The notes under the pieces: model-generated
The model's input: only the letters and a program-made list of their open reading frames with translations
Told to the model about the DNA's origin: nothing
Databases searched by the model: none
DNA from: Methylobacillus gramineus
Lineage (GTDB): Bacteria; Pseudomonadota; Gammaproteobacteria; Burkholderiales; Methylophilaceae
NCBI RefSeq assembly: GCF_020532675.1
Contig: NZ_JAJAVE010000003.1
Span: 248,001 to 312,000 of the forward strand
DNA length: 64,000 bases
Direction: 5' to 3'
Part shown: positions 1 to 64,000 of the stretch, piece after piece
How the letters are laid out: every line of letters begins with the position of its first letter
Numbering within the stretch: position 1 is the first letter of the stretch
Program-made: the position numbers and the translations under genes

Positions 1-741
1 CAATGTTCGGTTAAAGTAGATCAGTACGTTACGGCAGGAAATAAAATTGGTCTCAGAGAACACACTGTCAGTCGACAGGCTATGGTCAGCAAAGGTAATG
101 TTTTCACATAGCGATTTATCGAACAGTGCAGCGTTATAGGCTGCGGTGTAATAGTCTGAGAATGCACCATGTCCGCCTGCTTCCTGATAGTTCTTGGTAT
201 AGAGCTGCATGCGGTCGAGCGGGAACACGCCTTTTTTGGCTTTTTCCAGCGATTGTGGATTGATATCGGTCGCGTAAATGATGGAACGTTCCAGCAAGCC
301 TTCTTCTTTGAGCAGGATAGCCATCGAGTAGACTTCCTCGCCGGTGCTGCAGCCAGCCACCCAGATTTTGAGCGAAGGGTAGGTACTGAGTATGGGGATT
401 ACCTGGCTGCGCAGCGCGGCATAATAGGTCGGATCACGAAACATCTCGCTGACCGGGATGGTGAGAAATTGCAGCAGTTGCATGAACAGGTTGGCATCAT
501 GCAGGATCCGCGCTTGTAGTTCTGATACTGATTGGCAATCCAATGCGCGCACCGCCTGAACCACACGGCGCTTTTGCGAGGCGCCGGAATAATCACGGAA
601 GTCATAACTGTAGCGTAGATAAATCGCTTCCATCAGCAGGCGCAATTCGATGTCCAACGGACTCATGCGGGTTTCAGGCTGTCCGCCTGCAATCCCGCCG
701 TTAGTGCTGAGGTCGACCTGATCCTGTTTTTTATCTGTCAT
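1..741 (-). CDS. cheR: CheR-type protein-glutamate O-methyltransferase (3' end cut by window edge)
   Basis: The gene enters from the left edge on the minus strand; 247 codons are visible and the C-terminus is missing. CheR proteins use S-adenosylmethionine to methylate glutamates of chemoreceptors or other signalling partners. What is seen: an N-terminal helical region (about residues 27-95), the family motif VSEMFRDP near residue 97, the SAM-binding loop VAGCSTGEE at 128-136, the TDINPQSL segment, and CRNVLIYF close to the edge. The ATG at 741 lies 3 bp after the stop codon of the hybrid kinase, so the two are almost certainly one operon. In such pairs CheR usually serves a non-chemotaxis sensor complex rather than the flagellar array; that role is inferred. 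The family is clear, the partner is not. Confidence 0.95.
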   Translation of the reverse strand, partial: MTDKKQDQVDLSTNGGIAGGQPETRMSPLDIELRLLMEAIYLRYSYDFRDYSGASQKRRVVQAVRALDCQSVSELQARILHDANLFMQLLQFLTIPVSEMFRDPTYYAALRSQVIPILSTYPSLKIWVAGCSTGEEVYSMAILLKEEGLLERSIIYATDINPQSLEKAKKGVFPLDRMQLYTKNYQEAGGHGAFSDYYTAAYNAALFDKSLCENITFADHSLSTDSVFSETNFISCRNVLIYFNRTL

Positions 742-744
742 GCC

Positions 745-3700
745 CTATTTCTCATAACCCAGATCGACGGGCATCCACACCCGTAACAATGAATGCAACC
801 GTGTCAGATCAATCGGTTTGGCCAAATAGTCGCTCATGCCGGCTTTCAGGCATTGTTCCTGATCATCTTTCATGGCCTTGGCGGTAATGGCAATAATCGG
901 CAAACGCTCGAAGCGGCTATCTGACCGGATGCGGCGTGTTGCTTCCAGTCCATCCATTTCCGGCATCATGACATCCATCAGCACCAGATCTATGCCTGGG
1001 GTATTGTCGAGTTTTGCAATCGCTTCCAGCCCATTGCGCGCCACTTCCACTATCATGCCTTTTTGCTCGAGCGCGCTGGTCAGGGCAAAGACATTACGTA
1101 CATCATCGTCCACCAGCAATATGCGCCGTCCATCAAAGATACGTTCGCGACTGCGTATGGTTTTCAGCATATGCTGGCGCTCGCTGGACAGTTCAGATTC
1201 CACCTTGTGCAGGAACAGGGTCACTTCGTCCAGCAGGCGCTCCGGTGAGCGCGCGCCCTTGATGATGATGGAGCGCGAGTATTTCAGCAACTCCGTTTCT
1301 TCCTCTCGGGTCAGGTTGCGACCGGTGTAGACAATCACGGGCGGGAAGGCACAGATTTTCTCGGTCGACATGCGTTTCAGCAGTTCGCTTCCCTGCATGT
1401 CCGGCAATTTGAGGTCTATGATCATGCAGTCAAAAATGGTGGAATGCAGCAGTTCCAGTGCCTGTTCGCCAAACTCAACGGCGACAATTTCAACATCGGC
1501 GTCAGAAATCAATTCATGCACGCTTTCCCGCTGGCGTGCATCATCTTCTACCAGCAGTACCCGTTTGATTTTCTGCGTCAGCTTTTCTTCCAGACGTGAA
1601 AATACTTTCTTCAATTCTTCCAGTGTTGCTGGTTTCAGCGCATAACCAATCGCCCCCAGGTGTAGTGCAGCTTCTGCATGATCTGCGGCTGACACTACAT
1701 GTACGGGGATATGCCGGGTATGCGCACTTTCCTTGAGTTGCTGCAACACGCTGAGGCCGGACTGATCTGGCAGGCGCATATCCAGCAGGATCGCCTGTGG
1801 CTGATAATGTGTAGCAAGATGCAAACCCTCTTCTGCAGTATGTGCCACCAGGCAGCGATACTGCATTTCGTGGGCCAGTTCGTACAGGATCCGCGAGAAC
1901 GCCACCTCATCTTCAATCACCAGGACTGTGCGCTCTGAGGCTGAAATTTGATCCCTGTCATCGGGGAATGCCGGACCGCTGAAAGTGGTTGCCTGGGGTT
2001 CAGCTTGGTACTGGTGCTGTGCCGGGGCTTGCGTGACGGCGGCGACAGTGGACTTAGGGGGAGCGAGCTCGTCTTCCGGCTGTAATAGCAAGGTAGATGG
2101 TGCCCAGTCAGATGGTAAGGTGAGCGTAAAGGTGCTGCCCTGCCCAGGGCTGCTGCTGACGCTGATGCTGCCTCCCAGCAGTGTGGCCAGATTGCGGGAG
2201 ATGGATAGTCCCAGGCCGGTGCCTCCATAACGGCGGCTTGAGGTGCCATCGACCTGGCGGAATGGCGCAAAAATGCTGTTGTGGAATGAGGCATCTATGC
2301 CTATGCCTGAGTCCTGCACCGCAAACGTCATATGACCGGCGCTATTGGTCTCGATGTTGAGGGTAATATGACCACGATCGGTAAACTTGATGGCATTGGC
2401 CAGCAGGTTCTTGAGAATCTGCTCCAGCCGCTGACGATCTGTGAATAGTTTGGCGGGTACCTCGGAGGCAACTGTGACGGTGAACCCCAGCTTTTTCTGC
2501 ATGGCCAGCGGAGAGAAAATACTGTTGAGGGAGTCAGACAGGCTACTGATCGCGACATGCTCAGGTGCCAGTTCCAGCTTGCCAGCCTCCACCTTGGAAA
2601 TGTCCAGGATGTCGTTAATCAGGTTGAGCAGATCATTGCCAGCCGAGTAAATGGTCTGGGCAAACCGCACCTGTTCTTCATTCAGATTGCCTTCACGGTT
2701 ATCTGATAAAAGCTTGGCCAGAATCAGCGAGCTGTTGAGCGGAGTGCGCAGTTCATGCGACATATTGGCAAGGAACTCGGATTTGTATTGGCTGGCGCGC
2801 TCCAGGTCGCGCGCCCTGTCCTCCAGTTGATCTTGTACTTCTTTTAACGCCGCATTTTTTTGATCAAGGCTGAGAGCTTGTTCAGCCAGCCTATCGTTGG
2901 TTTGCTCCAGTTCTGCTTTCTGGTTTTCTAGCGTCGCCTGGGATTCCTCCAGTACGCGAGATTGCTCTTCCAGCTCTTCATTGCTGGTGCGCAACTCTTC
3001 CTGCTGTACTTGTAGTTCTTCGTTGAGCTGCTGGGTTTCCTCCAGTATGTCTTGCAGACGCTGGCGTGAAAGTGCCACTTCAATGGCGATGCTCAGATTG
3101 CCAGAAATCAGGGTGAGAAATTCAATATCGTGCGCTTGTAATGGTTTCAGGAAACCCAGCTCAATGACGCCATTGAGATGACCATCGTGCTTGAGCGGCA
3201 CAATGGCCACGTGGTGCGGAATGGCACTGCCTAGCGCAGAGTTGATCTGGGTATAGTTCGCGGGTACATCGGTTAAATGAATGATGCGCTCCTCGGCCGC
3301 GCACTGACCCAATAAGCCCTGGTGATCATGCAGGGTGGCGTCTTTATCTTCCTGTTCCTTGCTGAAGCCATAGCTGGCAAAGCGACGCAGGGTGCCATGG
3401 TCGTCACGGATATAGATGGCACCTATTAATACGCCAACATAGCGCCCAAGAAAGTCCAGTGATGTACGTCCAAGCTGGGGTAAGGCTAATTGTCCAATGC
3501 CAAGTTCTGCCAGCGAAGATTGGCCCGCGCGTAACCAGGCCTGCTTTTGTAGGGTATCGGCGTGCTCTTGTTGTTGCGCCAGCACGTTTTCATAATTGCT
3601 AGAAAGTCCGAGCAGTTCACGGCGGCCAAAGTAACCTAAGAATCCGGTGAGCCCGAGCACAAAGATCAGATAAAACGTCAGTGAAAACTTGGTATTGTCA

Positions 3701-4242
3701 CTGGCATTTTCATTACGGGTTTTGAGCAGACGTTGTTCAGAATCTACAAATGCACCGATTTCTTTACGAATTTCATCTATTTCCATCTTGCCACGACCGG
3801 AACGGATGGCAGAAGCATAATCCTTGCCCTGGCGACGTAACTCAATGACACTTTGCGCGTAAACACCCCATTGCGCTTCTTGTTCCATGATGCGTTTGAG
3901 GCGGTCAACCTGGACAGGATTATCGCTAACCAGCTCAATCAGGGTTGCAATCTCAGCCTGCAATTTGGGTTTGCCGAGTTGGTAAGGGGAGAGGAAACCT
4001 TCATCGCCACTGATGAGAAAGCCCCGCATGCCGCTTTCCAGATCGATCGTGAGCTTGGCAATTTCATTCGCCTTGCCTATCACGCGTTCTGTATGTTCTA
4101 CCCAGGACATGGACGAAAGCAGGTTGGACACCAGGATAACGAACATCACCGCACTGGAGATGCCTACTCCAATCGGCAATAGAAGATTACGCCGGAGAAT
4201 GCGCTTGAAGCTGGCCTGGTCGATATTCGTTTGCCCGGTCAT
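745..4242 (-). CDS. CHASE3-GAF hybrid sensor histidine kinase with three receiver domains
   Basis: An inner-membrane hybrid kinase of 1165 aa. Order of domains: membrane helix at about 20-44, periplasmic CHASE3-type helical sensor at about 45-185, second membrane helix at 187-205, GAF at about 240-395, long Glu/Gln-rich coiled coil at 395-485, HisKA with the phospho-accepting His496 in SHELRTPLN, HATPase with DSGIGID and GGTGLGLS (to about 710), then three receiver domains at about 772-885 (Asp821), 893-1012 (Asp943) and 1039-1155 (Asp1090). All three acceptor aspartates are present, so a branched or multistep phosphorelay is possible. It is followed after 3 bp by cheR. No separate output protein is visible, so the output may be a phosphotransfer protein elsewhere or CheR itself. 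The family is certain; the ligand is unknown. Confidence 0.95.
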   Translation of the reverse strand: MTGQTNIDQASFKRILRRNLLLPIGVGISSAVMFVILVSNLLSSMSWVEHTERVIGKANEIAKLTIDLESGMRGFLISGDEGFLSPYQLGKPKLQAEIATLIELVSDNPVQVDRLKRIMEQEAQWGVYAQSVIELRRQGKDYASAIRSGRGKMEIDEIRKEIGAFVDSEQRLLKTRNENASDNTKFSLTFYLIFVLGLTGFLGYFGRRELLGLSSNYENVLAQQQEHADTLQKQAWLRAGQSSLAELGIGQLALPQLGRTSLDFLGRYVGVLIGAIYIRDDHGTLRRFASYGFSKEQEDKDATLHDHQGLLGQCAAEERIIHLTDVPANYTQINSALGSAIPHHVAIVPLKHDGHLNGVIELGFLKPLQAHDIEFLTLISGNLSIAIEVALSRQRLQDILEETQQLNEELQVQQEELRTSNEELEEQSRVLEESQATLENQKAELEQTNDRLAEQALSLDQKNAALKEVQDQLEDRARDLERASQYKSEFLANMSHELRTPLNSSLILAKLLSDNREGNLNEEQVRFAQTIYSAGNDLLNLINDILDISKVEAGKLELAPEHVAISSLSDSLNSIFSPLAMQKKLGFTVTVASEVPAKLFTDRQRLEQILKNLLANAIKFTDRGHITLNIETNSAGHMTFAVQDSGIGIDASFHNSIFAPFRQVDGTSSRRYGGTGLGLSISRNLATLLGGSISVSSSPGQGSTFTLTLPSDWAPSTLLLQPEDELAPPKSTVAAVTQAPAQHQYQAEPQATTFSGPAFPDDRDQISASERTVLVIEDEVAFSRILYELAHEMQYRCLVAHTAEEGLHLATHYQPQAILLDMRLPDQSGLSVLQQLKESAHTRHIPVHVVSAADHAEAALHLGAIGYALKPATLEELKKVFSRLEEKLTQKIKRVLLVEDDARQRESVHELISDADVEIVAVEFGEQALELLHSTIFDCMIIDLKLPDMQGSELLKRMSTEKICAFPPVIVYTGRNLTREEETELLKYSRSIIIKGARSPERLLDEVTLFLHKVESELSSERQHMLKTIRSRERIFDGRRILLVDDDVRNVFALTSALEQKGMIVEVARNGLEAIAKLDNTPGIDLVLMDVMMPEMDGLEATRRIRSDSRFERLPIIAITAKAMKDDQEQCLKAGMSDYLAKPIDLTRLHSLLRVWMPVDLGYEK

Positions 4243-4502
4243 GAGATTTCCTGCAATTTTTTCAGATGCAGTAGTTTAGCTTAAAAAACGGCTCAGGCTG
4301 GCCGATCCGGCGTCCCGATGGGCTCCAGTTGGCATCGCAAGCAGATGGAGGTGGATATATTGAGCGTTTGGTGGGGCATTGTGTGCATGATTCACACTGC
4401 CAGAACGCATGCATGGAGCGGCTGCTACGCCACCGATTAGTCTGTGTAACTCAGGGTAGATGCGCTTAACGCTTGTGACGGGTTATCGAGGTTGAGTGAG
4501 GG

Positions 4503-5006
4503 TTATTTCATGGCGCCGATGTTGGCACCAAGAGCCTGCATGCTACTGACTACGGCAGTTCTTTGTTCATGCGTGAGCGCAGAGAGTAGAGCATCCACTT
4601 TGGTGTAATAGTCCGGCATGACCTGATCGAGTTTTTGCTGGCCCACTGCCGTCAGCTTGATTTTAAGCTTGCGCCTGTCTTTGCGGTCAGTCAGGCGGCT
4701 GACCAGGCCCTCGTTTTCCAGTCCATCAATAAACCCCGTCATGGTGGCTTTGGTGACGCCCGCTTTTTCAGCTAATTCTGATGGCGATGAGGTCAGATTG
4801 TCTTCACGCAACAGCAATACCAATACCCACCAGCGGCCTTGCAACAAGCCGTGCTGAGCCAGCAGTTTATCCAGTGCATCGGAAATATCAGAAGCGGCAC
4901 GGAGAATGTTGACGAATTCCCAGATCGCCTTGATATCGGCCTCCGGGTAACGTAGGGCAAACTTCTTGAGTGACTCAGAAGTCGGTAGCTCTTTAATGAG
5001 TAGCAT
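4503..5006 (-). CDS. MarR family transcriptional regulator
   Basis: A 167-aa winged-helix regulator of the MarR type, which usually binds a palindromic operator as a dimer and is released by a small ligand or oxidant. Residues about 55-130 carry the winged helix: SELAEKAGVTKATMTGFIDGLENEGLV is the recognition region, followed by the basic wing with DRKDRRKLKIKLT. The N-terminal 40 residues and C-terminal 35 form the usual dimerisation helices. The gene stands alone between the hybrid kinase and a GGDEF gene, with no obvious target beside it. No Shine-Dalgarno sequence precedes the ATG, and a good -10 element lies only 10 nt upstream, so the mRNA may be leaderless. Confidence 0.9.
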   Translation of the reverse strand: MLLIKELPTSESLKKFALRYPEADIKAIWEFVNILRAASDISDALDKLLAQHGLLQGRWWVLVLLLREDNLTSSPSELAEKAGVTKATMTGFIDGLENEGLVSRLTDRKDRRKLKIKLTAVGQQKLDQVMPDYYTKVDALLSALTHEQRTAVVSSMQALGANIGAMK

Positions 5007-5016
5007 GGTGTGGACT

Positions 5017-5046
5017 ATAGTAGTTAGGTTCCAGAATGTTAGTCAA
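5017..5046 (-). promoter_or_regulatory. Sigma70-like promoter of the MarR gene, placing the start at or near the ATG
   Basis: On the minus strand TTGACT (5046-5041) is followed by an 18-bp spacer and TACTAT (5022-5017). Transcription would begin about 7 nt further, roughly 5010, only a few bases before the ATG at 5006. There is no Shine-Dalgarno sequence between. The repeated CTAAC pentamers within the spacer could be part of an autoregulatory site, but this is weak. Confidence 0.5.
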
Positions 5047-5142
5047 TAGACTCAGCCTGAATACCTGATATTTTTTAGGGAATAAACCAACAATCTGATT
5101 CTACGAATAAATATCCAGTGTCACCTATGTCGATGAGATACG

Positions 5143-6096
5143 TTAACTGGCATTCACGATACAATTTCTGCCCCGTTGCTTGGCTTGGTATAGCCGTTTG
5201 TCGACTTGCTCGATGAATTGCAGCGCTGTGTCCTGATGGTTGGGCACTATGGTGTCCAGGCCCATGCTGATGGTGAGAATCTGGCTGATCGCGGATTGAG
5301 CATGGGGAATCTGTTCTTTGAACACTAGATTACGGCAGCGCTCAGCTACTATCTTGGCAGATTCTGCATCGGTCTCTGGAAGTACCAATACAAACTCTTC
5401 GCCACCAAAACGGGCAAAAAAATCACGCGCGCGCGAGGCCGCACTGGCCAACACTTTTGCTACCTGTTTCAGACATTCATCACCTTGAATATGGCCGTAG
5501 CAATCGTTGTATTGCTTAAAGAAATCGATGTCCAACATGATGATGGATAAGGGCTGGTTATTGCGTCGTGCATTGGCCCATTCAATTTCCATGATGGAGT
5601 CAAACATCCGGCGGTTGGCTACCCCGGTGAGCCCGTCCTTGAACGACAGTTCTTCCAGCTCTTTTTGCAGGATGAGCAGCTTTTCCTCGGTTTTCTTGCG
5701 TTCGCTGATATCAAACATGAAACCAATCAACGCTTCCACTTCTCCCTGTGTGTCACGCACCACATGGACCACATCACGGATCCAGACATACTCACCATCT
5801 TTGGTTAAAGCCCGGTAATCGGCTTCATGATCATGCCCGGCCTGGGATTGCGACACACAGAAATCCACTACCCATGCCCTATCTTCAGGGTGCATACGCT
5901 CAGCCCAGTCTTGTGCACTCACCCAGCTTGCAGGTGTCCAGCCAAGCAATAGCTCGATCTGGGGGCCAATATAGGCAAATGTCATGGTTTTCCAGTCTAT
6001 TTTCCAGGGAATCGCATTGGTCGATTCCAGCAAGGTTTTATAGACAGCATGATCGGTATCAGCAGGTGTTGTCATTGCCATGGGTGTATTCATCAA
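5143..6096 (-). CDS. PAS-GGDEF diguanylate cyclase
   Basis: A soluble 317-aa protein that should make cyclic di-GMP from two GTP. A PAS fold of the PAS_3 type covers about residues 25-135 (with the PAC end GFMFDISERKKTEE), a short helix links it, and the GGDEF domain runs from about 152 to 315. The signature is intact as GGEEF at 231-235, and the allosteric inhibition site RxxD is present as RARD at 222-225, exactly five residues earlier, so product inhibition is expected. There is no EAL domain and no membrane segment. It is monocistronic. The start at MMNTPM was chosen because it precedes the PAS domain; either of the two Met codons could be used. The signal sensed is unknown. Confidence 0.93.
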   Translation of the reverse strand: MMNTPMAMTTPADTDHAVYKTLLESTNAIPWKIDWKTMTFAYIGPQIELLLGWTPASWVSAQDWAERMHPEDRAWVVDFCVSQSQAGHDHEADYRALTKDGEYVWIRDVVHVVRDTQGEVEALIGFMFDISERKKTEEKLLILQKELEELSFKDGLTGVANRRMFDSIMEIEWANARRNNQPLSIIMLDIDFFKQYNDCYGHIQGDECLKQVAKVLASAASRARDFFARFGGEEFVLVLPETDAESAKIVAERCRNLVFKEQIPHAQSAISQILTISMGLDTIVPNHQDTALQFIEQVDKRLYQAKQRGRNCIVNAS

Positions 6097-6365
6097 TCTA
6101 GGTAATGCGCCTAAAGTCTGTCAGTGGGTCGAAAAAGAGCGACATCTTAATCTGATGATCGTGAGTATCAATAAGCGAATAGCGTGCCATGTAATTTAAC
6201 TCAGGTAATCCTTTGATATTAGGAAATATTCTTCTGGTATGTGATGCGTATGGCCAGCAATGGCTTATACGTCCTTACGCCATAAGATCAGGCGTCGACA
6301 ATCGTGTTGAGAATCTGACAATCCTCTTTGCACGCTTGAGAGATATCTGCATGCTGTGATCTTGC

Positions 6366-7295
6366 CTATAGGGTCTGCTGACGGTTCGATAACAACAAGC
6401 CGGTGAGGATGGCAGCGATGCCGACGATGTGGAATAGAGCAAGCGATTCACCGAGAAACAGCATAGATAATAAACTGCCAAAAGCCGGCATCAGGTGGAT
6501 GAATAATCCTGCGCGCGCTGCTCCGGCACGGGCTACTCCCATCATGTAAAGCGAGTAGGCGATGACGGAAGGAAAGATGCCGACATAGGCCAATGCCAGC
6601 AGGGAGTGCTGATTCCATATTGGGGATGCGCTATATGTCAGCTCCCAGATATACAAAGGTAGTAGGGCAATGATGGCGATGAGGATTTGTATGCCCATCA
6701 GCCCAATCCGGTTGATCTCGTTCGGGATACCACGTAGCCATAAGGTATACAGCGCCCAGCAGACCATGGCCAGGAAGATGATGAGATCGCCTGTTGAAAA
6801 ATCCAGCGCCAGCAGGCGCTGCCATTCCCCATGCAGAATAATGGTGAGCACCCCGGCAAAGGAAATGGCCAATCCGCGTACCTGTAGTTTGCTAATACGT
6901 AACTGATAAAACAGCACGCCAAATAGCAGGATCAGGATGGGGATGCAGGAGTTAAGCAATATGCCATTGGTCGCAGTGGTGCTATGCAACCCCGTGTACA
7001 CCAGCGTGTTGAAAGAGGCGACGCCCGCGATCGAGATCGCCAATATACGCCAACGATATTGACAGTATTGTGGCCAGTCGCGACGCATGGGCTGCCACGC
7101 AAATGGCAGGATGCAGGCAAAGGCAATGATCCAGCGTCCCAGGGAAAGCGTGAATGGCGGAATTTCGTTATGGACAGCGCGCCCAATGACAAAATTACCG
7201 GCCCAGAATAGTGGTGGCAGGATCAGAATAAACCAGATGCTGGTCTTAGCCAGCAGCGTGCTGCGAGTGATGTGATTCATCATGTCTTTATTCAT
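6366..7295 (-). CDS. EamA/DMT superfamily membrane transporter
   Basis: A 309-aa inner-membrane protein of the drug/metabolite transporter type with about ten hydrophobic segments arranged as two EamA repeats (about 20-155 and 165-300). Typical features are the N-terminal FWAGNFVIGRA segment and the second-half GIFPSVIAYSLYMMGVARAGA followed by LMPAFGSLLSMLFLGE. Members export amino acids, metabolites or drugs; the substrate cannot be read from sequence. It lies 56 bp downstream of a LysR gene on the same strand, so it may be co-transcribed with that regulator. Two nearby Met codons follow the first; the first is used here. Confidence 0.9.
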   Translation of the reverse strand: MNKDMMNHITRSTLLAKTSIWFILILPPLFWAGNFVIGRAVHNEIPPFTLSLGRWIIAFACILPFAWQPMRRDWPQYCQYRWRILAISIAGVASFNTLVYTGLHSTTATNGILLNSCIPILILLFGVLFYQLRISKLQVRGLAISFAGVLTIILHGEWQRLLALDFSTGDLIIFLAMVCWALYTLWLRGIPNEINRIGLMGIQILIAIIALLPLYIWELTYSASPIWNQHSLLALAYVGIFPSVIAYSLYMMGVARAGAARAGLFIHLMPAFGSLLSMLFLGESLALFHIVGIAAILTGLLLSNRQQTL

Positions 7296-7351
7296 GGATT
7301 CATGTTCCTGAATCTACACGAATTGGTTTCAATTCCCATTGGTTTGATTCT

Positions 7352-8239
7352 TTAGTTGAACCAGTCCTTCAGTACAACCGTGGACACGTCGAGAAAGGCG
7401 CGGAGTTTGACTGGAACAAAACGCTGCCTGGGATAGACCAGGTGCACAGGGTCGGCTTTGGCATGCCAATCGGGCAACACCCTGAGCAATTTGTCTTCTA
7501 CCATTTCTGGCCGACAGACATAGCTCGGCAAAAGTCCCACGCCTCTGTTTGCCATCACCATCGCCCTTACTACGCCTATGCTGTTGACCATTCTGTTTCC
7601 TGGCATCGGGGTGGTGATGCTACTGCTATTGTTGGTGAGCGTCCACTCATCGCGACCAAGCGGTGTGAACTGCACACAAGGATGGTGGCGCAAGTCCTGG
7701 GGCATATTAAGCGTGGGTGCCGAGCTGAGGTATTCCCGGCTAGCAAACGCTGCCCAGCGTACATTGCCCACCTGCTTGGCGATCAGGCTGGAGTCACGTA
7801 GAGCGCCTGTCCGGATAGCCGCATCCACACTTTCAGCTACCAAGTCTACATAACGATCCGTCAGTAGCAGTTCCATTTCAATTTTAGGGTAAGCGTCCTG
7901 CACCCGGTTGACCAGGCTGGAAAGCAGGAAATCTCCCAGATCGGCAGGCGCAGTGATTTTTAACCTGCCTTGCGGTTCGTGAATGGTGGTGCTGATCGCG
8001 GCCTCTGCTTCCAGCATATAGCCCAGGCCAGTGGCGGCATGCTGGAAATATAGGCTGCCAGCTTCTGTCAGGCTGAGTCGCCTGGTTGTCCGTTGCAATA
8101 GGGTTACGCCTAATCGCTTTTCCAGCCTGGAGATTCTGGTGCTGATCGTCGATGTGGGTAGTTGCAGCTGGCGTGCTGCACCACTGAAGCTACCAGCCTG
8201 TACTACTTTGACAAAAACTGCGGTTTCGTTGAGATCCAC
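7352..8239 (-). CDS. LysR family transcriptional regulator
   Basis: A 295-aa LysR-type regulator. The N-terminal winged helix (about residues 1-60) reads MDLNETAVFVKVVQAGSFSG and continues through PTSTISTRISRLEKRLG; the periplasmic-binding-like effector domain covers about 90-290. It belongs to the subgroup typified by AaeR/DsdC-like regulators that often controls divergently encoded genes. Here the divergent neighbour is a pirin gene followed by a YcaC-type hydrolase, and the 110-bp gap between them contains a perfect inverted repeat suited to a LysR box. On its own strand it is followed by an EamA transporter. Target and effector are unknown. Confidence 0.93.
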   Translation of the reverse strand: MDLNETAVFVKVVQAGSFSGAARQLQLPTSTISTRISRLEKRLGVTLLQRTTRRLSLTEAGSLYFQHAATGLGYMLEAEAAISTTIHEPQGRLKITAPADLGDFLLSSLVNRVQDAYPKIEMELLLTDRYVDLVAESVDAAIRTGALRDSSLIAKQVGNVRWAAFASREYLSSAPTLNMPQDLRHHPCVQFTPLGRDEWTLTNNSSSITTPMPGNRMVNSIGVVRAMVMANRGVGLLPSYVCRPEMVEDKLLRVLPDWHAKADPVHLVYPRQRFVPVKLRAFLDVSTVVLKDWFN

Positions 8240-8271
8240 TATTATCCCGTTTGTTGAAAAGTTATTTAGTA

Positions 8272-8289
8272 TTTAACCATCTAGTTAAA
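8272..8289. promoter_or_regulatory. Probable LysR operator: inverted repeat between the LysR and pirin genes
   Basis: TTTAAC at 8272-8277 and GTTAAA at 8284-8289 form a perfect 6-bp inverted repeat with a 6-bp spacer, fitting the T-N11-A form of LysR sites. It sits 33 bp before the LysR start and 60 bp before the pirin start, where autoregulation and divergent activation would be expected. Confidence 0.55.
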
Positions 8290-8349
8290 CAAATGTCTTC
8301 TCTCTATAGTGGAACCCATCGCAGCACTGAACCATAACAGGAGACAGAC

Positions 8350-9216
8350 ATGAAGAATCTAGCTTTCATCAAACGTAGCAATGGCAAGCACTGGGTCGGT
8401 GATGGTTTCCCCGTACAGAGTATTTTTTCATACCGGGATATTCATGAAGAAATGTCACCTTTCCTGCTCATGGACTATGCCGGCCCAACCAGCTTTGAGC
8501 CAACAGACCAACGTCGTGGGGTTGGCCAGCACCCTCATCGCGGTTTCGAGACCGTCACGATTGTCTATGACGGTGAGGTTTCCCACCATGATTCCACCAA
8601 TGCGGGTGGCACCATAGGCACTGGCGACGTGCAATGGATGACCGCAGGCGCTGGCATCATCCATGAGGAATATCATGGAGAGGAATATGCAAAACGGGGT
8701 GGTGCATTTGAAATGATACAGCTGTGGGTCAACCTGCCTGCCAAGGACAAAATGACTGCGCCTGGATACCAGGGCATTGAGAGTGCGCAGATTCCCCAAG
8801 TGGCATTGGCCAATGACGGTGGCACTGTGCGAGTGATTGCCGGCGAATATGCGCAACAGTATGGCCCTGCACATACTTTCAGCCCAATGAATGTATGGGA
8901 TGTGCGGTTAAAGGCAGGCAAAACCTTTTCGGTGCAATTGCCTGATGGATATACCACGGCCTTATTCATTCTGCGTGGCGCAGTGCGCATAGGCGATACC
9001 CATACCATCAGGCCTTCTGAGCTGGCGGTGCTGGAGCGCAAAGGTACTCAGATGGAAATTGAAGCTGTAGAAGATACCGTATTGCTGTTGTTGAATGGTC
9101 AGCCCTTGAATGAACCAGTGGTTGGGCATGGACCCTTTGTCATGAACTCCTGGGAAGAAATTGATCAGGCCGTATCTGATTACAACAACGGTAGATTCGT
9201 GACGGTAGCTGTGTAG
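8350..9216 (+). CDS. Pirin family protein (bicupin)
   Basis: A 288-aa cytoplasmic pirin-like bicupin. The N-terminal cupin (about residues 40-145) carries the metal-binding set: HPHRGFETV (two His), HHDS, and MTAGAGIIHEE (His and Glu). The C-terminal cupin-like part (about 170-280) contains the ILRGAVRIG turn. Bacterial pirins are non-haem metal proteins; some, such as E. coli YhhW, are quercetin dioxygenases. Good Shine-Dalgarno GGAGA lies just upstream of the ATG. It is divergent from a LysR gene and followed by a YcaC-like hydrolase, a common redox-stress grouping. The substrate is unknown. Confidence 0.93.
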   Translation: MKNLAFIKRSNGKHWVGDGFPVQSIFSYRDIHEEMSPFLLMDYAGPTSFEPTDQRRGVGQHPHRGFETVTIVYDGEVSHHDSTNAGGTIGTGDVQWMTAGAGIIHEEYHGEEYAKRGGAFEMIQLWVNLPAKDKMTAPGYQGIESAQIPQVALANDGGTVRVIAGEYAQQYGPAHTFSPMNVWDVRLKAGKTFSVQLPDGYTTALFILRGAVRIGDTHTIRPSELAVLERKGTQMEIEAVEDTVLLLLNGQPLNEPVVGHGPFVMNSWEEIDQAVSDYNNGRFVTVAV

Positions 9217-9224
9217 TGTTTACT

Positions 9225-9247
9225 CCTGCCACTCCTTGGGTGGCAGG
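9225..9247 (+). terminator. Hairpin after the pirin gene (possible attenuator)
   Basis: CCTGCCAC at 9225-9232 and GTGGCAGG at 9240-9247 form an 8-bp stem with a 7-nt loop, 9 bp after the pirin stop. Only a poor T-rich tract follows, so it may be a partial terminator or mRNA-stabilising hairpin within a pirin-hydrolase operon. Confidence 0.45.
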
Positions 9248-9302
9248 CCTTATCCTGCGGTGTGACCATCGCATATACATGATTAATTAATTGGAGAATC
9301 CC

Positions 9303-9929
9303 ATGAATAAGCCTTACGTACGTCTTGATAAAAATGATGCAGTTGTGTTGCTGGTAGATCACCAGGCTGGCCTGCTTTCCCTGGTGCGCGATATCGATCC
9401 TGACAAGTTCAAGAACAATGTGCTTGCCCTGGCTGATATGGCAAAGTATTTCAATTTGCCTACCATTCTGACCACTAGTTTTGAACAAGGCCCGAATGGC
9501 CCTCTGGTTCCTGAACTCAAGGAAATGTTTCCAGACGCGCCGTATATTGCACGCCCTGGCCAGATCAACGCCTGGGACAATGAAGACTTTGTCAAAGCAA
9601 TCAAGGCCACCGGCAAGAAACAACTGATTATTGCGGGTGTGGTGACTGAAGTGTGTGTCGCTTTCCCGGCGCTTGCTGCCATCGAGGAAGGATTTGAAGT
9701 CTTTGTCATCACCGATGCTTCCGGGACCTTCAATGCATTAACGCGTGATTCTGCCTGGGACAGAATGTCCAATGCCGGTGCCCAGCTGATGACCTGGTTT
9801 GGGGCTGCCTGTGAGCTGCACAGGGATTGGCGTAACGATGTTGAAGGCCTTGGCACATTGTTCTCCAACCATATCCCGGATTATCGTAACCTCATGACGG
9901 CTTTTAACACGCTGACTGCCAATAAATAG
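9303..9929 (+). CDS. Isochorismatase-superfamily hydrolase, YcaC-like
   Basis: A 208-aa cysteine hydrolase-like protein of the isochorismatase fold. Residues about 15-25 hold the DHQAGLLSLV segment with the catalytic Asp, and VVTEVCVAFPALAA near residue 115 holds the nucleophilic Cys; the length and the TTSFEQGPNGPLVPEL region match the YcaC group, whose physiological substrate is not known. A frame-compatible TTG lies at 9291, but the ATG at 9303 has the Shine-Dalgarno GGAG at 9293-9296 seven bases earlier, so 9303 is taken as the start. It lies 86 bp after the pirin gene and is probably controlled with it. Confidence 0.9.
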   Translation: MNKPYVRLDKNDAVVLLVDHQAGLLSLVRDIDPDKFKNNVLALADMAKYFNLPTILTTSFEQGPNGPLVPELKEMFPDAPYIARPGQINAWDNEDFVKAIKATGKKQLIIAGVVTEVCVAFPALAAIEEGFEVFVITDASGTFNALTRDSAWDRMSNAGAQLMTWFGAACELHRDWRNDVEGLGTLFSNHIPDYRNLMTAFNTLTANK

Positions 9930-10120
9930 GCTGGTTAAATGATAAATGGTGCCGGGTGTCAGAGATGGTCCTGGTATCGTTAGATGATGTTGTCTGCTGC
10001 TTGTAGTGACAGCGGGGGGATTTCACTGCTGCTGGATCAGATAAGCATATTGATTTCACTATTTCACGCTAATATGCTCTGATCTGCAGCACAGCCCTTT
10101 TAAATTTAAGGAGCCTTACC

Positions 10121-11122
10121 ATGCAAGCGATCGTCCGATCTTCCCTTGTTGCAACGCTGGTTTTTCAGGCATTTACCTTCCCTACAGCGATTGCTGATAC
10201 AGCCAAGCCAGTCACTGAAGAGCTGGTGAATACCCTCACTCAACTTTCTGGCGGTCCCCATCCTGGCTTTCGTGCCAATCATGCCAAGGGTGTTGTTGCA
10301 GAGGGGCATTTCACGCCAGCGCCAACTGCTGCAGAGATAACCAAGGCTGACATTTTCAATCATTCCAATCCTGTCATTGTCCGTTACTCCAATGCCACTG
10401 GAGTGCCCAATATTCCGGACAATGATGGTGGTGCATTTCCTAAGGGTATCGCCATTCGTTTTCAGTTGGCTGATGACGCAATTGCAGACTTGGTCTGCAT
10501 CTCGGTGAATGATTTTCCAGCGTCCACTCCAGAGGAGTTTCTTGGTCTTCTGCAAGCCATCGCGGCCTCGCAACAAAGCCAGGCCCAACCTAAACCCATC
10601 GAGACCTTTCTTGAGCAGCATCCAGCAGCCAAGCGGTTTGTGACCACCCCCAAGCTCTTGCCAGAGAGTTTTGCCACACAGAGCTTTTTTGGCGTCAATG
10701 CATTCAAGTTCATCAATGCCAAAGGTGAAACGCAGTATGGACGGTATCGGATTGAACCTGTCGAGGGTGCCAAATTCCTGAGTGCTGATGCAGCCAAGGC
10801 GGTAGCGCCTGATTATCTGATGCATGAGCTACCCAAACGCCTCAATCAGGCGGCCTATAGTTACCGCATTTCAGTGCAGTTGGCTGATGCGGGAGATGAG
10901 TTGAACAATGCCACAGTCATCTGGCCAGAAAGTCGGCGTGTGGTCGAGCTTGGCACACTGACAATAGACAAGTTCCGTCCGGATGGGGCTGCTTTTGAGA
11001 AAACCGTCATGTTCAGCCCACTCAATCTGGTGGATGGGATAGAGGCAAGCAATGATCCTATCCTGTTGGCAAGGCCGGGGGCTTACAGTGTCAGTTTTAG
11101 CCGCCGGATACAAGGGCGTTGA
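10121..11122 (+). CDS. Catalase-family peroxidase, periplasmic (SrpA-like)
   Basis: A 333-aa small haem protein of the catalase superfamily, similar to SrpA-type catalase-related peroxidases that lack the full tetramerisation arms of typical catalases. A signal peptide is visible (residues 1-25, cleavage after TAIA), so it should act in the periplasm. The distal His is in RANHAKGVVAEGHF (about 54-60) and the haem-pocket region follows in PVIVRYSNATGVPNIPDN and GIAIRF. The C-terminal TVMFSPLNLVDGIEASNDPIL is typical of the family. Shine-Dalgarno AAGGAG precedes the ATG. It is a single gene closed by a strong terminator. Peroxide removal is the likely role; organic peroxides are possible. Confidence 0.9.
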   Translation: MQAIVRSSLVATLVFQAFTFPTAIADTAKPVTEELVNTLTQLSGGPHPGFRANHAKGVVAEGHFTPAPTAAEITKADIFNHSNPVIVRYSNATGVPNIPDNDGGAFPKGIAIRFQLADDAIADLVCISVNDFPASTPEEFLGLLQAIAASQQSQAQPKPIETFLEQHPAAKRFVTTPKLLPESFATQSFFGVNAFKFINAKGETQYGRYRIEPVEGAKFLSADAAKAVAPDYLMHELPKRLNQAAYSYRISVQLADAGDELNNATVIWPESRRVVELGTLTIDKFRPDGAAFEKTVMFSPLNLVDGIEASNDPILLARPGAYSVSFSRRIQGR

Positions 11123-11192
11123 TCGCCTGTTTATTTACTTGAAGCGCATTAAGCTTGGTATTGACTGGTGATGTGTAACTGAACAGCCAGAA

Positions 11193-11224
11193 ATAAAAAA
11201 AGCCCAGAAACTGGGCTTTTTTTG
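11193..11224 (+). terminator. Intrinsic terminator after the SrpA-like gene
   Basis: AAAAAAGCCCAG and CTGGGCTTTTTTT form a GC-rich stem with a short AAA loop and a run of T. The flanking A-run makes it usable from both strands. The remaining 234 bp up to the next gene show no other clear element. Confidence 0.9.
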
Positions 11225-11458
11225 TTGGCGCATTGCTACCCATTACAGCAATGATCCTCAATTAGCTCTGGGCGAGAAAGCCAGGAGTAACTCACGCCAC
11301 ATATACAATTGATCGCTATCCAGGGCGTATAGCTTCACCTACTCCTGAGCTGTGGATATCCTACGATTGATTTGGTTTCCCCCCTACATTTTTTATTCAA
11401 TATGTTGACCATACTTCTCACATCAGACTTTCTGATAATTCATCTTTGAGGAGGTATT

Positions 11459-11974
11459 ATGACAAGAACAGTGACCGGTTTATTTAAAGATCAGGCAAGC
11501 GCAGAGCGGGCTTATTTAAGTGCTACCGATGCAGGATATCGCGCTGACGAAATTGATGTAGTAATGTCGGAAGAAACGCGAGAGCGCTTTTATGGGAAAA
11601 ACGCCACGCTGGAAACAGAAGTGGGCAATAAATCAGCGGAAGGAGCGGCCATTGGTGGTGCTATTGGTGCCTCGGCAGGCGCCATCGCTGCTGCAATCGC
11701 CGCGACTGGTACTGTGCTGGCTTTACCAGGGTTAGGATTGGTTATTGCAGGCCCATTGGCTGCCGCCATAGCAGGCGCGGGTGCTGGAGGCGTGGCTGCT
11801 GGTGTGGTGGGTGCATTGGTAGGATGGGCTATCCCTGAGGATAGACTGAAAGAGTATGAAGAAGGCGTCAACAAAGGGGGCATTCTTGTTGGTGTACGCT
11901 CCAGAACCGATGATGACTCCCAGCGGTTTGCAAAAGATTGGGAAGAAAATCGCGGATACAACATTTATTCCTGA
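11459..11974 (+). CDS. Glycine-zipper general stress protein (YflT-like N-terminus)
   Basis: A 171-aa protein of unassigned function. Residues about 1-40 (RTVTGLFKDQASAERAYLSA) resemble the N-terminus of heat-induced stress proteins of the YflT/general stress 17M group. Residues about 58-125 are an extreme Gly/Ala-rich hydrophobic stretch with repeated GxxxG spacing (GGAIGASAGAIAA and GAGAGGVAAGVVGALVG), like glycine-zipper membrane segments. The C-terminus is soluble and acidic. Shine-Dalgarno GAGGAGG is excellent, suggesting high expression. It sits between two catalase genes, which fits a stress role; this is context only. It is closed by a terminator. Confidence 0.8.
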   Translation: MTRTVTGLFKDQASAERAYLSATDAGYRADEIDVVMSEETRERFYGKNATLETEVGNKSAEGAAIGGAIGASAGAIAAAIAATGTVLALPGLGLVIAGPLAAAIAGAGAGGVAAGVVGALVGWAIPEDRLKEYEEGVNKGGILVGVRSRTDDDSQRFAKDWEENRGYNIYS

Positions 11975-11995
11975 TCCGCATCGTCCATCTTGGGC

Positions 11996-12028
11996 AAAAA
12001 GCTCTCCATCTGGAGAGCTTTTTTATTG
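11996..12028 (+). terminator. Intrinsic terminator after the stress-protein gene
   Basis: AAAAAGCTCTCC and GGAGAGCTTTTTT around an ATCT loop form a stem followed by a T tract, 22 bp after the stop codon. Confidence 0.9.
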
Positions 12029-12182
12029 GGAATGAAGAGATAAAGACTCGTCTTTGATAATGCCCGCACATGATCTTTTTGATGATGTGCATGGCAGTAT
12101 TTTAGAGTGAGATTATCCATATTGATTTTCCTACACCAAGAAGCTCTAGCCACCTACAACCTGTGCTTGCAAACGCTCCTAA

Positions 12183-12221
12183 TATGGCCTTTCCAATAAC
12201 CATATTTTTAGAAAGGCCATA
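12183..12221 (+). promoter_or_regulatory. Perfect 11-bp hairpin enclosing the katE Shine-Dalgarno sequence
   Basis: The arm TATGGCCTTTC (12183-12193) is exactly complementary to GAAAGGCCATA (12211-12221), with a 17-nt AT-rich loop. The AAAGG at 12212-12216, 8 nt before the ATG at 12225, is the only well-placed ribosome-binding site and is wholly within the 3' arm. In mRNA this would block initiation unless opened by heat, a protein or an RNA. As DNA it could instead be a repressor operator. Confidence 0.7.
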
Positions 12222-12224
12222 GGA

Positions 12225-14363
12225 ATGGGACATCAGGATAAAGTAGGCAAAAGCCAAGTGGCCGGTGCCGATGCAGCAGATAAGCAAAACGCTAATCTTA
12301 AGACAGAGGATCTGGAGCAATTTAAATCCGATGCGAGTGGCCAGGCATTGAGGACAAATCAGGGCGTCAAAATTGCAGATGACAAGAACTCTCTCAGAGC
12401 CGGGGCACGTGGCCCTTCATTGCTTGAAGACTTTATCCTAAGAGAAAAAATAACCCATTTCGATCACGAGCGTATTCCTGAAAGGATCGTCCATGCCAGA
12501 GGAGTGGCAGCCCATGGTTACTTTGAGTCCTATGCTGACCATTCAGCACTTACCAAGGCCGGATTCTTGAGTGAAAAAGGCAAGCAAACCCCGATTTTCG
12601 TCAGATTTTCCACGGTTCAAGGTCCCCGCGGTTCTGCCGACACGGTGCGGGATGTACGGGGTTTTGCGCTAAAATTTTATACAGATGAAGGTAATTTTGA
12701 CCTGGTGGGGAATAATATTCCGGTGTTTTTCATTCAGGATGCGATTAAATTCCCTGATTTCGTTCATGCAGTAAAGCCGGAACCTCACAACGAGATTCCC
12801 ACTGGTGGGAGTGCCCATGACACCTTTTGGGATTTTGTTTCACTGCAATCAGAATCAGCCCATGCCGTTATCTGGGCCATGTCTGACCGTGCCATTCCTA
12901 AAAGTTTGCGCACAATTCAGGGATTTGGCGTTCACACCTTCCGGCTCATCAATGGTGAAGGTGTTTCAAAATTCGTTAAATTTATCTGGACCCCAAAACA
13001 AGGCGTACTCTCATTGGTGTGGGATGAGGCGCAGAAGCTGGCTGGTAAAGATGCAGATTTCCATCGCCGGGATCTAGGTGAGGCCATTGAGCTAGGAAAC
13101 TATCCAGAGTGGGAATTTGGGGTGCAGGTAATCGATGAGAGCGATGAGCACAATTTTGACTTTGATATCCTGGATCCGACCAAAGTGATCCCTGAGGAAT
13201 TGGTGCCTATTACGCCACTAGGCAAGCTGGTATTAAATCGTAACCCTGATAATTATTTTGCGGAAACAGAGCAAGTCGCTTTTTGCCCGGGACACATTGT
13301 GCCCGGGATTGATTTTAGTAATGACCCACTGCTCCAAGGCCGACTTTTTTCCTATACAGATACGCAGTTGAGCAGGCTGGGAGGACCTAATTTTCATGAA
13401 ATCCCGATTAATAAGCCTGTATGCCCTTTCCACAATAACCAGCGGGATGCATTGCATAGGACCACGATCAATAAAGGACAAGCCTCTTATGAGCCGAACT
13501 CGATTGATGGAGGATGGCCGCAGGAAACGCCACCGGCAGCAAAAGATGGCGGGTTTGAAAGCTATTACGAACGCATTGATGCACATAAAGTCCGGGAAAG
13601 GTCAGCATCGTTTCAAGATCACTTTTCTCAGCCCAGATTATTTTATAAAAGCCTGAGTACTACTGAGCAACACCATATTGCAGAGGCTTACAGCTTTGAG
13701 CTTGGTAAGGTCAAACGGAAATTTATTAGAGAAAGAGTAGTGAATGAGATTCTGGCTAACATTGATCTGAATCTTGCCCGTGAGGTTGCGCAACATCTGG
13801 GTTTGCCGCCTCCTGAGAAATCGAGTGTCAGTGTGCCAAAGTATAAATTTACGGAGTCCCCTGCATTAAGTCAGACCACGTTGGCTGCCGATAGCTTGCG
13901 AGGCAAGAAAGTCGCAGCCCTGTTATTTGATGGTGTGTCTGATCAGGATTTACAGGATGCACAAGCCTGGATGGAACAACACAAAGTGAAGTTAATGTTG
14001 CTAGGCCCATCTTCTGCTCCAGTCCATACCGGCAAAGGCAAGGAAATTGAAGTGGATGGTTCGTTTAAAGGTGAGCCATCCATTCTGTTTGATGCAGTCA
14101 TCTTGCTCAATGTTCCAGGAGAGGTGCCTACGATTCTTAAAAATGGCGATGTTGTGTATCATTTGCTTGAGGCATACAAACATCTGAAACCGGTGGTGCT
14201 CACGGGTGAGTCTAGCCAGTTATTAAGTTCACTTCCTCTCAAAGAGGATGAAGGATTACTTCAGGGAGCTAGCTTTATGTCCGTGGAGAAAGCATTCAGC
14301 CAAGCACTTCTCACTCACCGGGTATGGGGCAGGGAGGGGCATGTGAGCCACATTCCTGCATAA
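12225..14363 (+). CDS. katE: Large-subunit monofunctional catalase (HPII type)
   Basis: A 712-aa cytoplasmic catalase converting hydrogen peroxide to water and oxygen. The length places it in clade 2 (large subunit, HPII-like). The catalytic His90 is in [12 protein letters not shown], the conserved Asn in [17 protein letters not shown], and the proximal haem Tyr377 in [14 protein letters not shown]. After the catalase core (to about 560), residues about 575-700 form the flavodoxin/DJ-1-like C-terminal domain ([16 protein letters not shown]). The N-terminus is a hydrophilic arm as in HPII. The ribosome-binding site is locked in a perfect hairpin, so translational control is likely. KatE is usually a stationary-phase enzyme; RpoS control was not tested. 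Confidence 0.97.
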
Positions 14364-14465
14364 GCGATGGTGCCTCAGCGAACGACATGCAGGAGCATAT
14401 CGGTGAAGGTGAGTGCATTAGCCGGGGCCGATATACTTCTGCTGTTTATTTAATAAGGCGCTTGC

Positions 14466-15857
14466 TTATCCCAGCGAACCCATGTGGGCAATCTCAGCGG
14501 GATGCATGGCTTTCGTGTGCTTGATGCGACGACCATATTTTGCCGAATACATGGCATTGTCGGCATGTTTTAGAAGTTCCAGCTTGTCGTGTCCATGCTC
14601 GGGGTATAGAGCGATGCCGATACTGGGGCTGATGGTCAAGATGTGGTCACCCAGGGTGAAAGGCTCATTGAGCATATGGCGAATTTTCTCCGCCACCAGT
14701 TCCGCTTGCTCCGGCAATGAAATATGGGGCAACAGTACTACAAACTCATCCCCGCCTATGCGTGCGACAGTATCTGATTCGCGGATGGATAGCTTCAAGC
14801 GTGTCGCCACCTCTTGTAGTAATAAGTCTCCGATATCATGCCCTAGCGTATCGTTGACCTGTTTGAATTTGTCCAGATCAAGATACAGCAACGACAGCCC
14901 TTCTTGCGTGCGCTTTGCCGATGACAGTGCGGTGTCCAGGCGATCACACAGGAAGCCGCGATTGGGCAATGTGGTCAATTGATCATATTGTGCCATATGC
15001 TGCAGACGTGCTTGCAGTTGCAGGCGCTCGATTGCAGTCGCAATCTGGGTTGAGACGAACTGCAATAGCTCCTGATCCTGTTCGCTGTAACATACGCCGC
15101 CCAGATAGCTTTTGACCATCAGGACACCGATCATGCTTTTATGTGATTTGAGCGGGACGCCGAGCCAGCAGAGCAAATTTTCGTCCAGCACGGCTTGCCA
15201 CTCATCGCGGCGGGTAGCGATCGTTTCTGGGGTCAATAGCAGCGGTTTTCCAGTGTGGATAATCTCTGCACAGAGCGTCCCTGCAGCAGGTTTGGATGGT
15301 TCACTTCTCAACTCGTCTTCATCCACCCGATATGGAAAACTGAGTTGGTCTTTATCCTTGTCGTAAAGCGTGACCGAGAAGTTATCTGCTGGCAGTAGAG
15401 TGCGGACAATTTGATGTATGCGTTGAAACAGCGCGATAAGGTCCTCGGCGGCGTATGCGGCTTCAGAAATCGAATAGAGCACTGCCTGCATGGATTCGGC
15501 GCGTTTGCGTTCGGTGATGTCACGCGCCACCCCAATGCGCAACTGGTCAGCTGGTGACCATCGCGCTGACCACATGATGTCGACGATTTTTCCGTCTTTG
15601 CGAATATAGCGATTCTCGAAATGTAGCTGGGGCTGACCGGTCATCACATCCCTGGCTGATTGCCTGGTCCGTTCACGATCTTCGGGTAGCACCATGTCGA
15701 ACATGATCTTGCCTGTCATTTCTTCGGGGCTATAGCCGAAAATACGCTCACATGCCGCACTCGCAGAGACGATACGACCATCGGGGTCAACCGCAAAGAC
15801 GGCATCCATCAAGAGGTCTATGAAGCTGGCAAGTGGTGCGTGTGATTTAATTTCCAT
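14466..15857 (-). CDS. PAS-GAF-GGDEF diguanylate cyclase
   Basis: A soluble multidomain cyclase of about 463 aa. A PAS domain with PAC end (DITERKRAES) covers about residues 8-118, a GAF domain about 130-280, and GGDEF about 288-455. The signature GGDEF is intact at 368-372 and the I-site RxxD is present as RESD at 359-362, so both catalysis and product inhibition are expected. No EAL domain. The frame is open further upstream to a GTG at 15911 and an ATG at 15908, but the ATG at 15857 directly precedes the PAS domain and has a TATAAT six bases upstream; neither start has a good Shine-Dalgarno. It is divergent from another GGDEF gene. The signal is unknown. Confidence 0.9.
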   Translation of the reverse strand: MEIKSHAPLASFIDLLMDAVFAVDPDGRIVSASAACERIFGYSPEEMTGKIMFDMVLPEDRERTRQSARDVMTGQPQLHFENRYIRKDGKIVDIMWSARWSPADQLRIGVARDITERKRAESMQAVLYSISEAAYAAEDLIALFQRIHQIVRTLLPADNFSVTLYDKDKDQLSFPYRVDEDELRSEPSKPAAGTLCAEIIHTGKPLLLTPETIATRRDEWQAVLDENLLCWLGVPLKSHKSMIGVLMVKSYLGGVCYSEQDQELLQFVSTQIATAIERLQLQARLQHMAQYDQLTTLPNRGFLCDRLDTALSSAKRTQEGLSLLYLDLDKFKQVNDTLGHDIGDLLLQEVATRLKLSIRESDTVARIGGDEFVVLLPHISLPEQAELVAEKIRHMLNEPFTLGDHILTISPSIGIALYPEHGHDKLELLKHADNAMYSAKYGRRIKHTKAMHPAEIAHMGSLG

Positions 15858-16226
15858 AGTCGAATTATAGTGTATTAGATGGTCTGGGATGGATGAGATC
15901 ATCGCCATCACGCATCACAAGCGCCATTTCCCTGAGTATCGGAAATCGATGTATCAAACTGAGGGGTACAAAGAAGCAAATCTTGTTTGCTAGCAGTCTA
16001 TTTTTATTTTGGCTGAATACGGGAGGCGAGTAAAAAAGCCTTATTTTTGAGCGGGTAAGAGGGTTGGCGTATGCCTTCATGACATCTCTAACTCAAGCTA
16101 AGCTGTAGTGCGCGAGCCATTCCATTCTTGCAACTTTTCGTAAAAGTTATATTCTTACAATCAATAAAGCACGTTGCTTAGCGTGTTCCAGACGTGATTT
16201 TTCCACATTAAGAAAAATGAGGATTA
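15858..16226. other. Non-coding gap between divergent GGDEF genes
   Basis: About 370 bp without a convincing gene. The only structure seen is an inverted repeat, AACTTTT (16132-16138) and AAAAGTT (16142-16148), with a 3-nt spacer about 80 bp before the next start; it could be an operator but nothing identifies its protein. Confidence 0.4.
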
Positions 16227-18152
16227 ATGCCTGCAGCCCTCCTCCCTCCCAATGAGAACGAACGTATTGCGATGCTGCATGCGCTTGCATTGCTAGATAC
16301 TCCCGCAGAAGAAGTCTTTGATCGAATTACCAGGGTTGTGGCACATACCCTGCACGTTCCAATTGCGTTGGTTTCCTTTATCGATAGCGACAGGCAGTGG
16401 TTTAAATCCAAAGTGGGGATTGATGTGTCAGAAACCTCACGGGAGGTTGCCTTCTGTGCACACGCTGTTTACGAAACATCGTCATTAGTAGTGCCAGACG
16501 CGACTCTGGATGCACGGTTCTCAGATAATCCTTTTGTGACGGACGCCCCCAATATACGGTTTTACGCCGGTATTCCGATCACAACATCAGGAGGGCTGGC
16601 GTTAGGCACTTTGTGTGCGGTTGACGATAAACCAAGACAATTAAGTGATGAACAATTCCAAGTACTCTCTGATCTTGCATTTCTGGTCAGTAAGGAGATT
16701 CAGTTACGTGAAAGCTTAGCTGTCACCAGGCTAGACCTAAAAGCCTCTGAACAGGGGCTGGAAGCCAGTCAGGCAAGGTTTCGCACCATATTTGAAAGAG
16801 CGGCTGTAGGGATCGCGCTTATTGCACCCAATGGCGGTTGGTTAAGTGTGAATGATGAGCTGTGCCGGATTGTGGGATATAGCCAGGATGAGCTTTTGCA
16901 ACTCACCTTTCAGGACATCACCTATTCTGAAGATCTGAATACTGACTTGAGTCTCTTGCATCAGCTTTCTGAAGGCGAGATAGATCGCTACCAGTTGGAA
17001 AAAAGATATATTCGTAAAGACGGCAAATTGGTCTGGATCAACTTGAGTGTGACCAAGCAATTAAGCAATAAAGGCGAGCTGGAGTATTTTGTTTCCATCG
17101 TGAAGGATATCCAGGCAGTCAAAGAAGCCGAGCATTCTTTGATGGAGTTAAGGCTGGATCTGGAAAACCGGGTTGCTGTACGTACTCTTGAGCTGAGGGA
17201 GTCCAATGAGATGCTGTCTCATGCCATGAGCTTACAAAAGCAATCCGAGGATGAGCTAAGAAAGCGCGAACTGGAACTGCGCATGGTGATTGAAAATGCC
17301 AATGATGCCTACATTTGCATTGATCAGGAAGGGATCGTCAGCGCCTGGAATCATCAAGCGGAAGAAACCTTTGGCTGGAGTGCCATGGAAGCGATCGGGA
17401 AGAAAATGGATTACCTGATTATCCCGCAGCATCTGCATCACGCTCACCATCAAGGCATGGATAGATATTTGCGCACGGGTGAAGCCGCAGTATTGGGCAA
17501 GCGGGTTGAGCTTTCTGCCGCATGCAAAGATGGCCGGATTATCCCGGTGGAAGTCAGAATTACCGCTCTGGAGATTGATGGGCAGACGATATTTAGCGCA
17601 TTCCTACATGATATTAGTGAGCGGAAAGCCATCGAAGCCACAAGAGAGCATGAGGCCAGGCATGACGCATTAACCGGCCTGACAAATCGACGAGGTTTCG
17701 CTGAAATACTCCCCCATGCCATGGCGAGATCGGATCGCAACATGCACGCGATGGCTCTGCTCTTTATTGACCTTGATGGGTTTAAGCAGGTGAATGACAC
17801 ATTTGGACACGATGCTGGAGATTTACTGTTAAAAGAGGTGGCTCAGCGTTTCAACACCACTGTCAGGCAAACCGATGCGGTGAGTAGATTGGCTGGAGAT
17901 GAGTTCACCATTCTGCTAGAGCCCATTTCTGGAGATCAATCCTCAGTGACAGCTGTCGCCCATAAAATATTGGATGCCCTGAGCACCCCCGTATTGTTAG
18001 GCCGGAACGCCATTCATATAGGTGCCAGTATCGGCATTACTATGTATCAACCACGTTCCAGTAAAACTGCGGATGAGATGGTCAAGGCAGCGGACAACGC
18101 CATGTATGAAGCCAAGCGTCGCGGAAAAAATCAGTTTCAAGTGAGTGTCTGA
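16227..18152 (+). CDS. GAF-PAS-PAS-GGDEF diguanylate cyclase
   Basis: A 641-aa soluble sensor cyclase. GAF at about 10-165 (beginning NENERIAMLHALALLDTPAE, a common opening of this class), PAS1 at about 183-300, a short coiled coil at 300-350, PAS2 at about 350-470, and GGDEF at about 475-640. The signature is AGDEF at 556-560, with Ala for the first Gly; many active cyclases carry this change, so activity is probable but not certain. The I-site RxxD is present as RQTD at 547-550. Shine-Dalgarno GAGG lies 7 nt before the ATG. It has no EAL domain. Both the signal and its relation to the divergent cyclase are unknown. Confidence 0.92.
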   Translation: MPAALLPPNENERIAMLHALALLDTPAEEVFDRITRVVAHTLHVPIALVSFIDSDRQWFKSKVGIDVSETSREVAFCAHAVYETSSLVVPDATLDARFSDNPFVTDAPNIRFYAGIPITTSGGLALGTLCAVDDKPRQLSDEQFQVLSDLAFLVSKEIQLRESLAVTRLDLKASEQGLEASQARFRTIFERAAVGIALIAPNGGWLSVNDELCRIVGYSQDELLQLTFQDITYSEDLNTDLSLLHQLSEGEIDRYQLEKRYIRKDGKLVWINLSVTKQLSNKGELEYFVSIVKDIQAVKEAEHSLMELRLDLENRVAVRTLELRESNEMLSHAMSLQKQSEDELRKRELELRMVIENANDAYICIDQEGIVSAWNHQAEETFGWSAMEAIGKKMDYLIIPQHLHHAHHQGMDRYLRTGEAAVLGKRVELSAACKDGRIIPVEVRITALEIDGQTIFSAFLHDISERKAIEATREHEARHDALTGLTNRRGFAEILPHAMARSDRNMHAMALLFIDLDGFKQVNDTFGHDAGDLLLKEVAQRFNTTVRQTDAVSRLAGDEFTILLEPISGDQSSVTAVAHKILDALSTPVLLGRNAIHIGASIGITMYQPRSSKTADEMVKAADNAMYEAKRRGKNQFQVSV

Positions 18153-18172
18153 TATCCCTGCCGTTACACTTG

Positions 18173-18598
18173 CTAAATTGCCTCTCGGCCACTAGGGTCT
18201 AATGCCTGGTGTTTACTGTCATATTCAAGGCGAGATACTTCTATCTTGGGCCATTCACTGACCATCCAATCGACCAAGGCCTGAACCGGTACCAGAAACT
18301 CCCGACCACGGTCAGTGAGGGTGTATTCCACGCGCGGCGGCACTTCGGGATATAAGTGGCGAGTGACGATGCCATCCCGTTCAAATTGTCGCAAAGTCGT
18401 TGAGAGCATTCTTTGTGATATGCCATTTACCTCGCGACTCAATTCAGAAAATCGCAGGCAATGGTTATCCGCCTTCGCCAGTGAGACCATAACTAACATG
18501 CTCCATTTATCACCCAGTCGTGATAATAGATCACGAAATGCACAATTTTTGTGGGATTGGAGTGAAGAATTATCTGTATCTTTTAGCTCACTTCGCAT
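18173..18598 (-). CDS. HxlR family transcriptional regulator
   Basis: A 141-aa HxlR-type winged-helix regulator. The family hallmark CAFRDLLSRLGDKWSMLVMV is at about 18-38 with a leading Cys that in redox-sensing members (YodB, HypR, QorR) reacts with quinones, diamide or aldehydes. The helix-turn-helix follows as LSREVNGISQRMLSTTLRQFERDG, then the wing RHLYPEVPPRVEYTLTDRGREF. It is divergent from an azoreductase gene across 103 bp holding a perfect palindrome, the same arrangement as B. subtilis yodB/azoR1. Repression of the azoreductase, relieved by electrophiles, is therefore the likely role. Confidence 0.92.
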   Translation of the reverse strand: MRSELKDTDNSSLQSHKNCAFRDLLSRLGDKWSMLVMVSLAKADNHCLRFSELSREVNGISQRMLSTTLRQFERDGIVTRHLYPEVPPRVEYTLTDRGREFLVPVQALVDWMVSEWPKIEVSRLEYDSKHQALDPSGREAI

Positions 18599-18650
18599 GA
18601 CTTACCTTTATGTAACCAGCTAAACAAAAAGTGCGTTCTTGTTTTCAATT

Positions 18651-18677
18651 AAGTAACTATATAGCATCTAGTTACTT
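18651..18677. promoter_or_regulatory. Palindromic operator between HxlR regulator and azoR
   Basis: AAGTAACTA (18651-18659) and TAGTTACTT (18669-18677) are perfect 9-bp inverted repeats with a 9-bp centre. The site lies 24 bp before the azoR start and 52 bp before the regulator start. GTAAC-type half-sites resemble those of known HxlR/YodB family operators. Confidence 0.75.
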
Positions 18678-18701
18678 TTTAATACTATTGGGAAAGACAA
18701 G

Positions 18702-19331
18702 ATGGCACATACTGTCCTGCACATTAATAGCAGTCCGCTTGGTGATCATTCCGTATCACGCAAGCTCACGGAAAATCTTCTGACCGAACTTAAGAAAAAG
18801 CACCCAGACACCCTGGTTATCACAAGAGATTTAGTCTCCTCTCCTTTGCCCCATTTAAGTGACATTACCGTAGGCGCTTTTTTTACACCCCCGGAGCAGC
18901 GGAATGATGCTTTAAATGCAGCATTAGTATTATCCGATGAGCTGATCGATGAGTTATTCGCTGCAGATGTAATCGTGATTGGCGCACCCATGTGGAATTT
19001 TGGTATCCCTTCCTCACTCAAAGCATGGATTGATCATGTTGCTCGTGCAGGGCGTACATTTACATACGGTGCTGCAGGGCCAGAAAGTCTTCTCCCGCCT
19101 GGTAAAAAAGTCATCATTGCATCTGCCCGTGGCGGTATATATAGCTCTGGACCCATGAAAGTGATGGATCACCAGGAGTCTTATTTGAGAGCCATCCTGG
19201 GTTTTATCGGCCTGCATGATGTATCCATTATTCGGGCTGAAGGGGTAGCAATGGGGGAGGAAGCAAAACAAGCCGCATTAGGATCAGCAGGGGTGCAGCT
19301 GGATGAGGCAATCACACACATTACCACGTAG
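18702..19331 (+). CDS. azoR: FMN-dependent NADH azoreductase / quinone reductase
   Basis: A 209-aa flavodoxin-fold enzyme of the AzoR family, which reduces azo dyes and quinones by two-electron transfer from NADH with bound FMN. The FMN phosphate loop is HINSSPLGDHSVSRKLT at about residues 6-22; APMWNFGIPSSLKAWIDHV (about 93-111) and SARGGIYS (about 141-148) complete the flavin site. Shine-Dalgarno GGAAAGA precedes the ATG. Natural substrates are likely quinones or related electrophiles. It is divergent from the HxlR regulator and is its probable target; the following hairpin ends the transcript. Confidence 0.95.
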   Translation: MAHTVLHINSSPLGDHSVSRKLTENLLTELKKKHPDTLVITRDLVSSPLPHLSDITVGAFFTPPEQRNDALNAALVLSDELIDELFAADVIVIGAPMWNFGIPSSLKAWIDHVARAGRTFTYGAAGPESLLPPGKKVIIASARGGIYSSGPMKVMDHQESYLRAILGFIGLHDVSIIRAEGVAMGEEAKQAALGSAGVQLDEAITHITT

Positions 19332-19403
19332 CTTTCATCCTTGTTATATTGAATTAAAAGCGATGGTGTTAATACAACTGCTCATTGCTAAAAAGTGAAT
19401 GAA

Positions 19404-19451
19404 AAAGGCGAATCCACCTAATAACACTTTAGGTGAGACTCGCCTTTTTAG
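19404..19451. terminator. Bidirectional terminator between azoR and the TonB receptor
   Basis: AAAAAGGCGA on the left pairs with TCGCCTTTTT on the right, and inside it ACCTAA pairs with TTAGGT, giving one long stem with A and T runs on both sides. It serves the two convergent genes. Confidence 0.88.
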
Positions 19452-19469
19452 AAGCATAAACGCTAAAAG

Positions 19470-21953
19470 TTAAAAAGCGTATTTGAAGGTGAGCATCGCA
19501 TTGCGCGGTTCGCCGTAATAGCCTGAATTATAAAAACCAATATTCGTGTAGTACTTTTTATCGAATACGTTGTTGATATTCAGGTTGGCAGACAGTTGCT
19601 TGCTGAGTTGATAACGCGCCATGATATCCACTACGCCGTAAGCTGATTGTGAGAATTCCTCAGTGCGTGCTGCCCTGCGGTTGGTGAGTATTTGCCAACC
19701 CTTACTTTGCCAGCGTCCACCGCCGCCTATCGTCAGTTTGTCCAAATTGCCTGCAAACTTATAGCTACTGAACAGTGTGAACTGGTTCTCTGGCTCCCAG
19801 GTGGATACCTTGTTGCCATTGTCATCTCGGATTACCTTGTGGGTAAATCCGGCCTGTAATTGCCAGCCTGGTGCCAACTGTCCGGAGATCTCGGCTTCAT
19901 AGCCCTTGGTCTTGGCTTTAAGGGAGGTGTATGCATCGGTGATGGCAGGATTGGTCGGGTTGCTGTTGTAGGCACGGTCCGATTCAGGTCGATTGTCTTG
20001 ATGCACTTCAAAATACGCCAGGCTGGTATTCAATGCGCCATTGAAGAACTCGCCCTTGAGGCCTGCTTCGTAATTCTGGCCCTCGTTTGGCTCTAGCAAT
20101 TTATTGTCGCGGCTGCGGTAATAGGTTTGCGGCATGAATATATCGGTATAACTGGCATACAGGGCATAGTTCTGGTTCAGTTTATACACAGCTCCCAGGT
20201 AGGGGACGACTCTGCCTGATTCACGCGACTCTTCATCGGGGTTAGCGAGGTGATAGCTGGCAACACGCGTGCCTACCAACAATGATAGGGCATCTGACAC
20301 ATTGAATCTGCCAGTGACATACGCCCCAGTCTGCTTGACGACTTCATCCTTGCGACTGCTCACAGGGCCCCAGTTTGGCTCTGTAATATTGCCATTCCAT
20401 GCGTAGATGTCCGGGACAAGGTTATTGATGTAAGCCGGGTTCCAATAATCCTTGCCCGTCCAGTGGGAGCGAGAGGCAGAAGCACCCACTACCAGCTCAT
20501 GGGTACGCCCAAACAAGTCAAATGGCCCGCTTGCATATGCATCCAGAGAATTGCTTTTGGTCTGGCCTGTATATTTGTTGGCCCAAATGGCCGCTGTGCC
20601 GTCAGGGTAGGGGAAATCGCCCTGAATCGAGCCCAGTGGTGCATCATAGGCATTGGTCTGGTGGTTAAACTGCAACTTGCCTACCCAGCCATTATCGAAG
20701 CGATGTTCCAGCGTAGAAAACACGGTACGGGTTTCCTGCTCCCAACGGCTCCACTTGGCACCATTGTTGTATGAGCGCGGAAAGGAATTACTGCCCCCCG
20801 TCCTATTGAAGAGCGGGAAGCTACCTGACCAGCCTGATCCCCTGGGGTCATTATTTTGGTAGTCTGCGCCTACAGTCAGCAAGGTGTTAGGGCTAAGGTC
20901 GAACTCCAATATTCCGTAGAACACGCCTGTTTTGCGTTCGTAATGATCCATAAAGGATTGCCTGTCCTGATACGTCATGACAGTTCTACCGCGTACATTG
21001 CCACTCTCGGTCAATGGTCCGCTTACATCCAGTTGCGTGCGATAGTTATCCCAGGAGCCAGCACCCACCGTGAACTCACCCCGAAATTCTGCGGTAGGCT
21101 TTTTCCTAACCAGATTAATGGTGGCACCTATTGAGCCTGCTCCTGTCAGCAATCCTGTCGCGCCTTTCAATACCTCGACCCGGTCATAGATCGCCATATC
21201 GCTCAGCGTTTGTCCGGCGGAATAAGCCGCGTTGCGTAATGAGGGAATACCATCGTACTGGAAATTCTCGACGGCAAAGCCGCGCGCCCAGTAATTGGTA
21301 CGTTCAGTGTCATAGTGCGAGACTGTGATACCAGGGGTATGTCGCATCACATCATCGATGGAGTTCAGGTTGAAGTCATCAATATGCGCCCTGGTGACCA
21401 CGGTGATGGATTGCGGGGTTTCAATGGGTTTTAATACCAACCTGGTTGCCGTTGCAATGGTGCCTGGCGTATATGATCCGGTATCTTCCGTAATTGCCCC
21501 AAGCTGATTACTCACTACCTTCAGCTCAGGCAAGACAGATGCCCCTTTGTTTGAAGCATGCTCGATGTTATCTAGAGGTTTTAAGCTGTAACTGCCATCC
21601 AGTTGCTTGACCGCCTGTAGCGCTGTGCCTTGGAGCAAGACAGCCAAGCCTTCTTGTACAGTGTAATCACCCTTTAAGCCCTGACTGTTCAGATTGTTGG
21701 TGGTGGATGTTGGGTATGACAACAAGATACCTGCGTGCCTGCCAAAACTGGTAAGCGCTGATTCTAGCGTACCGGCTGGAATGTCATATTGTTTCTTGGC
21801 ATTATCTGCTTGCTTGGTTTCAGCCGCAGCTGCATTCATGGGAGCGACACTGTAGATAAAGGTGCTGGTGAGTGCAGTCATGCTGAAAAGGCTGGCTACT
21901 GCAACAGAAATAGCCTTGGATTTGACTGAGATGGGTAACGAATTGGTAAACAT
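19470..21953 (-). CDS. TonB-dependent siderophore receptor with STN signalling domain
   Basis: An 827-aa outer-membrane receptor of the FpvA/FhuE type. A signal peptide spans residues 1-44 (ending NAAAAE). The STN (secretin/TonB short N-terminal) domain at about 55-125 (LESALTSFGRHAGILLSYP, LKGDYTVQEGLAVLLQGTAL) passes the ligand signal to an anti-sigma factor. The plug lies at about 165-285 (ETPQSITVVTRAHIDD, VEVLKGATGLLTGAG), then the 22-strand barrel ending in the typical LTFKYAF with terminal Phe. It lies about 200 bp downstream of a fecI-fecR pair on the same strand, which is the standard cell-surface signalling arrangement. The siderophore is unknown; FpvA/FhuE similarity suggests a hydroxamate-type ligand. 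Confidence 0.95.
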   Translation of the reverse strand: MFTNSLPISVKSKAISVAVASLFSMTALTSTFIYSVAPMNAAAAETKQADNAKKQYDIPAGTLESALTSFGRHAGILLSYPTSTTNNLNSQGLKGDYTVQEGLAVLLQGTALQAVKQLDGSYSLKPLDNIEHASNKGASVLPELKVVSNQLGAITEDTGSYTPGTIATATRLVLKPIETPQSITVVTRAHIDDFNLNSIDDVMRHTPGITVSHYDTERTNYWARGFAVENFQYDGIPSLRNAAYSAGQTLSDMAIYDRVEVLKGATGLLTGAGSIGATINLVRKKPTAEFRGEFTVGAGSWDNYRTQLDVSGPLTESGNVRGRTVMTYQDRQSFMDHYERKTGVFYGILEFDLSPNTLLTVGADYQNNDPRGSGWSGSFPLFNRTGGSNSFPRSYNNGAKWSRWEQETRTVFSTLEHRFDNGWVGKLQFNHQTNAYDAPLGSIQGDFPYPDGTAAIWANKYTGQTKSNSLDAYASGPFDLFGRTHELVVGASASRSHWTGKDYWNPAYINNLVPDIYAWNGNITEPNWGPVSSRKDEVVKQTGAYVTGRFNVSDALSLLVGTRVASYHLANPDEESRESGRVVPYLGAVYKLNQNYALYASYTDIFMPQTYYRSRDNKLLEPNEGQNYEAGLKGEFFNGALNTSLAYFEVHQDNRPESDRAYNSNPTNPAITDAYTSLKAKTKGYEAEISGQLAPGWQLQAGFTHKVIRDDNGNKVSTWEPENQFTLFSSYKFAGNLDKLTIGGGGRWQSKGWQILTNRRAARTEEFSQSAYGVVDIMARYQLSKQLSANLNINNVFDKKYYTNIGFYNSGYYGEPRNAMLTFKYAF

Positions 21954-22154
21954 TCAGGGTTCCTGAAGAAATGGATTGATGTGGTGTTCATCCTCCATGT
22001 CTCTTGAGAATAGGAATCAGCCCACTTTTCTCAAAATATTTTTTTAAAGGGCTTTTCTTTAAAGGGGAAGACCAGGATGCGCTCATGCAAGCTTGCATTT
22101 GACCAACTATGGGAATAACTGGACTAGGCAGAAAAAAGGTGACCTTACCTGATC

Positions 22155-23135
22155 TCAAGCAGGCAGCAGGGTGACCCAATATCGAGTAATGTATTGCATC
22201 TTCACGGGTAAAATATTGGTCAGGTTTTTCAGGATCAGATCCGTATCTTGTAGCGGAAAGGATCCCGAAATCCTCATATCTGAGAGCGCTGGATCACAGC
22301 GGATTACGCCCTTGCGGTGACGATCAAGTTCCAATAGAAAATCTCCAAGACGCATATTGCTGGCCACAATCATGCCATCTACCCAGGCAACACTACTCTC
22401 GCTCACTGGCTTGATATTGCCCAGGGTGTTTTCATTGAAGATGAGAAACTCGCCTGGCATCACTATGCTTTCTTGATCAGGGAGTGCAGCCGCGCGCACT
22501 GCCACTCTACCTTCAAACACACCAACCTGACTAAAGTCTTTATCTAGTTTTACATGGAAACGTGTGCCTAAAGGCTGCAAGTTTCCGTGTCGCGTAGCCA
22601 CCAGCATGGGCCGGCCTTGCGCATCCTTGGCGGTTGCTACCAGGATTTCACCTTTTAACAACTCAATATACCGATGCTGATGAGTGAAACTGATATTCAC
22701 CGCACTATTTGTATTCAGCATCAGGCGTGTGCCGTCGGCCAATATCAGCGTTCTATATTCGCCTACCTCTGTATTTTCATCAGCCCGCCAACTATGCCAC
22801 GCATCGGTTTCGGTCATTATCCAACCGCTACCACTGGCAAATATGACGATAGATAAAGCTTTAAGGGCGCGGCGACGGCCTGAGGATTGAGGCCTTGTGA
22901 TGGCAACTTGCGCCATGGCGCTACCAATCGCGGTTGAGGCTCCGGTGAGGCTGGCATTTACTTCGGCAATTCGTTGCCATGCACGTTGATGATCAGGATG
23001 TTGACTCAGCCACTCAGCAAACTGCTGCTGCAATATGGCATCGTTGGAGTTATTGAGCTCTACCATCCATTCCACAGCCTTTTGTGCAACAAGAGGAGGA
23101 ATGGATCTAGGGTCTATTGAGGTGCCGTGACTCAT
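22155..23135 (-). CDS. fecR: FecR-type anti-sigma factor / signal transducer
   Basis: A 326-aa membrane protein of the FecR family. The N-terminal cytoplasmic DUF4880 part (about 8-60: AVEWMVELNNSNDAILQQQFAEWLSQHPDHQRAW) binds the sigma factor, a membrane helix lies at about 88-105 (ALSIVIFASGSGWIM), and the periplasmic FecR domain follows (about 120-215, with TRLMLNTNSAVNISF and GRVAVRA), then a STN-like end (GDFLLELDRHRKGVIRC, about 264-320). It receives the signal from the receptor's STN domain and controls the FecI sigma factor. It starts 6 bp after the fecI stop, so they form one operon. Confidence 0.93.
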   Translation of the reverse strand: MSHGTSIDPRSIPPLVAQKAVEWMVELNNSNDAILQQQFAEWLSQHPDHQRAWQRIAEVNASLTGASTAIGSAMAQVAITRPQSSGRRRALKALSIVIFASGSGWIMTETDAWHSWRADENTEVGEYRTLILADGTRLMLNTNSAVNISFTHQHRYIELLKGEILVATAKDAQGRPMLVATRHGNLQPLGTRFHVKLDKDFSQVGVFEGRVAVRAAALPDQESIVMPGEFLIFNENTLGNIKPVSESSVAWVDGMIVASNMRLGDFLLELDRHRKGVIRCDPALSDMRISGSFPLQDTDLILKNLTNILPVKMQYITRYWVTLLPA

Positions 23136-23141
23136 ATGGAT

Positions 23142-23642
23142 TTAATCAACACTGTTTGCGAAATAGCATTGAGTGCCTGCCCGCACTAGATATCGTTTCA
23201 CTGTGGTCACCGAAATATCGAGTAATTCTGCAATCTGTCCATGCCCCAGGCCATCCAGTTGGGAGTATAAAAAGGCCCGCTTCACGGGTAATGGCAGTCC
23301 ATCCAGTAAATGATCGATGGTGAGAAGGGTTTGGAGCAGGATGGCGCGCTCTTCGGGAGAAGGGGCTGTCGCTTCTGGCATTTGTAAAAGCGTTAATTCA
23401 TAGGCTCTTTCAATTTTCTCCCTACGCCAGTAATTACTTAAGACCCGTTGTGCGACGGTGAGCAGAAACGCTCTTGGCTCCTGCATAACGGCTAATTCCT
23501 GCTTAACCATCAAGCGCAAAAATGTGTCATGAGAGAGGTCTGCTGCAAGATGCGTACATCCCAGTTTCTTTCTTAGCCACGCATGTAACCAGCTATGGTG
23601 TGCCCCATATAAGTCAGCCAGTTGCTTCCCTGTCGCTTGCAA
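23142..23642 (-). CDS. fecI: FecI-type ECF sigma factor
   Basis: A 166-aa extracytoplasmic-function sigma factor. Region 2 (about 10-80) includes LSHDTFLRLM and PRAFLLTVAQRVLSNYWRRE, and region 4 (about 110-160) includes LPLPVKRAFLYSQLDGLGHG and the helix-turn-helix IAELLDISVTTVKRYLVRA. It should direct RNA polymerase to the receptor gene once FecR relays ligand binding. It heads the fecI-fecR operon and has a Fur-box-like sequence immediately upstream, so iron limitation should switch it on. Confidence 0.95.
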   Translation of the reverse strand: MQATGKQLADLYGAHHSWLHAWLRKKLGCTHLAADLSHDTFLRLMVKQELAVMQEPRAFLLTVAQRVLSNYWRREKIERAYELTLLQMPEATAPSPEERAILLQTLLTIDHLLDGLPLPVKRAFLYSQLDGLGHGQIAELLDISVTTVKRYLVRAGTQCYFANSVD

Positions 23643-23663
23643 ATCAGATCCCTTGAGAATGTA

Positions 23664-23688
23664 TATAAATAATAATTATTATCATTCT
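23664..23688. promoter_or_regulatory. Fur box upstream of fecI
   Basis: The stretch centred near 23675 contains ATAATAATTATTATCATT, an AT-rich palindrome matching overlapping NATWAT hexamers of the Fur consensus. It lies 22-46 bp before the fecI start on the minus strand, where Fur-Fe(II) would cover the promoter. Confidence 0.75.
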
Positions 23689-23925
23689 AGTGATTGTCTT
23701 CATAAAACTCAATTTATGAATGACCGGCTTACTGCTTCAAGGGTTTAAAAAATGAAAGCTTGTTTGTAGAGCTAAGTTTAGCTGTACAAATAATGATGTT
23801 GGCTTGTGAATGTAAGCCAGTATGCGTTCAGCTTAGAATAGCCAATTTAGGCCAAACAGCTTTTGCCGCATTGCAATCCCAATGCCATAAGTGCTAAAAC
23901 CATCACAGTCCTGAGCAATGGATCG

Positions 23926-24258
23926 CTATTCTCTTTTCAACAAAATAGTGATGAGTAACGTTGAGTCAGTAACTGCCTTCACTGCATGAGGTTCTCCATC
24001 TTTTAGATAGGTCAGCGTGTTGGCTGTCAAAATCTGCGAGCGATTCCCGGTTGTCAGCTCCACTGTACCTTCGAGGCATTGGATGATGATGGCACCAGCA
24101 GCGGTATGCTCGGGAGTCAGCTTGCCTGCTTTCAGTGCGAAGCGAAACACCTCCAGATGGCTTTCACGGATCAATGTTGCAGAAGTGGCCGTATCAAAAT
24201 TGGCTCCAAAGGGGCTGATGTCGATGATATCGCCTGGTGCAAAGTGCTGAATACTCAT
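23926..24258 (-). CDS. Small cupin protein encoded behind the NO reductase
   Basis: A 110-aa single-domain cupin. The beta-barrel core spans about residues 30-105: motif 1 is partly degenerate (LTPEHTAAGAIIIQCLEGTVEL, one His retained), motif 2 is TYLKDGEPHAVKAVTDSTLL with one His. Fewer metal ligands than canonical cupins are seen, so metal binding is uncertain. It begins 30 bp after the stop of the nitric oxide reductase gene on the same strand, so co-transcription and a role in NO or nitrite stress are likely but inferred. A Shine-Dalgarno GGAGGAG precedes the ATG. Confidence 0.88.
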   Translation of the reverse strand: MSIQHFAPGDIIDISPFGANFDTATSATLIRESHLEVFRFALKAGKLTPEHTAAGAIIIQCLEGTVELTTGNRSQILTANTLTYLKDGEPHAVKAVTDSTLLITILLKRE

Positions 24259-24288
24259 GAGTCACTCCTCCGTTGTGGTGAGACAAGA

Positions 24289-26544
24289 TTAATCCTTGCG
24301 CAGGAAAGTCGGTTTTCTGAACAAGGTCAGTGCAATCTGGCTGGCAATTGATAATGCGCCGATGATGAAGACAACATCGCCAAAGGTTCTTACCCAACGC
24401 AAGGTTTGCATATGCGACTGCTGCATAAAGGCTTCGCTGCGTGCATACCACAGGCCTTCATTGAAACTGGCCTGGAATTGCAGGACACCTATTGGTAGCA
24501 GACTGGTGAAGATCATCAGTAGCAAGCCGATATTGAGTGCCCAGAAACCCGGCTTCATGAGGTTTTCATTAAATACGGCTTGTGGTTGGATATAGCGTAG
24601 CACCAGCAAGGTAAAGCCGATGGCGAGGAAGCCATACACCCCGAACAGGGCGGCATGTGCATGGACTGCCGTGGTGTTGAGTCCCTGGATATAGTAAAGA
24701 GAAATCGGCGGATTGATCAGGAAGCCAAATACCCCGGCCCCCAGCATATTCCAGAATGCTACTGCGGCGAAGCAGCATAGCGGCCAGCGCAGGTTGTTAA
24801 GCCACTCGGCGCGGGTATGGATATGCCAGTTATGCCAAGCTTCATGCCCCAGTACCAGTAAAGGTACTACCTCCAGTGCACTGAAACTGGCCCCTATCGC
24901 CATGACAGGCGTTGTCGTACCGGAAAAGTACAGGTGATGGAAAGTGCCAGGAATGCCGCCGACCATGAAAAGAGAGGCCGAGGCCAGGCTGGCGGTGGTG
25001 GCCATGGTGCGCGACACGAGGCCAAGCGACATGAATATATAGGCCAGTGCTGCGGTAGCAAATACCTCAAAGATACCCTCTACCCACAGATGTACCACCC
25101 ACCATCGCCAGTATTCCATGACGGATAGATTGCTGTGTTCGCCATAAAACAGGCCGGAGCCATAGAACAAGCCAATGGCAATGACCGATGCAGTGAGCAA
25201 GGCCAGCAGGTTTTTGTCACCATCGTGCGCCTTCAAAGCTGGCACCATGCATCGCAACATCAGGCCCAACCACAATAATAGGCCTGCGAATAATGCAACC
25301 TGCCAGAATCGGCCAAGATCGATGTATTCATAACCCTGGTGACCGAACCAGAAATTAAACTGGATGGGCAATAGATTGGCAATCGCCGTATATTGACCCA
25401 GGAAAGAGCCTGCAACCACAATCAGTAACGCTACGAACAGGATATCCACGCCGAGTTTCTGATAAGCGGGGTCACGGCCTCCATTGATGAGTGGTGCAAG
25501 GAATAAGCCAGCAGCCAGGAAGCCTGTCGCTATCCAGAATAAGGCGCTCTGGATATGCCAGGTACGGGTGAGGGAATAGGGAAACCATTGGGACACATTA
25601 ATGCCATAGAACTCCTGTCCTTCCACGGTGTAATGCGCGGTAAAACCGCCAACCATTACCTGAAATACTAGCAAGACAGCGACGATGAGGAGGTATTTAC
25701 CTAATGCCTGTTGAGAGGGCGTGAGTTTGAAACTGGTGATGGGATCGAGCGTGCCTGCGACAGGCTCAACATCATCTTCCTTGCGCAAGATTGACCAGCC
25801 TAATACCAGAAAACCTATTCCTGCCAGCAATAGCACCACGCTAGCCATTGACCAGATGATATTTTCGCTGCTGGGCTGGTTCGCAATCAGCGGTTCATGA
25901 GGCCAGTTATTAGTGTAGGTGACCTTGCTATCAGGGCGTTCAGTGGCCGCTGCCCAAGAGGTCCAGAAAAAGAAGTAAGCCAGTTTCTCCCTGTTTTTCG
26001 CATCCGGCAGCGTGTTGTCCTTCATGGCAAATGCGATACGGGTTTGCTTGAGGGGCGCAGCATCGGAAAATAACGCGTCGTAATAGGATGCAGTCTGTTT
26101 AACGGCCTCTGCACGTCGTGGCGTCAGGTGTAATGTGCCTGTTGCATCTAGATGGTTGCCTCGGTATTCCTGTTTGAGCAGTTCACGCAAACCCGCTTGG
26201 TTGACGGCATTAAGGTCACGGTAAGGTTTCTGAAAAGTATCCTGAGAAGCAATATCAAGCCAAGCCATTAGTTCACGGTGCAGCCAGTCGGCTGACCAAT
26301 CAGGAGCCTGATAAGCCCCATGTCCCCAGATCGAACCAATCTGCATACCGCCGATGGATTGCCAATGAGATTGACCCTCGAGGATATCACCCTGGGTGAA
26401 TGCAATACTCTGGTCATGACTGACGACGCGTTCAGGGATTGGAGGAGCCAGACGGTAAATTTCGGTACCGTAGTAGCCCAAGATGCTGAAGGTGAAAATC
26501 AGCACAGCAATGAGGATGAACCAGAGTCTTTTGTAGCCTCCCAT
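24289..26544 (-). CDS. norB: Quinol-dependent nitric oxide reductase (qNor)
   Basis: A 751-aa inner-membrane single-subunit NO reductase, reducing 2 NO to N2O with electrons from quinol. An N-terminal helix (about 8-27) leads to a periplasmic domain (about 30-220) that resembles the NorC cytochrome domain without a CxxCH haem motif, which is the mark of qNor rather than cNor. About 12 further membrane helices follow, with the haem-copper-oxidase-like ligands in WWVVHLWVEGIFEVFATAA and GIPGTFHHLYFSGTT, and the family Glu in SALEVVPLLVLGHEAW. Shine-Dalgarno AAGGAGA is clear. No denitrification genes flank it, so detoxification of NO is the likelier use. The cupin gene follows 30 bp later. Confidence 0.96.
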   Translation of the reverse strand: MGGYKRLWFILIAVLIFTFSILGYYGTEIYRLAPPIPERVVSHDQSIAFTQGDILEGQSHWQSIGGMQIGSIWGHGAYQAPDWSADWLHRELMAWLDIASQDTFQKPYRDLNAVNQAGLRELLKQEYRGNHLDATGTLHLTPRRAEAVKQTASYYDALFSDAAPLKQTRIAFAMKDNTLPDAKNREKLAYFFFWTSWAAATERPDSKVTYTNNWPHEPLIANQPSSENIIWSMASVVLLLAGIGFLVLGWSILRKEDDVEPVAGTLDPITSFKLTPSQQALGKYLLIVAVLLVFQVMVGGFTAHYTVEGQEFYGINVSQWFPYSLTRTWHIQSALFWIATGFLAAGLFLAPLINGGRDPAYQKLGVDILFVALLIVVAGSFLGQYTAIANLLPIQFNFWFGHQGYEYIDLGRFWQVALFAGLLLWLGLMLRCMVPALKAHDGDKNLLALLTASVIAIGLFYGSGLFYGEHSNLSVMEYWRWWVVHLWVEGIFEVFATAALAYIFMSLGLVSRTMATTASLASASLFMVGGIPGTFHHLYFSGTTTPVMAIGASFSALEVVPLLVLGHEAWHNWHIHTRAEWLNNLRWPLCCFAAVAFWNMLGAGVFGFLINPPISLYYIQGLNTTAVHAHAALFGVYGFLAIGFTLLVLRYIQPQAVFNENLMKPGFWALNIGLLLMIFTSLLPIGVLQFQASFNEGLWYARSEAFMQQSHMQTLRWVRTFGDVVFIIGALSIASQIALTLFRKPTFLRKD

Positions 26545-26816
26545 GAACTTCTCCTTTTGATCGGCTGGATGACCTGCGGGGATAAAACCTTTGAAGTCAC
26601 TATACCATTATTAGATCATGGTTAATATGACCCAATGATGAGGCGTGTGAGTGCTTCAAAATCTGTCTATCTCAGATTAAGGCTATATTCACTAAGATGA
26701 GCCATGACGATGTGTGTCAAATGACAGTATTGATTTAGACAGCTTGCGAACGCGGACTGTGGAGTGAAAAATAGTCTGCTTGATGCAGCAGCGCCTAGAA
26801 CAAGGCTGTAACTTCC

Positions 26817-28373
26817 CTAATGAGGGGAGAATTTGGCGGCGAGAATGGCAATGAGGGCGTCAAGGTTAACCGGCTTTACCAAGTGGTGGTCGAAACCTGC
26901 CTGCAGCGAAGTCTCGCGGTCATGGGCTTGACCATAGCCGGTGACTGCGATTAGCAGGGCTTTTGCAGTCTCGGGCTGAGCACGCAGGCGCCGTGCCAGT
27001 TCGTTGCCATCCATTTCGGGCAGTCCGATGTCAAGTATGCAGACCTGAGGGCGTGTTTGTTGCGCCCGCTGCAAGGCACTCAATGAACCGTTCTCTACGA
27101 TGGGGATATAGCCCAGCGTTTCCAGTAGGCATGCCAGCATATCTGCAGCATCGATGTTGTCGTCCACTACCAGTACCGTGGTCTGGTTGGACTGGGCACT
27201 TGTCCGGGCTACATTGTCAGCCTCGGCAGCGGATGCCTGAGACAATATTGAGGGCAGATAAACCGTGAAACGCGAGCCCTGGCCAATGCCATTGCTATAG
27301 CAATGGATGCTGCCGCCATGAAGTTCTATCATGCCTTTCACGACCGCCAGGCCAATGCCTAGTCCACCCTGAGAGCGGTCGGAGTTGCGCTTGGCTTGAG
27401 CGAACAGCTCGAAGATGTGTGGTTGATCGTCTGCGGCAATACCAATACCGTCATCGCTCACGCTGATGACTGCCTGACCGTCTTGTACGCGCATGTCCAG
27501 TTCGATGCTGCCCTTTGTCTGCGTGTACTTGGCAGCGTTATTAAGCAAGTTGGTCACAATCTGTACCAGCCGCTTATGGTCGCCGAGTATGCTGACATGC
27601 TCGGCACACAGGTTTAAGCTAAAGCGATGCTGTTTGGATTCCATCAGCGGGCGGACCTGCTCAATTGAATCATTGATCACGGTCTTCAGGTCCTGCGGAA
27701 GTTGGTCTATGCTCACCAGCCCGCGCGTTACCCGCGATACGTCCAGCAGATCATCGACCAGCCCCACCATGTGTGTCACCTGGCGATTAATGATCTCGAT
27801 GGACCGTTGCAGACGTTCCTGGTCTGCATTATGCATAGCGATCAGCTGCGCCGCCGCACTGATAGGGGCAAGTGGATTGCGCAGCTCGTGTGCCAACATG
27901 GCCAGGAACTCGTCCTTGCGCTGGCTGGCCAACTGTAGTGCCTGCTCTGCTTGCTTGCGCTCGGTGGTGTCACGGGTAGTGCCCGCCACCGCTTCCACCT
28001 CGCCATCAGGGCCCAATACAGGGACAAAGATATAATCGTAGATACGTTGGCCGAAAGTGCCTGCGAACGGTACCTCACCGCGTATAGGCTGTTTGGTAGC
28101 AACAACCTGGTCGATTTCACGGCTATGCATATCGGCGTGCCAAGGTTCATATCCCAGCTCAAGGCAGGTCTTTCCTATAGCTTCTTCCCAGGTTTTACCC
28201 CACAACTGCAGCAGCACGCTATTGGCATAAATGAAGCGGTGCTGCAGGTCGAACACATAGGCCAGGTCGGGGGTGTTGTTGAGAAAGGTCTCGTAAAGCC
28301 GTGTGCGTCGCTCTGCGTCTGCGACAGTTTGGGCCAGCTGAACCGGCGGCTGGGGAGGAGGTGTGGAAGTCAA
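26817..28373 (-). CDS. Soluble PAS hybrid histidine kinase with C-terminal receiver
   Basis: A 518-aa cytoplasmic hybrid kinase without membrane helices. PAS at about 22-145 (NNTPDLAYVFDLQHRFIYAN, PAC end DTTERKQAEQ), HisKA at about 153-220 with the phosphorylated His in LAMLAHELRNPLAPIS, HATPase at about 262-375 (NLLNNAAKYT, SDDGIGIAADD, GLGIGLAVVKGM), and one receiver domain at about 397-512 with its Asp in CILDIGLPEMDGNEL. This architecture is common among orphan kinases of betaproteobacteria. No cognate regulator is adjacent. The input is unknown. Confidence 0.93.
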   Translation of the reverse strand: MTSTPPPQPPVQLAQTVADAERRTRLYETFLNNTPDLAYVFDLQHRFIYANSVLLQLWGKTWEEAIGKTCLELGYEPWHADMHSREIDQVVATKQPIRGEVPFAGTFGQRIYDYIFVPVLGPDGEVEAVAGTTRDTTERKQAEQALQLASQRKDEFLAMLAHELRNPLAPISAAAQLIAMHNADQERLQRSIEIINRQVTHMVGLVDDLLDVSRVTRGLVSIDQLPQDLKTVINDSIEQVRPLMESKQHRFSLNLCAEHVSILGDHKRLVQIVTNLLNNAAKYTQTKGSIELDMRVQDGQAVISVSDDGIGIAADDQPHIFELFAQAKRNSDRSQGGLGIGLAVVKGMIELHGGSIHCYSNGIGQGSRFTVYLPSILSQASAAEADNVARTSAQSNQTTVLVVDDNIDAADMLACLLETLGYIPIVENGSLSALQRAQQTRPQVCILDIGLPEMDGNELARRLRAQPETAKALLIAVTGYGQAHDRETSLQAGFDHHLVKPVNLDALIAILAAKFSPH

Positions 28374-28540
28374 TGCCTGAGACCTCTATGGGTTTGACTA
28401 GGGTCTAACCCGCTTAAATGGGTAGGACCAACATTTTATTCATTTACCTGCAGAGTGAAAACCGGGCGCACTATTTGCGGTAATGCTGATGCAATTTTCG
28501 CCACTGGCGCAGTAGTCTACTCCAACCCAGCTAGTAGGTT

Positions 28541-28564
28541 AAAAAATCGGAATAGCTGACTCCG
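28541..28564 (-). terminator. Intrinsic terminator after nrdJb
   Basis: Read on the minus strand, CGGAGT and ATTCCG form a 6-bp stem (one G-U pair) with a 5-nt loop, followed by ATTTTTT. It begins 11 bp after the nrdJb stop. Confidence 0.65.
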
Positions 28565-28574
28565 GCGTGACACC

Positions 28575-29273
28575 CTATCCACATTTGCTGTCTCCGCAAT
28601 TCAGGCACGTCAAACAACCGTCCATGACAATGGCAGCCTTGGTATGGCACTTGTTGCAGAGTTGTGCGCTTTTAGGAAAACCTTCTGCATTAATGGGTTC
28701 TTCAGTGTGTTTTTCTAGATATTCGGCACGTTTTTCATTGATGAGTTTTTGTTGGTGTTCGTCGGGGCTCGTCTTTTTTAACATGCCAATCTGGTACAGG
28801 TGTTGCTCCAATACCTCACCGATTTCAGCGACCAGGCTGGGCACATATTTGCCGCCTTTTTTGAAGTAGCCGCCGCTTGGTTCAAACACGCTCTTGAGTT
28901 CTTCCACCAAAAAGGTGATGTCCCCACCCTTGCGGAAGGTGGCAGACATCACGCGTGTCAGAGCCACTATCCACTGAAAATGATCCATGTTCTTGGAGTT
29001 GATGAATATCTCGAAGGGGCGACGATGTTCTTGTGGCGTGCCCTCGTTCATGATCACGTCATTGATGGTGATGTAAAGCGCATGTTCCGTGACTGGAGTC
29101 TTGATCTTATACGTATTGCCTACCAGCATTTCAGGGCGGCTTAGTGGTTCGCCAAGCTGGACGATTTCTGCCAGTTTTTGTTCATGCGCTTTTTGTTCGG
29201 CAGCCGCCTTGGCTTTGTCTTCTTCGGTGATGACGTTATAGCCAGTAATTTTTTTCTCTATCTTGATTGCCAT
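28575..29273 (-). CDS. nrdJb: B12-dependent ribonucleotide reductase, C-terminal subunit NrdJb
   Basis: A 232-aa protein matching the separated C-terminal part of class II ribonucleotide reductase, as in Pseudomonas nrdJa-nrdJb. The central part (about 95-190) carries the TSCPD-type segment (PFEIFINSKNMDHFQWIVALTRV, then VFEPSGGYFKKGGKYVPSLV), and the end is a Cys-rich tail with CNKC, CLTCLNC and a final CG, a zinc-ribbon-like element that likely renews the active-site disulfide. A good Shine-Dalgarno AGGAGA precedes the ATG. It lies 98 bp downstream of nrdJa, and the gap holds an unusual hairpin. Function requires NrdJa. Confidence 0.92.
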   Translation of the reverse strand: MAIKIEKKITGYNVITEEDKAKAAAEQKAHEQKLAEIVQLGEPLSRPEMLVGNTYKIKTPVTEHALYITINDVIMNEGTPQEHRRPFEIFINSKNMDHFQWIVALTRVMSATFRKGGDITFLVEELKSVFEPSGGYFKKGGKYVPSLVAEIGEVLEQHLYQIGMLKKTSPDEHQQKLINEKRAEYLEKHTEEPINAEGFPKSAQLCNKCHTKAAIVMDGCLTCLNCGDSKCG

Positions 29274-29314
29274 GGTGGTCTCCTAATGCAATAGACGCTG
29301 TATCGGGTGTTTTT

Positions 29315-29349
29315 GCTAGAGCAGCGGACTCTTAATCCGCTTGTCTAGC
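29315..29349. other. Intercistronic hairpin resembling a tRNA-Lys anticodon arm
   Basis: GCTAGA (29315-29320) pairs with TCTAGC (29344-29349), a 2x2 internal loop follows, and AGCGGA (29323-29328) pairs with TCCGCT (29336-29341), leaving the 7-nt loop CTCTTAA. On the plus strand the inner arm and loop, with the preceding TAGAGC, read as the D-stem/anticodon arm of a bacterial tRNA-Lys(CUU). Acceptor stem, D-loop and T-arm are absent, so it is not a functional tRNA. It lies between nrdJa and nrdJb, antisense to them in tRNA orientation. Confidence 0.65.
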
Positions 29350-29371
29350 TGGGGTGGCGGTGATTTCAACA

Positions 29372-31531
29372 TTAGAACTTGCCGTAATAACCTTCCTTCA
29401 ATGCATCGTAAAGGTTGGCCGCGCTGTGAATTTCCCCATCATATTCAATCTCGTCATTACCCCTGGCTTCCACCACGGTGCCATCTTCCAGCGTGAATTT
29501 GTAGGTGGTGTTTTCCAGGTCTTTTTCGGTGACCAGCACACCCTGGAAGGCTTCTGGATTGAAGCGGAAAGTGGTGCAACCCTTTAACCCCTTGTCATAG
29601 GCATAGATATAGATATTCTTGAAATCTTCGTAATCGTAGTCGGTGGGGACGTTGATGGTCTTGGAGATGGAGCTGTCTATCCATTTTTGTGCAGCAGCCT
29701 GGATATCCACGTGGGCCTTGGCCTGAATGGTGGATGAATCAAGGAAGTAATCGGGTAATTGCTCTTCCGCTTTGTCTGAAAACGGCATGGCGTTGGCATT
29801 GACCAGTTCACGATAGGCCAGCAGTTCATAGGAAAATACATCGACTTTTTCCTTGGATTTCTTGCCCTCACGAATGACGTTGCGTGAATAATGGTGCGCA
29901 AATGAAGGCTCTATACCGTTGCTCGCATTGTTGGCCAACGACAGTGAGATAGTGCCAGTCGGGGCAATCGAGCTGTGATGGCTAAAGCGAGAGCCGGTCT
30001 TGGCAATTTGCTGGCGTAGTGATTCCGGAAATTGCTGCATGTAGCGACTATATAGCCCCATTAGTACCTTGCCCTTGAGCTTGTCGCCAAGTTTGATCCC
30101 ATCCTTGCCCATTTCCGGGCGTTTGGCTAGCAAGTCCGCGGTGATTTCAAACTCTTCTTCCATGATAGGGGCGGCACCTTTTTCCTCTGCCAGTTCTACG
30201 CCGATTGTCCAACCGACTTCCGCCATGATCTTGGTGACTTCTTCAGTAAATGTGAGGGAGGCACTATCGCCATATTGCATCTTGAGCATGGTGAGAGTGG
30301 AGCCCAGGCCTAGATAGCCCATGCCGTGACGGCGCTTGCGTGCAATTTCGTCACGTTGCTGTTGTAGCGGGAGTCCATTGATCTCGACGACGTTATCCAG
30401 CATGCGGGTAAAGACTGCGACCACTTCGCGATATTCGGCCCAGTCAAAATAGGCCTTGTCAGTAAATGGCTGGCGGACGAATTTGGTCAGATTGATTGAT
30501 CCCAGCAAACAGGCACCGTAAGGAGGTAATGGCTGTTCTCCACAGGGATTGGTAGCGCGGATGTTTTCGCAGTACCAGTTGTTGTTCATTTCATTGACAC
30601 GGTCAATCAGGATGAATCCTGGTTCAGCAAAATCGTAGGTGGATGACATGATGACATCCCACAAACGCTGCGCACGGATAGTCCGGTATACACGGCATGC
30701 CACCTTGCCGTCAGATTCACGGGTCAGGTATTTGCCCTTGACTGGCCATTCCCGCCACACCACCTGGTCTTCATCACCAAGATCAAGAAGATCAATATTG
30801 GCCTCTTTCTCTGTGACGGGAAATGCCAGCTTCCACTCTGCATCAGCCTTCACTGCCTCCATGAATTCCTTGGTAATCAGGCAGGAGAGGTTGAATTGAC
30901 GCAGGCGTCCAGCTTCACGCTTGGCTTTGATGAAGTCGGTCACATCGGGATGCGAAATGTCAAAAGTGGCCATTTGAGCGCCACGGCGACCACCGGCGGA
31001 AGAGACAGTGAAGCACATCTTGTCGTAGATATCCATGAAGGACAGCGGACCGCTGGTATAAGCGCCCGCTCCCGCGACAAATGCCCCTTTGGGCCGTAGC
31101 GTGGAGAATTCGTAACCGATGCCGCAGCCTGCTTTGAGCGTCAGACCTGCTTCATGCACTTTTTCCAAAATACCATCCATGCTGTCTTCGACAATCCCGG
31201 ATACGGTGCAGTTGATCGTGCTGGTGGCGGGCTTGTGTGCTTGTGCGCCGGCATTGGAAGTAATGCGACCTGCCGGAATAGCGCCGCGGCGCAACGCCCA
31301 GAGAAAGCGTTCAAACCACTGTGTGCGTTTTTCTTCCGTGTCCTCAACGTCAGCCAGCGCACGTGCCACGCGTTGGTAAGTATCATCCACGTCCTGGTCG
31401 ATGAAATTGCCCTGCTTGGTTTTCAGGCGATACTTCTTGTCCCAGATGTCCAGAGAAACTGACTGCATCGTCACTTCTGGTACCTCTGACTCCTGATTGG
31501 CTGGGTTAGCAGATTTCACGGCCTTGAGCAT
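29372..31531 (-). CDS. nrdJa: B12-dependent (class II) ribonucleotide reductase, catalytic subunit NrdJa
   Basis: A 719-aa cytoplasmic enzyme that reduces ribonucleotides to deoxyribonucleotides using adenosylcobalamin, with or without oxygen. Visible features: the first redox Cys108 in STINCTVSG, the substrate-site region KAGCGIGYEFSTLRPKGA (about 133-150), and the catalytic triad motif NPCGEQ at 328-333 with the thiyl Cys330 and Glu332. GCTTFRFNP near the C-terminus is also family-typical. The redox tail is carried by the separate nrdJb. Shine-Dalgarno GGAGAAG precedes the ATG. Two NrdR-like boxes upstream suggest repression by NrdR. No nrdAB genes are in the window. Confidence 0.95.
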   Translation of the reverse strand: MLKAVKSANPANQESEVPEVTMQSVSLDIWDKKYRLKTKQGNFIDQDVDDTYQRVARALADVEDTEEKRTQWFERFLWALRRGAIPAGRITSNAGAQAHKPATSTINCTVSGIVEDSMDGILEKVHEAGLTLKAGCGIGYEFSTLRPKGAFVAGAGAYTSGPLSFMDIYDKMCFTVSSAGGRRGAQMATFDISHPDVTDFIKAKREAGRLRQFNLSCLITKEFMEAVKADAEWKLAFPVTEKEANIDLLDLGDEDQVVWREWPVKGKYLTRESDGKVACRVYRTIRAQRLWDVIMSSTYDFAEPGFILIDRVNEMNNNWYCENIRATNPCGEQPLPPYGACLLGSINLTKFVRQPFTDKAYFDWAEYREVVAVFTRMLDNVVEINGLPLQQQRDEIARKRRHGMGYLGLGSTLTMLKMQYGDSASLTFTEEVTKIMAEVGWTIGVELAEEKGAAPIMEEEFEITADLLAKRPEMGKDGIKLGDKLKGKVLMGLYSRYMQQFPESLRQQIAKTGSRFSHHSSIAPTGTISLSLANNASNGIEPSFAHHYSRNVIREGKKSKEKVDVFSYELLAYRELVNANAMPFSDKAEEQLPDYFLDSSTIQAKAHVDIQAAAQKWIDSSISKTINVPTDYDYEDFKNIYIYAYDKGLKGCTTFRFNPEAFQGVLVTEKDLENTTYKFTLEDGTVVEARGNDEIEYDGEIHSAANLYDALKEGYYGKF

Positions 31532-31608
31532 GGGTCTTCTTCTCCGTTGAGGGCTAGATACGCCGTTTTTTTAAGGTTGCAGGCTGCGCGCCACAACTTA
31601 GCTGTACA

Positions 31609-31655
31609 CCACAAGATATAGTGATTGCATGAAAAATTATGTCATTTTGTTGTGT
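31609..31655. promoter_or_regulatory. Tandem NrdR-box-like sites upstream of nrdJa
   Basis: CCACAAGATATAGTGA (31609-31624) matches the NrdR box acaCwAtATaTwGtgt at 13 of 16 positions. Exactly 31 bp further, TGTCATTTTGTTGTGT (31640-31655) matches at about 10, with its right half nearly perfect. Spacing of 31-32 bp, three helical turns, is typical of NrdR operators. The rest of the 356-bp gap to the next gene shows nothing recognisable. Confidence 0.7.
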
Positions 31656-31887
31656 CGGTCAAGGGTAATTTTTGGTGCGTATGCGCAATTCCTGGGCATG
31701 TAAAACTGGCATGCCCCGGCCGGCCTGAAATAGCGGTGATTTTAGTTAAGGTGAGTCCTTGCTCACTACAGTGAAAATAAATGGTATGTGCAAAAAAGGG
31801 ATAGCAGGATCAGAAGATTTGATGAGGAGCATGAGAGAAAGACTGGCGATACTTAGTAAAAAATTTCCCTCAAATAAGTGTTGGAAA

Positions 31888-32739
31888 TTAGTTGGATGAT
31901 TGTGCTGGTTTGGCCATCAATCTGGGCCATGCCTCAACCCAGCAACAATAATGATCAAATCCCGGAATGATGACGATCTCTGGCTGCTGATCTCTGGGGA
32001 ACCGGTGTTGATAGGACTGCGTCAAGCCAGGCGTAATCACGTTGTCGCGTTCGCCTACGTAATGTAATTGAGGTACGGATCGGAGTGTAGGCCAGGCATC
32101 GGATGGGTTGAGCGAACCTGATAATGGACTCAATTGTTGCTGGGAAGTCCATGCGGCAATATCCAGATTGCCAGCAACGGTGATGAGTGTTGCGATGTCA
32201 TGACGTCTTGCTGCGGTGAGGGCGGCTACCGCACCACCGCCTGAATACCCGACTAGCACAAGACGGTTGGCACCATATCGTTGCTTCAATTGTGTGATGG
32301 CTTGATCTGTTGAAGCGATCACGGCAGCTGCGAAGCGCTCATTCGTCCAGTAGCGGGTGCTACAGTTACGCCGATCTGCTGCATCCACATATTGGCAAGG
32401 TCGTGCCAGGTAGACTGCATGATGGTGGGGGTCGGTTAAGGCCAGTTTCAATGCCAATGGATTGCGTGGTGTGGGATCTAATGACGGTGTATATGCATTG
32501 ACCCAGGCTAGCCCATCTCCTTCAATATAAATTGTCAGAGTATCAGTGGCAGCCAAGTGGGGTGGAACAAATGCGGCCAATGCAAATGTCCCTGCGTCCA
32601 GATTCAAGCGTTGCCAACCAGCCTCTGTGGCCACTTTCTCGGCAGCTACATGCCTATCCTGTGCAGTGGGCATTGCCGTACATGCGGCAAGACATAAGCT
32701 CATGAGGCAGAGGTAGTAGGATTTCATATGCAGTGGCAT
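31888..32739 (-). CDS. Alpha/beta-hydrolase lipoprotein
   Basis: A 283-aa predicted lipoprotein with an alpha/beta-hydrolase fold. The signal peptide ends in the lipobox LAAC, Cys19, so it should be anchored in a membrane facing the periplasm. The nucleophile elbow is GYSGGG near residue 167 (in RLVLVGYSGGGAVAALTAA), the acid probably lies in the GERDNVITPG segment, and the His is in IPGFDHYCCW near the C-terminus. Esterase or lipase activity is likely; the substrate is unknown. Two start codons are possible (32739 and 32727); the signal peptide fits either and neither has a clear ribosome-binding site. It stands alone. Confidence 0.85.
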   Translation of the reverse strand: MPLHMKSYYLCLMSLCLAACTAMPTAQDRHVAAEKVATEAGWQRLNLDAGTFALAAFVPPHLAATDTLTIYIEGDGLAWVNAYTPSLDPTPRNPLALKLALTDPHHHAVYLARPCQYVDAADRRNCSTRYWTNERFAAAVIASTDQAITQLKQRYGANRLVLVGYSGGGAVAALTAARRHDIATLITVAGNLDIAAWTSQQQLSPLSGSLNPSDAWPTLRSVPQLHYVGERDNVITPGLTQSYQHRFPRDQQPEIVIIPGFDHYCCWVEAWPRLMAKPAQSSN

Positions 32740-32878
32740 AAATTGGGAGGGTATTAAACAGTCATGCCCTGAGTGACCGTCCTAAAACAGCTTGAGTCGT
32801 AGATGTTGACCAAGTTCAGAAAACCCTTGAGTGATCAAATGAGTTATTACCACCATTAACTTACCAAAACCCAATTAA

Positions 32879-32915
32879 AAAAGCTGAGCTCTGTGATATA
32901 CAGAGCTCAGCTTAA
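32879..32915 (-). terminator. Strong intrinsic terminator after the autotransporter gene
   Basis: AAGCTGAGCTCTGT and ACAGAGCTCAGCTT form a perfect 14-bp stem with a 5-nt loop; on the minus strand a TTTTTT run follows at 32877-32882. It lies about 140 bp after the autotransporter stop. The rest of the 313-bp gap holds nothing recognisable. Confidence 0.85.
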
Positions 32916-33052
32916 CAGGTCTTAACCACCACTATGAATATCCAATGTGATTGAATCAGTGCAAATCGCCAGGCTTTTGAAAATCAAGATAATTGCCCAT
33001 GATCTTTACTTGCTATGTTTATCCCATATATTCGACCACGCTGGACATGGAT

Positions 33053-34753
33053 TTAGAATTTCCAGTGCGCTACAAATTGTCCTGTAACAGCGCTATAACC
33101 TGTGGTTCTTTCACCATCGAGTTGCAGCGACAATGAGAAGTTATCGCTCTTTTGCAGCCTTAATGCACCGCCTAGACTATAGGTATTTCTGGCAATTTCC
33201 TGACCTTCAGTTTTAAATGCTGAGCCACCACCAATGAAATTGGTGGTCGTATTTAAACCATCATTCTTGAAGTCATGTCTCCAGCCAACCTGTACTGATG
33301 GAACCAAGCGCATGCCATTTGACAATTCATATTCGCTTGAAAATTTCACCGCCAATAAGCTGCGGATACGATCAGCAGACTCATCTTTAAATTTCATGGA
33401 CAGTGGGCCTGCACCTTTTTCTGTATAACCATTCTGTTGAAGGTTAATCCATTCCATCCCAACAATAGGTGTGATTTTAGAACGTTCGCCAATCGCTAAT
33501 GGATAACCAACATTGATACGGCCCGCGACTTGATCGCTGTCATAATCACTTTTGGCAATTCCGCTAATAGTGGTATTGCGTGAGCTGTCATAGTTTTGTC
33601 TAGCATAAGCCAGCATGCTTTCCAGATACCATTTGCCAAAATCCTTGGCTGCGTAGGCAGTCAGTTGATAAGTTTTGATATCGCTATGATCACCGTCACG
33701 GAAATTGGTCATGTTGACATTGGTTTTTGCATAGGTGAACGCTGTCCCTACTACCCAATTGTTTTCCAGTAATGTATCGCCACCAAATGCCATGCCTGTC
33801 GTGCTCATGTCATAACCCGCAAATCCTGAGCGCATATCCTGATTGCCGCGACCGCCAAATACCTTGGTCCAGAAACCGTATTTCTTTATGTCGTTGTTGA
33901 ATAATGTGGAGAGGTCGCCATTCGCTGCCAGTTTGATTTTTCCTGCTTTCAGGTCTTCAACGGCGCTAGTTTGAAAGCTATCTGTACGCAACGCGTCCAA
34001 GCGCATTTGTACTGTATCTAGATTGCCAGTTACTGTTTGTGTGGCCGCAAACCCTGACGCCTGGCTGGTGTTCGGGGCAATGCGGTTAAGGGCAGCGGTT
34101 TGTTGCTCTTTAGAAAGCAAAACCAGGTCTGCCAGAGTATTGCTCATGGTGGTATTGGCATTGCCGACTAGGCTATCTAGCACTGCAGCTGCGCCGGAGC
34201 TATTTTGAGTTGAGTTTGGCGTGAATAGCCCGCCTCCCAGAATGGAGGCATCTAGAATCACCGAGTTAGATAAAATAACAAAATTGACTGGTTCCCATTC
34301 TTGGGTTGGATTCTGGATGGGAATATACGTAAAAGTATAAGTACCTGGAGAGAGGTTGCTAAATGTAGCACCTTGCCAGGATTGAGCAATATGTCCGGAT
34401 TGTGGTGTACCTACTAAGGTTGAGCCATTTGAGTAGAAATTCGTAACGCCATCAATGAGCCCTGCTGGTTTATTAGTGACAAGCAGTGTGAAGGGCACTG
34501 TTGACAAATAGTTACTTGGCCCTGCGACTTCAAGACTACCTTCTGTGAAGCTAGTATTTCCATGATATGTGCCATACCAGAAAGTCACTGCACCTGCTCC
34601 GGCATTTTCATAACCTACAGACGAGGTGTGGGCGTATAAGTTGGGCGTAAATAATGCGCTTAGGATAGTTGCAATAGTGAGTTTCGTCTTGAGGTTCTCT
34701 ATTGATCTGTTGCTGCCTTGTATGTGCTGCATTGTGATATTTGTTTTTGCCAT
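33053..34753 (-). CDS. Autotransporter with short passenger domain
   Basis: A 566-aa type V secretion protein. A long signal region precedes the cleavage site after NLYA (about residue 41). The passenger (about 42-200) is short and lacks the usual long beta-helix repeats; it begins HTSSVGYENAGAGAVTFWYG, a motif seen in cell-surface proteins that may be retained as small beta-sandwich domains. A linker with many Asn/Ser and a helical section (about 205-275) leads to the C-terminal autotransporter beta-barrel (about 295-566), which has FWTKVFGGRGNQD at its start and ends FVAHWKF with terminal Phe. Shine-Dalgarno GGGGAG is good. Adhesion or cell-surface function is a guess. Three two-component or receptor-type genes follow upstream. 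Confidence 0.88.
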   Translation of the reverse strand: MAKTNITMQHIQGSNRSIENLKTKLTIATILSALFTPNLYAHTSSVGYENAGAGAVTFWYGTYHGNTSFTEGSLEVAGPSNYLSTVPFTLLVTNKPAGLIDGVTNFYSNGSTLVGTPQSGHIAQSWQGATFSNLSPGTYTFTYIPIQNPTQEWEPVNFVILSNSVILDASILGGGLFTPNSTQNSSGAAAVLDSLVGNANTTMSNTLADLVLLSKEQQTAALNRIAPNTSQASGFAATQTVTGNLDTVQMRLDALRTDSFQTSAVEDLKAGKIKLAANGDLSTLFNNDIKKYGFWTKVFGGRGNQDMRSGFAGYDMSTTGMAFGGDTLLENNWVVGTAFTYAKTNVNMTNFRDGDHSDIKTYQLTAYAAKDFGKWYLESMLAYARQNYDSSRNTTISGIAKSDYDSDQVAGRINVGYPLAIGERSKITPIVGMEWINLQQNGYTEKGAGPLSMKFKDESADRIRSLLAVKFSSEYELSNGMRLVPSVQVGWRHDFKNDGLNTTTNFIGGGSAFKTEGQEIARNTYSLGGALRLQKSDNFSLSLQLDGERTTGYSAVTGQFVAHWKF

Positions 34754-34839
34754 GATGCTCCCCTGAGATATTTGCAGTCTTGTGAACGCCTACAAGATGG
34801 AATGCAGGCATGCATTCGGCAGGGATGGTAGCAAAGTGA

Positions 34840-34877
34840 AAAAAAGAAACCCTACTAAAGCCTACAGAGGGTAGGGT
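34840..34877 (-). terminator. Intrinsic terminator after the response-regulator gene
   Basis: On the minus strand ACCCTAC and GTAGGGT pair (34877-34871 with 34855-34849), followed by TTCTTTTTTT. It overlaps the end of the response-regulator gene. Confidence 0.65.
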
Positions 34878-35572
34878 CAATCAATGATGGTCATGGGCTC
34901 GCAGAGCTGATAGCCATAATTGCGGATAGAACGGATGGGATTACCCACTGTGGAATCCAGGGAAACGAGCTTTTTCCTGAGGCGAACGATCAATACCTCT
35001 AGTGAGGCTTTGCTGTATTCGAGCTGGTCATGACTGAGCAGCTCCAGCAGTTGCCATGTCTCCAGGCGGTGTTCTGGAGTACGCAGCAGGGCAAGCAGCA
35101 GCATGGATTCATGCTGGTTGATGGTAACGGAACGCTCATGTTTTTTGAGGGTGAGGGATTGTAGATGTAGCTTGATACCCAGGCTTTCAGTAGCTTGTGG
35201 CTTGAGTCTGCGGGATAAGGCCTGGATGGCAGCACTGATTTCCTCTAGCGATGCTGGCTTGGTCAGGTAAATATCGGCGCCACAGTCATACCCTTGCATT
35301 TTGTGGTTTGCCAGTTGATTGGCGCTGATGATGATAATGCCGATGTCAGGGTAAATATGGCGGATGCGCTGTGTGAGGCTGAGTCCGCTTTCGCCAGGCA
35401 GGTTGATGTCGATCAGCATCATGTCGATGCTGCCAATATCCTTTTGTTCTGGCAGGGCCTCAGCGGAATCCAGCCCGATCACATGGTGTCCCTTGTGACG
35501 CAAGGCGTTGACGGTGACTTCTCGCAGTGCGTCGTGATCTTCCACGACGATGATATTTAATTGGGTAGCCAT
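34877..35572 (-). CDS. OmpR-family response regulator
   Basis: A 231-aa regulator. The receiver domain (about 4-120) has the phospho-acceptor Asp in MLIDINLPGESGLSL, with the acidic pair at VVEDHD and Lys in YLTKPAS. The winged-helix output domain (about 135-228) includes LALLRTPEHRLETWQLLELL and VRLRKKLVSLDS. It overlaps the 3' end of the upstream 7TM-DISM kinase by 16 bp, so the two are translationally coupled and certainly partners. The autotransporter gene starts 124 bp downstream behind a terminator and may be a target, which is only inferred from position. Confidence 0.94.
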   Translation of the reverse strand: MATQLNIIVVEDHDALREVTVNALRHKGHHVIGLDSAEALPEQKDIGSIDMMLIDINLPGESGLSLTQRIRHIYPDIGIIIISANQLANHKMQGYDCGADIYLTKPASLEEISAAIQALSRRLKPQATESLGIKLHLQSLTLKKHERSVTINQHESMLLLALLRTPEHRLETWQLLELLSHDQLEYSKASLEVLIVRLRKKLVSLDSTVGNPIRSIRNYGYQLCEPMTIID

Positions 35573-37410
35573 AAACTGAATCTTATCTGGTGTAGATGCA
35601 GGCTTGCATCCAGGCTGCCGCCCAAGGATAAGGCCACCGCTCGGGATAAATAAAGGCCGATGCCAAAACCGGTATGTTTGCGGGAAGTGGCCTCCCGGTA
35701 GTATTTATCAAACAACTTGTTGATATCAGGGCGGCTTGTCACCGCATTTTCAAATGAGATGGCAATGCCCTGCCTGTCTGCACTGTTTGCCTGGGGGTAG
35801 ATCCGGATCGAAATCTGGCTGCTGGCCGGAGAGTATTTGAGCGCGTTTTCCAGCAGGTTTCGCAGGATCAGACGCAACATGAGCAGATCGCAGGGGAATG
35901 TCTGGGGCGTGTGGCTCGACAGGTCAATTCTCTCTGTACATGCATATTCATGAATCAATGTATGCAACACGGCCTCGGCATCGCAGGGCTGATAGCTAAG
36001 GCGGATTTGCTGGGCTTCAATATTGTCGAGCTGGGCGCAGCGATCAATCATGCTGCTGATATCGAGAATGCTCTGTTCAATATGATGTTTTGATGGGCCA
36101 GGCAGTTGCAGGCTGTCTAGTGAGAGACGGATGACGGACAGGGGAGTTTTGAGTTCATGGGTAATCATGGCCATGAAATACCCCATCTCGTCGCGTTTTT
36201 GCCGTTCGAAGATCAATTCCTGCTGGGCGAGCTTGAGCGAAAGTTTGGCCGTGTTCGCCTCCTGGCTAATCGCGGTAGAACGTTGCTGCAAGATGATGTA
36301 CATCAGGAACGCAGAGATGATGCTGTGCCCGAGTATGGCGTTGAGGTTCCACTCGGTGGCAGAGGACCAGCCCATAATCGGCAGAATGGAGGCAACCAGC
36401 GATAAGGTATGCAGGCCATAGATGATTTGTAGCATCTTGCGGCTGGGGGCGGTATGTTGAGGTGAGTCTTGGCGCGCCGTCATGGCGAGGGGCAGCAACA
36501 GGGTAGTCAACAGGATGACAATGTAGGCATTGACCTGTAATGCTTCCCTGGCATGCCCATTGAACAGGGCATACAGTAGTACGGGATAGAAACTGCTAAA
36601 GCCTAGCAATAGACGCATGCCAAACTTGGGTGGCTGATATTGCGAGAGCAGGACGTAATGGAAAAAGATGCTGATCCAGACGATGGTCAGGATGGCGATG
36701 CTGGTTAATGTGTCATTCAATGCCGGATGCTGCTGATCAATGAAAGGGGCAAAGTATCCCAGGATCCCCAGTGCATAGAGGATATGCCCAATCTGATAGA
36801 TCGTGAACAGGCCGGTCAGCAGGTGCGGTTTGCTGATGAAGTCATTGGCTGCCCAAAATGCCAACCACAGCATCATGGCAAGATAGAACACGATCAGGAT
36901 GTGCTGGCGCATCTCTTTGAGGTTGGCCTCATGGGGCGTGAGCGTTTCAACGTACATGAGTGCCGTGCTGGTGGTGCGCAGCTTAAGATAATAGACCGTG
37001 GGGGAGGATGGACCGTCGATGACGAAACCATGGGTAATCGCGTTGCGGCGTGTTCTATCCTCGTAGGCGTAGCGATCCCCGGTTGTTCTGGTCAGCCACT
37101 GGCCCGGGTGTTCCCGGTCGGGCGCATATAGGGTGATCTCATCCAGATAGGTTGGACGTATGATCAGCTCCAGAGTTTTTTCGTGCGTGGGGGCGACGGT
37201 AATGCGTACCCATTGGGTGGCGGCGGTGTAACCGGCAATGAGCAGGTTGGGCATTGGTTTGAATCGCTGCTGTTCGATATCCTGAATATCCAGTTGACCG
37301 CTCGCATCACTGAATACTTCGCGCTGGATAATCAAGTCCTCTGCCTGGCAGATCGGGCTGAATAGCAGGCAACACAACAGCAGCAATAAAAAGGATCTTA
37401 TTAGGGACAA
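35557..37410 (-). CDS. 7TM-DISM sensor histidine kinase
   Basis: A 617-aa membrane kinase. A signal peptide (ending CQAED, residue 25), an extracellular 7TMR-DISMED2 carbohydrate-binding-like domain (about 30-155), seven membrane helices (about 170-375), then HisKA with the phospho-His in MAMITHELKTPLSV (about 418-432) and HATPase with NLLENALKYSPAS and GFGIGLYLSRAVAL. The start must be the TTG at 37410: an in-frame stop lies 18 bp upstream and no ATG follows until about residue 50, past the signal peptide. Its ligand is unknown; DISMED2 domains often bind sugars. It is coupled to the response regulator by a 16-bp overlap. Confidence 0.93.
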   Translation of the reverse strand: MSLIRSFLLLLLCCLLFSPICQAEDLIIQREVFSDASGQLDIQDIEQQRFKPMPNLLIAGYTAATQWVRITVAPTHEKTLELIIRPTYLDEITLYAPDREHPGQWLTRTTGDRYAYEDRTRRNAITHGFVIDGPSSPTVYYLKLRTTSTALMYVETLTPHEANLKEMRQHILIVFYLAMMLWLAFWAANDFISKPHLLTGLFTIYQIGHILYALGILGYFAPFIDQQHPALNDTLTSIAILTIVWISIFFHYVLLSQYQPPKFGMRLLLGFSSFYPVLLYALFNGHAREALQVNAYIVILLTTLLLPLAMTARQDSPQHTAPSRKMLQIIYGLHTLSLVASILPIMGWSSATEWNLNAILGHSIISAFLMYIILQQRSTAISQEANTAKLSLKLAQQELIFERQKRDEMGYFMAMITHELKTPLSVIRLSLDSLQLPGPSKHHIEQSILDISSMIDRCAQLDNIEAQQIRLSYQPCDAEAVLHTLIHEYACTERIDLSSHTPQTFPCDLLMLRLILRNLLENALKYSPASSQISIRIYPQANSADRQGIAISFENAVTSRPDINKLFDKYYREATSRKHTGFGIGLYLSRAVALSLGGSLDASLHLHQIRFSLWLPN

Positions 37411-37500
37411 GATGTGAATTCGTGCTTAACAGAGGATTGTGATTATGCCTTTTATCGGCTCAGGATGTTATGCAAAAGCCAATCGTGAGAAAATCGCAGC

Positions 37501-38775
37501 ATGCCACGCCTACTTTATAGCTTTCTGATCTATCTCCTGCTGCCATTTTCTCCCCTGCGCCTGTTATGGCGTGGGGTGAGGCAGCGCGAATACCTGCATC
37601 ATTGGGGTGAGAGGTTCGGTTTTTTCAGCCACCCGGTGACACGTCCCGTGATCTGGATGCATTGTGTCTCCGTGGGGGAAACCCGTGGGGCGGCACCTTT
37701 GATCAGTGAGTTGCAGCTGCGATATCCGCAATACCAGGTCCTGATTACGCATGCCACACCGACCGGGCGTGAGGCCGGCGAACAGTTGTTTGGCGATAGC
37801 GTATTGCGTGCCTATCTGCCTTATGACACTCCTGGGGCTGTTGCCCGTTTTTTGCGTCATTTCCAGCCCAAAATCGGCTTGTTGATGGAAACTGAGCTCT
37901 GGTTCAACCTGATTGCGGGCTGCAAGCAACGCCAGATTCCTATCCTGTTAGTGAATGCACGCTTATCCGCCAAGTCAGCATATGGCTATGCCAAGGTAGG
38001 TCAGCTGGTGGCACAAGGACTGCACAACCTGACCGCGATTGCGGCACAGACGGAGCAGGATGCCAAGCGACTCAGGGCATTGGGCGCGATCAATGGCGGT
38101 GCGTTACAGGTGGAAGTGATGGGTAACCTCAAGTTTGATGTGACGCCACCACCACAGGCAGCAGTATCAGGTGAGGTGTTGAGATCCTTGTTTGGAAAGC
38201 AGCGCCCGGTATTCCTCGCCGCTAGCACCCGTGACGGGGAAGAGTCGATGATTCTGGATGCAGTCGCTGCTGCAGAGATTCCTCATTTATTGACAGTGAT
38301 CGTACCGCGTCATCCCCAGCGTTTTGATGAAGTGGCGCAGTTGCTCAATCGCCGCGGCATACACTTTCTCAGGCGTTCGCGCCTGGAGCAGGCGTTGCCT
38401 GAAAGTGTCAATGTGGTGCTCGGTGACAGCATGGGCGAGATGTTTGCCTATTATGCGGCTTGTGATGTGGCCCTGATTGGTGGCAGCCTGCAGCCGCTAG
38501 GCGGGCAAAACCTGATTGAGGCCAGTGCCATGAGCAAGCCGGTGTTGATTGGCCCTCATACCTTCAACTTTGAGGCAGCTACCGAGCTGGCGATTGCGGC
38601 CAAGGCTGCATGGCGCGTCATGGATGTAGTGGATCTGGCCCGTGCCTTGACGCGCTTATATGGAGATCCGGAATTGCGTCAATCCATGAGCTGGAAAGCA
38701 TTGGAGTTCAGTACGAGCGCGGGTGGGGCTACCCAACGCATCGCAGACCTGGTTGGCAGGGTGATACGCGCGTAG
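37501..38775 (+). CDS. waaA: 3-deoxy-D-manno-octulosonic acid (Kdo) transferase
   Basis: A 424-aa GT-B glycosyltransferase that adds Kdo to lipid A in LPS synthesis at the inner membrane. A short N-terminal membrane anchor (about 5-20) is followed by MHCVSVGETRGAAPLISEL (about 57-76) with the catalytic Glu, and the donor-binding half ends in GGSLQPLGGQNLIEASAMSKPVLIGPHTFNF. Length matches WaaA. It is read opposite to tolC and pcm, which often lie beside it in betaproteobacteria. Start at the ATG 37501. Confidence 0.96.
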   Translation: MPRLLYSFLIYLLLPFSPLRLLWRGVRQREYLHHWGERFGFFSHPVTRPVIWMHCVSVGETRGAAPLISELQLRYPQYQVLITHATPTGREAGEQLFGDSVLRAYLPYDTPGAVARFLRHFQPKIGLLMETELWFNLIAGCKQRQIPILLVNARLSAKSAYGYAKVGQLVAQGLHNLTAIAAQTEQDAKRLRALGAINGGALQVEVMGNLKFDVTPPPQAAVSGEVLRSLFGKQRPVFLAASTRDGEESMILDAVAAAEIPHLLTVIVPRHPQRFDEVAQLLNRRGIHFLRRSRLEQALPESVNVVLGDSMGEMFAYYAACDVALIGGSLQPLGGQNLIEASAMSKPVLIGPHTFNFEAATELAIAAKAAWRVMDVVDLARALTRLYGDPELRQSMSWKALEFSTSAGGATQRIADLVGRVIRA

Positions 38776-38802
38776 TGCCACGTCTGTTAACACTGCCAGT
38801 GG

Positions 38803-39378
38803 CTATCGTACCAGTCTGGATATCTGCTTGAATGCATCGTCCTCAGCGTGGCCCAGCCATTCAAACACAATAGACTCGGTATTGCTGATCACCACGCCTG
38901 CCTGGCGTAATCTATCAAGGGCATTGACCATATTGGCCGGGTGACGTGAAAGCGCCGCATCTGCCGCAACCAACACTTGATGACCACTGGCCTGTAACTG
39001 CAGTGCCGTTTGCAGTACACAGATATGTGCCTCCATGCCGGCCAGGATGAGTTGTGGCCGATCACTGGTGAGTTGGCTACGAAATGCAGGCACCGCATGA
39101 CAGGAAAATGCGGTTTTCTCCACCCTGGCCGCATCTTCTAGCAAGGCCTGCAATGCCGTCAGCGTCTGCCCCAACCCTTGGGGATAGTGTTCAGTGTATA
39201 CCGTGGGGACTTCAAGTAACTTGGCAGCCTGTGCCAGGATGCTGCAATTGCGGATGACAGCTTGCATGCTGTCTTGCGGCATAGCGGCGGCAAGCTTTTC
39301 CTGCATGTCGATGATGATGAGCTGGCTCTGGTCACGGTCAGCGAGCAAGGTTGTTTTCCTGCGAGTTTGATTTTCCAT
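38803..39378 (-). CDS. Isochorismatase-family hydrolase
   Basis: A 191-aa cysteine-hydrolase-fold protein. The catalytic Asp is in LIIIDMQEKLAAAM, the Lys in RVEKTAFSC, and the nucleophilic Cys in AGMEAHICVLQTALQL (about 119). The exact group resembles the ISOC1/YcaC-like hydrolases without a clear substrate. Its ATG overlaps the tolC stop by one base (TAATG), so it is translationally coupled to tolC. It is convergent with waaA across 27 bp. Confidence 0.9.
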   Translation of the reverse strand: MENQTRRKTTLLADRDQSQLIIIDMQEKLAAAMPQDSMQAVIRNCSILAQAAKLLEVPTVYTEHYPQGLGQTLTALQALLEDAARVEKTAFSCHAVPAFRSQLTSDRPQLILAGMEAHICVLQTALQLQASGHQVLVAADAALSRHPANMVNALDRLRQAGVVISNTESIVFEWLGHAEDDAFKQISRLVR

Positions 39379-40757
39379 TATTGAATGCTGCTGACATTGA
39401 TCAGGCGTTCGTTGATCTGCGCCAAGTCGCTTTCATTGAGCAGGCCAGTGGCGGATTTGAGTTTCAGGACATTGACCAGGTAGTTATAGCGCGATTGCAG
39501 CAAGTCACGCTTGGCACTGAATAGTTGCTGCTGGGCATTGAGCACGTCCACACTGTTGCGTACGCCCACTTCGTAACCCAGGTTGGTTGAATCCAGCTGG
39601 CTTTGGCTGGAACTCAGTGCCTGCTCATATGCCTGCACCTGTGCGACGCTGCCCGTGAGGTTGAGGTAGGCCTGGCGGGTATCCAGCTCTGAACGCCTGC
39701 GGGCGACCTCTACATCATCCATGGCTTTCTGCTGGTTTGCCACGGCTTCACGTACACGGGAGCTGATAGCGCCACCCTGGTAGAGCGGGATGTTGAGTTT
39801 GAGGCCAATCGTGGCATTTTGCAGATCACTGCCAAAACCATTCGGGCTGCCGCCAGCGCGTACGTCGGTATAACTGCCTACCATGTCCAGAGTGGGCAGG
39901 TGGCCTGCATTCATTCGTTCCACCTCCTGCGTAGCAAGGCGTAGTCCCTCTTGTTGTATGCTCAGGGCGAGATTGTTTTGCGTAGCCAGCTCTACCCATT
40001 TTTCCATGTCCTGCGGCTCCGGCGGCTGCGCATGGATATCAGCACGCATGGTGGCGAGGCGTTCAGGTAAGCGGCCTATCACGGCTTGTACGGCGCGTTT
40101 ACGGACTTCGTAGTCATTGAGGGCGGCAATTTCCTGCGCCTTTAATAAATCAAACCTGGCCTGGGCCTCATTGACATCGGTAATGGTGGCGGTGCCTACA
40201 TCAAAGTTGGCCTTGGCTTGTTCCAGTTGCTTGGAAATCGCGGCTTTCTGACTGTTGATTAGGTCAATCTGGTCTTGTGCAAGCAATACATCAAAATAGA
40301 CTTGTGCAGTGCGTAGCATCAGCTCTTGCTGAGACTGTATCAATTGCTTGTCGGCCTGTGAAACCTGGGTTTGTGCCTGCTTATATTGCACCCAGTTTTC
40401 CTTGCGGAAAATGGGTTGGCTGAAATTGACGCCATAACCGAACGTTTCATAAGATTCCCGACCCGCATTACGGAAAATCGCATTACTGCCCAGATAGCGG
40501 ATATCGGTTTCCGAGTGGCTCGCATCGGTGGTGAAGTTGACGGTTGGGCGATACAACGCCTTGCCTTGCTCTATCTTTTCCTGCGCTGCCAGATTACCAC
40601 TGCGCGCAGAAGCGAGGGTGGGATCATTGCTGATCGCCATTTGGTAAATATCCAGCAGGTTTTGCCCATTGTCAGCCTGCGCCTGGAATGAAATCAAACC
40701 TGCTAGTGCAAGGATGAGTGCGCGGGTATGCGTGCAAACAAATATCATGGTATTCAT
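39378..40757 (-). CDS. tolC: TolC family outer-membrane channel protein
   Basis: A 459-aa type I secretion/efflux outer-membrane protein. The signal peptide ends at about residue 28 (FQAQA); the mature part shows two repeats of the outer membrane efflux fold (about 35-240 and 245-445), with long coiled helices that form the periplasmic tunnel (SQADKQLIQSQQELMLRTAQVYFDVLLAQ and VEVARRRSELDTRQAYLNL). It works with inner-membrane export complexes. It lies about 250 bp after pcm on the same strand, as often found in betaproteobacteria; that gap contains a perfect palindrome. Confidence 0.93.
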   Translation of the reverse strand: MNTMIFVCTHTRALILALAGLISFQAQADNGQNLLDIYQMAISNDPTLASARSGNLAAQEKIEQGKALYRPTVNFTTDASHSETDIRYLGSNAIFRNAGRESYETFGYGVNFSQPIFRKENWVQYKQAQTQVSQADKQLIQSQQELMLRTAQVYFDVLLAQDQIDLINSQKAAISKQLEQAKANFDVGTATITDVNEAQARFDLLKAQEIAALNDYEVRKRAVQAVIGRLPERLATMRADIHAQPPEPQDMEKWVELATQNNLALSIQQEGLRLATQEVERMNAGHLPTLDMVGSYTDVRAGGSPNGFGSDLQNATIGLKLNIPLYQGGAISSRVREAVANQQKAMDDVEVARRRSELDTRQAYLNLTGSVAQVQAYEQALSSSQSQLDSTNLGYEVGVRNSVDVLNAQQQLFSAKRDLLQSRYNYLVNVLKLKSATGLLNESDLAQINERLINVSSIQ

Positions 40758-40968
40758 CTCTGCTGAGTCTGTTAATGCTGGGTCAAGGTTTTATTGTCAG
40801 GCATTCTAACCTGATACCGGGCAGCATATTGTGCTGACAGTCACAATATCGTCAGCGTGTTAGCCAGGATGGAGAGGTTTATGGACAGGGTCTGGAGTCA
40901 GAGAATGTGTGCGGGATTCAAACGTTTATTTTTTTGCGACGAACAAGGGTGTCCATCTATGCAGGCGT

Positions 40969-40994
40969 CAACAGCGGCAAGCTTGCCGCTGTTG
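40969..40994. repeat. Perfect 26-bp palindrome between pcm and tolC
   Basis: An uninterrupted 26-bp palindrome: CAACAGCGGCA (40969-40979), AGCT, then the exact reverse complement TGCCGCTGTTG (40984-40994), giving an 11-bp stem with a 4-nt loop 14 bp after the pcm stop. No T run follows on the minus strand, so it is not a standard terminator; a processing or Rho-dependent pause site is possible. Confidence 0.7.
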
Positions 40995-41008
40995 AGACGG
41001 GGGTGGTG

Positions 41009-41680
41009 TTAGAAAGCGAAGCGGGCTGGTTGCGGAGCGTTGCCCAATTCGGGGATGCAGGTTTCGAACAGGATATCCTGGCGGAAGGTCGTGGCGTTGA
41101 CACGCCTGATCATGATGGCTTCCATGGCAGGGGCTTCCCCAATCACGGCAAACAGGCGACCATCAATATTCAAGGATTGTTGCGCTTGCTCCGGTAACAA
41201 AGGTAGGGAGCCGGTGAAGACGATCACATCGTAAGGCGCGTTGCCTGGCCAGCCAGGGGTACCGTCGCCTACATGGAAAATGACATTGCTGATCTGTTGC
41301 TGGGCCAGCTTGAGTTGGGCAGCCTGGCTCAATGCGGCATTAATTTCTATGCTATGTACTTCCTTGGCCTGTGCAGCGAGCAATGCAGTCAGATAACCGC
41401 TTCCAGTGCCAATTTCCAGCACCTTGTCTGTCGGCTTGATGTCCAATGCCTGCAGGATGCGACCTTCCATCTTGGGAGAGAGCATGGTTTGTCCGAAGCC
41501 AATCGGAATTTCAAGATCGGCAAAAGCCAGGCCACGGTATTGCTCTGGCACAAAGGCCTCGCGCGGTACTTTGCCAAGTAGATCCAGTACGCTGCCGTCC
41601 AGCACCTCCCAGGTGCGGATCTGCTGTTCTATCATATTGAAGCGGGCTTGTTCTACATCCTTATGCATCACATTATCCAT
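41009..41680 (-). CDS. pcm: Protein-L-isoaspartate O-methyltransferase
   Basis: A 223-aa SAM-dependent methyltransferase that starts repair of isoaspartyl residues in aged proteins. The opening RFNMIEQQIRTWEVLD, the PIMT motif REAFVPEQYRGLAFADLEIPIGFGQTMLSPKM (about 35-66), and the SAM loop VLEIGTGSGYLTALLA (about 83-98) are all present. It heads a run of genes on the same strand with tolC. Start codon: ATG at 41680; a second Met follows at residue 5. Confidence 0.94.
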   Translation of the reverse strand: MDNVMHKDVEQARFNMIEQQIRTWEVLDGSVLDLLGKVPREAFVPEQYRGLAFADLEIPIGFGQTMLSPKMEGRILQALDIKPTDKVLEIGTGSGYLTALLAAQAKEVHSIEINAALSQAAQLKLAQQQISNVIFHVGDGTPGWPGNAPYDVIVFTGSLPLLPEQAQQSLNIDGRLFAVIGEAPAMEAIMIRRVNATTFRQDILFETCIPELGNAPQPARFAF

Positions 41681-41744
41681 CGCATGGCTATTGGTGTACC
41701 GATTATAGCGCCAGTCGCCAGAGTTTCAATGCCGGGCTGGCTTT

Positions 41745-43142
41745 CTATGGTGATTCTGTTTGAGCGCTGGACACTTCTTCCAGAGTATAGCGACTCAGCT
41801 TATACCAGAGTGAGCGTTCGCTGATATCCAGCAGGCGTGCTGCTTTGCTCTTGTTGCCACTGCTTTGCAGGAGTGCCGCAGTGATCATTTTCTTCTCAAG
41901 TGCTTCTGTGGCAAGAGGGAGTGTAGTTAATGGGGCTTCAATGGCTGCTGGTGGTGTCGTATCTACCGTATCGATTGCAGGTTGTCGTCCGGCAATGTCT
42001 GCTGGTAGATGCTGTATGGATATCTCTGCACCACTGCTCATGATGGCTGCCCGCTCCAGAATATTTTCCAATTCACGCACATTTCCTGGCCATGCATAAG
42101 CCTGCAGTGCCAATAAGGCTGCAGGACTGATGCTCAGGTTGCGTGATTGCAGGAAATGATGGGATAGCTGCGGGATATCGCTGATGCGGGCTCGCAGGGG
42201 AGGCAGGTCGATACGGAACACATTCAGGCGGTAATAAAGATCTTCACGTAGCTTGCCATCGGCAATGGCTTGTTGCGGATCTCGATTGGTGGCGGCAACC
42301 ACGCGGATATCGACCGTAATGGAACGATTACTGCCCAGCCGTTCGATCACGCCTTGCTGTAAGGCCCTTAATAATTTGGCTTGCAAGCCGATGGGCATTT
42401 CGGTGATTTCATCGAGAAACAAGGTTCCCCCATCCGCCAGCTCGAACTTGCCGATACGCTCCTTGATGGCGCCTGTAAAAGCCCCGCGCTCATGACCAAA
42501 CAACTCTGATTCCAGCATGTCGCCAGGAATGGCAGCACAGTTGACGGCGACAAACAAAGCGTCTTTACGAGGGGATAATTGGTGAATGGCATGGGCGACC
42601 AGCTCTTTACCTGTACCGGTTTCCCCTGCAATCAGGGTCGTGGCTTTCTCGGGAGCCACCTGGCTGATGGCTTTGTGTACCAATTGCATAGCAGTGCTTT
42701 GGCCGACCAGGCTGGCAGTTGCACGGCTGACCTCGTCTCGCAGAAAACGGTTTTCCAGCTTGAGGCGGCTGAGTGAAAGCGCACGATCTATCGCAATTTC
42801 CAGGGTGCTAAGGTCGAATGGCCGCAGGATATAGTCAGCGGCTCCCAGTTTCATGGCCTCCACAGCGGTGTGTATTTCGCCTTGCGCCGTCACAATAATG
42901 ACCGGAATCTCCAGGTGCTCGTTACGCATGGCTGTCAGCAGTTTCAGCCCATCCATCACCGGCATGTGCATATCGCTGACCACCAGGTCTATCCCGCCCT
43001 GGCGCAGGATTTCCAGCGCTTCCTGCCCATGTTGGGCAATCACTGGCTGGTAATTGGCCTGCTTGAGGCTAATTTCCAGCAAGCGTCGCATATTGGGTTC
43101 ATCGTCAAGCGCAAGGATGCGCTTCTGCTTGATCATGTTCAT
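41745..43142 (-). CDS. NtrC-family sigma54-dependent response regulator
   Basis: A 465-aa transcription activator. The receiver domain (about 6-120) has phospho-acceptor Asp57 in VVSDMHMPVMDG; the AAA+ domain (about 145-375) has Walker A GETGTGKE at 173-180, the sigma54-contacting GAFTGA loop at 220-225 and DGGTLFLDEITEMP as Walker B; the Fis-type helix-turn-helix is at about 420-455 (LLQSSGNKSKAARLLDISE). Because the GAFTGA loop is intact it should open sigma54 promoters. Its start overlaps the kinase stop by 4 bp (ATGA). The likely targets are the divergent porin genes, a positional inference. Confidence 0.95.
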   Translation of the reverse strand: MNMIKQKRILALDDEPNMRRLLEISLKQANYQPVIAQHGQEALEILRQGGIDLVVSDMHMPVMDGLKLLTAMRNEHLEIPVIIVTAQGEIHTAVEAMKLGAADYILRPFDLSTLEIAIDRALSLSRLKLENRFLRDEVSRATASLVGQSTAMQLVHKAISQVAPEKATTLIAGETGTGKELVAHAIHQLSPRKDALFVAVNCAAIPGDMLESELFGHERGAFTGAIKERIGKFELADGGTLFLDEITEMPIGLQAKLLRALQQGVIERLGSNRSITVDIRVVAATNRDPQQAIADGKLREDLYYRLNVFRIDLPPLRARISDIPQLSHHFLQSRNLSISPAALLALQAYAWPGNVRELENILERAAIMSSGAEISIQHLPADIAGRQPAIDTVDTTPPAAIEAPLTTLPLATEALEKKMITAALLQSSGNKSKAARLLDISERSLWYKLSRYTLEEVSSAQTESP

Positions 43143-44815
43143 ACTCCGTTCAACGGGATTTGCAGCACGAATTCTGCACCATTCATGTCACTCTGACGAA
43201 CACTGATTTCGCCATGATGGGCCACTATGATTTGCCGCACCACGGCTAATCCCAAGCCGATGCCGCCATGTCGCTGAGAAAAGAAGGGATCAAAAATCTG
43301 TTCACGATACTCTGGGGCAATGCCTGGGCCATTATCGGCGATGCTGATACAAGCATGCTCTGTGGTTTGACTGACTGCCAGGGTGATATGCCCGGCCTCC
43401 GGCAATATCTGCAGGGCATTCAGTAACAGATTGAGGATGACTTGTGTCATTTGCTCGCTGTCGCAAGCACACATCACAGCAGGGCTGTCAGCGAGCGTGA
43501 GCGTGATCTGTTTTTTGGCGGCCTGGCTACGTAGCATGGAGATGCATAGCTGTGCCAGGCCTGTGAGATCAGTGGCCTGCAGTTCGGGCAGCCGGGGTTT
43601 GGACGAGTCAACCAGCGTACTGACCAGCTTGTTAAGCCGTTCGGTTTCGCTGATGATGAAACCACATACTTCACGTCCTTCCTGCGTGAGTGAAGGCTCG
43701 CGCAGCAGAATTTGGGCGGATGAACGCAAAATACCCAGTGGCGTGCGTACCTCATGGCTCATGGCCGCCGCCATTTCACCCGCCACAGCAAGCTTGGCAG
43801 CCCGGGTCAAGCTTTGTTTGGAGCGGTCAAGGTCACTGATCATTTTGGCAAATGCCTCTGACATGGCGTTAATTTCTTCAGGCCCTCCTGTAGGCGGAGC
43901 AGCCTCATTAGGAATACGAATAAAGCGATTGGCAAACTCGGTCAGGCTGGCAAGTGGGCGGGTGATGCTGCGAGCCACTGGTATTGCAATCAAGGTCGCA
44001 AGTAATACTGTCGCTATCAGCAAGCCAAAGAAAATATAGGACATATGTCGTACCGGGGTTAATGCCTGGGAACGACTTTGTGCGATTTTGACCTGCCAGG
44101 AAAAGCCGTGATATCCCTGGTAACCCGCAGTCTTGGCCGATGCCACCAGTTTTCTCGAGGCCTGGATTTTATCCCAGCGTGAGGTAGCCGCGAGAATGGC
44201 ATTGTTTTTATCAAACAGTGCGGCTGCACTGCGCCCTGCTACTGCGCTTTGCAAGATCAGCTCAACCTGGTGCCAGTTGAATACAGCGACCAGAGTCCCA
44301 GCACTTTTGGTTTCATTGAGGTCGTCCTGGATATCACTGTAGATGGGCAGCTGATCTTGGTTGAGGGTAGCGATATGCATTACTTGGTGTCGGATTAAGG
44401 TATGTAGCCAGGGGTGCAATCTGGGTGCGAACTTGCCGAGATGGGCAGGATGGCTTGATGCCACAATGATGCCTTTAGGGTTCACCACGTATAACTCAGT
44501 ATAAATGTCCGCGTAACTGTCTTTTAATTCCGCAAGAAAGCTGGATAAGCGTTTGTCGATATCGCCGATGCGTACATCCTGCATCACATCCAGTTCGCTC
44601 CAGGAGGCGATATTTTGCAGGCGTTCGAACATCATGCGGTCGATTTCTTGTGCGGTGGCGGATACCTGATTTTGCATGCCGTTCTGGATTTCATTCTTCA
44701 AGACGGTACGCGCTTCATAAAATGCGAGGCCGGTAATGAGAATGGTGGGTAACAGGACTGCAAGCAAAAATGCGGATAACAGGATATGCCTGATCGGTAG
44801 TGCTTTTCTCGGCAT
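43139..44815 (-). CDS. Membrane sensor histidine kinase with dCache-like periplasmic domain
   Basis: A 558-aa sensor kinase. A membrane helix at about 12-33, a large periplasmic domain of PDC/dCache type at about 35-265, second membrane helix at about 270-292 (YIFFGLLIATVLLATLIAIP), HAMP at about 290-345, HisKA with the phospho-His in AAAMSHEVRTPLG, and HATPase (NLLLNALQILPEAGHI, DNGPGIAPEYRE, GGIGLGLAVVRQI). This layout matches kinases such as DctB/AtoS that sense small carboxylates or amino acids. It is coupled to the NtrC-type regulator by a 4-bp overlap. The ligand is unknown. Confidence 0.94.
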   Translation of the reverse strand: MPRKALPIRHILLSAFLLAVLLPTILITGLAFYEARTVLKNEIQNGMQNQVSATAQEIDRMMFERLQNIASWSELDVMQDVRIGDIDKRLSSFLAELKDSYADIYTELYVVNPKGIIVASSHPAHLGKFAPRLHPWLHTLIRHQVMHIATLNQDQLPIYSDIQDDLNETKSAGTLVAVFNWHQVELILQSAVAGRSAAALFDKNNAILAATSRWDKIQASRKLVASAKTAGYQGYHGFSWQVKIAQSRSQALTPVRHMSYIFFGLLIATVLLATLIAIPVARSITRPLASLTEFANRFIRIPNEAAPPTGGPEEINAMSEAFAKMISDLDRSKQSLTRAAKLAVAGEMAAAMSHEVRTPLGILRSSAQILLREPSLTQEGREVCGFIISETERLNKLVSTLVDSSKPRLPELQATDLTGLAQLCISMLRSQAAKKQITLTLADSPAVMCACDSEQMTQVILNLLLNALQILPEAGHITLAVSQTTEHACISIADNGPGIAPEYREQIFDPFFSQRHGGIGLGLAVVRQIIVAHHGEISVRQSDMNGAEFVLQIPLNGV

Positions 44816-44934
44816 GTTATTCAGTGCGAGAATGCGCGGTAAACGTGAAAGCCTGGATGGCGCTTGCCATCATGCTGTCCAGTAGAGGTTGAAGTGCCTG
44901 GTTGAAATCACAGGTAGATTATCCGGAGAAAAAC

Positions 44935-45945
44935 ATGCGCAACATGCACTTGCTTATTGCAGTCAGTGTAGCCTTCGCCTTGGGCATCTGCAAGATTGCT
45001 GTTGCGGAAGAACCTGATTTGAATGAAGCCAGCTTTATCGATGGCTTCAAGCTCGGTGGCTATACCAGTGCTGGCATCAATCTACATCCCGGCGGTAAAA
45101 CGGACGCAAAGCTCAATGAGTTAAGCCTGTTTGTGACCTGGGATAATGGTGGTCGCCTGCGTTTCTTTTCTGAAATTGAAATAGAAAAACCACTGACCTG
45201 GCGCAGCGGTGACGGCTTTACCGGCAAAGACTCCTATCTCGATATCGAGCGGTTCTATCTGGATTTCAACCTCTCAGAAAAGCTGAATCTGCGTACGGGA
45301 CGTTTCCTCACGCCAACGGGCCGCTGGAATGTGATGCACGCCGCTCCCCTGGTCTGGACATGGTCGCGCCCGCTGGTCACCAGTCGCATGTTTCCAGAGG
45401 CGGTGAATGGCGTCATGTTTTATGGCGCCGCCCCATTTTCTGACAAAGCCTTCGAATACAAACTGTTTATAGAAGCCATGCAGGAACGTAGTCGTGACCG
45501 CGGAGACAGCATCCCTTACAAGGACACCAAGGGTATGCGTTTCGAGATTACCGGCAAATTCAATTGGGGGTTGTCACTACTCGACACCGTGGAGGACCTG
45601 GATCTGGTCAGCACGCGCTACCGCATGGTAGGCCTGGATTTCATGGTGCAGCACAAAGGGTGGGAGCTAAGTGCCGAGGCTCTGCAACGGTATTATACCA
45701 ATGGCAATGATGGTGGCAGCGGTGCCTACGTACAAGCCGTGGCTCCTTTGGGTAATCAATGGTTTGCCATAGGCCGCCTGGAAAACTTTCAGCGTCCCGC
45801 AGAAGGCTCCAGTGAGCGCTGGGTATTGGGCACTGCCTGGCGTGTGACGCCTTCACAAGTGCTGAAGCTGGAGTACGTGGGTGGGGATCGTGAGCGCGTC
45901 GAGTCTCCCAAGGGTGTCATGGCTTCATTTGCCATTTTGTTTTGA
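44935..45945 (+). CDS. Outer-membrane porin-like beta-barrel protein
   Basis: A 336-aa outer-membrane protein. The signal peptide (about residues 1-24, ending IAVAEE) leads into alternating beta segments typical of a porin of the phosphate-selective O/P kind: KLNELSLFVTWDNGG, LDIERFYLDFNLSEKLNLRTGRF, ending VMASFAILF with terminal Phe. It is shorter than most trimeric porins. The frame is open from 44902, but the ATG at 44935 has a Shine-Dalgarno CCGGAG eight bases earlier and starts the signal peptide, so it is preferred. It is divergent from the sigma54 two-component system and coupled by TGATG to the next gene. Confidence 0.85.
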   Translation: MRNMHLLIAVSVAFALGICKIAVAEEPDLNEASFIDGFKLGGYTSAGINLHPGGKTDAKLNELSLFVTWDNGGRLRFFSEIEIEKPLTWRSGDGFTGKDSYLDIERFYLDFNLSEKLNLRTGRFLTPTGRWNVMHAAPLVWTWSRPLVTSRMFPEAVNGVMFYGAAPFSDKAFEYKLFIEAMQERSRDRGDSIPYKDTKGMRFEITGKFNWGLSLLDTVEDLDLVSTRYRMVGLDFMVQHKGWELSAEALQRYYTNGNDGGSGAYVQAVAPLGNQWFAIGRLENFQRPAEGSSERWVLGTAWRVTPSQVLKLEYVGGDRERVESPKGVMASFAILF

Positions 45946-46415
45946 TGCGCTGCTTGATTACATCACTGTTGTTCCTGATCTGGCTGCTGCCCTTGCATGC
46001 GGGCGCAGAAGGAGAGGTGATTGCCATTATCATCCCCAAGGCGGAAAGTGTGAAGGTAACGAGCAAGCCTGAGCTTGCCCTTATTTTCTGGCGCAAGAAG
46101 CTTTACTGGGCAAGCAGTAAACGCATTCAGCCAGTCAACTTGTCGCCAGATAATGTGTTACGCCAGAAGTTTTCACTCCAGATCCTTGATAGTCCACCGG
46201 AAGATCAGCTGGAGTATTGGAACGCCTTGTACTTTCATGGAACGCCCCCTCCGCATGTAGTCCGGTCACAGGAAGCCATGCTGCGCTATGTGGCAGACAC
46301 GCCAGGTGCCATTGGCTATGTTGATGCGTGCCGGGCAGATTCGCGCGTGAAGGCGGTTGCGTGGCTACTGACCGATGGCAGCGTGAGCCATGTGCAACCC
46401 AGCCTGGGTTGTTGA
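45945..46415 (+). CDS. Small periplasmic PstS-like binding protein
   Basis: A 156-aa protein with a signal peptide (residues 1-22, ending HAGA). The mature part resembles one lobe of phosphate-binding proteins of the PstS type (EVIAIIIPKAESVKVTSKPELALIFW, and TPGAIGYVDACRADSRVKAV), with the GAIGY motif seen near phosphate-site loops. It is about half the length of a full binding protein, so it may act as a ligand-sensing partner for the kinase rather than an ABC transporter subunit; no permease or ATPase genes are nearby. The ATG overlaps the porin stop (TGATG), so they are co-translated. Function unproven. Confidence 0.82.
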   Translation: MRCLITSLLFLIWLLPLHAGAEGEVIAIIIPKAESVKVTSKPELALIFWRKKLYWASSKRIQPVNLSPDNVLRQKFSLQILDSPPEDQLEYWNALYFHGTPPPHVVRSQEAMLRYVADTPGAIGYVDACRADSRVKAVAWLLTDGSVSHVQPSLGC

Positions 46416-46456
46416 CTATAAGCTTGATTCCATCAGGGTTTTAACGTAAATTCAGA

Positions 46457-46563
46457 ACCTAGCTGGGGGTCTGCATTTCCTGATCAAAGATGTTGGTGGT
46501 TGGGAGTGCAGTGAGAGTTACCCTTTGAACCTGACGCGGATCATCCCGCCGTAGGGAAGCTGC
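46457..46563 (+). promoter_or_regulatory. Thiamine pyrophosphate (TPP) riboswitch upstream of thiC
   Basis: The conserved parts of the THI element are present in order: the P1/P2 segment with GGGGG at 46464-46468, the GTGAGAG of P3 side (46511-46517), ACCCTTTGAACCTGA (46520-46534) and the closing GCGGATCATCCCGC followed by CGTAGGGAAG (to 46559). TPP binding should hide the thiC ribosome-binding site or cause early termination. Confidence 0.93.
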
Positions 46564-46646
46564 TGTAGGTTTCATGGGTCTCGCTATTTATCATCCGATA
46601 ATCCCCTATGACACTTCCATCGCTCCCTGCATTTTTGGAGCCCTGA

Positions 46647-48533
<1,887 letters not shown>

Positions 48534-48549
48534 TTGCGGGAGCCCGATA

Positions 48550-48580
48550 AAGAAAAGCAGGCTTGATGCCTGTTTTTCTT
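48550..48580. terminator. Terminator after thiC
   Basis: AAGAAAAGCAGGC and GCCTGTTTTTCTT form a 13-bp stem (one G-T pair) with a TTGAT loop and a T tract, 17 bp after the thiC stop. Confidence 0.85.
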
Positions 48581-48624
48581 ATTTAAAACCATAGAGCTTG
48601 ATCATTCGATTGAAATTGTAAGCA

Positions 48625-48990
48625 TTAACGCTTGGCGGAATGCTGGCGTATCCACTCGGCAAAAGCTTCTTCACTGATTTTCCCTGCCGCGACATTGAGT
48701 ACGGCTAAAGTAGCTTCTGCTTGGGTTGCCGTTAATCGTTTTCCATTCAAAAGTAAAAATAAACCAGTTGCCAATAATGCAGCTCGTTTATTGCCATCGA
48801 CGAAGGGATGGTTCTTTGCCAAGCCTACGCAGTAGGATGCAGCAAGCGCAGCAATGTCAGGTAATTCATTAACAGGACGCGCCAATGCTGAGTCCAACAG
48901 GCCTTCATCACGCAGGCCGGAATCGCCACCATGTTCAGCCAGACTTTCGTCATGCAGCAGCATGCTTTTATCTATCCAGCGCCAAGCCAT
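48625..48990 (-). CDS. doc: Doc-type (death-on-curing, Fic-fold) toxin
   Basis: A 121-aa Fic/Doc-fold toxin. The Doc signature HPFVDGNKRAALLATGLFL is at about residues 66-84 with the conserved His, Asn-Lys-Arg set. Doc proteins phosphorylate elongation factor EF-Tu rather than AMPylate it. The toxin start overlaps the antitoxin stop by one base (position 48990), so the two are co-translated. The antitoxin here is an AbrB-fold protein, not the usual Phd. Confidence 0.93.
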   Translation of the reverse strand: MAWRWIDKSMLLHDESLAEHGGDSGLRDEGLLDSALARPVNELPDIAALAASYCVGLAKNHPFVDGNKRAALLATGLFLLLNGKRLTATQAEATLAVLNVAAGKISEEAFAEWIRQHSAKR

Positions 48991-49214
48991 TATTTAGCCA
49001 GGGCTTTAAAGGTATTTCGATATTCATGCATGAATTCGCGGCCTAACTTTAACTGATCTTCAAAATCGGGGTTGTAAGCGCTGAGTGCAACACCTGTCGG
49101 CGTATCCGTCACAAAAACTTCATCACCCTTTTTCAACTTCATTTTGGCAAGGAATTCTTTAGGCAGAATGACGCCGAGTGAATTACCAATTTGGGTAAGT
49201 TTTAAGGTCGCCAT
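48990..49214 (-). CDS. AbrB/MazE-type antitoxin
   Basis: A 74-aa small swapped-hairpin AbrB/SpoVT protein (MATLKLTQIGNSLGVILPKEFL, followed by KKGDEVFV), a DNA-binding dimer; the C-terminal part (YNPDFEDQLKLGREFMHEYRNTFKALAK region) would bind and neutralise the toxin. It precedes doc in the operon, the usual antitoxin-first order. It should autoregulate the promoter upstream of 49214. Assignment as antitoxin is by context. Confidence 0.9.
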   Translation of the reverse strand: MATLKLTQIGNSLGVILPKEFLAKMKLKKGDEVFVTDTPTGVALSAYNPDFEDQLKLGREFMHEYRNTFKALAK

Positions 49215-49284
49215 CGTTTCTACTCCATGTTAAGTGCAATGTGGTTTGAAAATAGCCACTCTACCAATTGTTGCTAACACTTCA

Positions 49285-49812
49285 TTAATGGTGCTTATTC
49301 TTCTCGGCAATGTGATCCATGATCGCAAATAATAGGCCAGTGACAATAAAGGTGATGTGAATGCCTACCATCCATCCCATTTGTGTGTTGCTGAGGTGTT
49401 CTGAGTCGCTACTGCTTTGGTGGACAAACGCCTTGAGCAGGTCAATGGCAGAGATCGCGACGATAGAGCCTATGAGTTTCAGTTTGAGGCCCGAATAGTC
49501 AACTTTGCCCATCCATTCGGGGCGGTCTTCATTTTCTGCTACATCGATCTTGGAAACAAAGTTCTCATAGCCACTGAAAATGACCATGATCAGCAGGTTG
49601 GCGACCAGGGTGATATCCACCAGGGCAAGCAGGGAAAGTACAACTTCCTGCTCCTGTGCTTCTAGTACATGGCTGGCGATATGCATGAACTCCTGACAGA
49701 ATTTGACCAGCAAGATGACCAGGCCTCCGACCAGGCCCAGGTACATGGGTGCCAAGAGCCAGCGACTGCGAAAGATGGTGAATTCAAGAAGATGCTCGAT
49801 GGCTTTAAACAT
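49285..49812 (-). CDS. UPF0114/YqhA-family membrane protein
   Basis: A 175-aa inner-membrane protein with four hydrophobic segments (about 15-40, 55-80, 105-125 and 140-165) and the family's N-terminal AIEHLLEFTIFRSRWLLAPMYLGLV pattern. The physiological role of the YqhA group is unknown. It ends its frame in a polar HH-containing tail (ENKHH). Stands alone on the minus strand. Confidence 0.9.
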   Translation of the reverse strand: MFKAIEHLLEFTIFRSRWLLAPMYLGLVGGLVILLVKFCQEFMHIASHVLEAQEQEVVLSLLALVDITLVANLLIMVIFSGYENFVSKIDVAENEDRPEWMGKVDYSGLKLKLIGSIVAISAIDLLKAFVHQSSSDSEHLSNTQMGWMVGIHITFIVTGLLFAIMDHIAEKNKHH

Positions 49813-49925
49813 GGAGGCTTGCTGACTAAGGATGAAGGAAGGCCATTATAGGCTTGTCTCAAGTGCATCATGCAGGATGTTGAAGCTGTTCAGACCTGCC
49901 CTGGCTGCTATGTTAAAATCACGCC

Positions 49926-51104
49926 ATGACAACGCTTAAATTGAAACCTGGTTCTACCCCTTCTGCGACTAAAGAAGCAGGCAAGCCACCGGTGCGTCGC
50001 GCTGATCCCTCAAAGCGTTCTCGTACCACCGCACCTACACCAAAAATCCGGCCTCCTGAAGCGGTACTGCCTGAGAAAACGCAATCAAGGCCTGCAGCAG
50101 CATCGCCTACGCGGGAGCGTCAAGCCAGGCCGGATGCGGCCAGAAGAGGTGCGGACGGAGCGACGAGAGAAAGAACGGAAAGAAAGCCAGGGAGTCATCA
50201 GCCATCTCCTGCGCGGTCGCTGCGTGCTCAAAAAGAAGAACAGCCACGCCAGTTTGCTGACCGTGACACCCCCCGCCGAGGTGGCAAGTTCAGGGATGGG
50301 TTTGAGCAAGGGACATTCAATCAGGACAGGAAGACCAATCCCAAGTTTTCACCAGCGCCGGTTTCCAGCCAGCCAGAACAACCGCGTTTGTCCAAGCGCA
50401 TGGCAGAGCTTGGACTATGCTCACGGCGCGAGGCGGATGAGTTTATCGTCAATGGCTGGGTGACTGTGGACGGCAAGGTGGTCGATATATTGGGGACTCG
50501 CGTTTCCCCTGATGTCGAGATCAAGATCAGTAAAGAGGCGCAACAGCATCAGGCTGAAATTGTCACCATTGTGCTGCACAAGCCTGTCGGTTATGTGTCA
50601 GGGCAGGCGGAAGATGGTTACCAGCCAGCTGTGGTGCTGGTGCATCCGGATAATCAGTGGACAGAAGACCCTAGCCAGAAAGTATTCAAGCGTGGGCATT
50701 TGCATGGCCTGGCACCAGCTGGGCGCCTGGATATTGACTCTACCGGCTTGTTGGTACTGACGCAGGATGGTCGTGTGGCCCGTCAACTGATAGGCGAGGA
50801 TTCCAACGTAGAAAAAGAATATCTGGTTCGGGTTGAGGGTGAGTTGAGTGAGGATGGCATGAAGAAACTCAATTTTGGCTTGAGTCTGGATGGCGTTCAA
50901 CTCAAGCCCGCCAAAGTCTCCTGGCAGAATGAGGACCAGTTGCGATTTGTCTTGCGGGAAGGACGCAAGCGCCAGATACGTCGCATGTGTGAACTGGTGG
51001 GGCTGACGGTGGTTGGACTCAAGCGCGTGCGGATAGGTAGCGTCACCTTGGGTAAATTGCCGGTAGGCACCTGGCGTTATTTGCGTCATGGTGAGCGTTT
51101 TTGA
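49926..51104 (+). CDS. RluB/RluF-type rRNA pseudouridine synthase with disordered N-terminal extension
   Basis: A 392-aa enzyme that isomerises a uridine in rRNA. Residues about 1-150 are low-complexity, rich in Arg, Pro, Ala, Ser and charged residues, probably disordered and RNA-binding. The S4 domain lies at about 152-200 ([25 protein letters not shown]), and the catalytic RsuA-family domain at about 210-380 includes [13 protein letters not shown] with the catalytic Asp and the KPVGYVS and [12 protein letters not shown] motifs. RluF is closest in pattern, but the choice of target uridine cannot be made from sequence. Confidence 0.93.
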
Positions 51105-51166
51105 TGTAGCTTGCCTGCAATCAATGCATGCAGGTGAATGATTATTGAATCTGGATAGGAAAAATA

Positions 51167-51562
51167 ATGGGTTTGTTCGATAGTATTGCCGGTTCCATGA
51201 TGGGCAAGCTGGCAGGTGGAAGCAATGCCAACCCCATGCTGCAGGCTGGGCTGGATCTGATCAATCAGTATGGTGGCGCCGAAGGCGTACTCAACAAGCT
51301 CCGTGAAAGCGGTCTTGGTGATGAGGTCAGTTCATGGCTGGGACAAGGCGCCAATCTGCCTATTTCCTTGCAGCAGATATTGCAGGTGTTTGGCCAGGAA
51401 GCGATCAAGTCCATGGCGCACAAATTTGATCTGCCTGCAGATGAGTTTGGCAGCAAGCTTGCGGAGTATCTCCCCAAGGTTATCGACAAGCTAAGCCCGG
51501 ATGGCAAAGTGCCCACCAGTCAGGTGGAACTCATGGCTCGGGCATTCTCTTTGCTTAAATAA
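51167..51562 (+). CDS. YidB-family protein (DUF937)
   Basis: A 131-aa small helical protein matching the YidB/DUF937 group; the GLGDEVSSWLGQGANLPIS segment and the PADEFGSKLAEYLPKVIDKLSPDG segment are the two recognisable blocks. No function is established for the group. Shine-Dalgarno AGGAA precedes the ATG. It lies 62 bp after the pseudouridine synthase on the same strand. Confidence 0.9.
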   Translation: MGLFDSIAGSMMGKLAGGSNANPMLQAGLDLINQYGGAEGVLNKLRESGLGDEVSSWLGQGANLPISLQQILQVFGQEAIKSMAHKFDLPADEFGSKLAEYLPKVIDKLSPDGKVPTSQVELMARAFSLLK

Positions 51563-51705
51563 GCACTGCTGACAATGTAAGCTCGGTGATTTTATTTCAT
51601 ACTGATTTCATTGTGTTCCGGTAGAACACGTTCAGGCAGCAGCGTTTAAGTGGTGCTAGCCACTCAACATCAATTATCAAGAATCTTAAGAAAAGTAACT
51701 AGAAC

Positions 51706-52515
51706 ATGGATTTCATACTGCTACTGAAAGCATTTGTACTTGGCATCATAGAAGGGGCGACTGAATTCCTTCCTATCAGCAGCACGGGTCACCTCATTAT
51801 TATTGGGGACTTGCTCAACTTCAACGATGACAAGGGCAAGGTATTCGAGATCGTGATCCAGCTTGGTGCAATTCTCGCGGTATGCTGGGAATACCGTACG
51901 CGTTTGACAGGCATTGCGACCAGTTTGCATACCTCAGCATCACAACGTTTTATCATCAACCTGTTTATTGCCTTTCTTCCTGCTGCCTTGCTGGGTCTTG
52001 CGCTGCATGGTTTCATCAAGGAGCACCTGTTCTCACCAATCACGGTGGCAGTCGCCTTGATCGTCGGTGGTTTTGTGATCCTGCTGGTGGAAAACCTGTA
52101 TTCGCACGATAAAGCACCCGCTGCGAAAACATCCAGCCTTAATGAGCTTGGCGCTTTGCAAGCGCTCAAGGTCGGTTGTGCGCAGGCGCTTGCCATCATG
52201 CCCGGTGTCTCGCGTTCAGGGGCTACCATTCTGGGCGGCATGATTTTCGGCCTTAACCGCAAAACGGCGACCGAGTTTTCATTTTTTCTGGCGATTCCGG
52301 TGATGATCGCGGCAACGTTCTATGACGTGTATAAGAATCGTGCGTTGTTTGTGGCAGAGGATATTGCCATGTTTGCTGTGGGTTTTATCACGGCGTTTGT
52401 AGCGGCATTGATTGCGATCAAGACCTTGATCCGGTACGTTGCCAACCACGACTTCAAGGGATTTGCCTGGTACCGGATTGTCCTGGGTATTATCGTGCTT
52501 GCTTATTACTGGTAA
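51706..52515 (+). CDS. uppP: Undecaprenyl-diphosphatase
   Basis: A 269-aa inner-membrane phosphatase that recycles the undecaprenyl carrier for peptidoglycan synthesis; overexpression of the family gives bacitracin resistance. About eight helices; the active-site motifs are [16 protein letters not shown] (about 16-31) and [10 protein letters not shown] (about 165-174), both intact. Start at the ATG 51706. It is followed by two tandem hairpins and then asmA. Confidence 0.96.
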
Positions 52516-52522
52516 GGCTTTC

Positions 52523-52603
52523 ATGGTCTATTGCCTGCTGTGTTCCTGTCAGAAGCACAGCAGGCAACAGACCATTTCCGACTGCCTGATACTGGCAGGC
52601 AGT
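52523..52603. repeat. Two tandem hairpins between uppP and the AsmA gene
   Basis: The first has a long stem: ATGGTCT, one mismatch, then TTGCCTGCTGTG (52523-52542) paired with CACAGCAGGCAA and AGACCAT (52556-52575). The second is ACTGCCTG (52581-52588) with CAGGCAGT (52596-52603). Both use the same TGCCTG/CAGGCA core. No strong T run follows, so they are likelier an mRNA-stabilising or terminator-like pair, or a REP-like repeat. Confidence 0.65.
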
Positions 52604-52647
52604 GTTAAACTTTCTCCTTCTTCGCTCCCAACAATCAGGAAGAGTTA

Positions 52648-55344
52648 ATGAATAAACTTCTTAAATACTCCTTGTTTGGCCTCGGTGGTTTTGTGCTGGT
52701 GCTGGTCATTATCGTGGTGGTGTTTGCCGCCACCTTTAATCCCAATGATTACAAACCGATGATCGTCAAGCTGGTGAAGGATAAGAAGCAACGTACGCTG
52801 AATATAGAAGGGGATATCAAGCTCGCCTTCTGGCCCAAGCTGGGTGCAGACCTTGGCAAGATCTCCCTCTCGGAGCACAACAGTGACAAGGAGTTCGCTG
52901 CCGTCAATGGTCTCAAGGTATCTCTGGCACTATTGCCCTTGCTCAAAAAGGACCTGGTGGTGGATACCGTATACGTTGATGGTGCTAGAGCCAATATCGT
53001 GCGGTACAAGGATGGCACTACCAATTTTGATGATTTGCTGAGTCAGGATGAGGAGGAGCCATCCGAGCAGATCAAGTTTGATATTTCAGGCATCAATGTC
53101 AGTAATTCTGCCGTGAGTTTTCGCGATGAGCAGGCCGGTAGCGAATACAGTATCAACAAATTCAACCTGGAAACAGGGCGTGTTGCTCTGGCTACGCCAT
53201 TTGACCTGGCGACAGATTTTCAACTGATTACAAGCCAGCCCAGGGTGAATGCAACGGTTAAACTCAACGGCAATTTCATGGCCGATATTGAAGCCAAGCA
53301 TTTTGCTGCCAGCAAGCTGGATGCGGTGATCAAGGGAGATATTGCCACGATAAATGGCGCTGATATCCGGCTGACCGGGGATGTGGACGCGAGGCCTGAC
53401 AATATGGAGTTGCTGGTTAACAGCTTGAAGCTGGCGTTTTCCGGTAACCTGGATGGTGCAAAGTTAACGGCAGATATCGCTGCTCCCAAACTGGTAGTGC
53501 AGAAAGATACAGTGAGTGGCGAGCAGGCGGAACTGGCATTCAGCCAGGAAAGAGGCATGGATATCCTGAAAGCCAAGCTGATATTAGCGGATATCAAGGG
53601 CTCGCCACGTGAGTTGCAAAGCAGTGGCATCAATGGTGAGGTTTCCATCAAGCAGGCGGAGCGCAGCGTAGAGAGTAAATTTTCTTCACCATTCAAGGGC
53701 AATCTGGAGCAACTGGTGTTTGAGTTGCCCAAGCTGGTCGGCAAGATCGACATCAAGGACAAGGCCTTGCCCAAAGGGGCAGCCCGCGGTGATTTTGTGT
53801 TCAAGCTGTTGGCTGACGTTAAACAGGAAAAAGTGAACAGCGAATTTAGCCTGGATGTTGAAGATACCAAGCTCAAGGGCGATGTGGCGGTGGCCGGTTT
53901 TGCCAAGCCTGATATCAAGTTCAACCTGAATGGGGACAAGCTGGATCTCAATAAGCTATTAGGGAGTAAAACAGCAGCCAAGCCTGTGGACAAGCCAGTG
54001 GCTAAACCTGCAGCCAAGGGCAATGTGTCGGCTACTGACCTGTCTGCGCTGAAGAGTCTGCTATTACAGGGCAACGTCAATATCGGCAGCATCATCTATG
54101 AGCAGTACCGTTTGTCTGGCCTCAAGCTGGGCATCAAGGCAGATGGTGAGCAGCTGAATGTCAGCTCTTTCAATGTCAAGCTGGATGAAACTACCATCAA
54201 GGGCAAGTTTGGCATTAGCCGGTTTGCCAAACCTATCTATCATTTTGATGTTGATATCGACAAGGTGGATGCGGACCGTTACATCACGGATTCAGAAGCC
54301 AAGCCTGCCAAGAAAGAAGAGGCGGCAAAGCCAGCCAATCCCGATGCGCCTATTGATTTAAGTGCCCTGCGCCAGCTTAATGCTAATGGCGAATTGCGCA
54401 TAGGCTGGCTCAAGCTTGCCAACGTGAAAAGCACCAATGTACGTATCAAACTAAAAGCGGACTCGGGGGTGGCCGAATTATCCCCTTTTTCCGCTAATCT
54501 CTATGAGGGCTCCATGAATGGCGCCCTGTTGGTTGACGCGCGTGCGACACCAAGTATTGCCATCAAGCAGGATATGAAAGGTATCGCGGTGGGGCCTTTG
54601 CTGGTGGATGCCATCAATAACGACATGTTAAATGGCAAGGGTAGTCTCAGCCTGGATGTGACTACCAAGGGTGATACGGTGAGCGCGCTCAAGCAGGCGC
54701 TGAATGGCAAGGCTGCCCTCAATTTAAGTAATGGTGCGGTGAAAGGCATTGATATTGCCGGTACCCTGCGTGGAGCCAAGGATAAACTCAATATGCTCAA
54801 GGGCAAGAGCAGTGTTGAGGGGGATAAAAGCAAGCAAACTGACTTTAGCGAGATGGTGGCTAGCTTCAATATCAAGAATGGCGTGGCCCATAATAATGAT
54901 ATGAGTATGAAGGCGCCGTTGTTCCGTATCACGGGTAGCGGTAATGTGGATATTGCCAACGAAAAGCTGGATTACCTGGCCAAACCGACCGTGGTGGCTT
55001 CGCTCAAGGGACAAGGTGGCGCGGATTTGCAGGAGTTGAATGGACTGACTGTACCGGTCAAGCTCAGTGGCACGTTTGCCAAGCCAGCTTATGCGATCGA
55101 TTTTGCAGGATTGGCAACGGCGCTTGCACAAAAAAAGTTGCTTGAGGGGGCTGGCGGTGCCAAGGGCGAGGCAGTGAAAAACTTGCTGGAAGGTAATCGT
55201 GAAGATGCCCTCAAGTCATTGCTCAACAAAAAGAAGCCTGATGAGAAGGCGCAGGATAGCAGTGGTGAGAGCACGGCGCAGCCGCCCGCAGCCACTCCTG
55301 AAGAAAAAGCCAAGAAAAAACTCAATAAGCTGTTGGGTTTGTAA
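52648..55344 (+). CDS. AsmA-family protein
   Basis: An 898-aa envelope protein of the AsmA type. A single N-terminal membrane helix (about 8-30: LFGLGGFVLVLVIIVVVFAATF) is followed by a long periplasmic region of repeated beta structure. The AsmA domain opens with FNPNDYKPMIVKLVKDKKQR and the C-terminal DUF3971/AsmA_2-like block (about 560-820) contains GKGSLSLDVTTKGDT and LAKPTVVASLKG. AsmA proteins are proposed phospholipid transport bridges between the membranes. The C-terminus is Ala/Lys-rich. It is followed 8 bp later by mutY. Confidence 0.92.
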   Translation: MNKLLKYSLFGLGGFVLVLVIIVVVFAATFNPNDYKPMIVKLVKDKKQRTLNIEGDIKLAFWPKLGADLGKISLSEHNSDKEFAAVNGLKVSLALLPLLKKDLVVDTVYVDGARANIVRYKDGTTNFDDLLSQDEEEPSEQIKFDISGINVSNSAVSFRDEQAGSEYSINKFNLETGRVALATPFDLATDFQLITSQPRVNATVKLNGNFMADIEAKHFAASKLDAVIKGDIATINGADIRLTGDVDARPDNMELLVNSLKLAFSGNLDGAKLTADIAAPKLVVQKDTVSGEQAELAFSQERGMDILKAKLILADIKGSPRELQSSGINGEVSIKQAERSVESKFSSPFKGNLEQLVFELPKLVGKIDIKDKALPKGAARGDFVFKLLADVKQEKVNSEFSLDVEDTKLKGDVAVAGFAKPDIKFNLNGDKLDLNKLLGSKTAAKPVDKPVAKPAAKGNVSATDLSALKSLLLQGNVNIGSIIYEQYRLSGLKLGIKADGEQLNVSSFNVKLDETTIKGKFGISRFAKPIYHFDVDIDKVDADRYITDSEAKPAKKEEAAKPANPDAPIDLSALRQLNANGELRIGWLKLANVKSTNVRIKLKADSGVAELSPFSANLYEGSMNGALLVDARATPSIAIKQDMKGIAVGPLLVDAINNDMLNGKGSLSLDVTTKGDTVSALKQALNGKAALNLSNGAVKGIDIAGTLRGAKDKLNMLKGKSSVEGDKSKQTDFSEMVASFNIKNGVAHNNDMSMKAPLFRITGSGNVDIANEKLDYLAKPTVVASLKGQGGADLQELNGLTVPVKLSGTFAKPAYAIDFAGLATALAQKKLLEGAGGAKGEAVKNLLEGNREDALKSLLNKKKPDEKAQDSSGESTAQPPAATPEEKAKKKLNKLLGL

Positions 55345-55352
55345 GCATTCAC

Positions 55353-56459
55353 ATGTCAGTAGCTTCCAGTCTGATTCCTATTGCAGAGCGCCTGATCGCC
55401 TGGCAGAAGGTGCATGGCCGTCATGATCTACCCTGGCAAAATACGCACGATGCCTATGCTATTTGGGTCTCTGAAATCATGCTGCAGCAGACACAGGTAA
55501 CCGCCGTCATTGGCTATTACCAGAAATTCATGCAGCGCTTCCCGGATATTGCCAGCCTGGCGGCCTCAAGCCAGGAGGACGTGATGCAACACTGGAGCGG
55601 CCTTGGATATTACTCACGTGCGCGCAACTTGCACAAGTCGGCGCAAATCATTGTGCAGCAGCATGATGGAGATTTCCCGCAGGATTTTGACGCGATACAG
55701 GCATTGCCTGGCATAGGCCGTTCAACCGCGGCGGCCATCTCTTCTTTTGCATTTGGATTTTCCCAGCCGATTCTGGATGGCAATGTGAAACGTGTGTTTG
55801 CGCGCCATTTTCTGGTGGAGGGTTGGCCGGGATTACCACGGGTGGAAAAGGGGATGTGGCAGATTGCGCAAGAGATGCAGCCCGAGCAGGAAATGGGCGC
55901 ATATGCTCAGGGCCTCATGGACTTGGGCGCGACCTTATGCACACGCAGCCGCCCGCGTTGCCTGGATTGTCCTTTGCAGGACAGTTGTGGAGCCTATCTG
56001 CAGCAACGGGTAAAAGAGTTGCCTGCGTCCAAGCCACGCAAGGTGATTCCTGAAAAGCAGGTACAAATGCTGATCTTGCGGCATGGTGATCGGGTATTGC
56101 TTGAAAAGCGTCCAGGGAGTGGCATCTGGGGCGGCTTGTGGAGCCTGCCCGAGCTGGCATTGGAGGAAGACGGTGTAACGTGGGCACAGCAACACCTGCA
56201 CATGCGTGGCTTGGCGCTGCTGGAGCCATTACCTCTGCTGAGCCATGCATTTACCCATTTCATATTGCATATTCAGCCACAGCCAGTCTTGGCGTTGGAG
56301 TTGCCAATGCAATTACAAGAACCAGGCTGGGCATGGATGGAATTATCGCAGGCCATCAATGCTGCATTGCCGGTACCAGTACGCAAGATATTGCAGCAAT
56401 TACAGAAGCGCGACTCTGGTAGCCCTGCCACTGAGCAACGCCAGCTAGTGTTTTCCTGA
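55353..56459 (+). CDS. mutY: A/G-specific adenine DNA glycosylase
   Basis: A 368-aa base-excision repair enzyme removing adenine mispaired with 8-oxoguanine. The catalytic Glu is in WVSEIMLQQTQV, the helix-hairpin-helix and catalytic Asp in LPGIGRSTAAAISSF and PILDGNVKRVFAR, and the [4Fe-4S] ligands in CTRSRPRCLDCPLQDSC (about 191-207). The C-terminal NUDIX-like domain (about 225-350) recognises oxoG. It begins 8 bp after asmA on the same strand, a common order in betaproteobacteria. Confidence 0.97.
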   Translation: MSVASSLIPIAERLIAWQKVHGRHDLPWQNTHDAYAIWVSEIMLQQTQVTAVIGYYQKFMQRFPDIASLAASSQEDVMQHWSGLGYYSRARNLHKSAQIIVQQHDGDFPQDFDAIQALPGIGRSTAAAISSFAFGFSQPILDGNVKRVFARHFLVEGWPGLPRVEKGMWQIAQEMQPEQEMGAYAQGLMDLGATLCTRSRPRCLDCPLQDSCGAYLQQRVKELPASKPRKVIPEKQVQMLILRHGDRVLLEKRPGSGIWGGLWSLPELALEEDGVTWAQQHLHMRGLALLEPLPLLSHAFTHFILHIQPQPVLALELPMQLQEPGWAWMELSQAINAALPVPVRKILQQLQKRDSGSPATEQRQLVFS

Positions 56460-56469
56460 TCTTGGTGAC

Positions 56470-57654
56470 TTAAGCCGCTTTTGTGATGAGCCTGGCTTTG
56501 CGCTTGCGTAGCCAGATGATGATCCCGGTTATGCTCAGCATGGCAACCACTGCACCCATGATGGAAATCATCACTCGCCCCGGTATGCCCAATATGCGCC
56601 CGGAATGCAGCGGGAACTGGGCTTGCATGAAGATATCACCAGCACTGCCACTACCAGGAATCACAGTCCCGGTGGGAGCTCCGTTCTTGCCGTCAAAATA
56701 CAACCAGGGGTTACCCAGGCCACCATCGCCGTGATCATGACCTGCTTCAAAGAAGCCTACCCCGTAAATGCCAAAAGCAGGTGAATAAAACACCGCACCT
56801 GCGGGTGCTGTCCAGCCTCGTTTAACCGCTTCTTTCTTGGCAATTTCCAGTATGGCTTCTCGCTTGATTCCAGGTTCTATAGGCTGGTCTTCAGGATTGG
56901 GGATGCGAGAGGCAAAAGGATTGGGCGTCAGCGTCGAGAATGTTTCCACAATGGGGCGCATGACCTGAAAGTTAAGGTTCATGGAGACAGAGGTGACTGC
57001 CAGCAGTAATAGCAGCAGCCAAACCCAGACGCCGCCAGAACGGTGTAGGTCGAAATTAAGTTTATGCCCACCCTGTTTCCAGCGAAAAGCAAAGGATTTA
57101 CGCCATGACTTGACGTTGGGGAAGGATATCCAGAGGGCGATCAGGTTATCCAAGACCCAGATAATGGCGATGATACCCATGAACAGTACGCCTAGCTCTA
57201 TGCCCCAAGCGTCGGGAATATGCATGCTGTAATGCAGTTTATAGAGAAAAGGCAGAAGGTTCTCCCGGCTCAGGGATACTTCACCCCACAAGCGCTTGCC
57301 CTGTATTTCACCATTGACCGGATTCAGGCCAATCTGGTTGTAGCCCAGCGCATAAGCTTTGCCCGTTTGCGGGTTCATGCGTGGGTTAACGCCTATGCCC
57401 AACGTGTGTTCTGCCTCGATATTCAAGGGTAAATAGGTCACCAAGACTGTTGAGTCACGCTGTTCCAGGGTATTGGCAAGCTGGAGTGCATCCTGATACT
57501 GGCCAGTGCTATTGGCCTTGAACAGGTGGGGATTTAGCCACTCATCCAGTTCATGGTCCCAGGAAATGACAGCCCCCGTTGCTCCGGCAATGAACAGGAA
57601 TACGGCCATGGTCAGGCCAAACCAGCGATGTAGTACAACTAGATATTTACGCAT
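56470..57654 (-). CDS. PepSY-associated TM domain protein (siderophore/iron-linked)
   Basis: A 394-aa inner-membrane protein with about four membrane segments (12-35, 140-175, 193-225 and 355-385) and PepSY-like periplasmic parts; opening LVVLHRWFGLTMAVFLFIAGATGAV is family-typical. Such proteins are usually encoded with TonB siderophore receptors and are thought to reduce or handle ferric siderophores in the periplasm. It is divergent from a TonB siderophore receptor, which supports that role; biochemical function remains unproven. It is convergent with mutY. Confidence 0.9.
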   Translation of the reverse strand: MRKYLVVLHRWFGLTMAVFLFIAGATGAVISWDHELDEWLNPHLFKANSTGQYQDALQLANTLEQRDSTVLVTYLPLNIEAEHTLGIGVNPRMNPQTGKAYALGYNQIGLNPVNGEIQGKRLWGEVSLSRENLLPFLYKLHYSMHIPDAWGIELGVLFMGIIAIIWVLDNLIALWISFPNVKSWRKSFAFRWKQGGHKLNFDLHRSGGVWVWLLLLLLAVTSVSMNLNFQVMRPIVETFSTLTPNPFASRIPNPEDQPIEPGIKREAILEIAKKEAVKRGWTAPAGAVFYSPAFGIYGVGFFEAGHDHGDGGLGNPWLYFDGKNGAPTGTVIPGSGSAGDIFMQAQFPLHSGRILGIPGRVMISIMGAVVAMLSITGIIIWLRKRKARLITKAA

Positions 57655-57689
57655 TACAGCTTGTTTTCATAACAGGTGGATTCTCAAGA

Positions 57690-57755
57690 GACTATTTTAT
57701 ATAATTGCTAATGAGTTTTATTAAAATAAATAATTAATTGTAATTTGATAATGCA
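57690..57755. promoter_or_regulatory. AT-rich divergent promoter region with possible Fur site
   Basis: The gap between the PepSY gene and the receptor gene is very AT-rich (TTAAAATAAATAATTAATTG and TTGATAATGCA are seen) and contains TAATGA and GATAATG elements like Fur hexamers, but no complete 19-bp palindrome. Fur control is likely from the gene content, not proved by the sequence. Confidence 0.4.
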
Positions 57756-57858
57756 GTGCATCTGAATCGGGGATTATGCGCAGTCTGGCATGTTCCGGTT
57801 CAGTGTGTCACTTGGCCGGGTTTGCTGCTGTGTGTTTTCAACACTTTGCAGGAGCATC

Positions 57859-59988
57859 ATGAACCCTCCATCATTTTATTATCAATGCGCGATACTCGTT
57901 TCTTTCATGCTGGTTCCCTGGAGTGCGCAGGCTGCGGAAGAAAAACTGCCTGAAGTCCAGGTGAATACTCAAACCGAGCAAGAAAGCCCGACCGGTTTTG
58001 TCCGGGGATATACCGCCAAACGCAGTGCCACGGCTACCAAGACCGATACTTCCATCCTCGAAACCCCGCAGTCCATTTCTGTCATTACTGCGGATCAGAT
58101 CGAAGATCAGCGCGCTCAATCCATACAGGAAGTATTGCGTTACAGCGCTGGTGTGGTGGCTGACCAGTATGGACTGGATTCCCGGGCCGACAGTTATGCG
58201 GTGCGCGGCATGGATGCCACGCAATATCTCAATGGTTTGCGCGGTATCAATACCTTCTATTCTGAAACTACGCGACCTGATCCCTATGCCATGGAGCGGG
58301 TCGAGATATTGCGTGGACCTTCCTCCATGCTGTATGGGGGCGGTGGGGTAGGCGGTATCGTCAATCTGGTCTCGAAACGTCCGCAGGAGATTGCAAAACG
58401 TGAGATGGGTGTTTCCCTGGGCAATTATCAGCGCAAGCAGATACAGGCGGATTTCACTGGCCCAGTCGCTGATTCGGACACATTATTCTATCGGCTGGTA
58501 TTGCTGGGACGGGACAGTGACAGCCAGGTCAAGCATGCCTATGACGAACGTACATTGATAGCGCCTTCCCTCACCTGGAAACCCAGTGACAAAACCAGCC
58601 TGACGCTGTTGGGGCAATACCAGCTCAATGATGGCAGGCCTACCCCGCAGTTTCTGCCCTGGTCAGGCGTATTGCGCAGCAACCCTAATGGCAAGGTTCC
58701 TGGTGACAACTATATCGGTGATCCCAGTTTTGACCGGTATACGACAGAGTCTACCCATCTGGGATGGGCATTTGATCATGCGTTCAATGACACGATCAGC
58801 TTCAGGCAGAATGCCAGATATACCAGTAGCCGCAATGATTACCGCAGCCTTTATCCCAATAGCTTCAGCAGCAATCCCTACATAGACGCCAGCCAGCGGG
58901 TACTGAATCGTTATGTGGATGTATCAATCAGCGATTCCACGACGGTTAATATCGATAATCACTTGCAGGCTAAATTCAATACTGGCAGTGTTGAACATAC
59001 GGTGCTGCTGGGACTGGATTACGCGCGTTTCCGCCAGGCCAGAACCAGTGGGTCTGATAGTGGCACCGGGAACCCGATTGATGTGTATGACCCGGTGTAT
59101 AACCCCGTGGATACTTCTGGCCTGTCGTTAACCGATCAACCGGTGGCGCGACTATTCCAGACTGGTGTCTATCTGCAGGATCAGGTGAAATTTGACCGGC
59201 ACTGGATACTCACGGCTGGCATCAGGCGGGACGATGCCAAAAACCAGAAGGATGGTTCAGATGCACAGCGTGATCATGCGCTGACGCAGCGTTATGGTCT
59301 GAGCTATGTGGCAGACAATGGCTGGGCTCCTTATGTGAGTTATGCGGAATCTTTTTTACCGGTGGCTGGTACCAGCAGGGGAGGAGAGCTATTCAAGCCC
59401 CAGGAAGGCAAGCAGTGGGAAGTCGGTATCAAGTACCAGCCTGTAGGTTCACGTAGTCGCTTCACCGCAGCACTGTTTGATATTCATGACAAGAATCGCA
59501 CCACACCAGACCCTCTCAGTCCTACAAACTCTGTGCAGAAAGGTGAAATCCACTCGCGTGGGCTGGAGCTTGAGGCGGTCACGTCCTTGCCCAATCATTT
59601 GGATATCATTGCCAGCTACAGCTACACCGATGCGCAGTACAGCAAGACCAATATTGCCTCCGAGAAGGGCAATCAGGTGGAAACCATTCCCAAGCACCTG
59701 GCCTCAGCGTGGGCCGTCAAGCGGTTCTCAATCGCTGAGATTAATGGTTGGCGTGCAGGGTTGGGTGTGCGTTATCTAGGCAGTTCGTCGGACTCTAATG
59801 ATCAGATCAAGGCCCCAGATGCAACTCTGGTGGATGCAATGCTAGGGCTGGATTACGGCTCATGGCGCTATGCGCTGAATGCCAGCAATCTGTTTGACAA
59901 GGAGTATGTCTCCACTTGTCTTGCACGAGGGGATTGCTGGCTGGGTGCTCGCAGGCAGGTGATAGCGAGTGCTACCTACTATTGGTAA
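57859..59988 (+). CDS. TonB-dependent siderophore receptor
   Basis: A 709-aa outer-membrane receptor without a STN domain. The signal peptide ends at about residue 26 (PWSAQAAEE). The plug (about 60-185) includes LETPQSISVITADQIEDQRAQS and VEILRGPSSMLYGGGGVGGIVN; the barrel ends RQVIASATYYW with terminal aromatic. The frame is open to 57790, but the ATG at 57859 has AGGAG at 57850-57854 and begins a proper signal peptide, so it is preferred. It resembles ferric-siderophore receptors of the FhuA/FcuA type. A Fur-type site is expected in the AT-rich gap upstream. The ligand is unknown. Confidence 0.94.
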   Translation: MNPPSFYYQCAILVSFMLVPWSAQAAEEKLPEVQVNTQTEQESPTGFVRGYTAKRSATATKTDTSILETPQSISVITADQIEDQRAQSIQEVLRYSAGVVADQYGLDSRADSYAVRGMDATQYLNGLRGINTFYSETTRPDPYAMERVEILRGPSSMLYGGGGVGGIVNLVSKRPQEIAKREMGVSLGNYQRKQIQADFTGPVADSDTLFYRLVLLGRDSDSQVKHAYDERTLIAPSLTWKPSDKTSLTLLGQYQLNDGRPTPQFLPWSGVLRSNPNGKVPGDNYIGDPSFDRYTTESTHLGWAFDHAFNDTISFRQNARYTSSRNDYRSLYPNSFSSNPYIDASQRVLNRYVDVSISDSTTVNIDNHLQAKFNTGSVEHTVLLGLDYARFRQARTSGSDSGTGNPIDVYDPVYNPVDTSGLSLTDQPVARLFQTGVYLQDQVKFDRHWILTAGIRRDDAKNQKDGSDAQRDHALTQRYGLSYVADNGWAPYVSYAESFLPVAGTSRGGELFKPQEGKQWEVGIKYQPVGSRSRFTAALFDIHDKNRTTPDPLSPTNSVQKGEIHSRGLELEAVTSLPNHLDIIASYSYTDAQYSKTNIASEKGNQVETIPKHLASAWAVKRFSIAEINGWRAGLGVRYLGSSSDSNDQIKAPDATLVDAMLGLDYGSWRYALNASNLFDKEYVSTCLARGDCWLGARRQVIASATYYW

Positions 59989-60011
59989 TCAAGGTGGGGT
60001 GGCTTGAGGCA

Positions 60012-60042
60012 TAAAAAAGCCCGCAATGCGGGCTTTTTTAAG
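60012..60042. terminator. Bidirectional terminator between the receptor and Fae genes
   Basis: AAAAAAGCCCGC and GCGGGCTTTTTT with an AAT loop form a compact stem with A and T runs on both sides, serving two convergent genes. Confidence 0.92.
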
Positions 60043-60069
60043 TATTGCCTAAGAACTCAGGGTTGAGTG

Positions 60070-60621
60070 TTAGATATCGCCCCAGCTCTCTTCCCACATG
60101 CAGTGCTTGATCTTGTGGCGATTGGCAATCAGCTCGTCAATCGTAGGTTCGTCGTTCAGCGCGCGCTTGATTGCCAGCTTGGTGGCTTCATAGTTGTTCT
60201 TGTACATGTCAGCCTTGTCCAGCTTGCCTTCCTTGGCTAATGGACCACAGCCTGGATCGATCCAGACCAGGCTCACGATACACAGGTCGTTTACTTGATC
60301 CTTGGGGATAATGCCTTCGATCACACAGTCCAGAATCGCGTCAGCTGTAGCAGCCTGTACCACGCCACCGAACAGTTCGACATTGATGGAATCTTTCAGG
60401 GTGACTTTAGGTACCATCATGGTGGCTGGGCGCACCAGCTGGTTGATGTCGCGCACGGCAAACATCGCTGTGTGGCCTTTGCTTTGTGCCATCATGTTGG
60501 CAAATGCAGCGCCGACTGGACCATCAACGGCGCCAATCAGGATCTCTGGCATGGCCGCGGTAACGTCTTTGCCTTCACTGAAAATGGTGGCTTCACCGGC
60601 CTTGAAAACGATTTTTGACAT
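60070..60621 (-). CDS. fae: Formaldehyde-activating enzyme (Fae) family protein, catalytic His absent
   Basis: A 183-aa Fae-family protein. True Fae condenses formaldehyde with tetrahydromethanopterin in C1 metabolism. Family blocks are clear: ILIGAVDGPVGAAFANMM (about 27-44), PATMMVPKVTLKDS, EGIIPKDQVNDLCIVSLVWI and NNYEATKLAIKRA. However, the segment aligned to the AHIDLIIGPRG of Methylobacterium Fae reads AAMPEILIG here, so the active-site His (His17 of that enzyme) is replaced, probably by Met24. Fae2/Fae3-type paralogues exist in methylotrophs with unclear roles; this gene belongs with them rather than the main Fae. It is monocistronic with its own terminator. Confidence 0.9.
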   Translation of the reverse strand: MSKIVFKAGEATIFSEGKDVTAAMPEILIGAVDGPVGAAFANMMAQSKGHTAMFAVRDINQLVRPATMMVPKVTLKDSINVELFGGVVQAATADAILDCVIEGIIPKDQVNDLCIVSLVWIDPGCGPLAKEGKLDKADMYKNNYEATKLAIKRALNDEPTIDELIANRHKIKHCMWEESWGDI

Positions 60622-60706
60622 CTTGATATCCTTAAGGAGTGGTAACGAACTAAACGGCGTATTTTACCCAAGCAGCAGTGGCTGGGCAAATCAGCGCCAC
60701 GGGTAA

Positions 60707-61144
60707 TCAATTACTTATATGCAGTTTCATGGCTTTATGCGGGATGCCGGCATCCATGTATTCATCACTGGCAATCTTAAAGCCTGATTTTTCATAAAAT
60801 GGAATTGCGTGCGTTTGTGCCGATAGATGGATATCCAGCCAGCCGTTTTGCCTGCACGCTTCAATCGCAGCGCGCAACAAGGCATGCCCAACACCTTTGT
60901 CCCGCCACGCTTTTAAAACCGCCATGCGGCCTATACTGCCATCACTGAGAACGCGGGCACTGCCAATAGGCTTGCCATCCTCTGCCAGTGCAAGGAGATG
61001 GAGAGCGGTGCTATCCAGGCCATCCCATTCCAGTTCTGCCGGGACTTGTTGTTCCTGGATAAATACTTGTTCACGAATATTGGAAATCTGGGTCTGATAG
61101 GTTTGCCAGTCGGCAGTCTTGACGTAGAAATTCATAGTGACCAT
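60707..61144 (-). CDS. GNAT family N-acetyltransferase
   Basis: A 145-aa acetyl-CoA-dependent acetyltransferase. The acetyl-CoA loop is in GSIGRMAVLKAWRDKGVGHALLRAA (R/Q-x-x-G-x-G/A type) at about residues 70-95, and the C-terminal FYEKSGFKIASDEYMDAGIPH is characteristic of the ElaA-like group. The substrate is unknown. Its ATG follows immediately after the stop codon of the small lipoprotein gene, so the two form an operon; a second in-frame ATG is at 61135. Confidence 0.9.
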   Translation of the reverse strand: MVTMNFYVKTADWQTYQTQISNIREQVFIQEQQVPAELEWDGLDSTALHLLALAEDGKPIGSARVLSDGSIGRMAVLKAWRDKGVGHALLRAAIEACRQNGWLDIHLSAQTHAIPFYEKSGFKIASDEYMDAGIPHKAMKLHISN

Positions 61145-61330
61145 TTACTCAGTGGTGGATTCATTAATTTGCTGCTCGCGTTGCTGGGCAGCTTGTTCCA
61201 GGGTATGGCCGGCATCCTTGGCTTTTTCGAGTGCTGCCCGCTGGTTCTCGGCAATTTTCCCGCCAGAGGTATCACCTGGGGTGCAGGCATTTAGTGCCAG
61301 TAGTGACGCGATGATAAGTAAGGTTTTCAC
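61145..61330 (-). CDS. Small lipoprotein
   Basis: A 61-aa predicted lipoprotein: signal peptide MKTLLIIASLLALNAC with lipobox LNAC (Cys16), then a short hydrophilic, Glu/Gln-rich helical part (ENQRAALEKAKDAGHTLEQAAQ). No function is known for such entericidin-like peptides. It is coupled to the following GNAT gene (stop codon directly before its ATG). Confidence 0.85.
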   Translation of the reverse strand: MKTLLIIASLLALNACTPGDTSGGKIAENQRAALEKAKDAGHTLEQAAQQREQQINESTTE

Positions 61331-61458
61331 GGAATCTATTCCTTTATCGGCTTGCAGCTGTTGGCGCTTACGGGCATCATCTCTTTTTCGCCAGAGGCGA
61401 TTCTATAATTAAATCTAAAGCACATGGCAATTGTGCGTTCGGAAGAGAAGGTAAGATA

Positions 61459-61863
61459 ATGACTAAGTTTTTAGGTTTTCTTGGGCGCATTTTGCTCGCG
61501 CAGATTTTCCTGGTTTCCATTCTGTTTCAGCTAGCCATCATTTTGCAAAACCCGTCAGGATATGAGAGTTATCAAGTGTATCTTGGCCACTTTGGCTTGC
61601 CGGGCCTGTTTGCTCCCCTCATGATCCTGGTTCAGCTGGTATTTGGCCTGGCCTTGTTCCTGGGATTCAAGACCAAACTGTCTGCTTATATACTGGCTGT
61701 GTATGCCATCTTCGTTGCGGTGTTCCTCAAACTGCCTGATCCAACCCCAGGTAGCGGTTTGATCGGCCTGATGCAGTACCTGGCAATTGCTGGCGGCTAT
61801 ATCACGCTGGCCTTGCATGCGCCTACGGCATTCAGTCTGGACAATCTACGCAAGAAATCCTAA
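61459..61863 (+). CDS. DoxX family membrane protein
   Basis: A 134-aa inner-membrane protein of the DoxX group with four helices (about 8-27, 45-72, 76-95, 102-123) and the typical GRILLAQIFLVSILFQLA opening and GLALFLGFKTKLSAYILAVYAIFVAVF pattern. DoxX-like proteins have been linked to redox balance, but the role here is unknown. Shine-Dalgarno GAAGG and GAGAAGG precede the ATG. Confidence 0.9.
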   Translation: MTKFLGFLGRILLAQIFLVSILFQLAIILQNPSGYESYQVYLGHFGLPGLFAPLMILVQLVFGLALFLGFKTKLSAYILAVYAIFVAVFLKLPDPTPGSGLIGLMQYLAIAGGYITLALHAPTAFSLDNLRKKS

Positions 61864-61885
61864 GAATTGTTTAGCTAAGCTTGTG

Positions 61886-61912
61886 AAAAAGGGCGGAGTA
61901 TCCGCCCTTTTT
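61886..61912. terminator. Bidirectional terminator between DoxX and ispH
   Basis: AAAAAGGGCGGA and TCCGCCCTTTTT with a GTA loop form a strong stem between two convergent genes, 23 bp after the DoxX stop. Confidence 0.92.
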
Positions 61913-61927
61913 CATGTCAATGACAGC

Positions 61928-62854
61928 TTAAGCCTCGGCCAAATTTCTTGGTATCTTGAACACCACATTTTCCACTACACCATTCAATTCCTGTACATCG
62001 GCGGCACCCAGTGCCTTCAGCTTCGCAATCACTTCCTGTACCAACACTTCTGGGGCTGATGCGCCAGCAGAGACGCCGACACGCTTCTTGCCAATGATCC
62101 AGGCTGGATCCAGCAATGAGGCGTTATCCACCATATAGGACTCTATACCCTGGTTTTGCGCCACTTCTCGCAAGCGGTTGGAATTGGAGCTATTGGGTGA
62201 ACCGACCACCACGACCAGATCGCAATCCTTGGCCATCACCTTGACCGCATCCTGGCGGTTCTGGGTGGCATAGCAAATAGAATCACTGCGCGGTGGGGTG
62301 ATGTCCGGGAATTTTGCCTGCAGTGCACTGACGATGGAAGCTGCATCATCAATGGATAAGGTAGTCTGAGTTACATATGCCAGTTTGGCAGGATCTTTGA
62401 CAATCAGGGTGGCGACATCCTCGGGCGACTCCACCAGGTACATGCCACCTTTAGACTGCCCCATCGTGCCTTCCACTTCAGGATGACCTTTATGGCCTAT
62501 CATGACGATTTCCTTGCCTGCGGCACGCATTTTGGCGACTTCTATATGCACCTTGGTGACCAGTGGGCAGGTTGCATCGAACACTTGTAGTCCGCGGGAT
62601 TCTGCCTCTGCACGCACATCTTTTGAAACGCCATGAGCACTGAAAATGACGGTGTTGCCTGCAGGTACCTCCTCCAGCTCTTCAACAAAGATCGCGCCCT
62701 TCTTTTTCAGGTCATCTACGACAAATTTGTTGTGAACCACTTCGTGGCGCACATAAATAGGCGCGCCGAATTTCTCCAGCGCCTGCTCAACGATGATGAT
62801 CGCTCTATCAACACCGGCACAAAAACCGCGGGGATTTGCTAATACTATTTCCAT
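61928..62854 (-). CDS. ispH: 4-hydroxy-3-methylbut-2-enyl diphosphate reductase
   Basis: A 308-aa [4Fe-4S] enzyme for the last step of the methylerythritol phosphate pathway to isoprenoid precursors. Cluster Cys residues are seen in [13 protein letters not shown] (Cys12), [11 protein letters not shown] (about 96) and [12 protein letters not shown] (about 197); the substrate motif [10 protein letters not shown] is near 223. Length and motifs match IspH. It is the first gene downstream of the CobD-like gene, 44 bp away on the same strand. Confidence 0.97.
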
Positions 62855-62898
62855 TATTTTCTCTGAGTAACTCTTGTGAGCTGCTGCAGACCTTGTAT

Positions 62899-63813
62899 TT
62901 ACTGGCCTAGCCAGTGTGCAAACGTCAGCAACAACAATAATCCTATCATTAATACCAGTACACGCCAGACCAAGCCGACCGCGCTGCGCAGGTAATCTGC
63001 ATCAGCCTCATCTCCCAAGCCAATCTCTGGCCTGAATACCAAGACGCCTTTGAGCGGTAAAGGTTCACCCACCCTGACACCCAGCGCGCCAGCACCACTG
63101 GCGAGTATCATGCCCAGTGCCTTATCCGGCCAGCTTTCTGCCTGCGCACGCCAGCAATACACGGCATCTTCAAAATCACCCACAATGGCAAAGCTGCCTG
63201 CGGTGACAAAAGAAGGTGGCCAGTTGAGCCATGAAAATATCTTGCGGGCTAGCTGGTTGAATGGCGTTGCTTCCTGTGGTTGCCATTCCATGGTCACGAT
63301 ATGAGACAGCCTATAGAGTAACGCACCGGCCGGGCCCAGGATGACAAACCAGAAAATAGGGGCGAACAGGCCGTAGTGGGCACGGGTCAAGGTAGTTTCT
63401 ATGCTTAATTTGGCAATCTGTGCTGTATTCAGGTTATCGGTTTCCACCTTTTCCCAGTTGGCGAGCAGAATACGCGCTTCGTCTATATTGCGGTCACGCA
63501 AGGCGGCGATGATTTGTTCAGCACGTGGACCGAACTGGCTGAGTCGCAAAGTGAAATAGAGAATGACGACGCCAAACAGGATGCCGAGAATGACGTTGAT
63601 TTCAAGCAGTATGTAATACAGGATACCAATCAGCAGGCTTGGAACGAATACGGTCAATATCCACGCAGTCAGGCCTTGCAGGCGATTTCCGCCGTTGAAG
63701 TTACGTTCCAGCAGGTTGGCAAACGGGGAAACAATCTCCTGCAACCAGTCTAGCTTGTGATGTGGTCGATAGTAGGTGAGCGCTAATGCTCCAATGAGAG
63801 CGATAAAATTCAA
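62899..63813 (-). CDS. CobD/CbiB-like membrane protein
   Basis: A 304-aa inner-membrane protein resembling the CobD/CbiB or AmpE-like family common in betaproteobacteria; helices at about 1-15, 48-85, 145-165 and 280-300. A true CobD/CbiB forms adenosylcobinamide, but this subgroup is often found without other cobalamin genes and its role is unsettled. The start is a TTG (63811-63813) overlapping the TGA of the upstream gene as TTGA, so it is translationally coupled to it. It is followed by ispH. Confidence 0.85.
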
Positions 63814-64000
63814 GGCGTTACTCCTGCAGTCTTTTCAGATTGTGGGGAGGGTTCCAGCGGCATTTCTACGGATAATACACTGTCATGCACGATTTCTACT
63901 GTAGGCAGGTTCAGTGTGGTTTGCTTGGATTTCACGAACTCCAGCAGTTTTGAATAGGTTTTGCCATAAGCCAGCAGGGGGTGTGCCTTGATTTGTGCAA
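63810..64000 (-). CDS. 3' end of an unidentified gene (5' part beyond the window)
   Basis: The last 62 codons of a gene whose start lies beyond the right edge. The visible end reads AQIKAHPLLAYGKTYSKLLE, then a polar Ser/Pro/Glu-containing tail to a TGA at 63810-63812. No family is recognised. Its stop overlaps the TTG start of the CobD-like gene, so they belong to one operon. Confidence 0.8.
   Translation of the reverse strand, partial: AQIKAHPLLAYGKTYSKLLEFVKSKQTTLNLPTVEIVHDSVLSVEMPLEPSPQSEKTAGVTP

Follow-up and report, generated by a model that had tools for sequence, protein, structure and literature searches.

The window analysed here, a stretch of 64,000 nucleotides from Methylobacillus gramineus, contains nrdJa and nrdJb, which together make up one split ribonucleotide reductase gene; both are on the minus strand. 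The coordinates of the locus, counted from the first letter of the window, are as follows.

28575..29273, minus strand: nrdJb, second cistron, 232 aa (open reading frame list; name from the preliminary description of this DNA)
29372..31531, minus strand: nrdJa, first cistron, 719 aa (open reading frame list; name from the same description)
29274..29371, minus strand: 98-nt gap from the nrdJa stop to the nrdJb start (sequence and open reading frame list)
29315..29349, no strand assigned: 35-nt hairpin (folds of both strands)
29313..29345, plus strand: segment matching tRNA-Lys(CUU), comprising the D-stem 3' half, the anticodon arm and the variable loop (31 of 33 positions identical)
29331..29333, plus strand: CTT at the anticodon place (sequence), corresponding to AAG in the hairpin loop of the nrdJ mRNA

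The plus strand of the hairpin (29315-29349) reads GCTAGAGCAGCGGACTCTTAATCCGCTTGTCTAGC. The preliminary description had proposed a hairpin with an outer stem GCTAGA/TCTAGC and a 7-nt loop CTCTTAA, and both the sequence and the fold bore this out. In the predicted structure GCTAGA (29315-29320) pairs with TCTAGC (29344-29349), and 29323-29328 pairs with 29336-29341 to form an inner stem, separated from the outer one by a small internal loop; on the plus strand the 7-nt loop CTCTTAA occupies 29329-29335. Folding of the nrdJ mRNA strand gave two extra pairs in the inner stem and a loop of only 3 nt. It is the strand antisense to the nrdJa-nrdJb mRNA that resembles a tRNA, a point absent from the preliminary description. 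The fold of the whole 98-nt gap was only moderately unusual, as indicated by a z of -2.37 on the nrdJ mRNA strand (5 of 200 shuffles folded equally well) and of -0.89 on the opposite strand (37 of 200). Some 40 nt separate the hairpin from the nrdJb start, further downstream, and the hairpin leaves the AGGAGA motif free.

Inspection of the mRNA strand revealed no U-tract 3' of the hairpin, where AAAAACACCC comes next, indicating that the hairpin is not an intrinsic terminator. A Rho-independent terminator was thus ruled out, the hairpin being also absent from the terminator scan list. A tRNA gene was ruled out because ARAGORN did not detect any tRNA in the window or in locus L001, and a T-box leader because the hairpin is intercistronic and no T-box was among the Rfam matches of the window. 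Searching the window with Rfam at gathering scores did not reveal any known RNA family at the hairpin; the only match, a TPP riboswitch, lies elsewhere (46455-46574, plus strand, 57.4 bits). An antisense RNA had also been suggested, and a crude scan of 28400-29310 argued against it, as no plus-strand promoter-like site was detected in this interval.

We next compared the gap with the tRNA genes of the same genome. The full tRNA-Lys(CTT) gene is located at G000:C1:1367434-1367506, and its alignment with the gap covers 33 bases, 31 of them identical, starting two bases before the hairpin and ending in the variable loop. The resemblance to tRNA-Lys(CUU) recognized in the preliminary description was therefore confirmed, including the anticodon arm, and it extends further than had been claimed, by the variable-loop bases TTGTC and two bases upstream. 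Aligned locally with the own tRNAs, the gap scored 28.0 at best (the set comprised 40 entries, or 31 distinct 76-mers, from 30 of the 43 tRNA places, those given loci), and 1000 dinucleotide shuffles of the gap scored 16.0 at most. Backwards-read tRNAs did not score above 12.0 against any of the scored gaps. The 21-mer AGCAGCGGACTCTTAATCCGC has a single exact occurrence in the genome, in the nrdJa-nrdJb gap; when up to two mismatches were allowed, three further places appeared, corresponding to tRNA-Lys(CTT), tRNA-Lys(TTT) and tRNA-Met(CAT).

A covariance model of the tRNA arm region was then built from 22 own segments and used to search the genome (3.05 Mb), in which 150 out of 1140 candidates from a first look were scored, with E up to 5. 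It yielded 36 matches: 28 overlap tRNA genes, the gap was found with an E of 0.0011, and the other seven had E of at least 0.34. The nrdJa-nrdJb gap was thus the only non-tRNA place with E below 0.3 for this profile in its own genome. A dispersed, REP-like repeat present in many copies was ruled out, since no second credible non-tRNA copy exists in the genome. The alignment with the own tRNA, the genome-wide profile search and the gaps of relatives described below support the conclusion that the hairpin is tRNA-derived, from an antisense fragment of the tRNA-Lys(CUU) gene, in agreement with the tRNA-derived remnant envisaged previously.

The same gap was examined in relatives. Of the 187 genomes of the family (Methylophilaceae), 172 yielded an NrdJb relative. 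We read 110 family loci, of which 96, from 95 genomes, were parsed automatically, and 80 named loci, of which 75 were parsed, many from the same genomes as the family set. Pooling gave 171 gaps, 142 of them distinct, and the 135 distinct gaps of at least 20 nt were scored; 13 further loci were read outside these counts. Eight of the 135 scored gaps contained tRNA arms; against own tRNAs they scored between 15.5 and 28.5, and the following gap scored 12.5. This range was not attained by any gap parsed outside the family. The arm corresponds to tRNA-Lys(CTT) in the window's genome (G000) and in G054, as well as in G050, with the U33 position changed, and in G053, on the sense strand and with an interrupted loop. 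It corresponds to tRNA-Lys(TTT) in the Methylophilus genomes G059 and G062, and to tRNA-Asn(GTT) in G106 and in G173, the latter with Asn variable-loop bases. The arm is antisense in seven of the eight distinct carrier gaps. As to whether the hairpin is kept in close relatives, the answer was mixed: it is paired in the nearest species (G054) and altered yet paired in G053 and G055, and it is replaced in G056; G057, the sixth genome of the genus, gave no NrdJb match.

Pattern searches led to the same gap. The mirrored-stem pattern CGGAYTNTTAATCCGYTN{0,3}GCTC and the stem-strengthened 17-mer GCGGACTNTTAATCCGC were each found in 3 of the 187 family genomes, always between nrdJa and nrdJb. A slightly narrower form of the mirrored-stem pattern (C for the first Y) gave no match in 399 genomes drawn from across the order, which comprise 13 family genomes but none of the three pattern-positive ones. 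A 22-mer pattern with one mismatch allowed matched 48 places in 12 selected genomes, five of them in the gap (G054, G059, G062, G106 and G173). ARAGORN, applied to 16 of the loci with this pattern, identified a tRNA in 13, and three were gap loci; some of the remaining places were classed by sequence inspection. With the same pattern and tolerance a Lys(CTT) match was absent in G059, G060, G062, G172 and G173, in agreement with the TTT or Asn arm of each carrier among them (G059, G062 and G173).

In order to follow the history of these arms we placed the gap contents on a tree of NrdJ proteins only (NrdJa C-terminal part and NrdJb, 67 rows). The tRNA-arm state required 6 changes on this tree, at least five of them forced by well supported branches, and was distributed over five lineages. 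A test of clustering on the tree was weak, with values as low in 18 of 500 shuffles. G059 and G062 branch within a group of Methylophilus genomes that mostly carry another gap element, and G173 adjoins M. versatilis 7, which carries that Methylophilus element too. The different source tRNAs, together with the tree position of the carriers, suggest that tRNA arms were captured at least three times in the nrdJa-nrdJb gap. As far as origin is concerned, a single ancestral capture, later kept tRNA-like by gene conversion or selection, would explain the use of the same gap throughout and the prevailing antisense orientation. We regard it as unlikely, since the arm is of the Lys(CTT), Lys(TTT) or Asn type according to the lineage, the flanks are unlike one another and the carriers are nested among relatives with other elements.

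The captured segments, with the exception of that of G173, have gained a complementary outer arm. The predicted energies ranged from -15.5 to -24.9 kcal/mol over both strands for seven entries (G000, G054, G050, G059/G062 as one, G106, G053 and G055), versus -5.4 to -11.2 for three parent segments, all from the window's genome, the hairpin ends having been picked by hand, which favours strong stems. Predicted stability was thus roughly doubled by stem extension, again except in G173, whose arm has no extended stem (-9.2 and -9.0 kcal/mol) and resembles a raw fragment. One outer pair differs at both positions when G000 and G054 are compared, and pairing is kept. In G055, the sister of G053, stem and flanks are kept and the loop is no longer tRNA-like; in G053 the loop is turned round. 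Since the strong stem is kept while the loop, the orientation and the source tRNA vary, anticodon mimicry by the hairpin appears unlikely. Binding of lysyl-tRNA synthetase, another earlier suggestion, seems unlikely as well: the anticodon-like loop stands on the strand opposite to the mRNA, some relatives carry Asn arms, and the loops of G050 and G053 are altered as described above.

The mRNA loop is complementary to the anticodon loop of tRNA-Lys or tRNA-Asn, and it may be imagined that it pairs with that tRNA and thereby couples nrdJ expression to the state of the tRNA. The loop UUAANAG and the antisense orientation are indeed kept in G000, G054, G059, G062, G106 and G173. We nevertheless give this very little credence, as the loop is altered in G050 and, in G053 and G055, either turned round or gone, and as a complement of the anticodon loop is a trivial result of antisense insertion. 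Just as improbable, in our opinion, would be a recurrent, mostly antisense placing of Lys or Asn arms beside the nrdJa end, itself an island target, in which the loop, complementary to their anticodon loops, lets the dNTP-making operon sense or capture these tRNAs or their fragments.

We then classified the contents of the 96 parsed family gaps. Eight contained tRNA arms, one of them with a CATTCC repeat too; 29 contained a TGTACA-centred element, six with a CATTCC repeat too; eight had the CATTCC repeat alone and seven a GTAGGAG repeat; 25 were at most 66 nt long without any element class, 23 of these folding at -7.7 kcal/mol or weaker; and 19 contained other sequences, many visibly palindromic, the classes being coarse in that L031, of the TGTACA type, and G055, whose stem and flanks resemble a drifted copy of those of G053, were filed among the latter, and that L087 and L096 were filed as short and plain yet fold at -25.9 and -21.9 kcal/mol. 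The short gaps without any element, and the presence of another sequence in the gap of G056, which belongs to the same genus as the window's genome, indicate that such a hairpin is not essential. The core motifs of the three repeat kinds occurred 22 times in 5.8 kb of gap versus once in 200 kb of surroundings at 65 loci, some of which share a genome; as the surroundings are mostly coding DNA, this comparison does not separate a gap that is favoured from one that is tolerated.

Two further features of the gap were observed. A long palindrome, CTCATGTAC...GTACA(C/T)TCCGG, fills it in many Methylophilus and Methylotenera (L035, L072, L083, L031 and others), and a similar form is present in the gammaproteobacterial loci L226 and L228. 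A putative small open frame, alike across species, was noticed in the gap at L186, L196, L205, L093 and L111. A candidate copy, in inverted orientation, of the end of nrdJa within the G059 gap was dropped, since its score of 10.0 was no better than that of three other Methylophilus gaps.

A serious rival to any functional reading is that the gap is permissive for palindromic DNA, tRNA arms included, and that these sequences are functionless. The many unrelated repeat types found in the gap, which often contains none, and the drift of loop and orientation are what would be expected if the hairpin were merely tolerated, as it could be. The tRNA-derived stems have, however, been lengthened and not decayed, although template-switch repair could achieve this without selection, and the outer pair changed on both sides between G000 and G054 is still paired. 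We consider the absence of any function possible, but not probable.

In some relatives the two genes are not adjacent. G073, G186, G051 and G184 carry them on a single contig and the same strand, with about 11-18 kb between them, and in G166 they are on separate contigs, indicating that tight nrdJa-nrdJb coupling is not required. The insert of G073 starts about 160 nt after nrdJa and contains three phage integrase family genes (371, 547 and 622 aa) and a small fourth gene without Pfam match; in G166 a predicted 370-aa integrase-like protein is encoded at the equivalent place after nrdJa. In both genomes the gap and nrdJb are preceded by a copy of the nrdJa 3' end, and the gap is intact beyond this right repeat. 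These inserts (L389 378-5486, L305 and L393 in G073; L378 221-1333 and L306 in G166) therefore appear to be GInt-like islands at the nrdJa 3' end. Passages of PMC5385486 describe GInts in P. aeruginosa PA_D16 that are located where a ribonucleoside-diphosphate reductase alpha gene ends. Judging from the translations, the cargo comprises CBASS-like genes in G073 (L305) and UmuDC-like genes in G166 (L306). In G186, G051 and G184, where about 11-16 kb separate the two genes, we observed a putative tad pilus-like cluster (L302, L307, L391 and L304) and a terminator-like hairpin after nrdJa.

The preliminary description had mentioned an integration event as a possible source of the remnant, and the arm could in principle be a by-product of site-specific integration, for instance by elements that also target tRNA anticodon arms. 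The nrdJa 3' end is an island target in G073 and G166, both of which repeat it before nrdJb, GInts are reported from the corresponding position in P. aeruginosa in the passages cited above (PMC5385486), and viral contigs contain fragments (L326, L356, L361 and L367) that appear to be attachment-site-like 3' parts of tRNA-Lys or tRNA-Asn genes starting at the anticodon stem. Nevertheless, the island repeats of G073 and G166 consist of nrdJa-end sequence and not of tRNA, so that neither contains the hairpin sequence, the ends of the G073 insert scoring at most 10.5 against tRNAs. The best tRNA-like score within 300 bases on each side of the insert ends was 11.5 or less in G073, G186, G051 and G184, so that the hairpin is unlike an island attachment site in the four inserts scored. 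Furthermore, the window's fragment contains the D-stem side but no T-arm, whereas the four viral-contig fragments run from the anticodon stem towards the tRNA 3' end, and in G073 and G166 the gap itself is intact beyond the right repeat. An integrase attachment remnant in a tRNA, which would comprise the 3' portion with the T-arm, was ruled out since the match stops in the variable loop, and we hold an origin by integration to be improbable.

Mobile elements were also examined as a source of the arm. The gap matched 85 phage records, none over 80% of its length; nine of the ten listed correspond to annotated tRNA-Lys or tRNA-Asn and one to a hypothetical protein. It matched 168 plasmid records, again none over 80%; the ten listed were without an annotated feature or unannotated, and the one examined, on an Azospirillum plasmid, is a tRNA-Asn gene. 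On viral contigs there were 53 matches, 47 of them within tRNAs predicted by ARAGORN; on inspection, two of the six others look like tRNA genes cut by the piece end and four like the 3' tRNA fragments mentioned above. Since the phage, plasmid and viral matches are mostly tRNA genes where examined, a mobile source of the arm was rejected.

Taken together, these results lead us to favour, with moderate confidence, the explanation that a captured tRNA arm acts as a non-terminating, intercistronic mRNA hairpin affecting decay. A fragment of tRNA-Lys(CUU), from the D-stem 3' half to the variable loop, would have been copied antisense into the nrdJa-nrdJb gap, possibly by illegitimate copying with snap-back template switching, which is a guess. 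The 3' flank would then have turned complementary to the D-stem half, converting a weak arm into a strong two-part stem. If nrdJa and nrdJb are transcribed as one mRNA, as seems probable, the product would be a plain non-terminating hairpin of the malE-malF kind in the nrdJ mRNA. After endonuclease cleavage, the hairpin may shield nrdJa from 3'-5' exonucleases and thereby separate the fates of the two cistrons. A role in mRNA decay seems the likeliest for the hairpin, and the earlier proposal of an RNA processing site balancing NrdJa against NrdJb is our best functional guess.

The nrdJ hairpin shares with decay-blocking hairpins of the malE-malF type a stable stem between cistrons without U-tract. 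Such hairpins occur in E. coli operons, where 26 of 34 stabilised upstream genes are described, in passages of PMC5927463, as ending just past a stable hairpin without U-tract. It differs from them in that its sequence comes from a tRNA arm and in that its decay role is presumed from sequence. REP and other dispersed palindromic repeats likewise place a palindrome in an operon gap, and such repeats do occur in the same gap of relatives; unlike them, the nrdJ hairpin is not accompanied by any other credible non-tRNA copy in its genome. In PMC9897764, incomplete tRNA genes found away from tRNA loci are attributed to integration and CRISPR spacer uptake. The nrdJ fragment is also a partial tRNA gene in such a place, but it is internal, with neither tRNA end, so that neither integration nor CRISPR uptake fits; in addition it is extended into a longer hairpin and directly flanked by nrdJa and nrdJb, unlike the fragments described there. 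As to the islands of PMC5385486, again from the passages cited, a GInt-like island stands at the nrdJa end beside the gap in two relatives, but its repeats are those of the nrdJa end, the window has no island between the genes and the hairpin is no part of an island. We found no report that deals with the nrdJa-nrdJb gap or with the capture of tRNA arms as intercistronic hairpins among titles and the first lines of abstracts in the open-licence literature.

The GInt-like islands of two relatives provide a further case, beside that of P. aeruginosa, in which such elements adjoin the 3' end of a gene for ribonucleotide reductase. The arms themselves represent a recurrent natural case of an operon gaining an RNA hairpin from pieces of its own tRNA genes, pieces that were later strengthened and that are interchangeable with palindromic repeats. 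One family displays the short gap, the raw arm (G173), the extended arm and the turned and drifted arm, and such states would make the origin and selection of intercistronic hairpins testable in cultivable methylotrophs.
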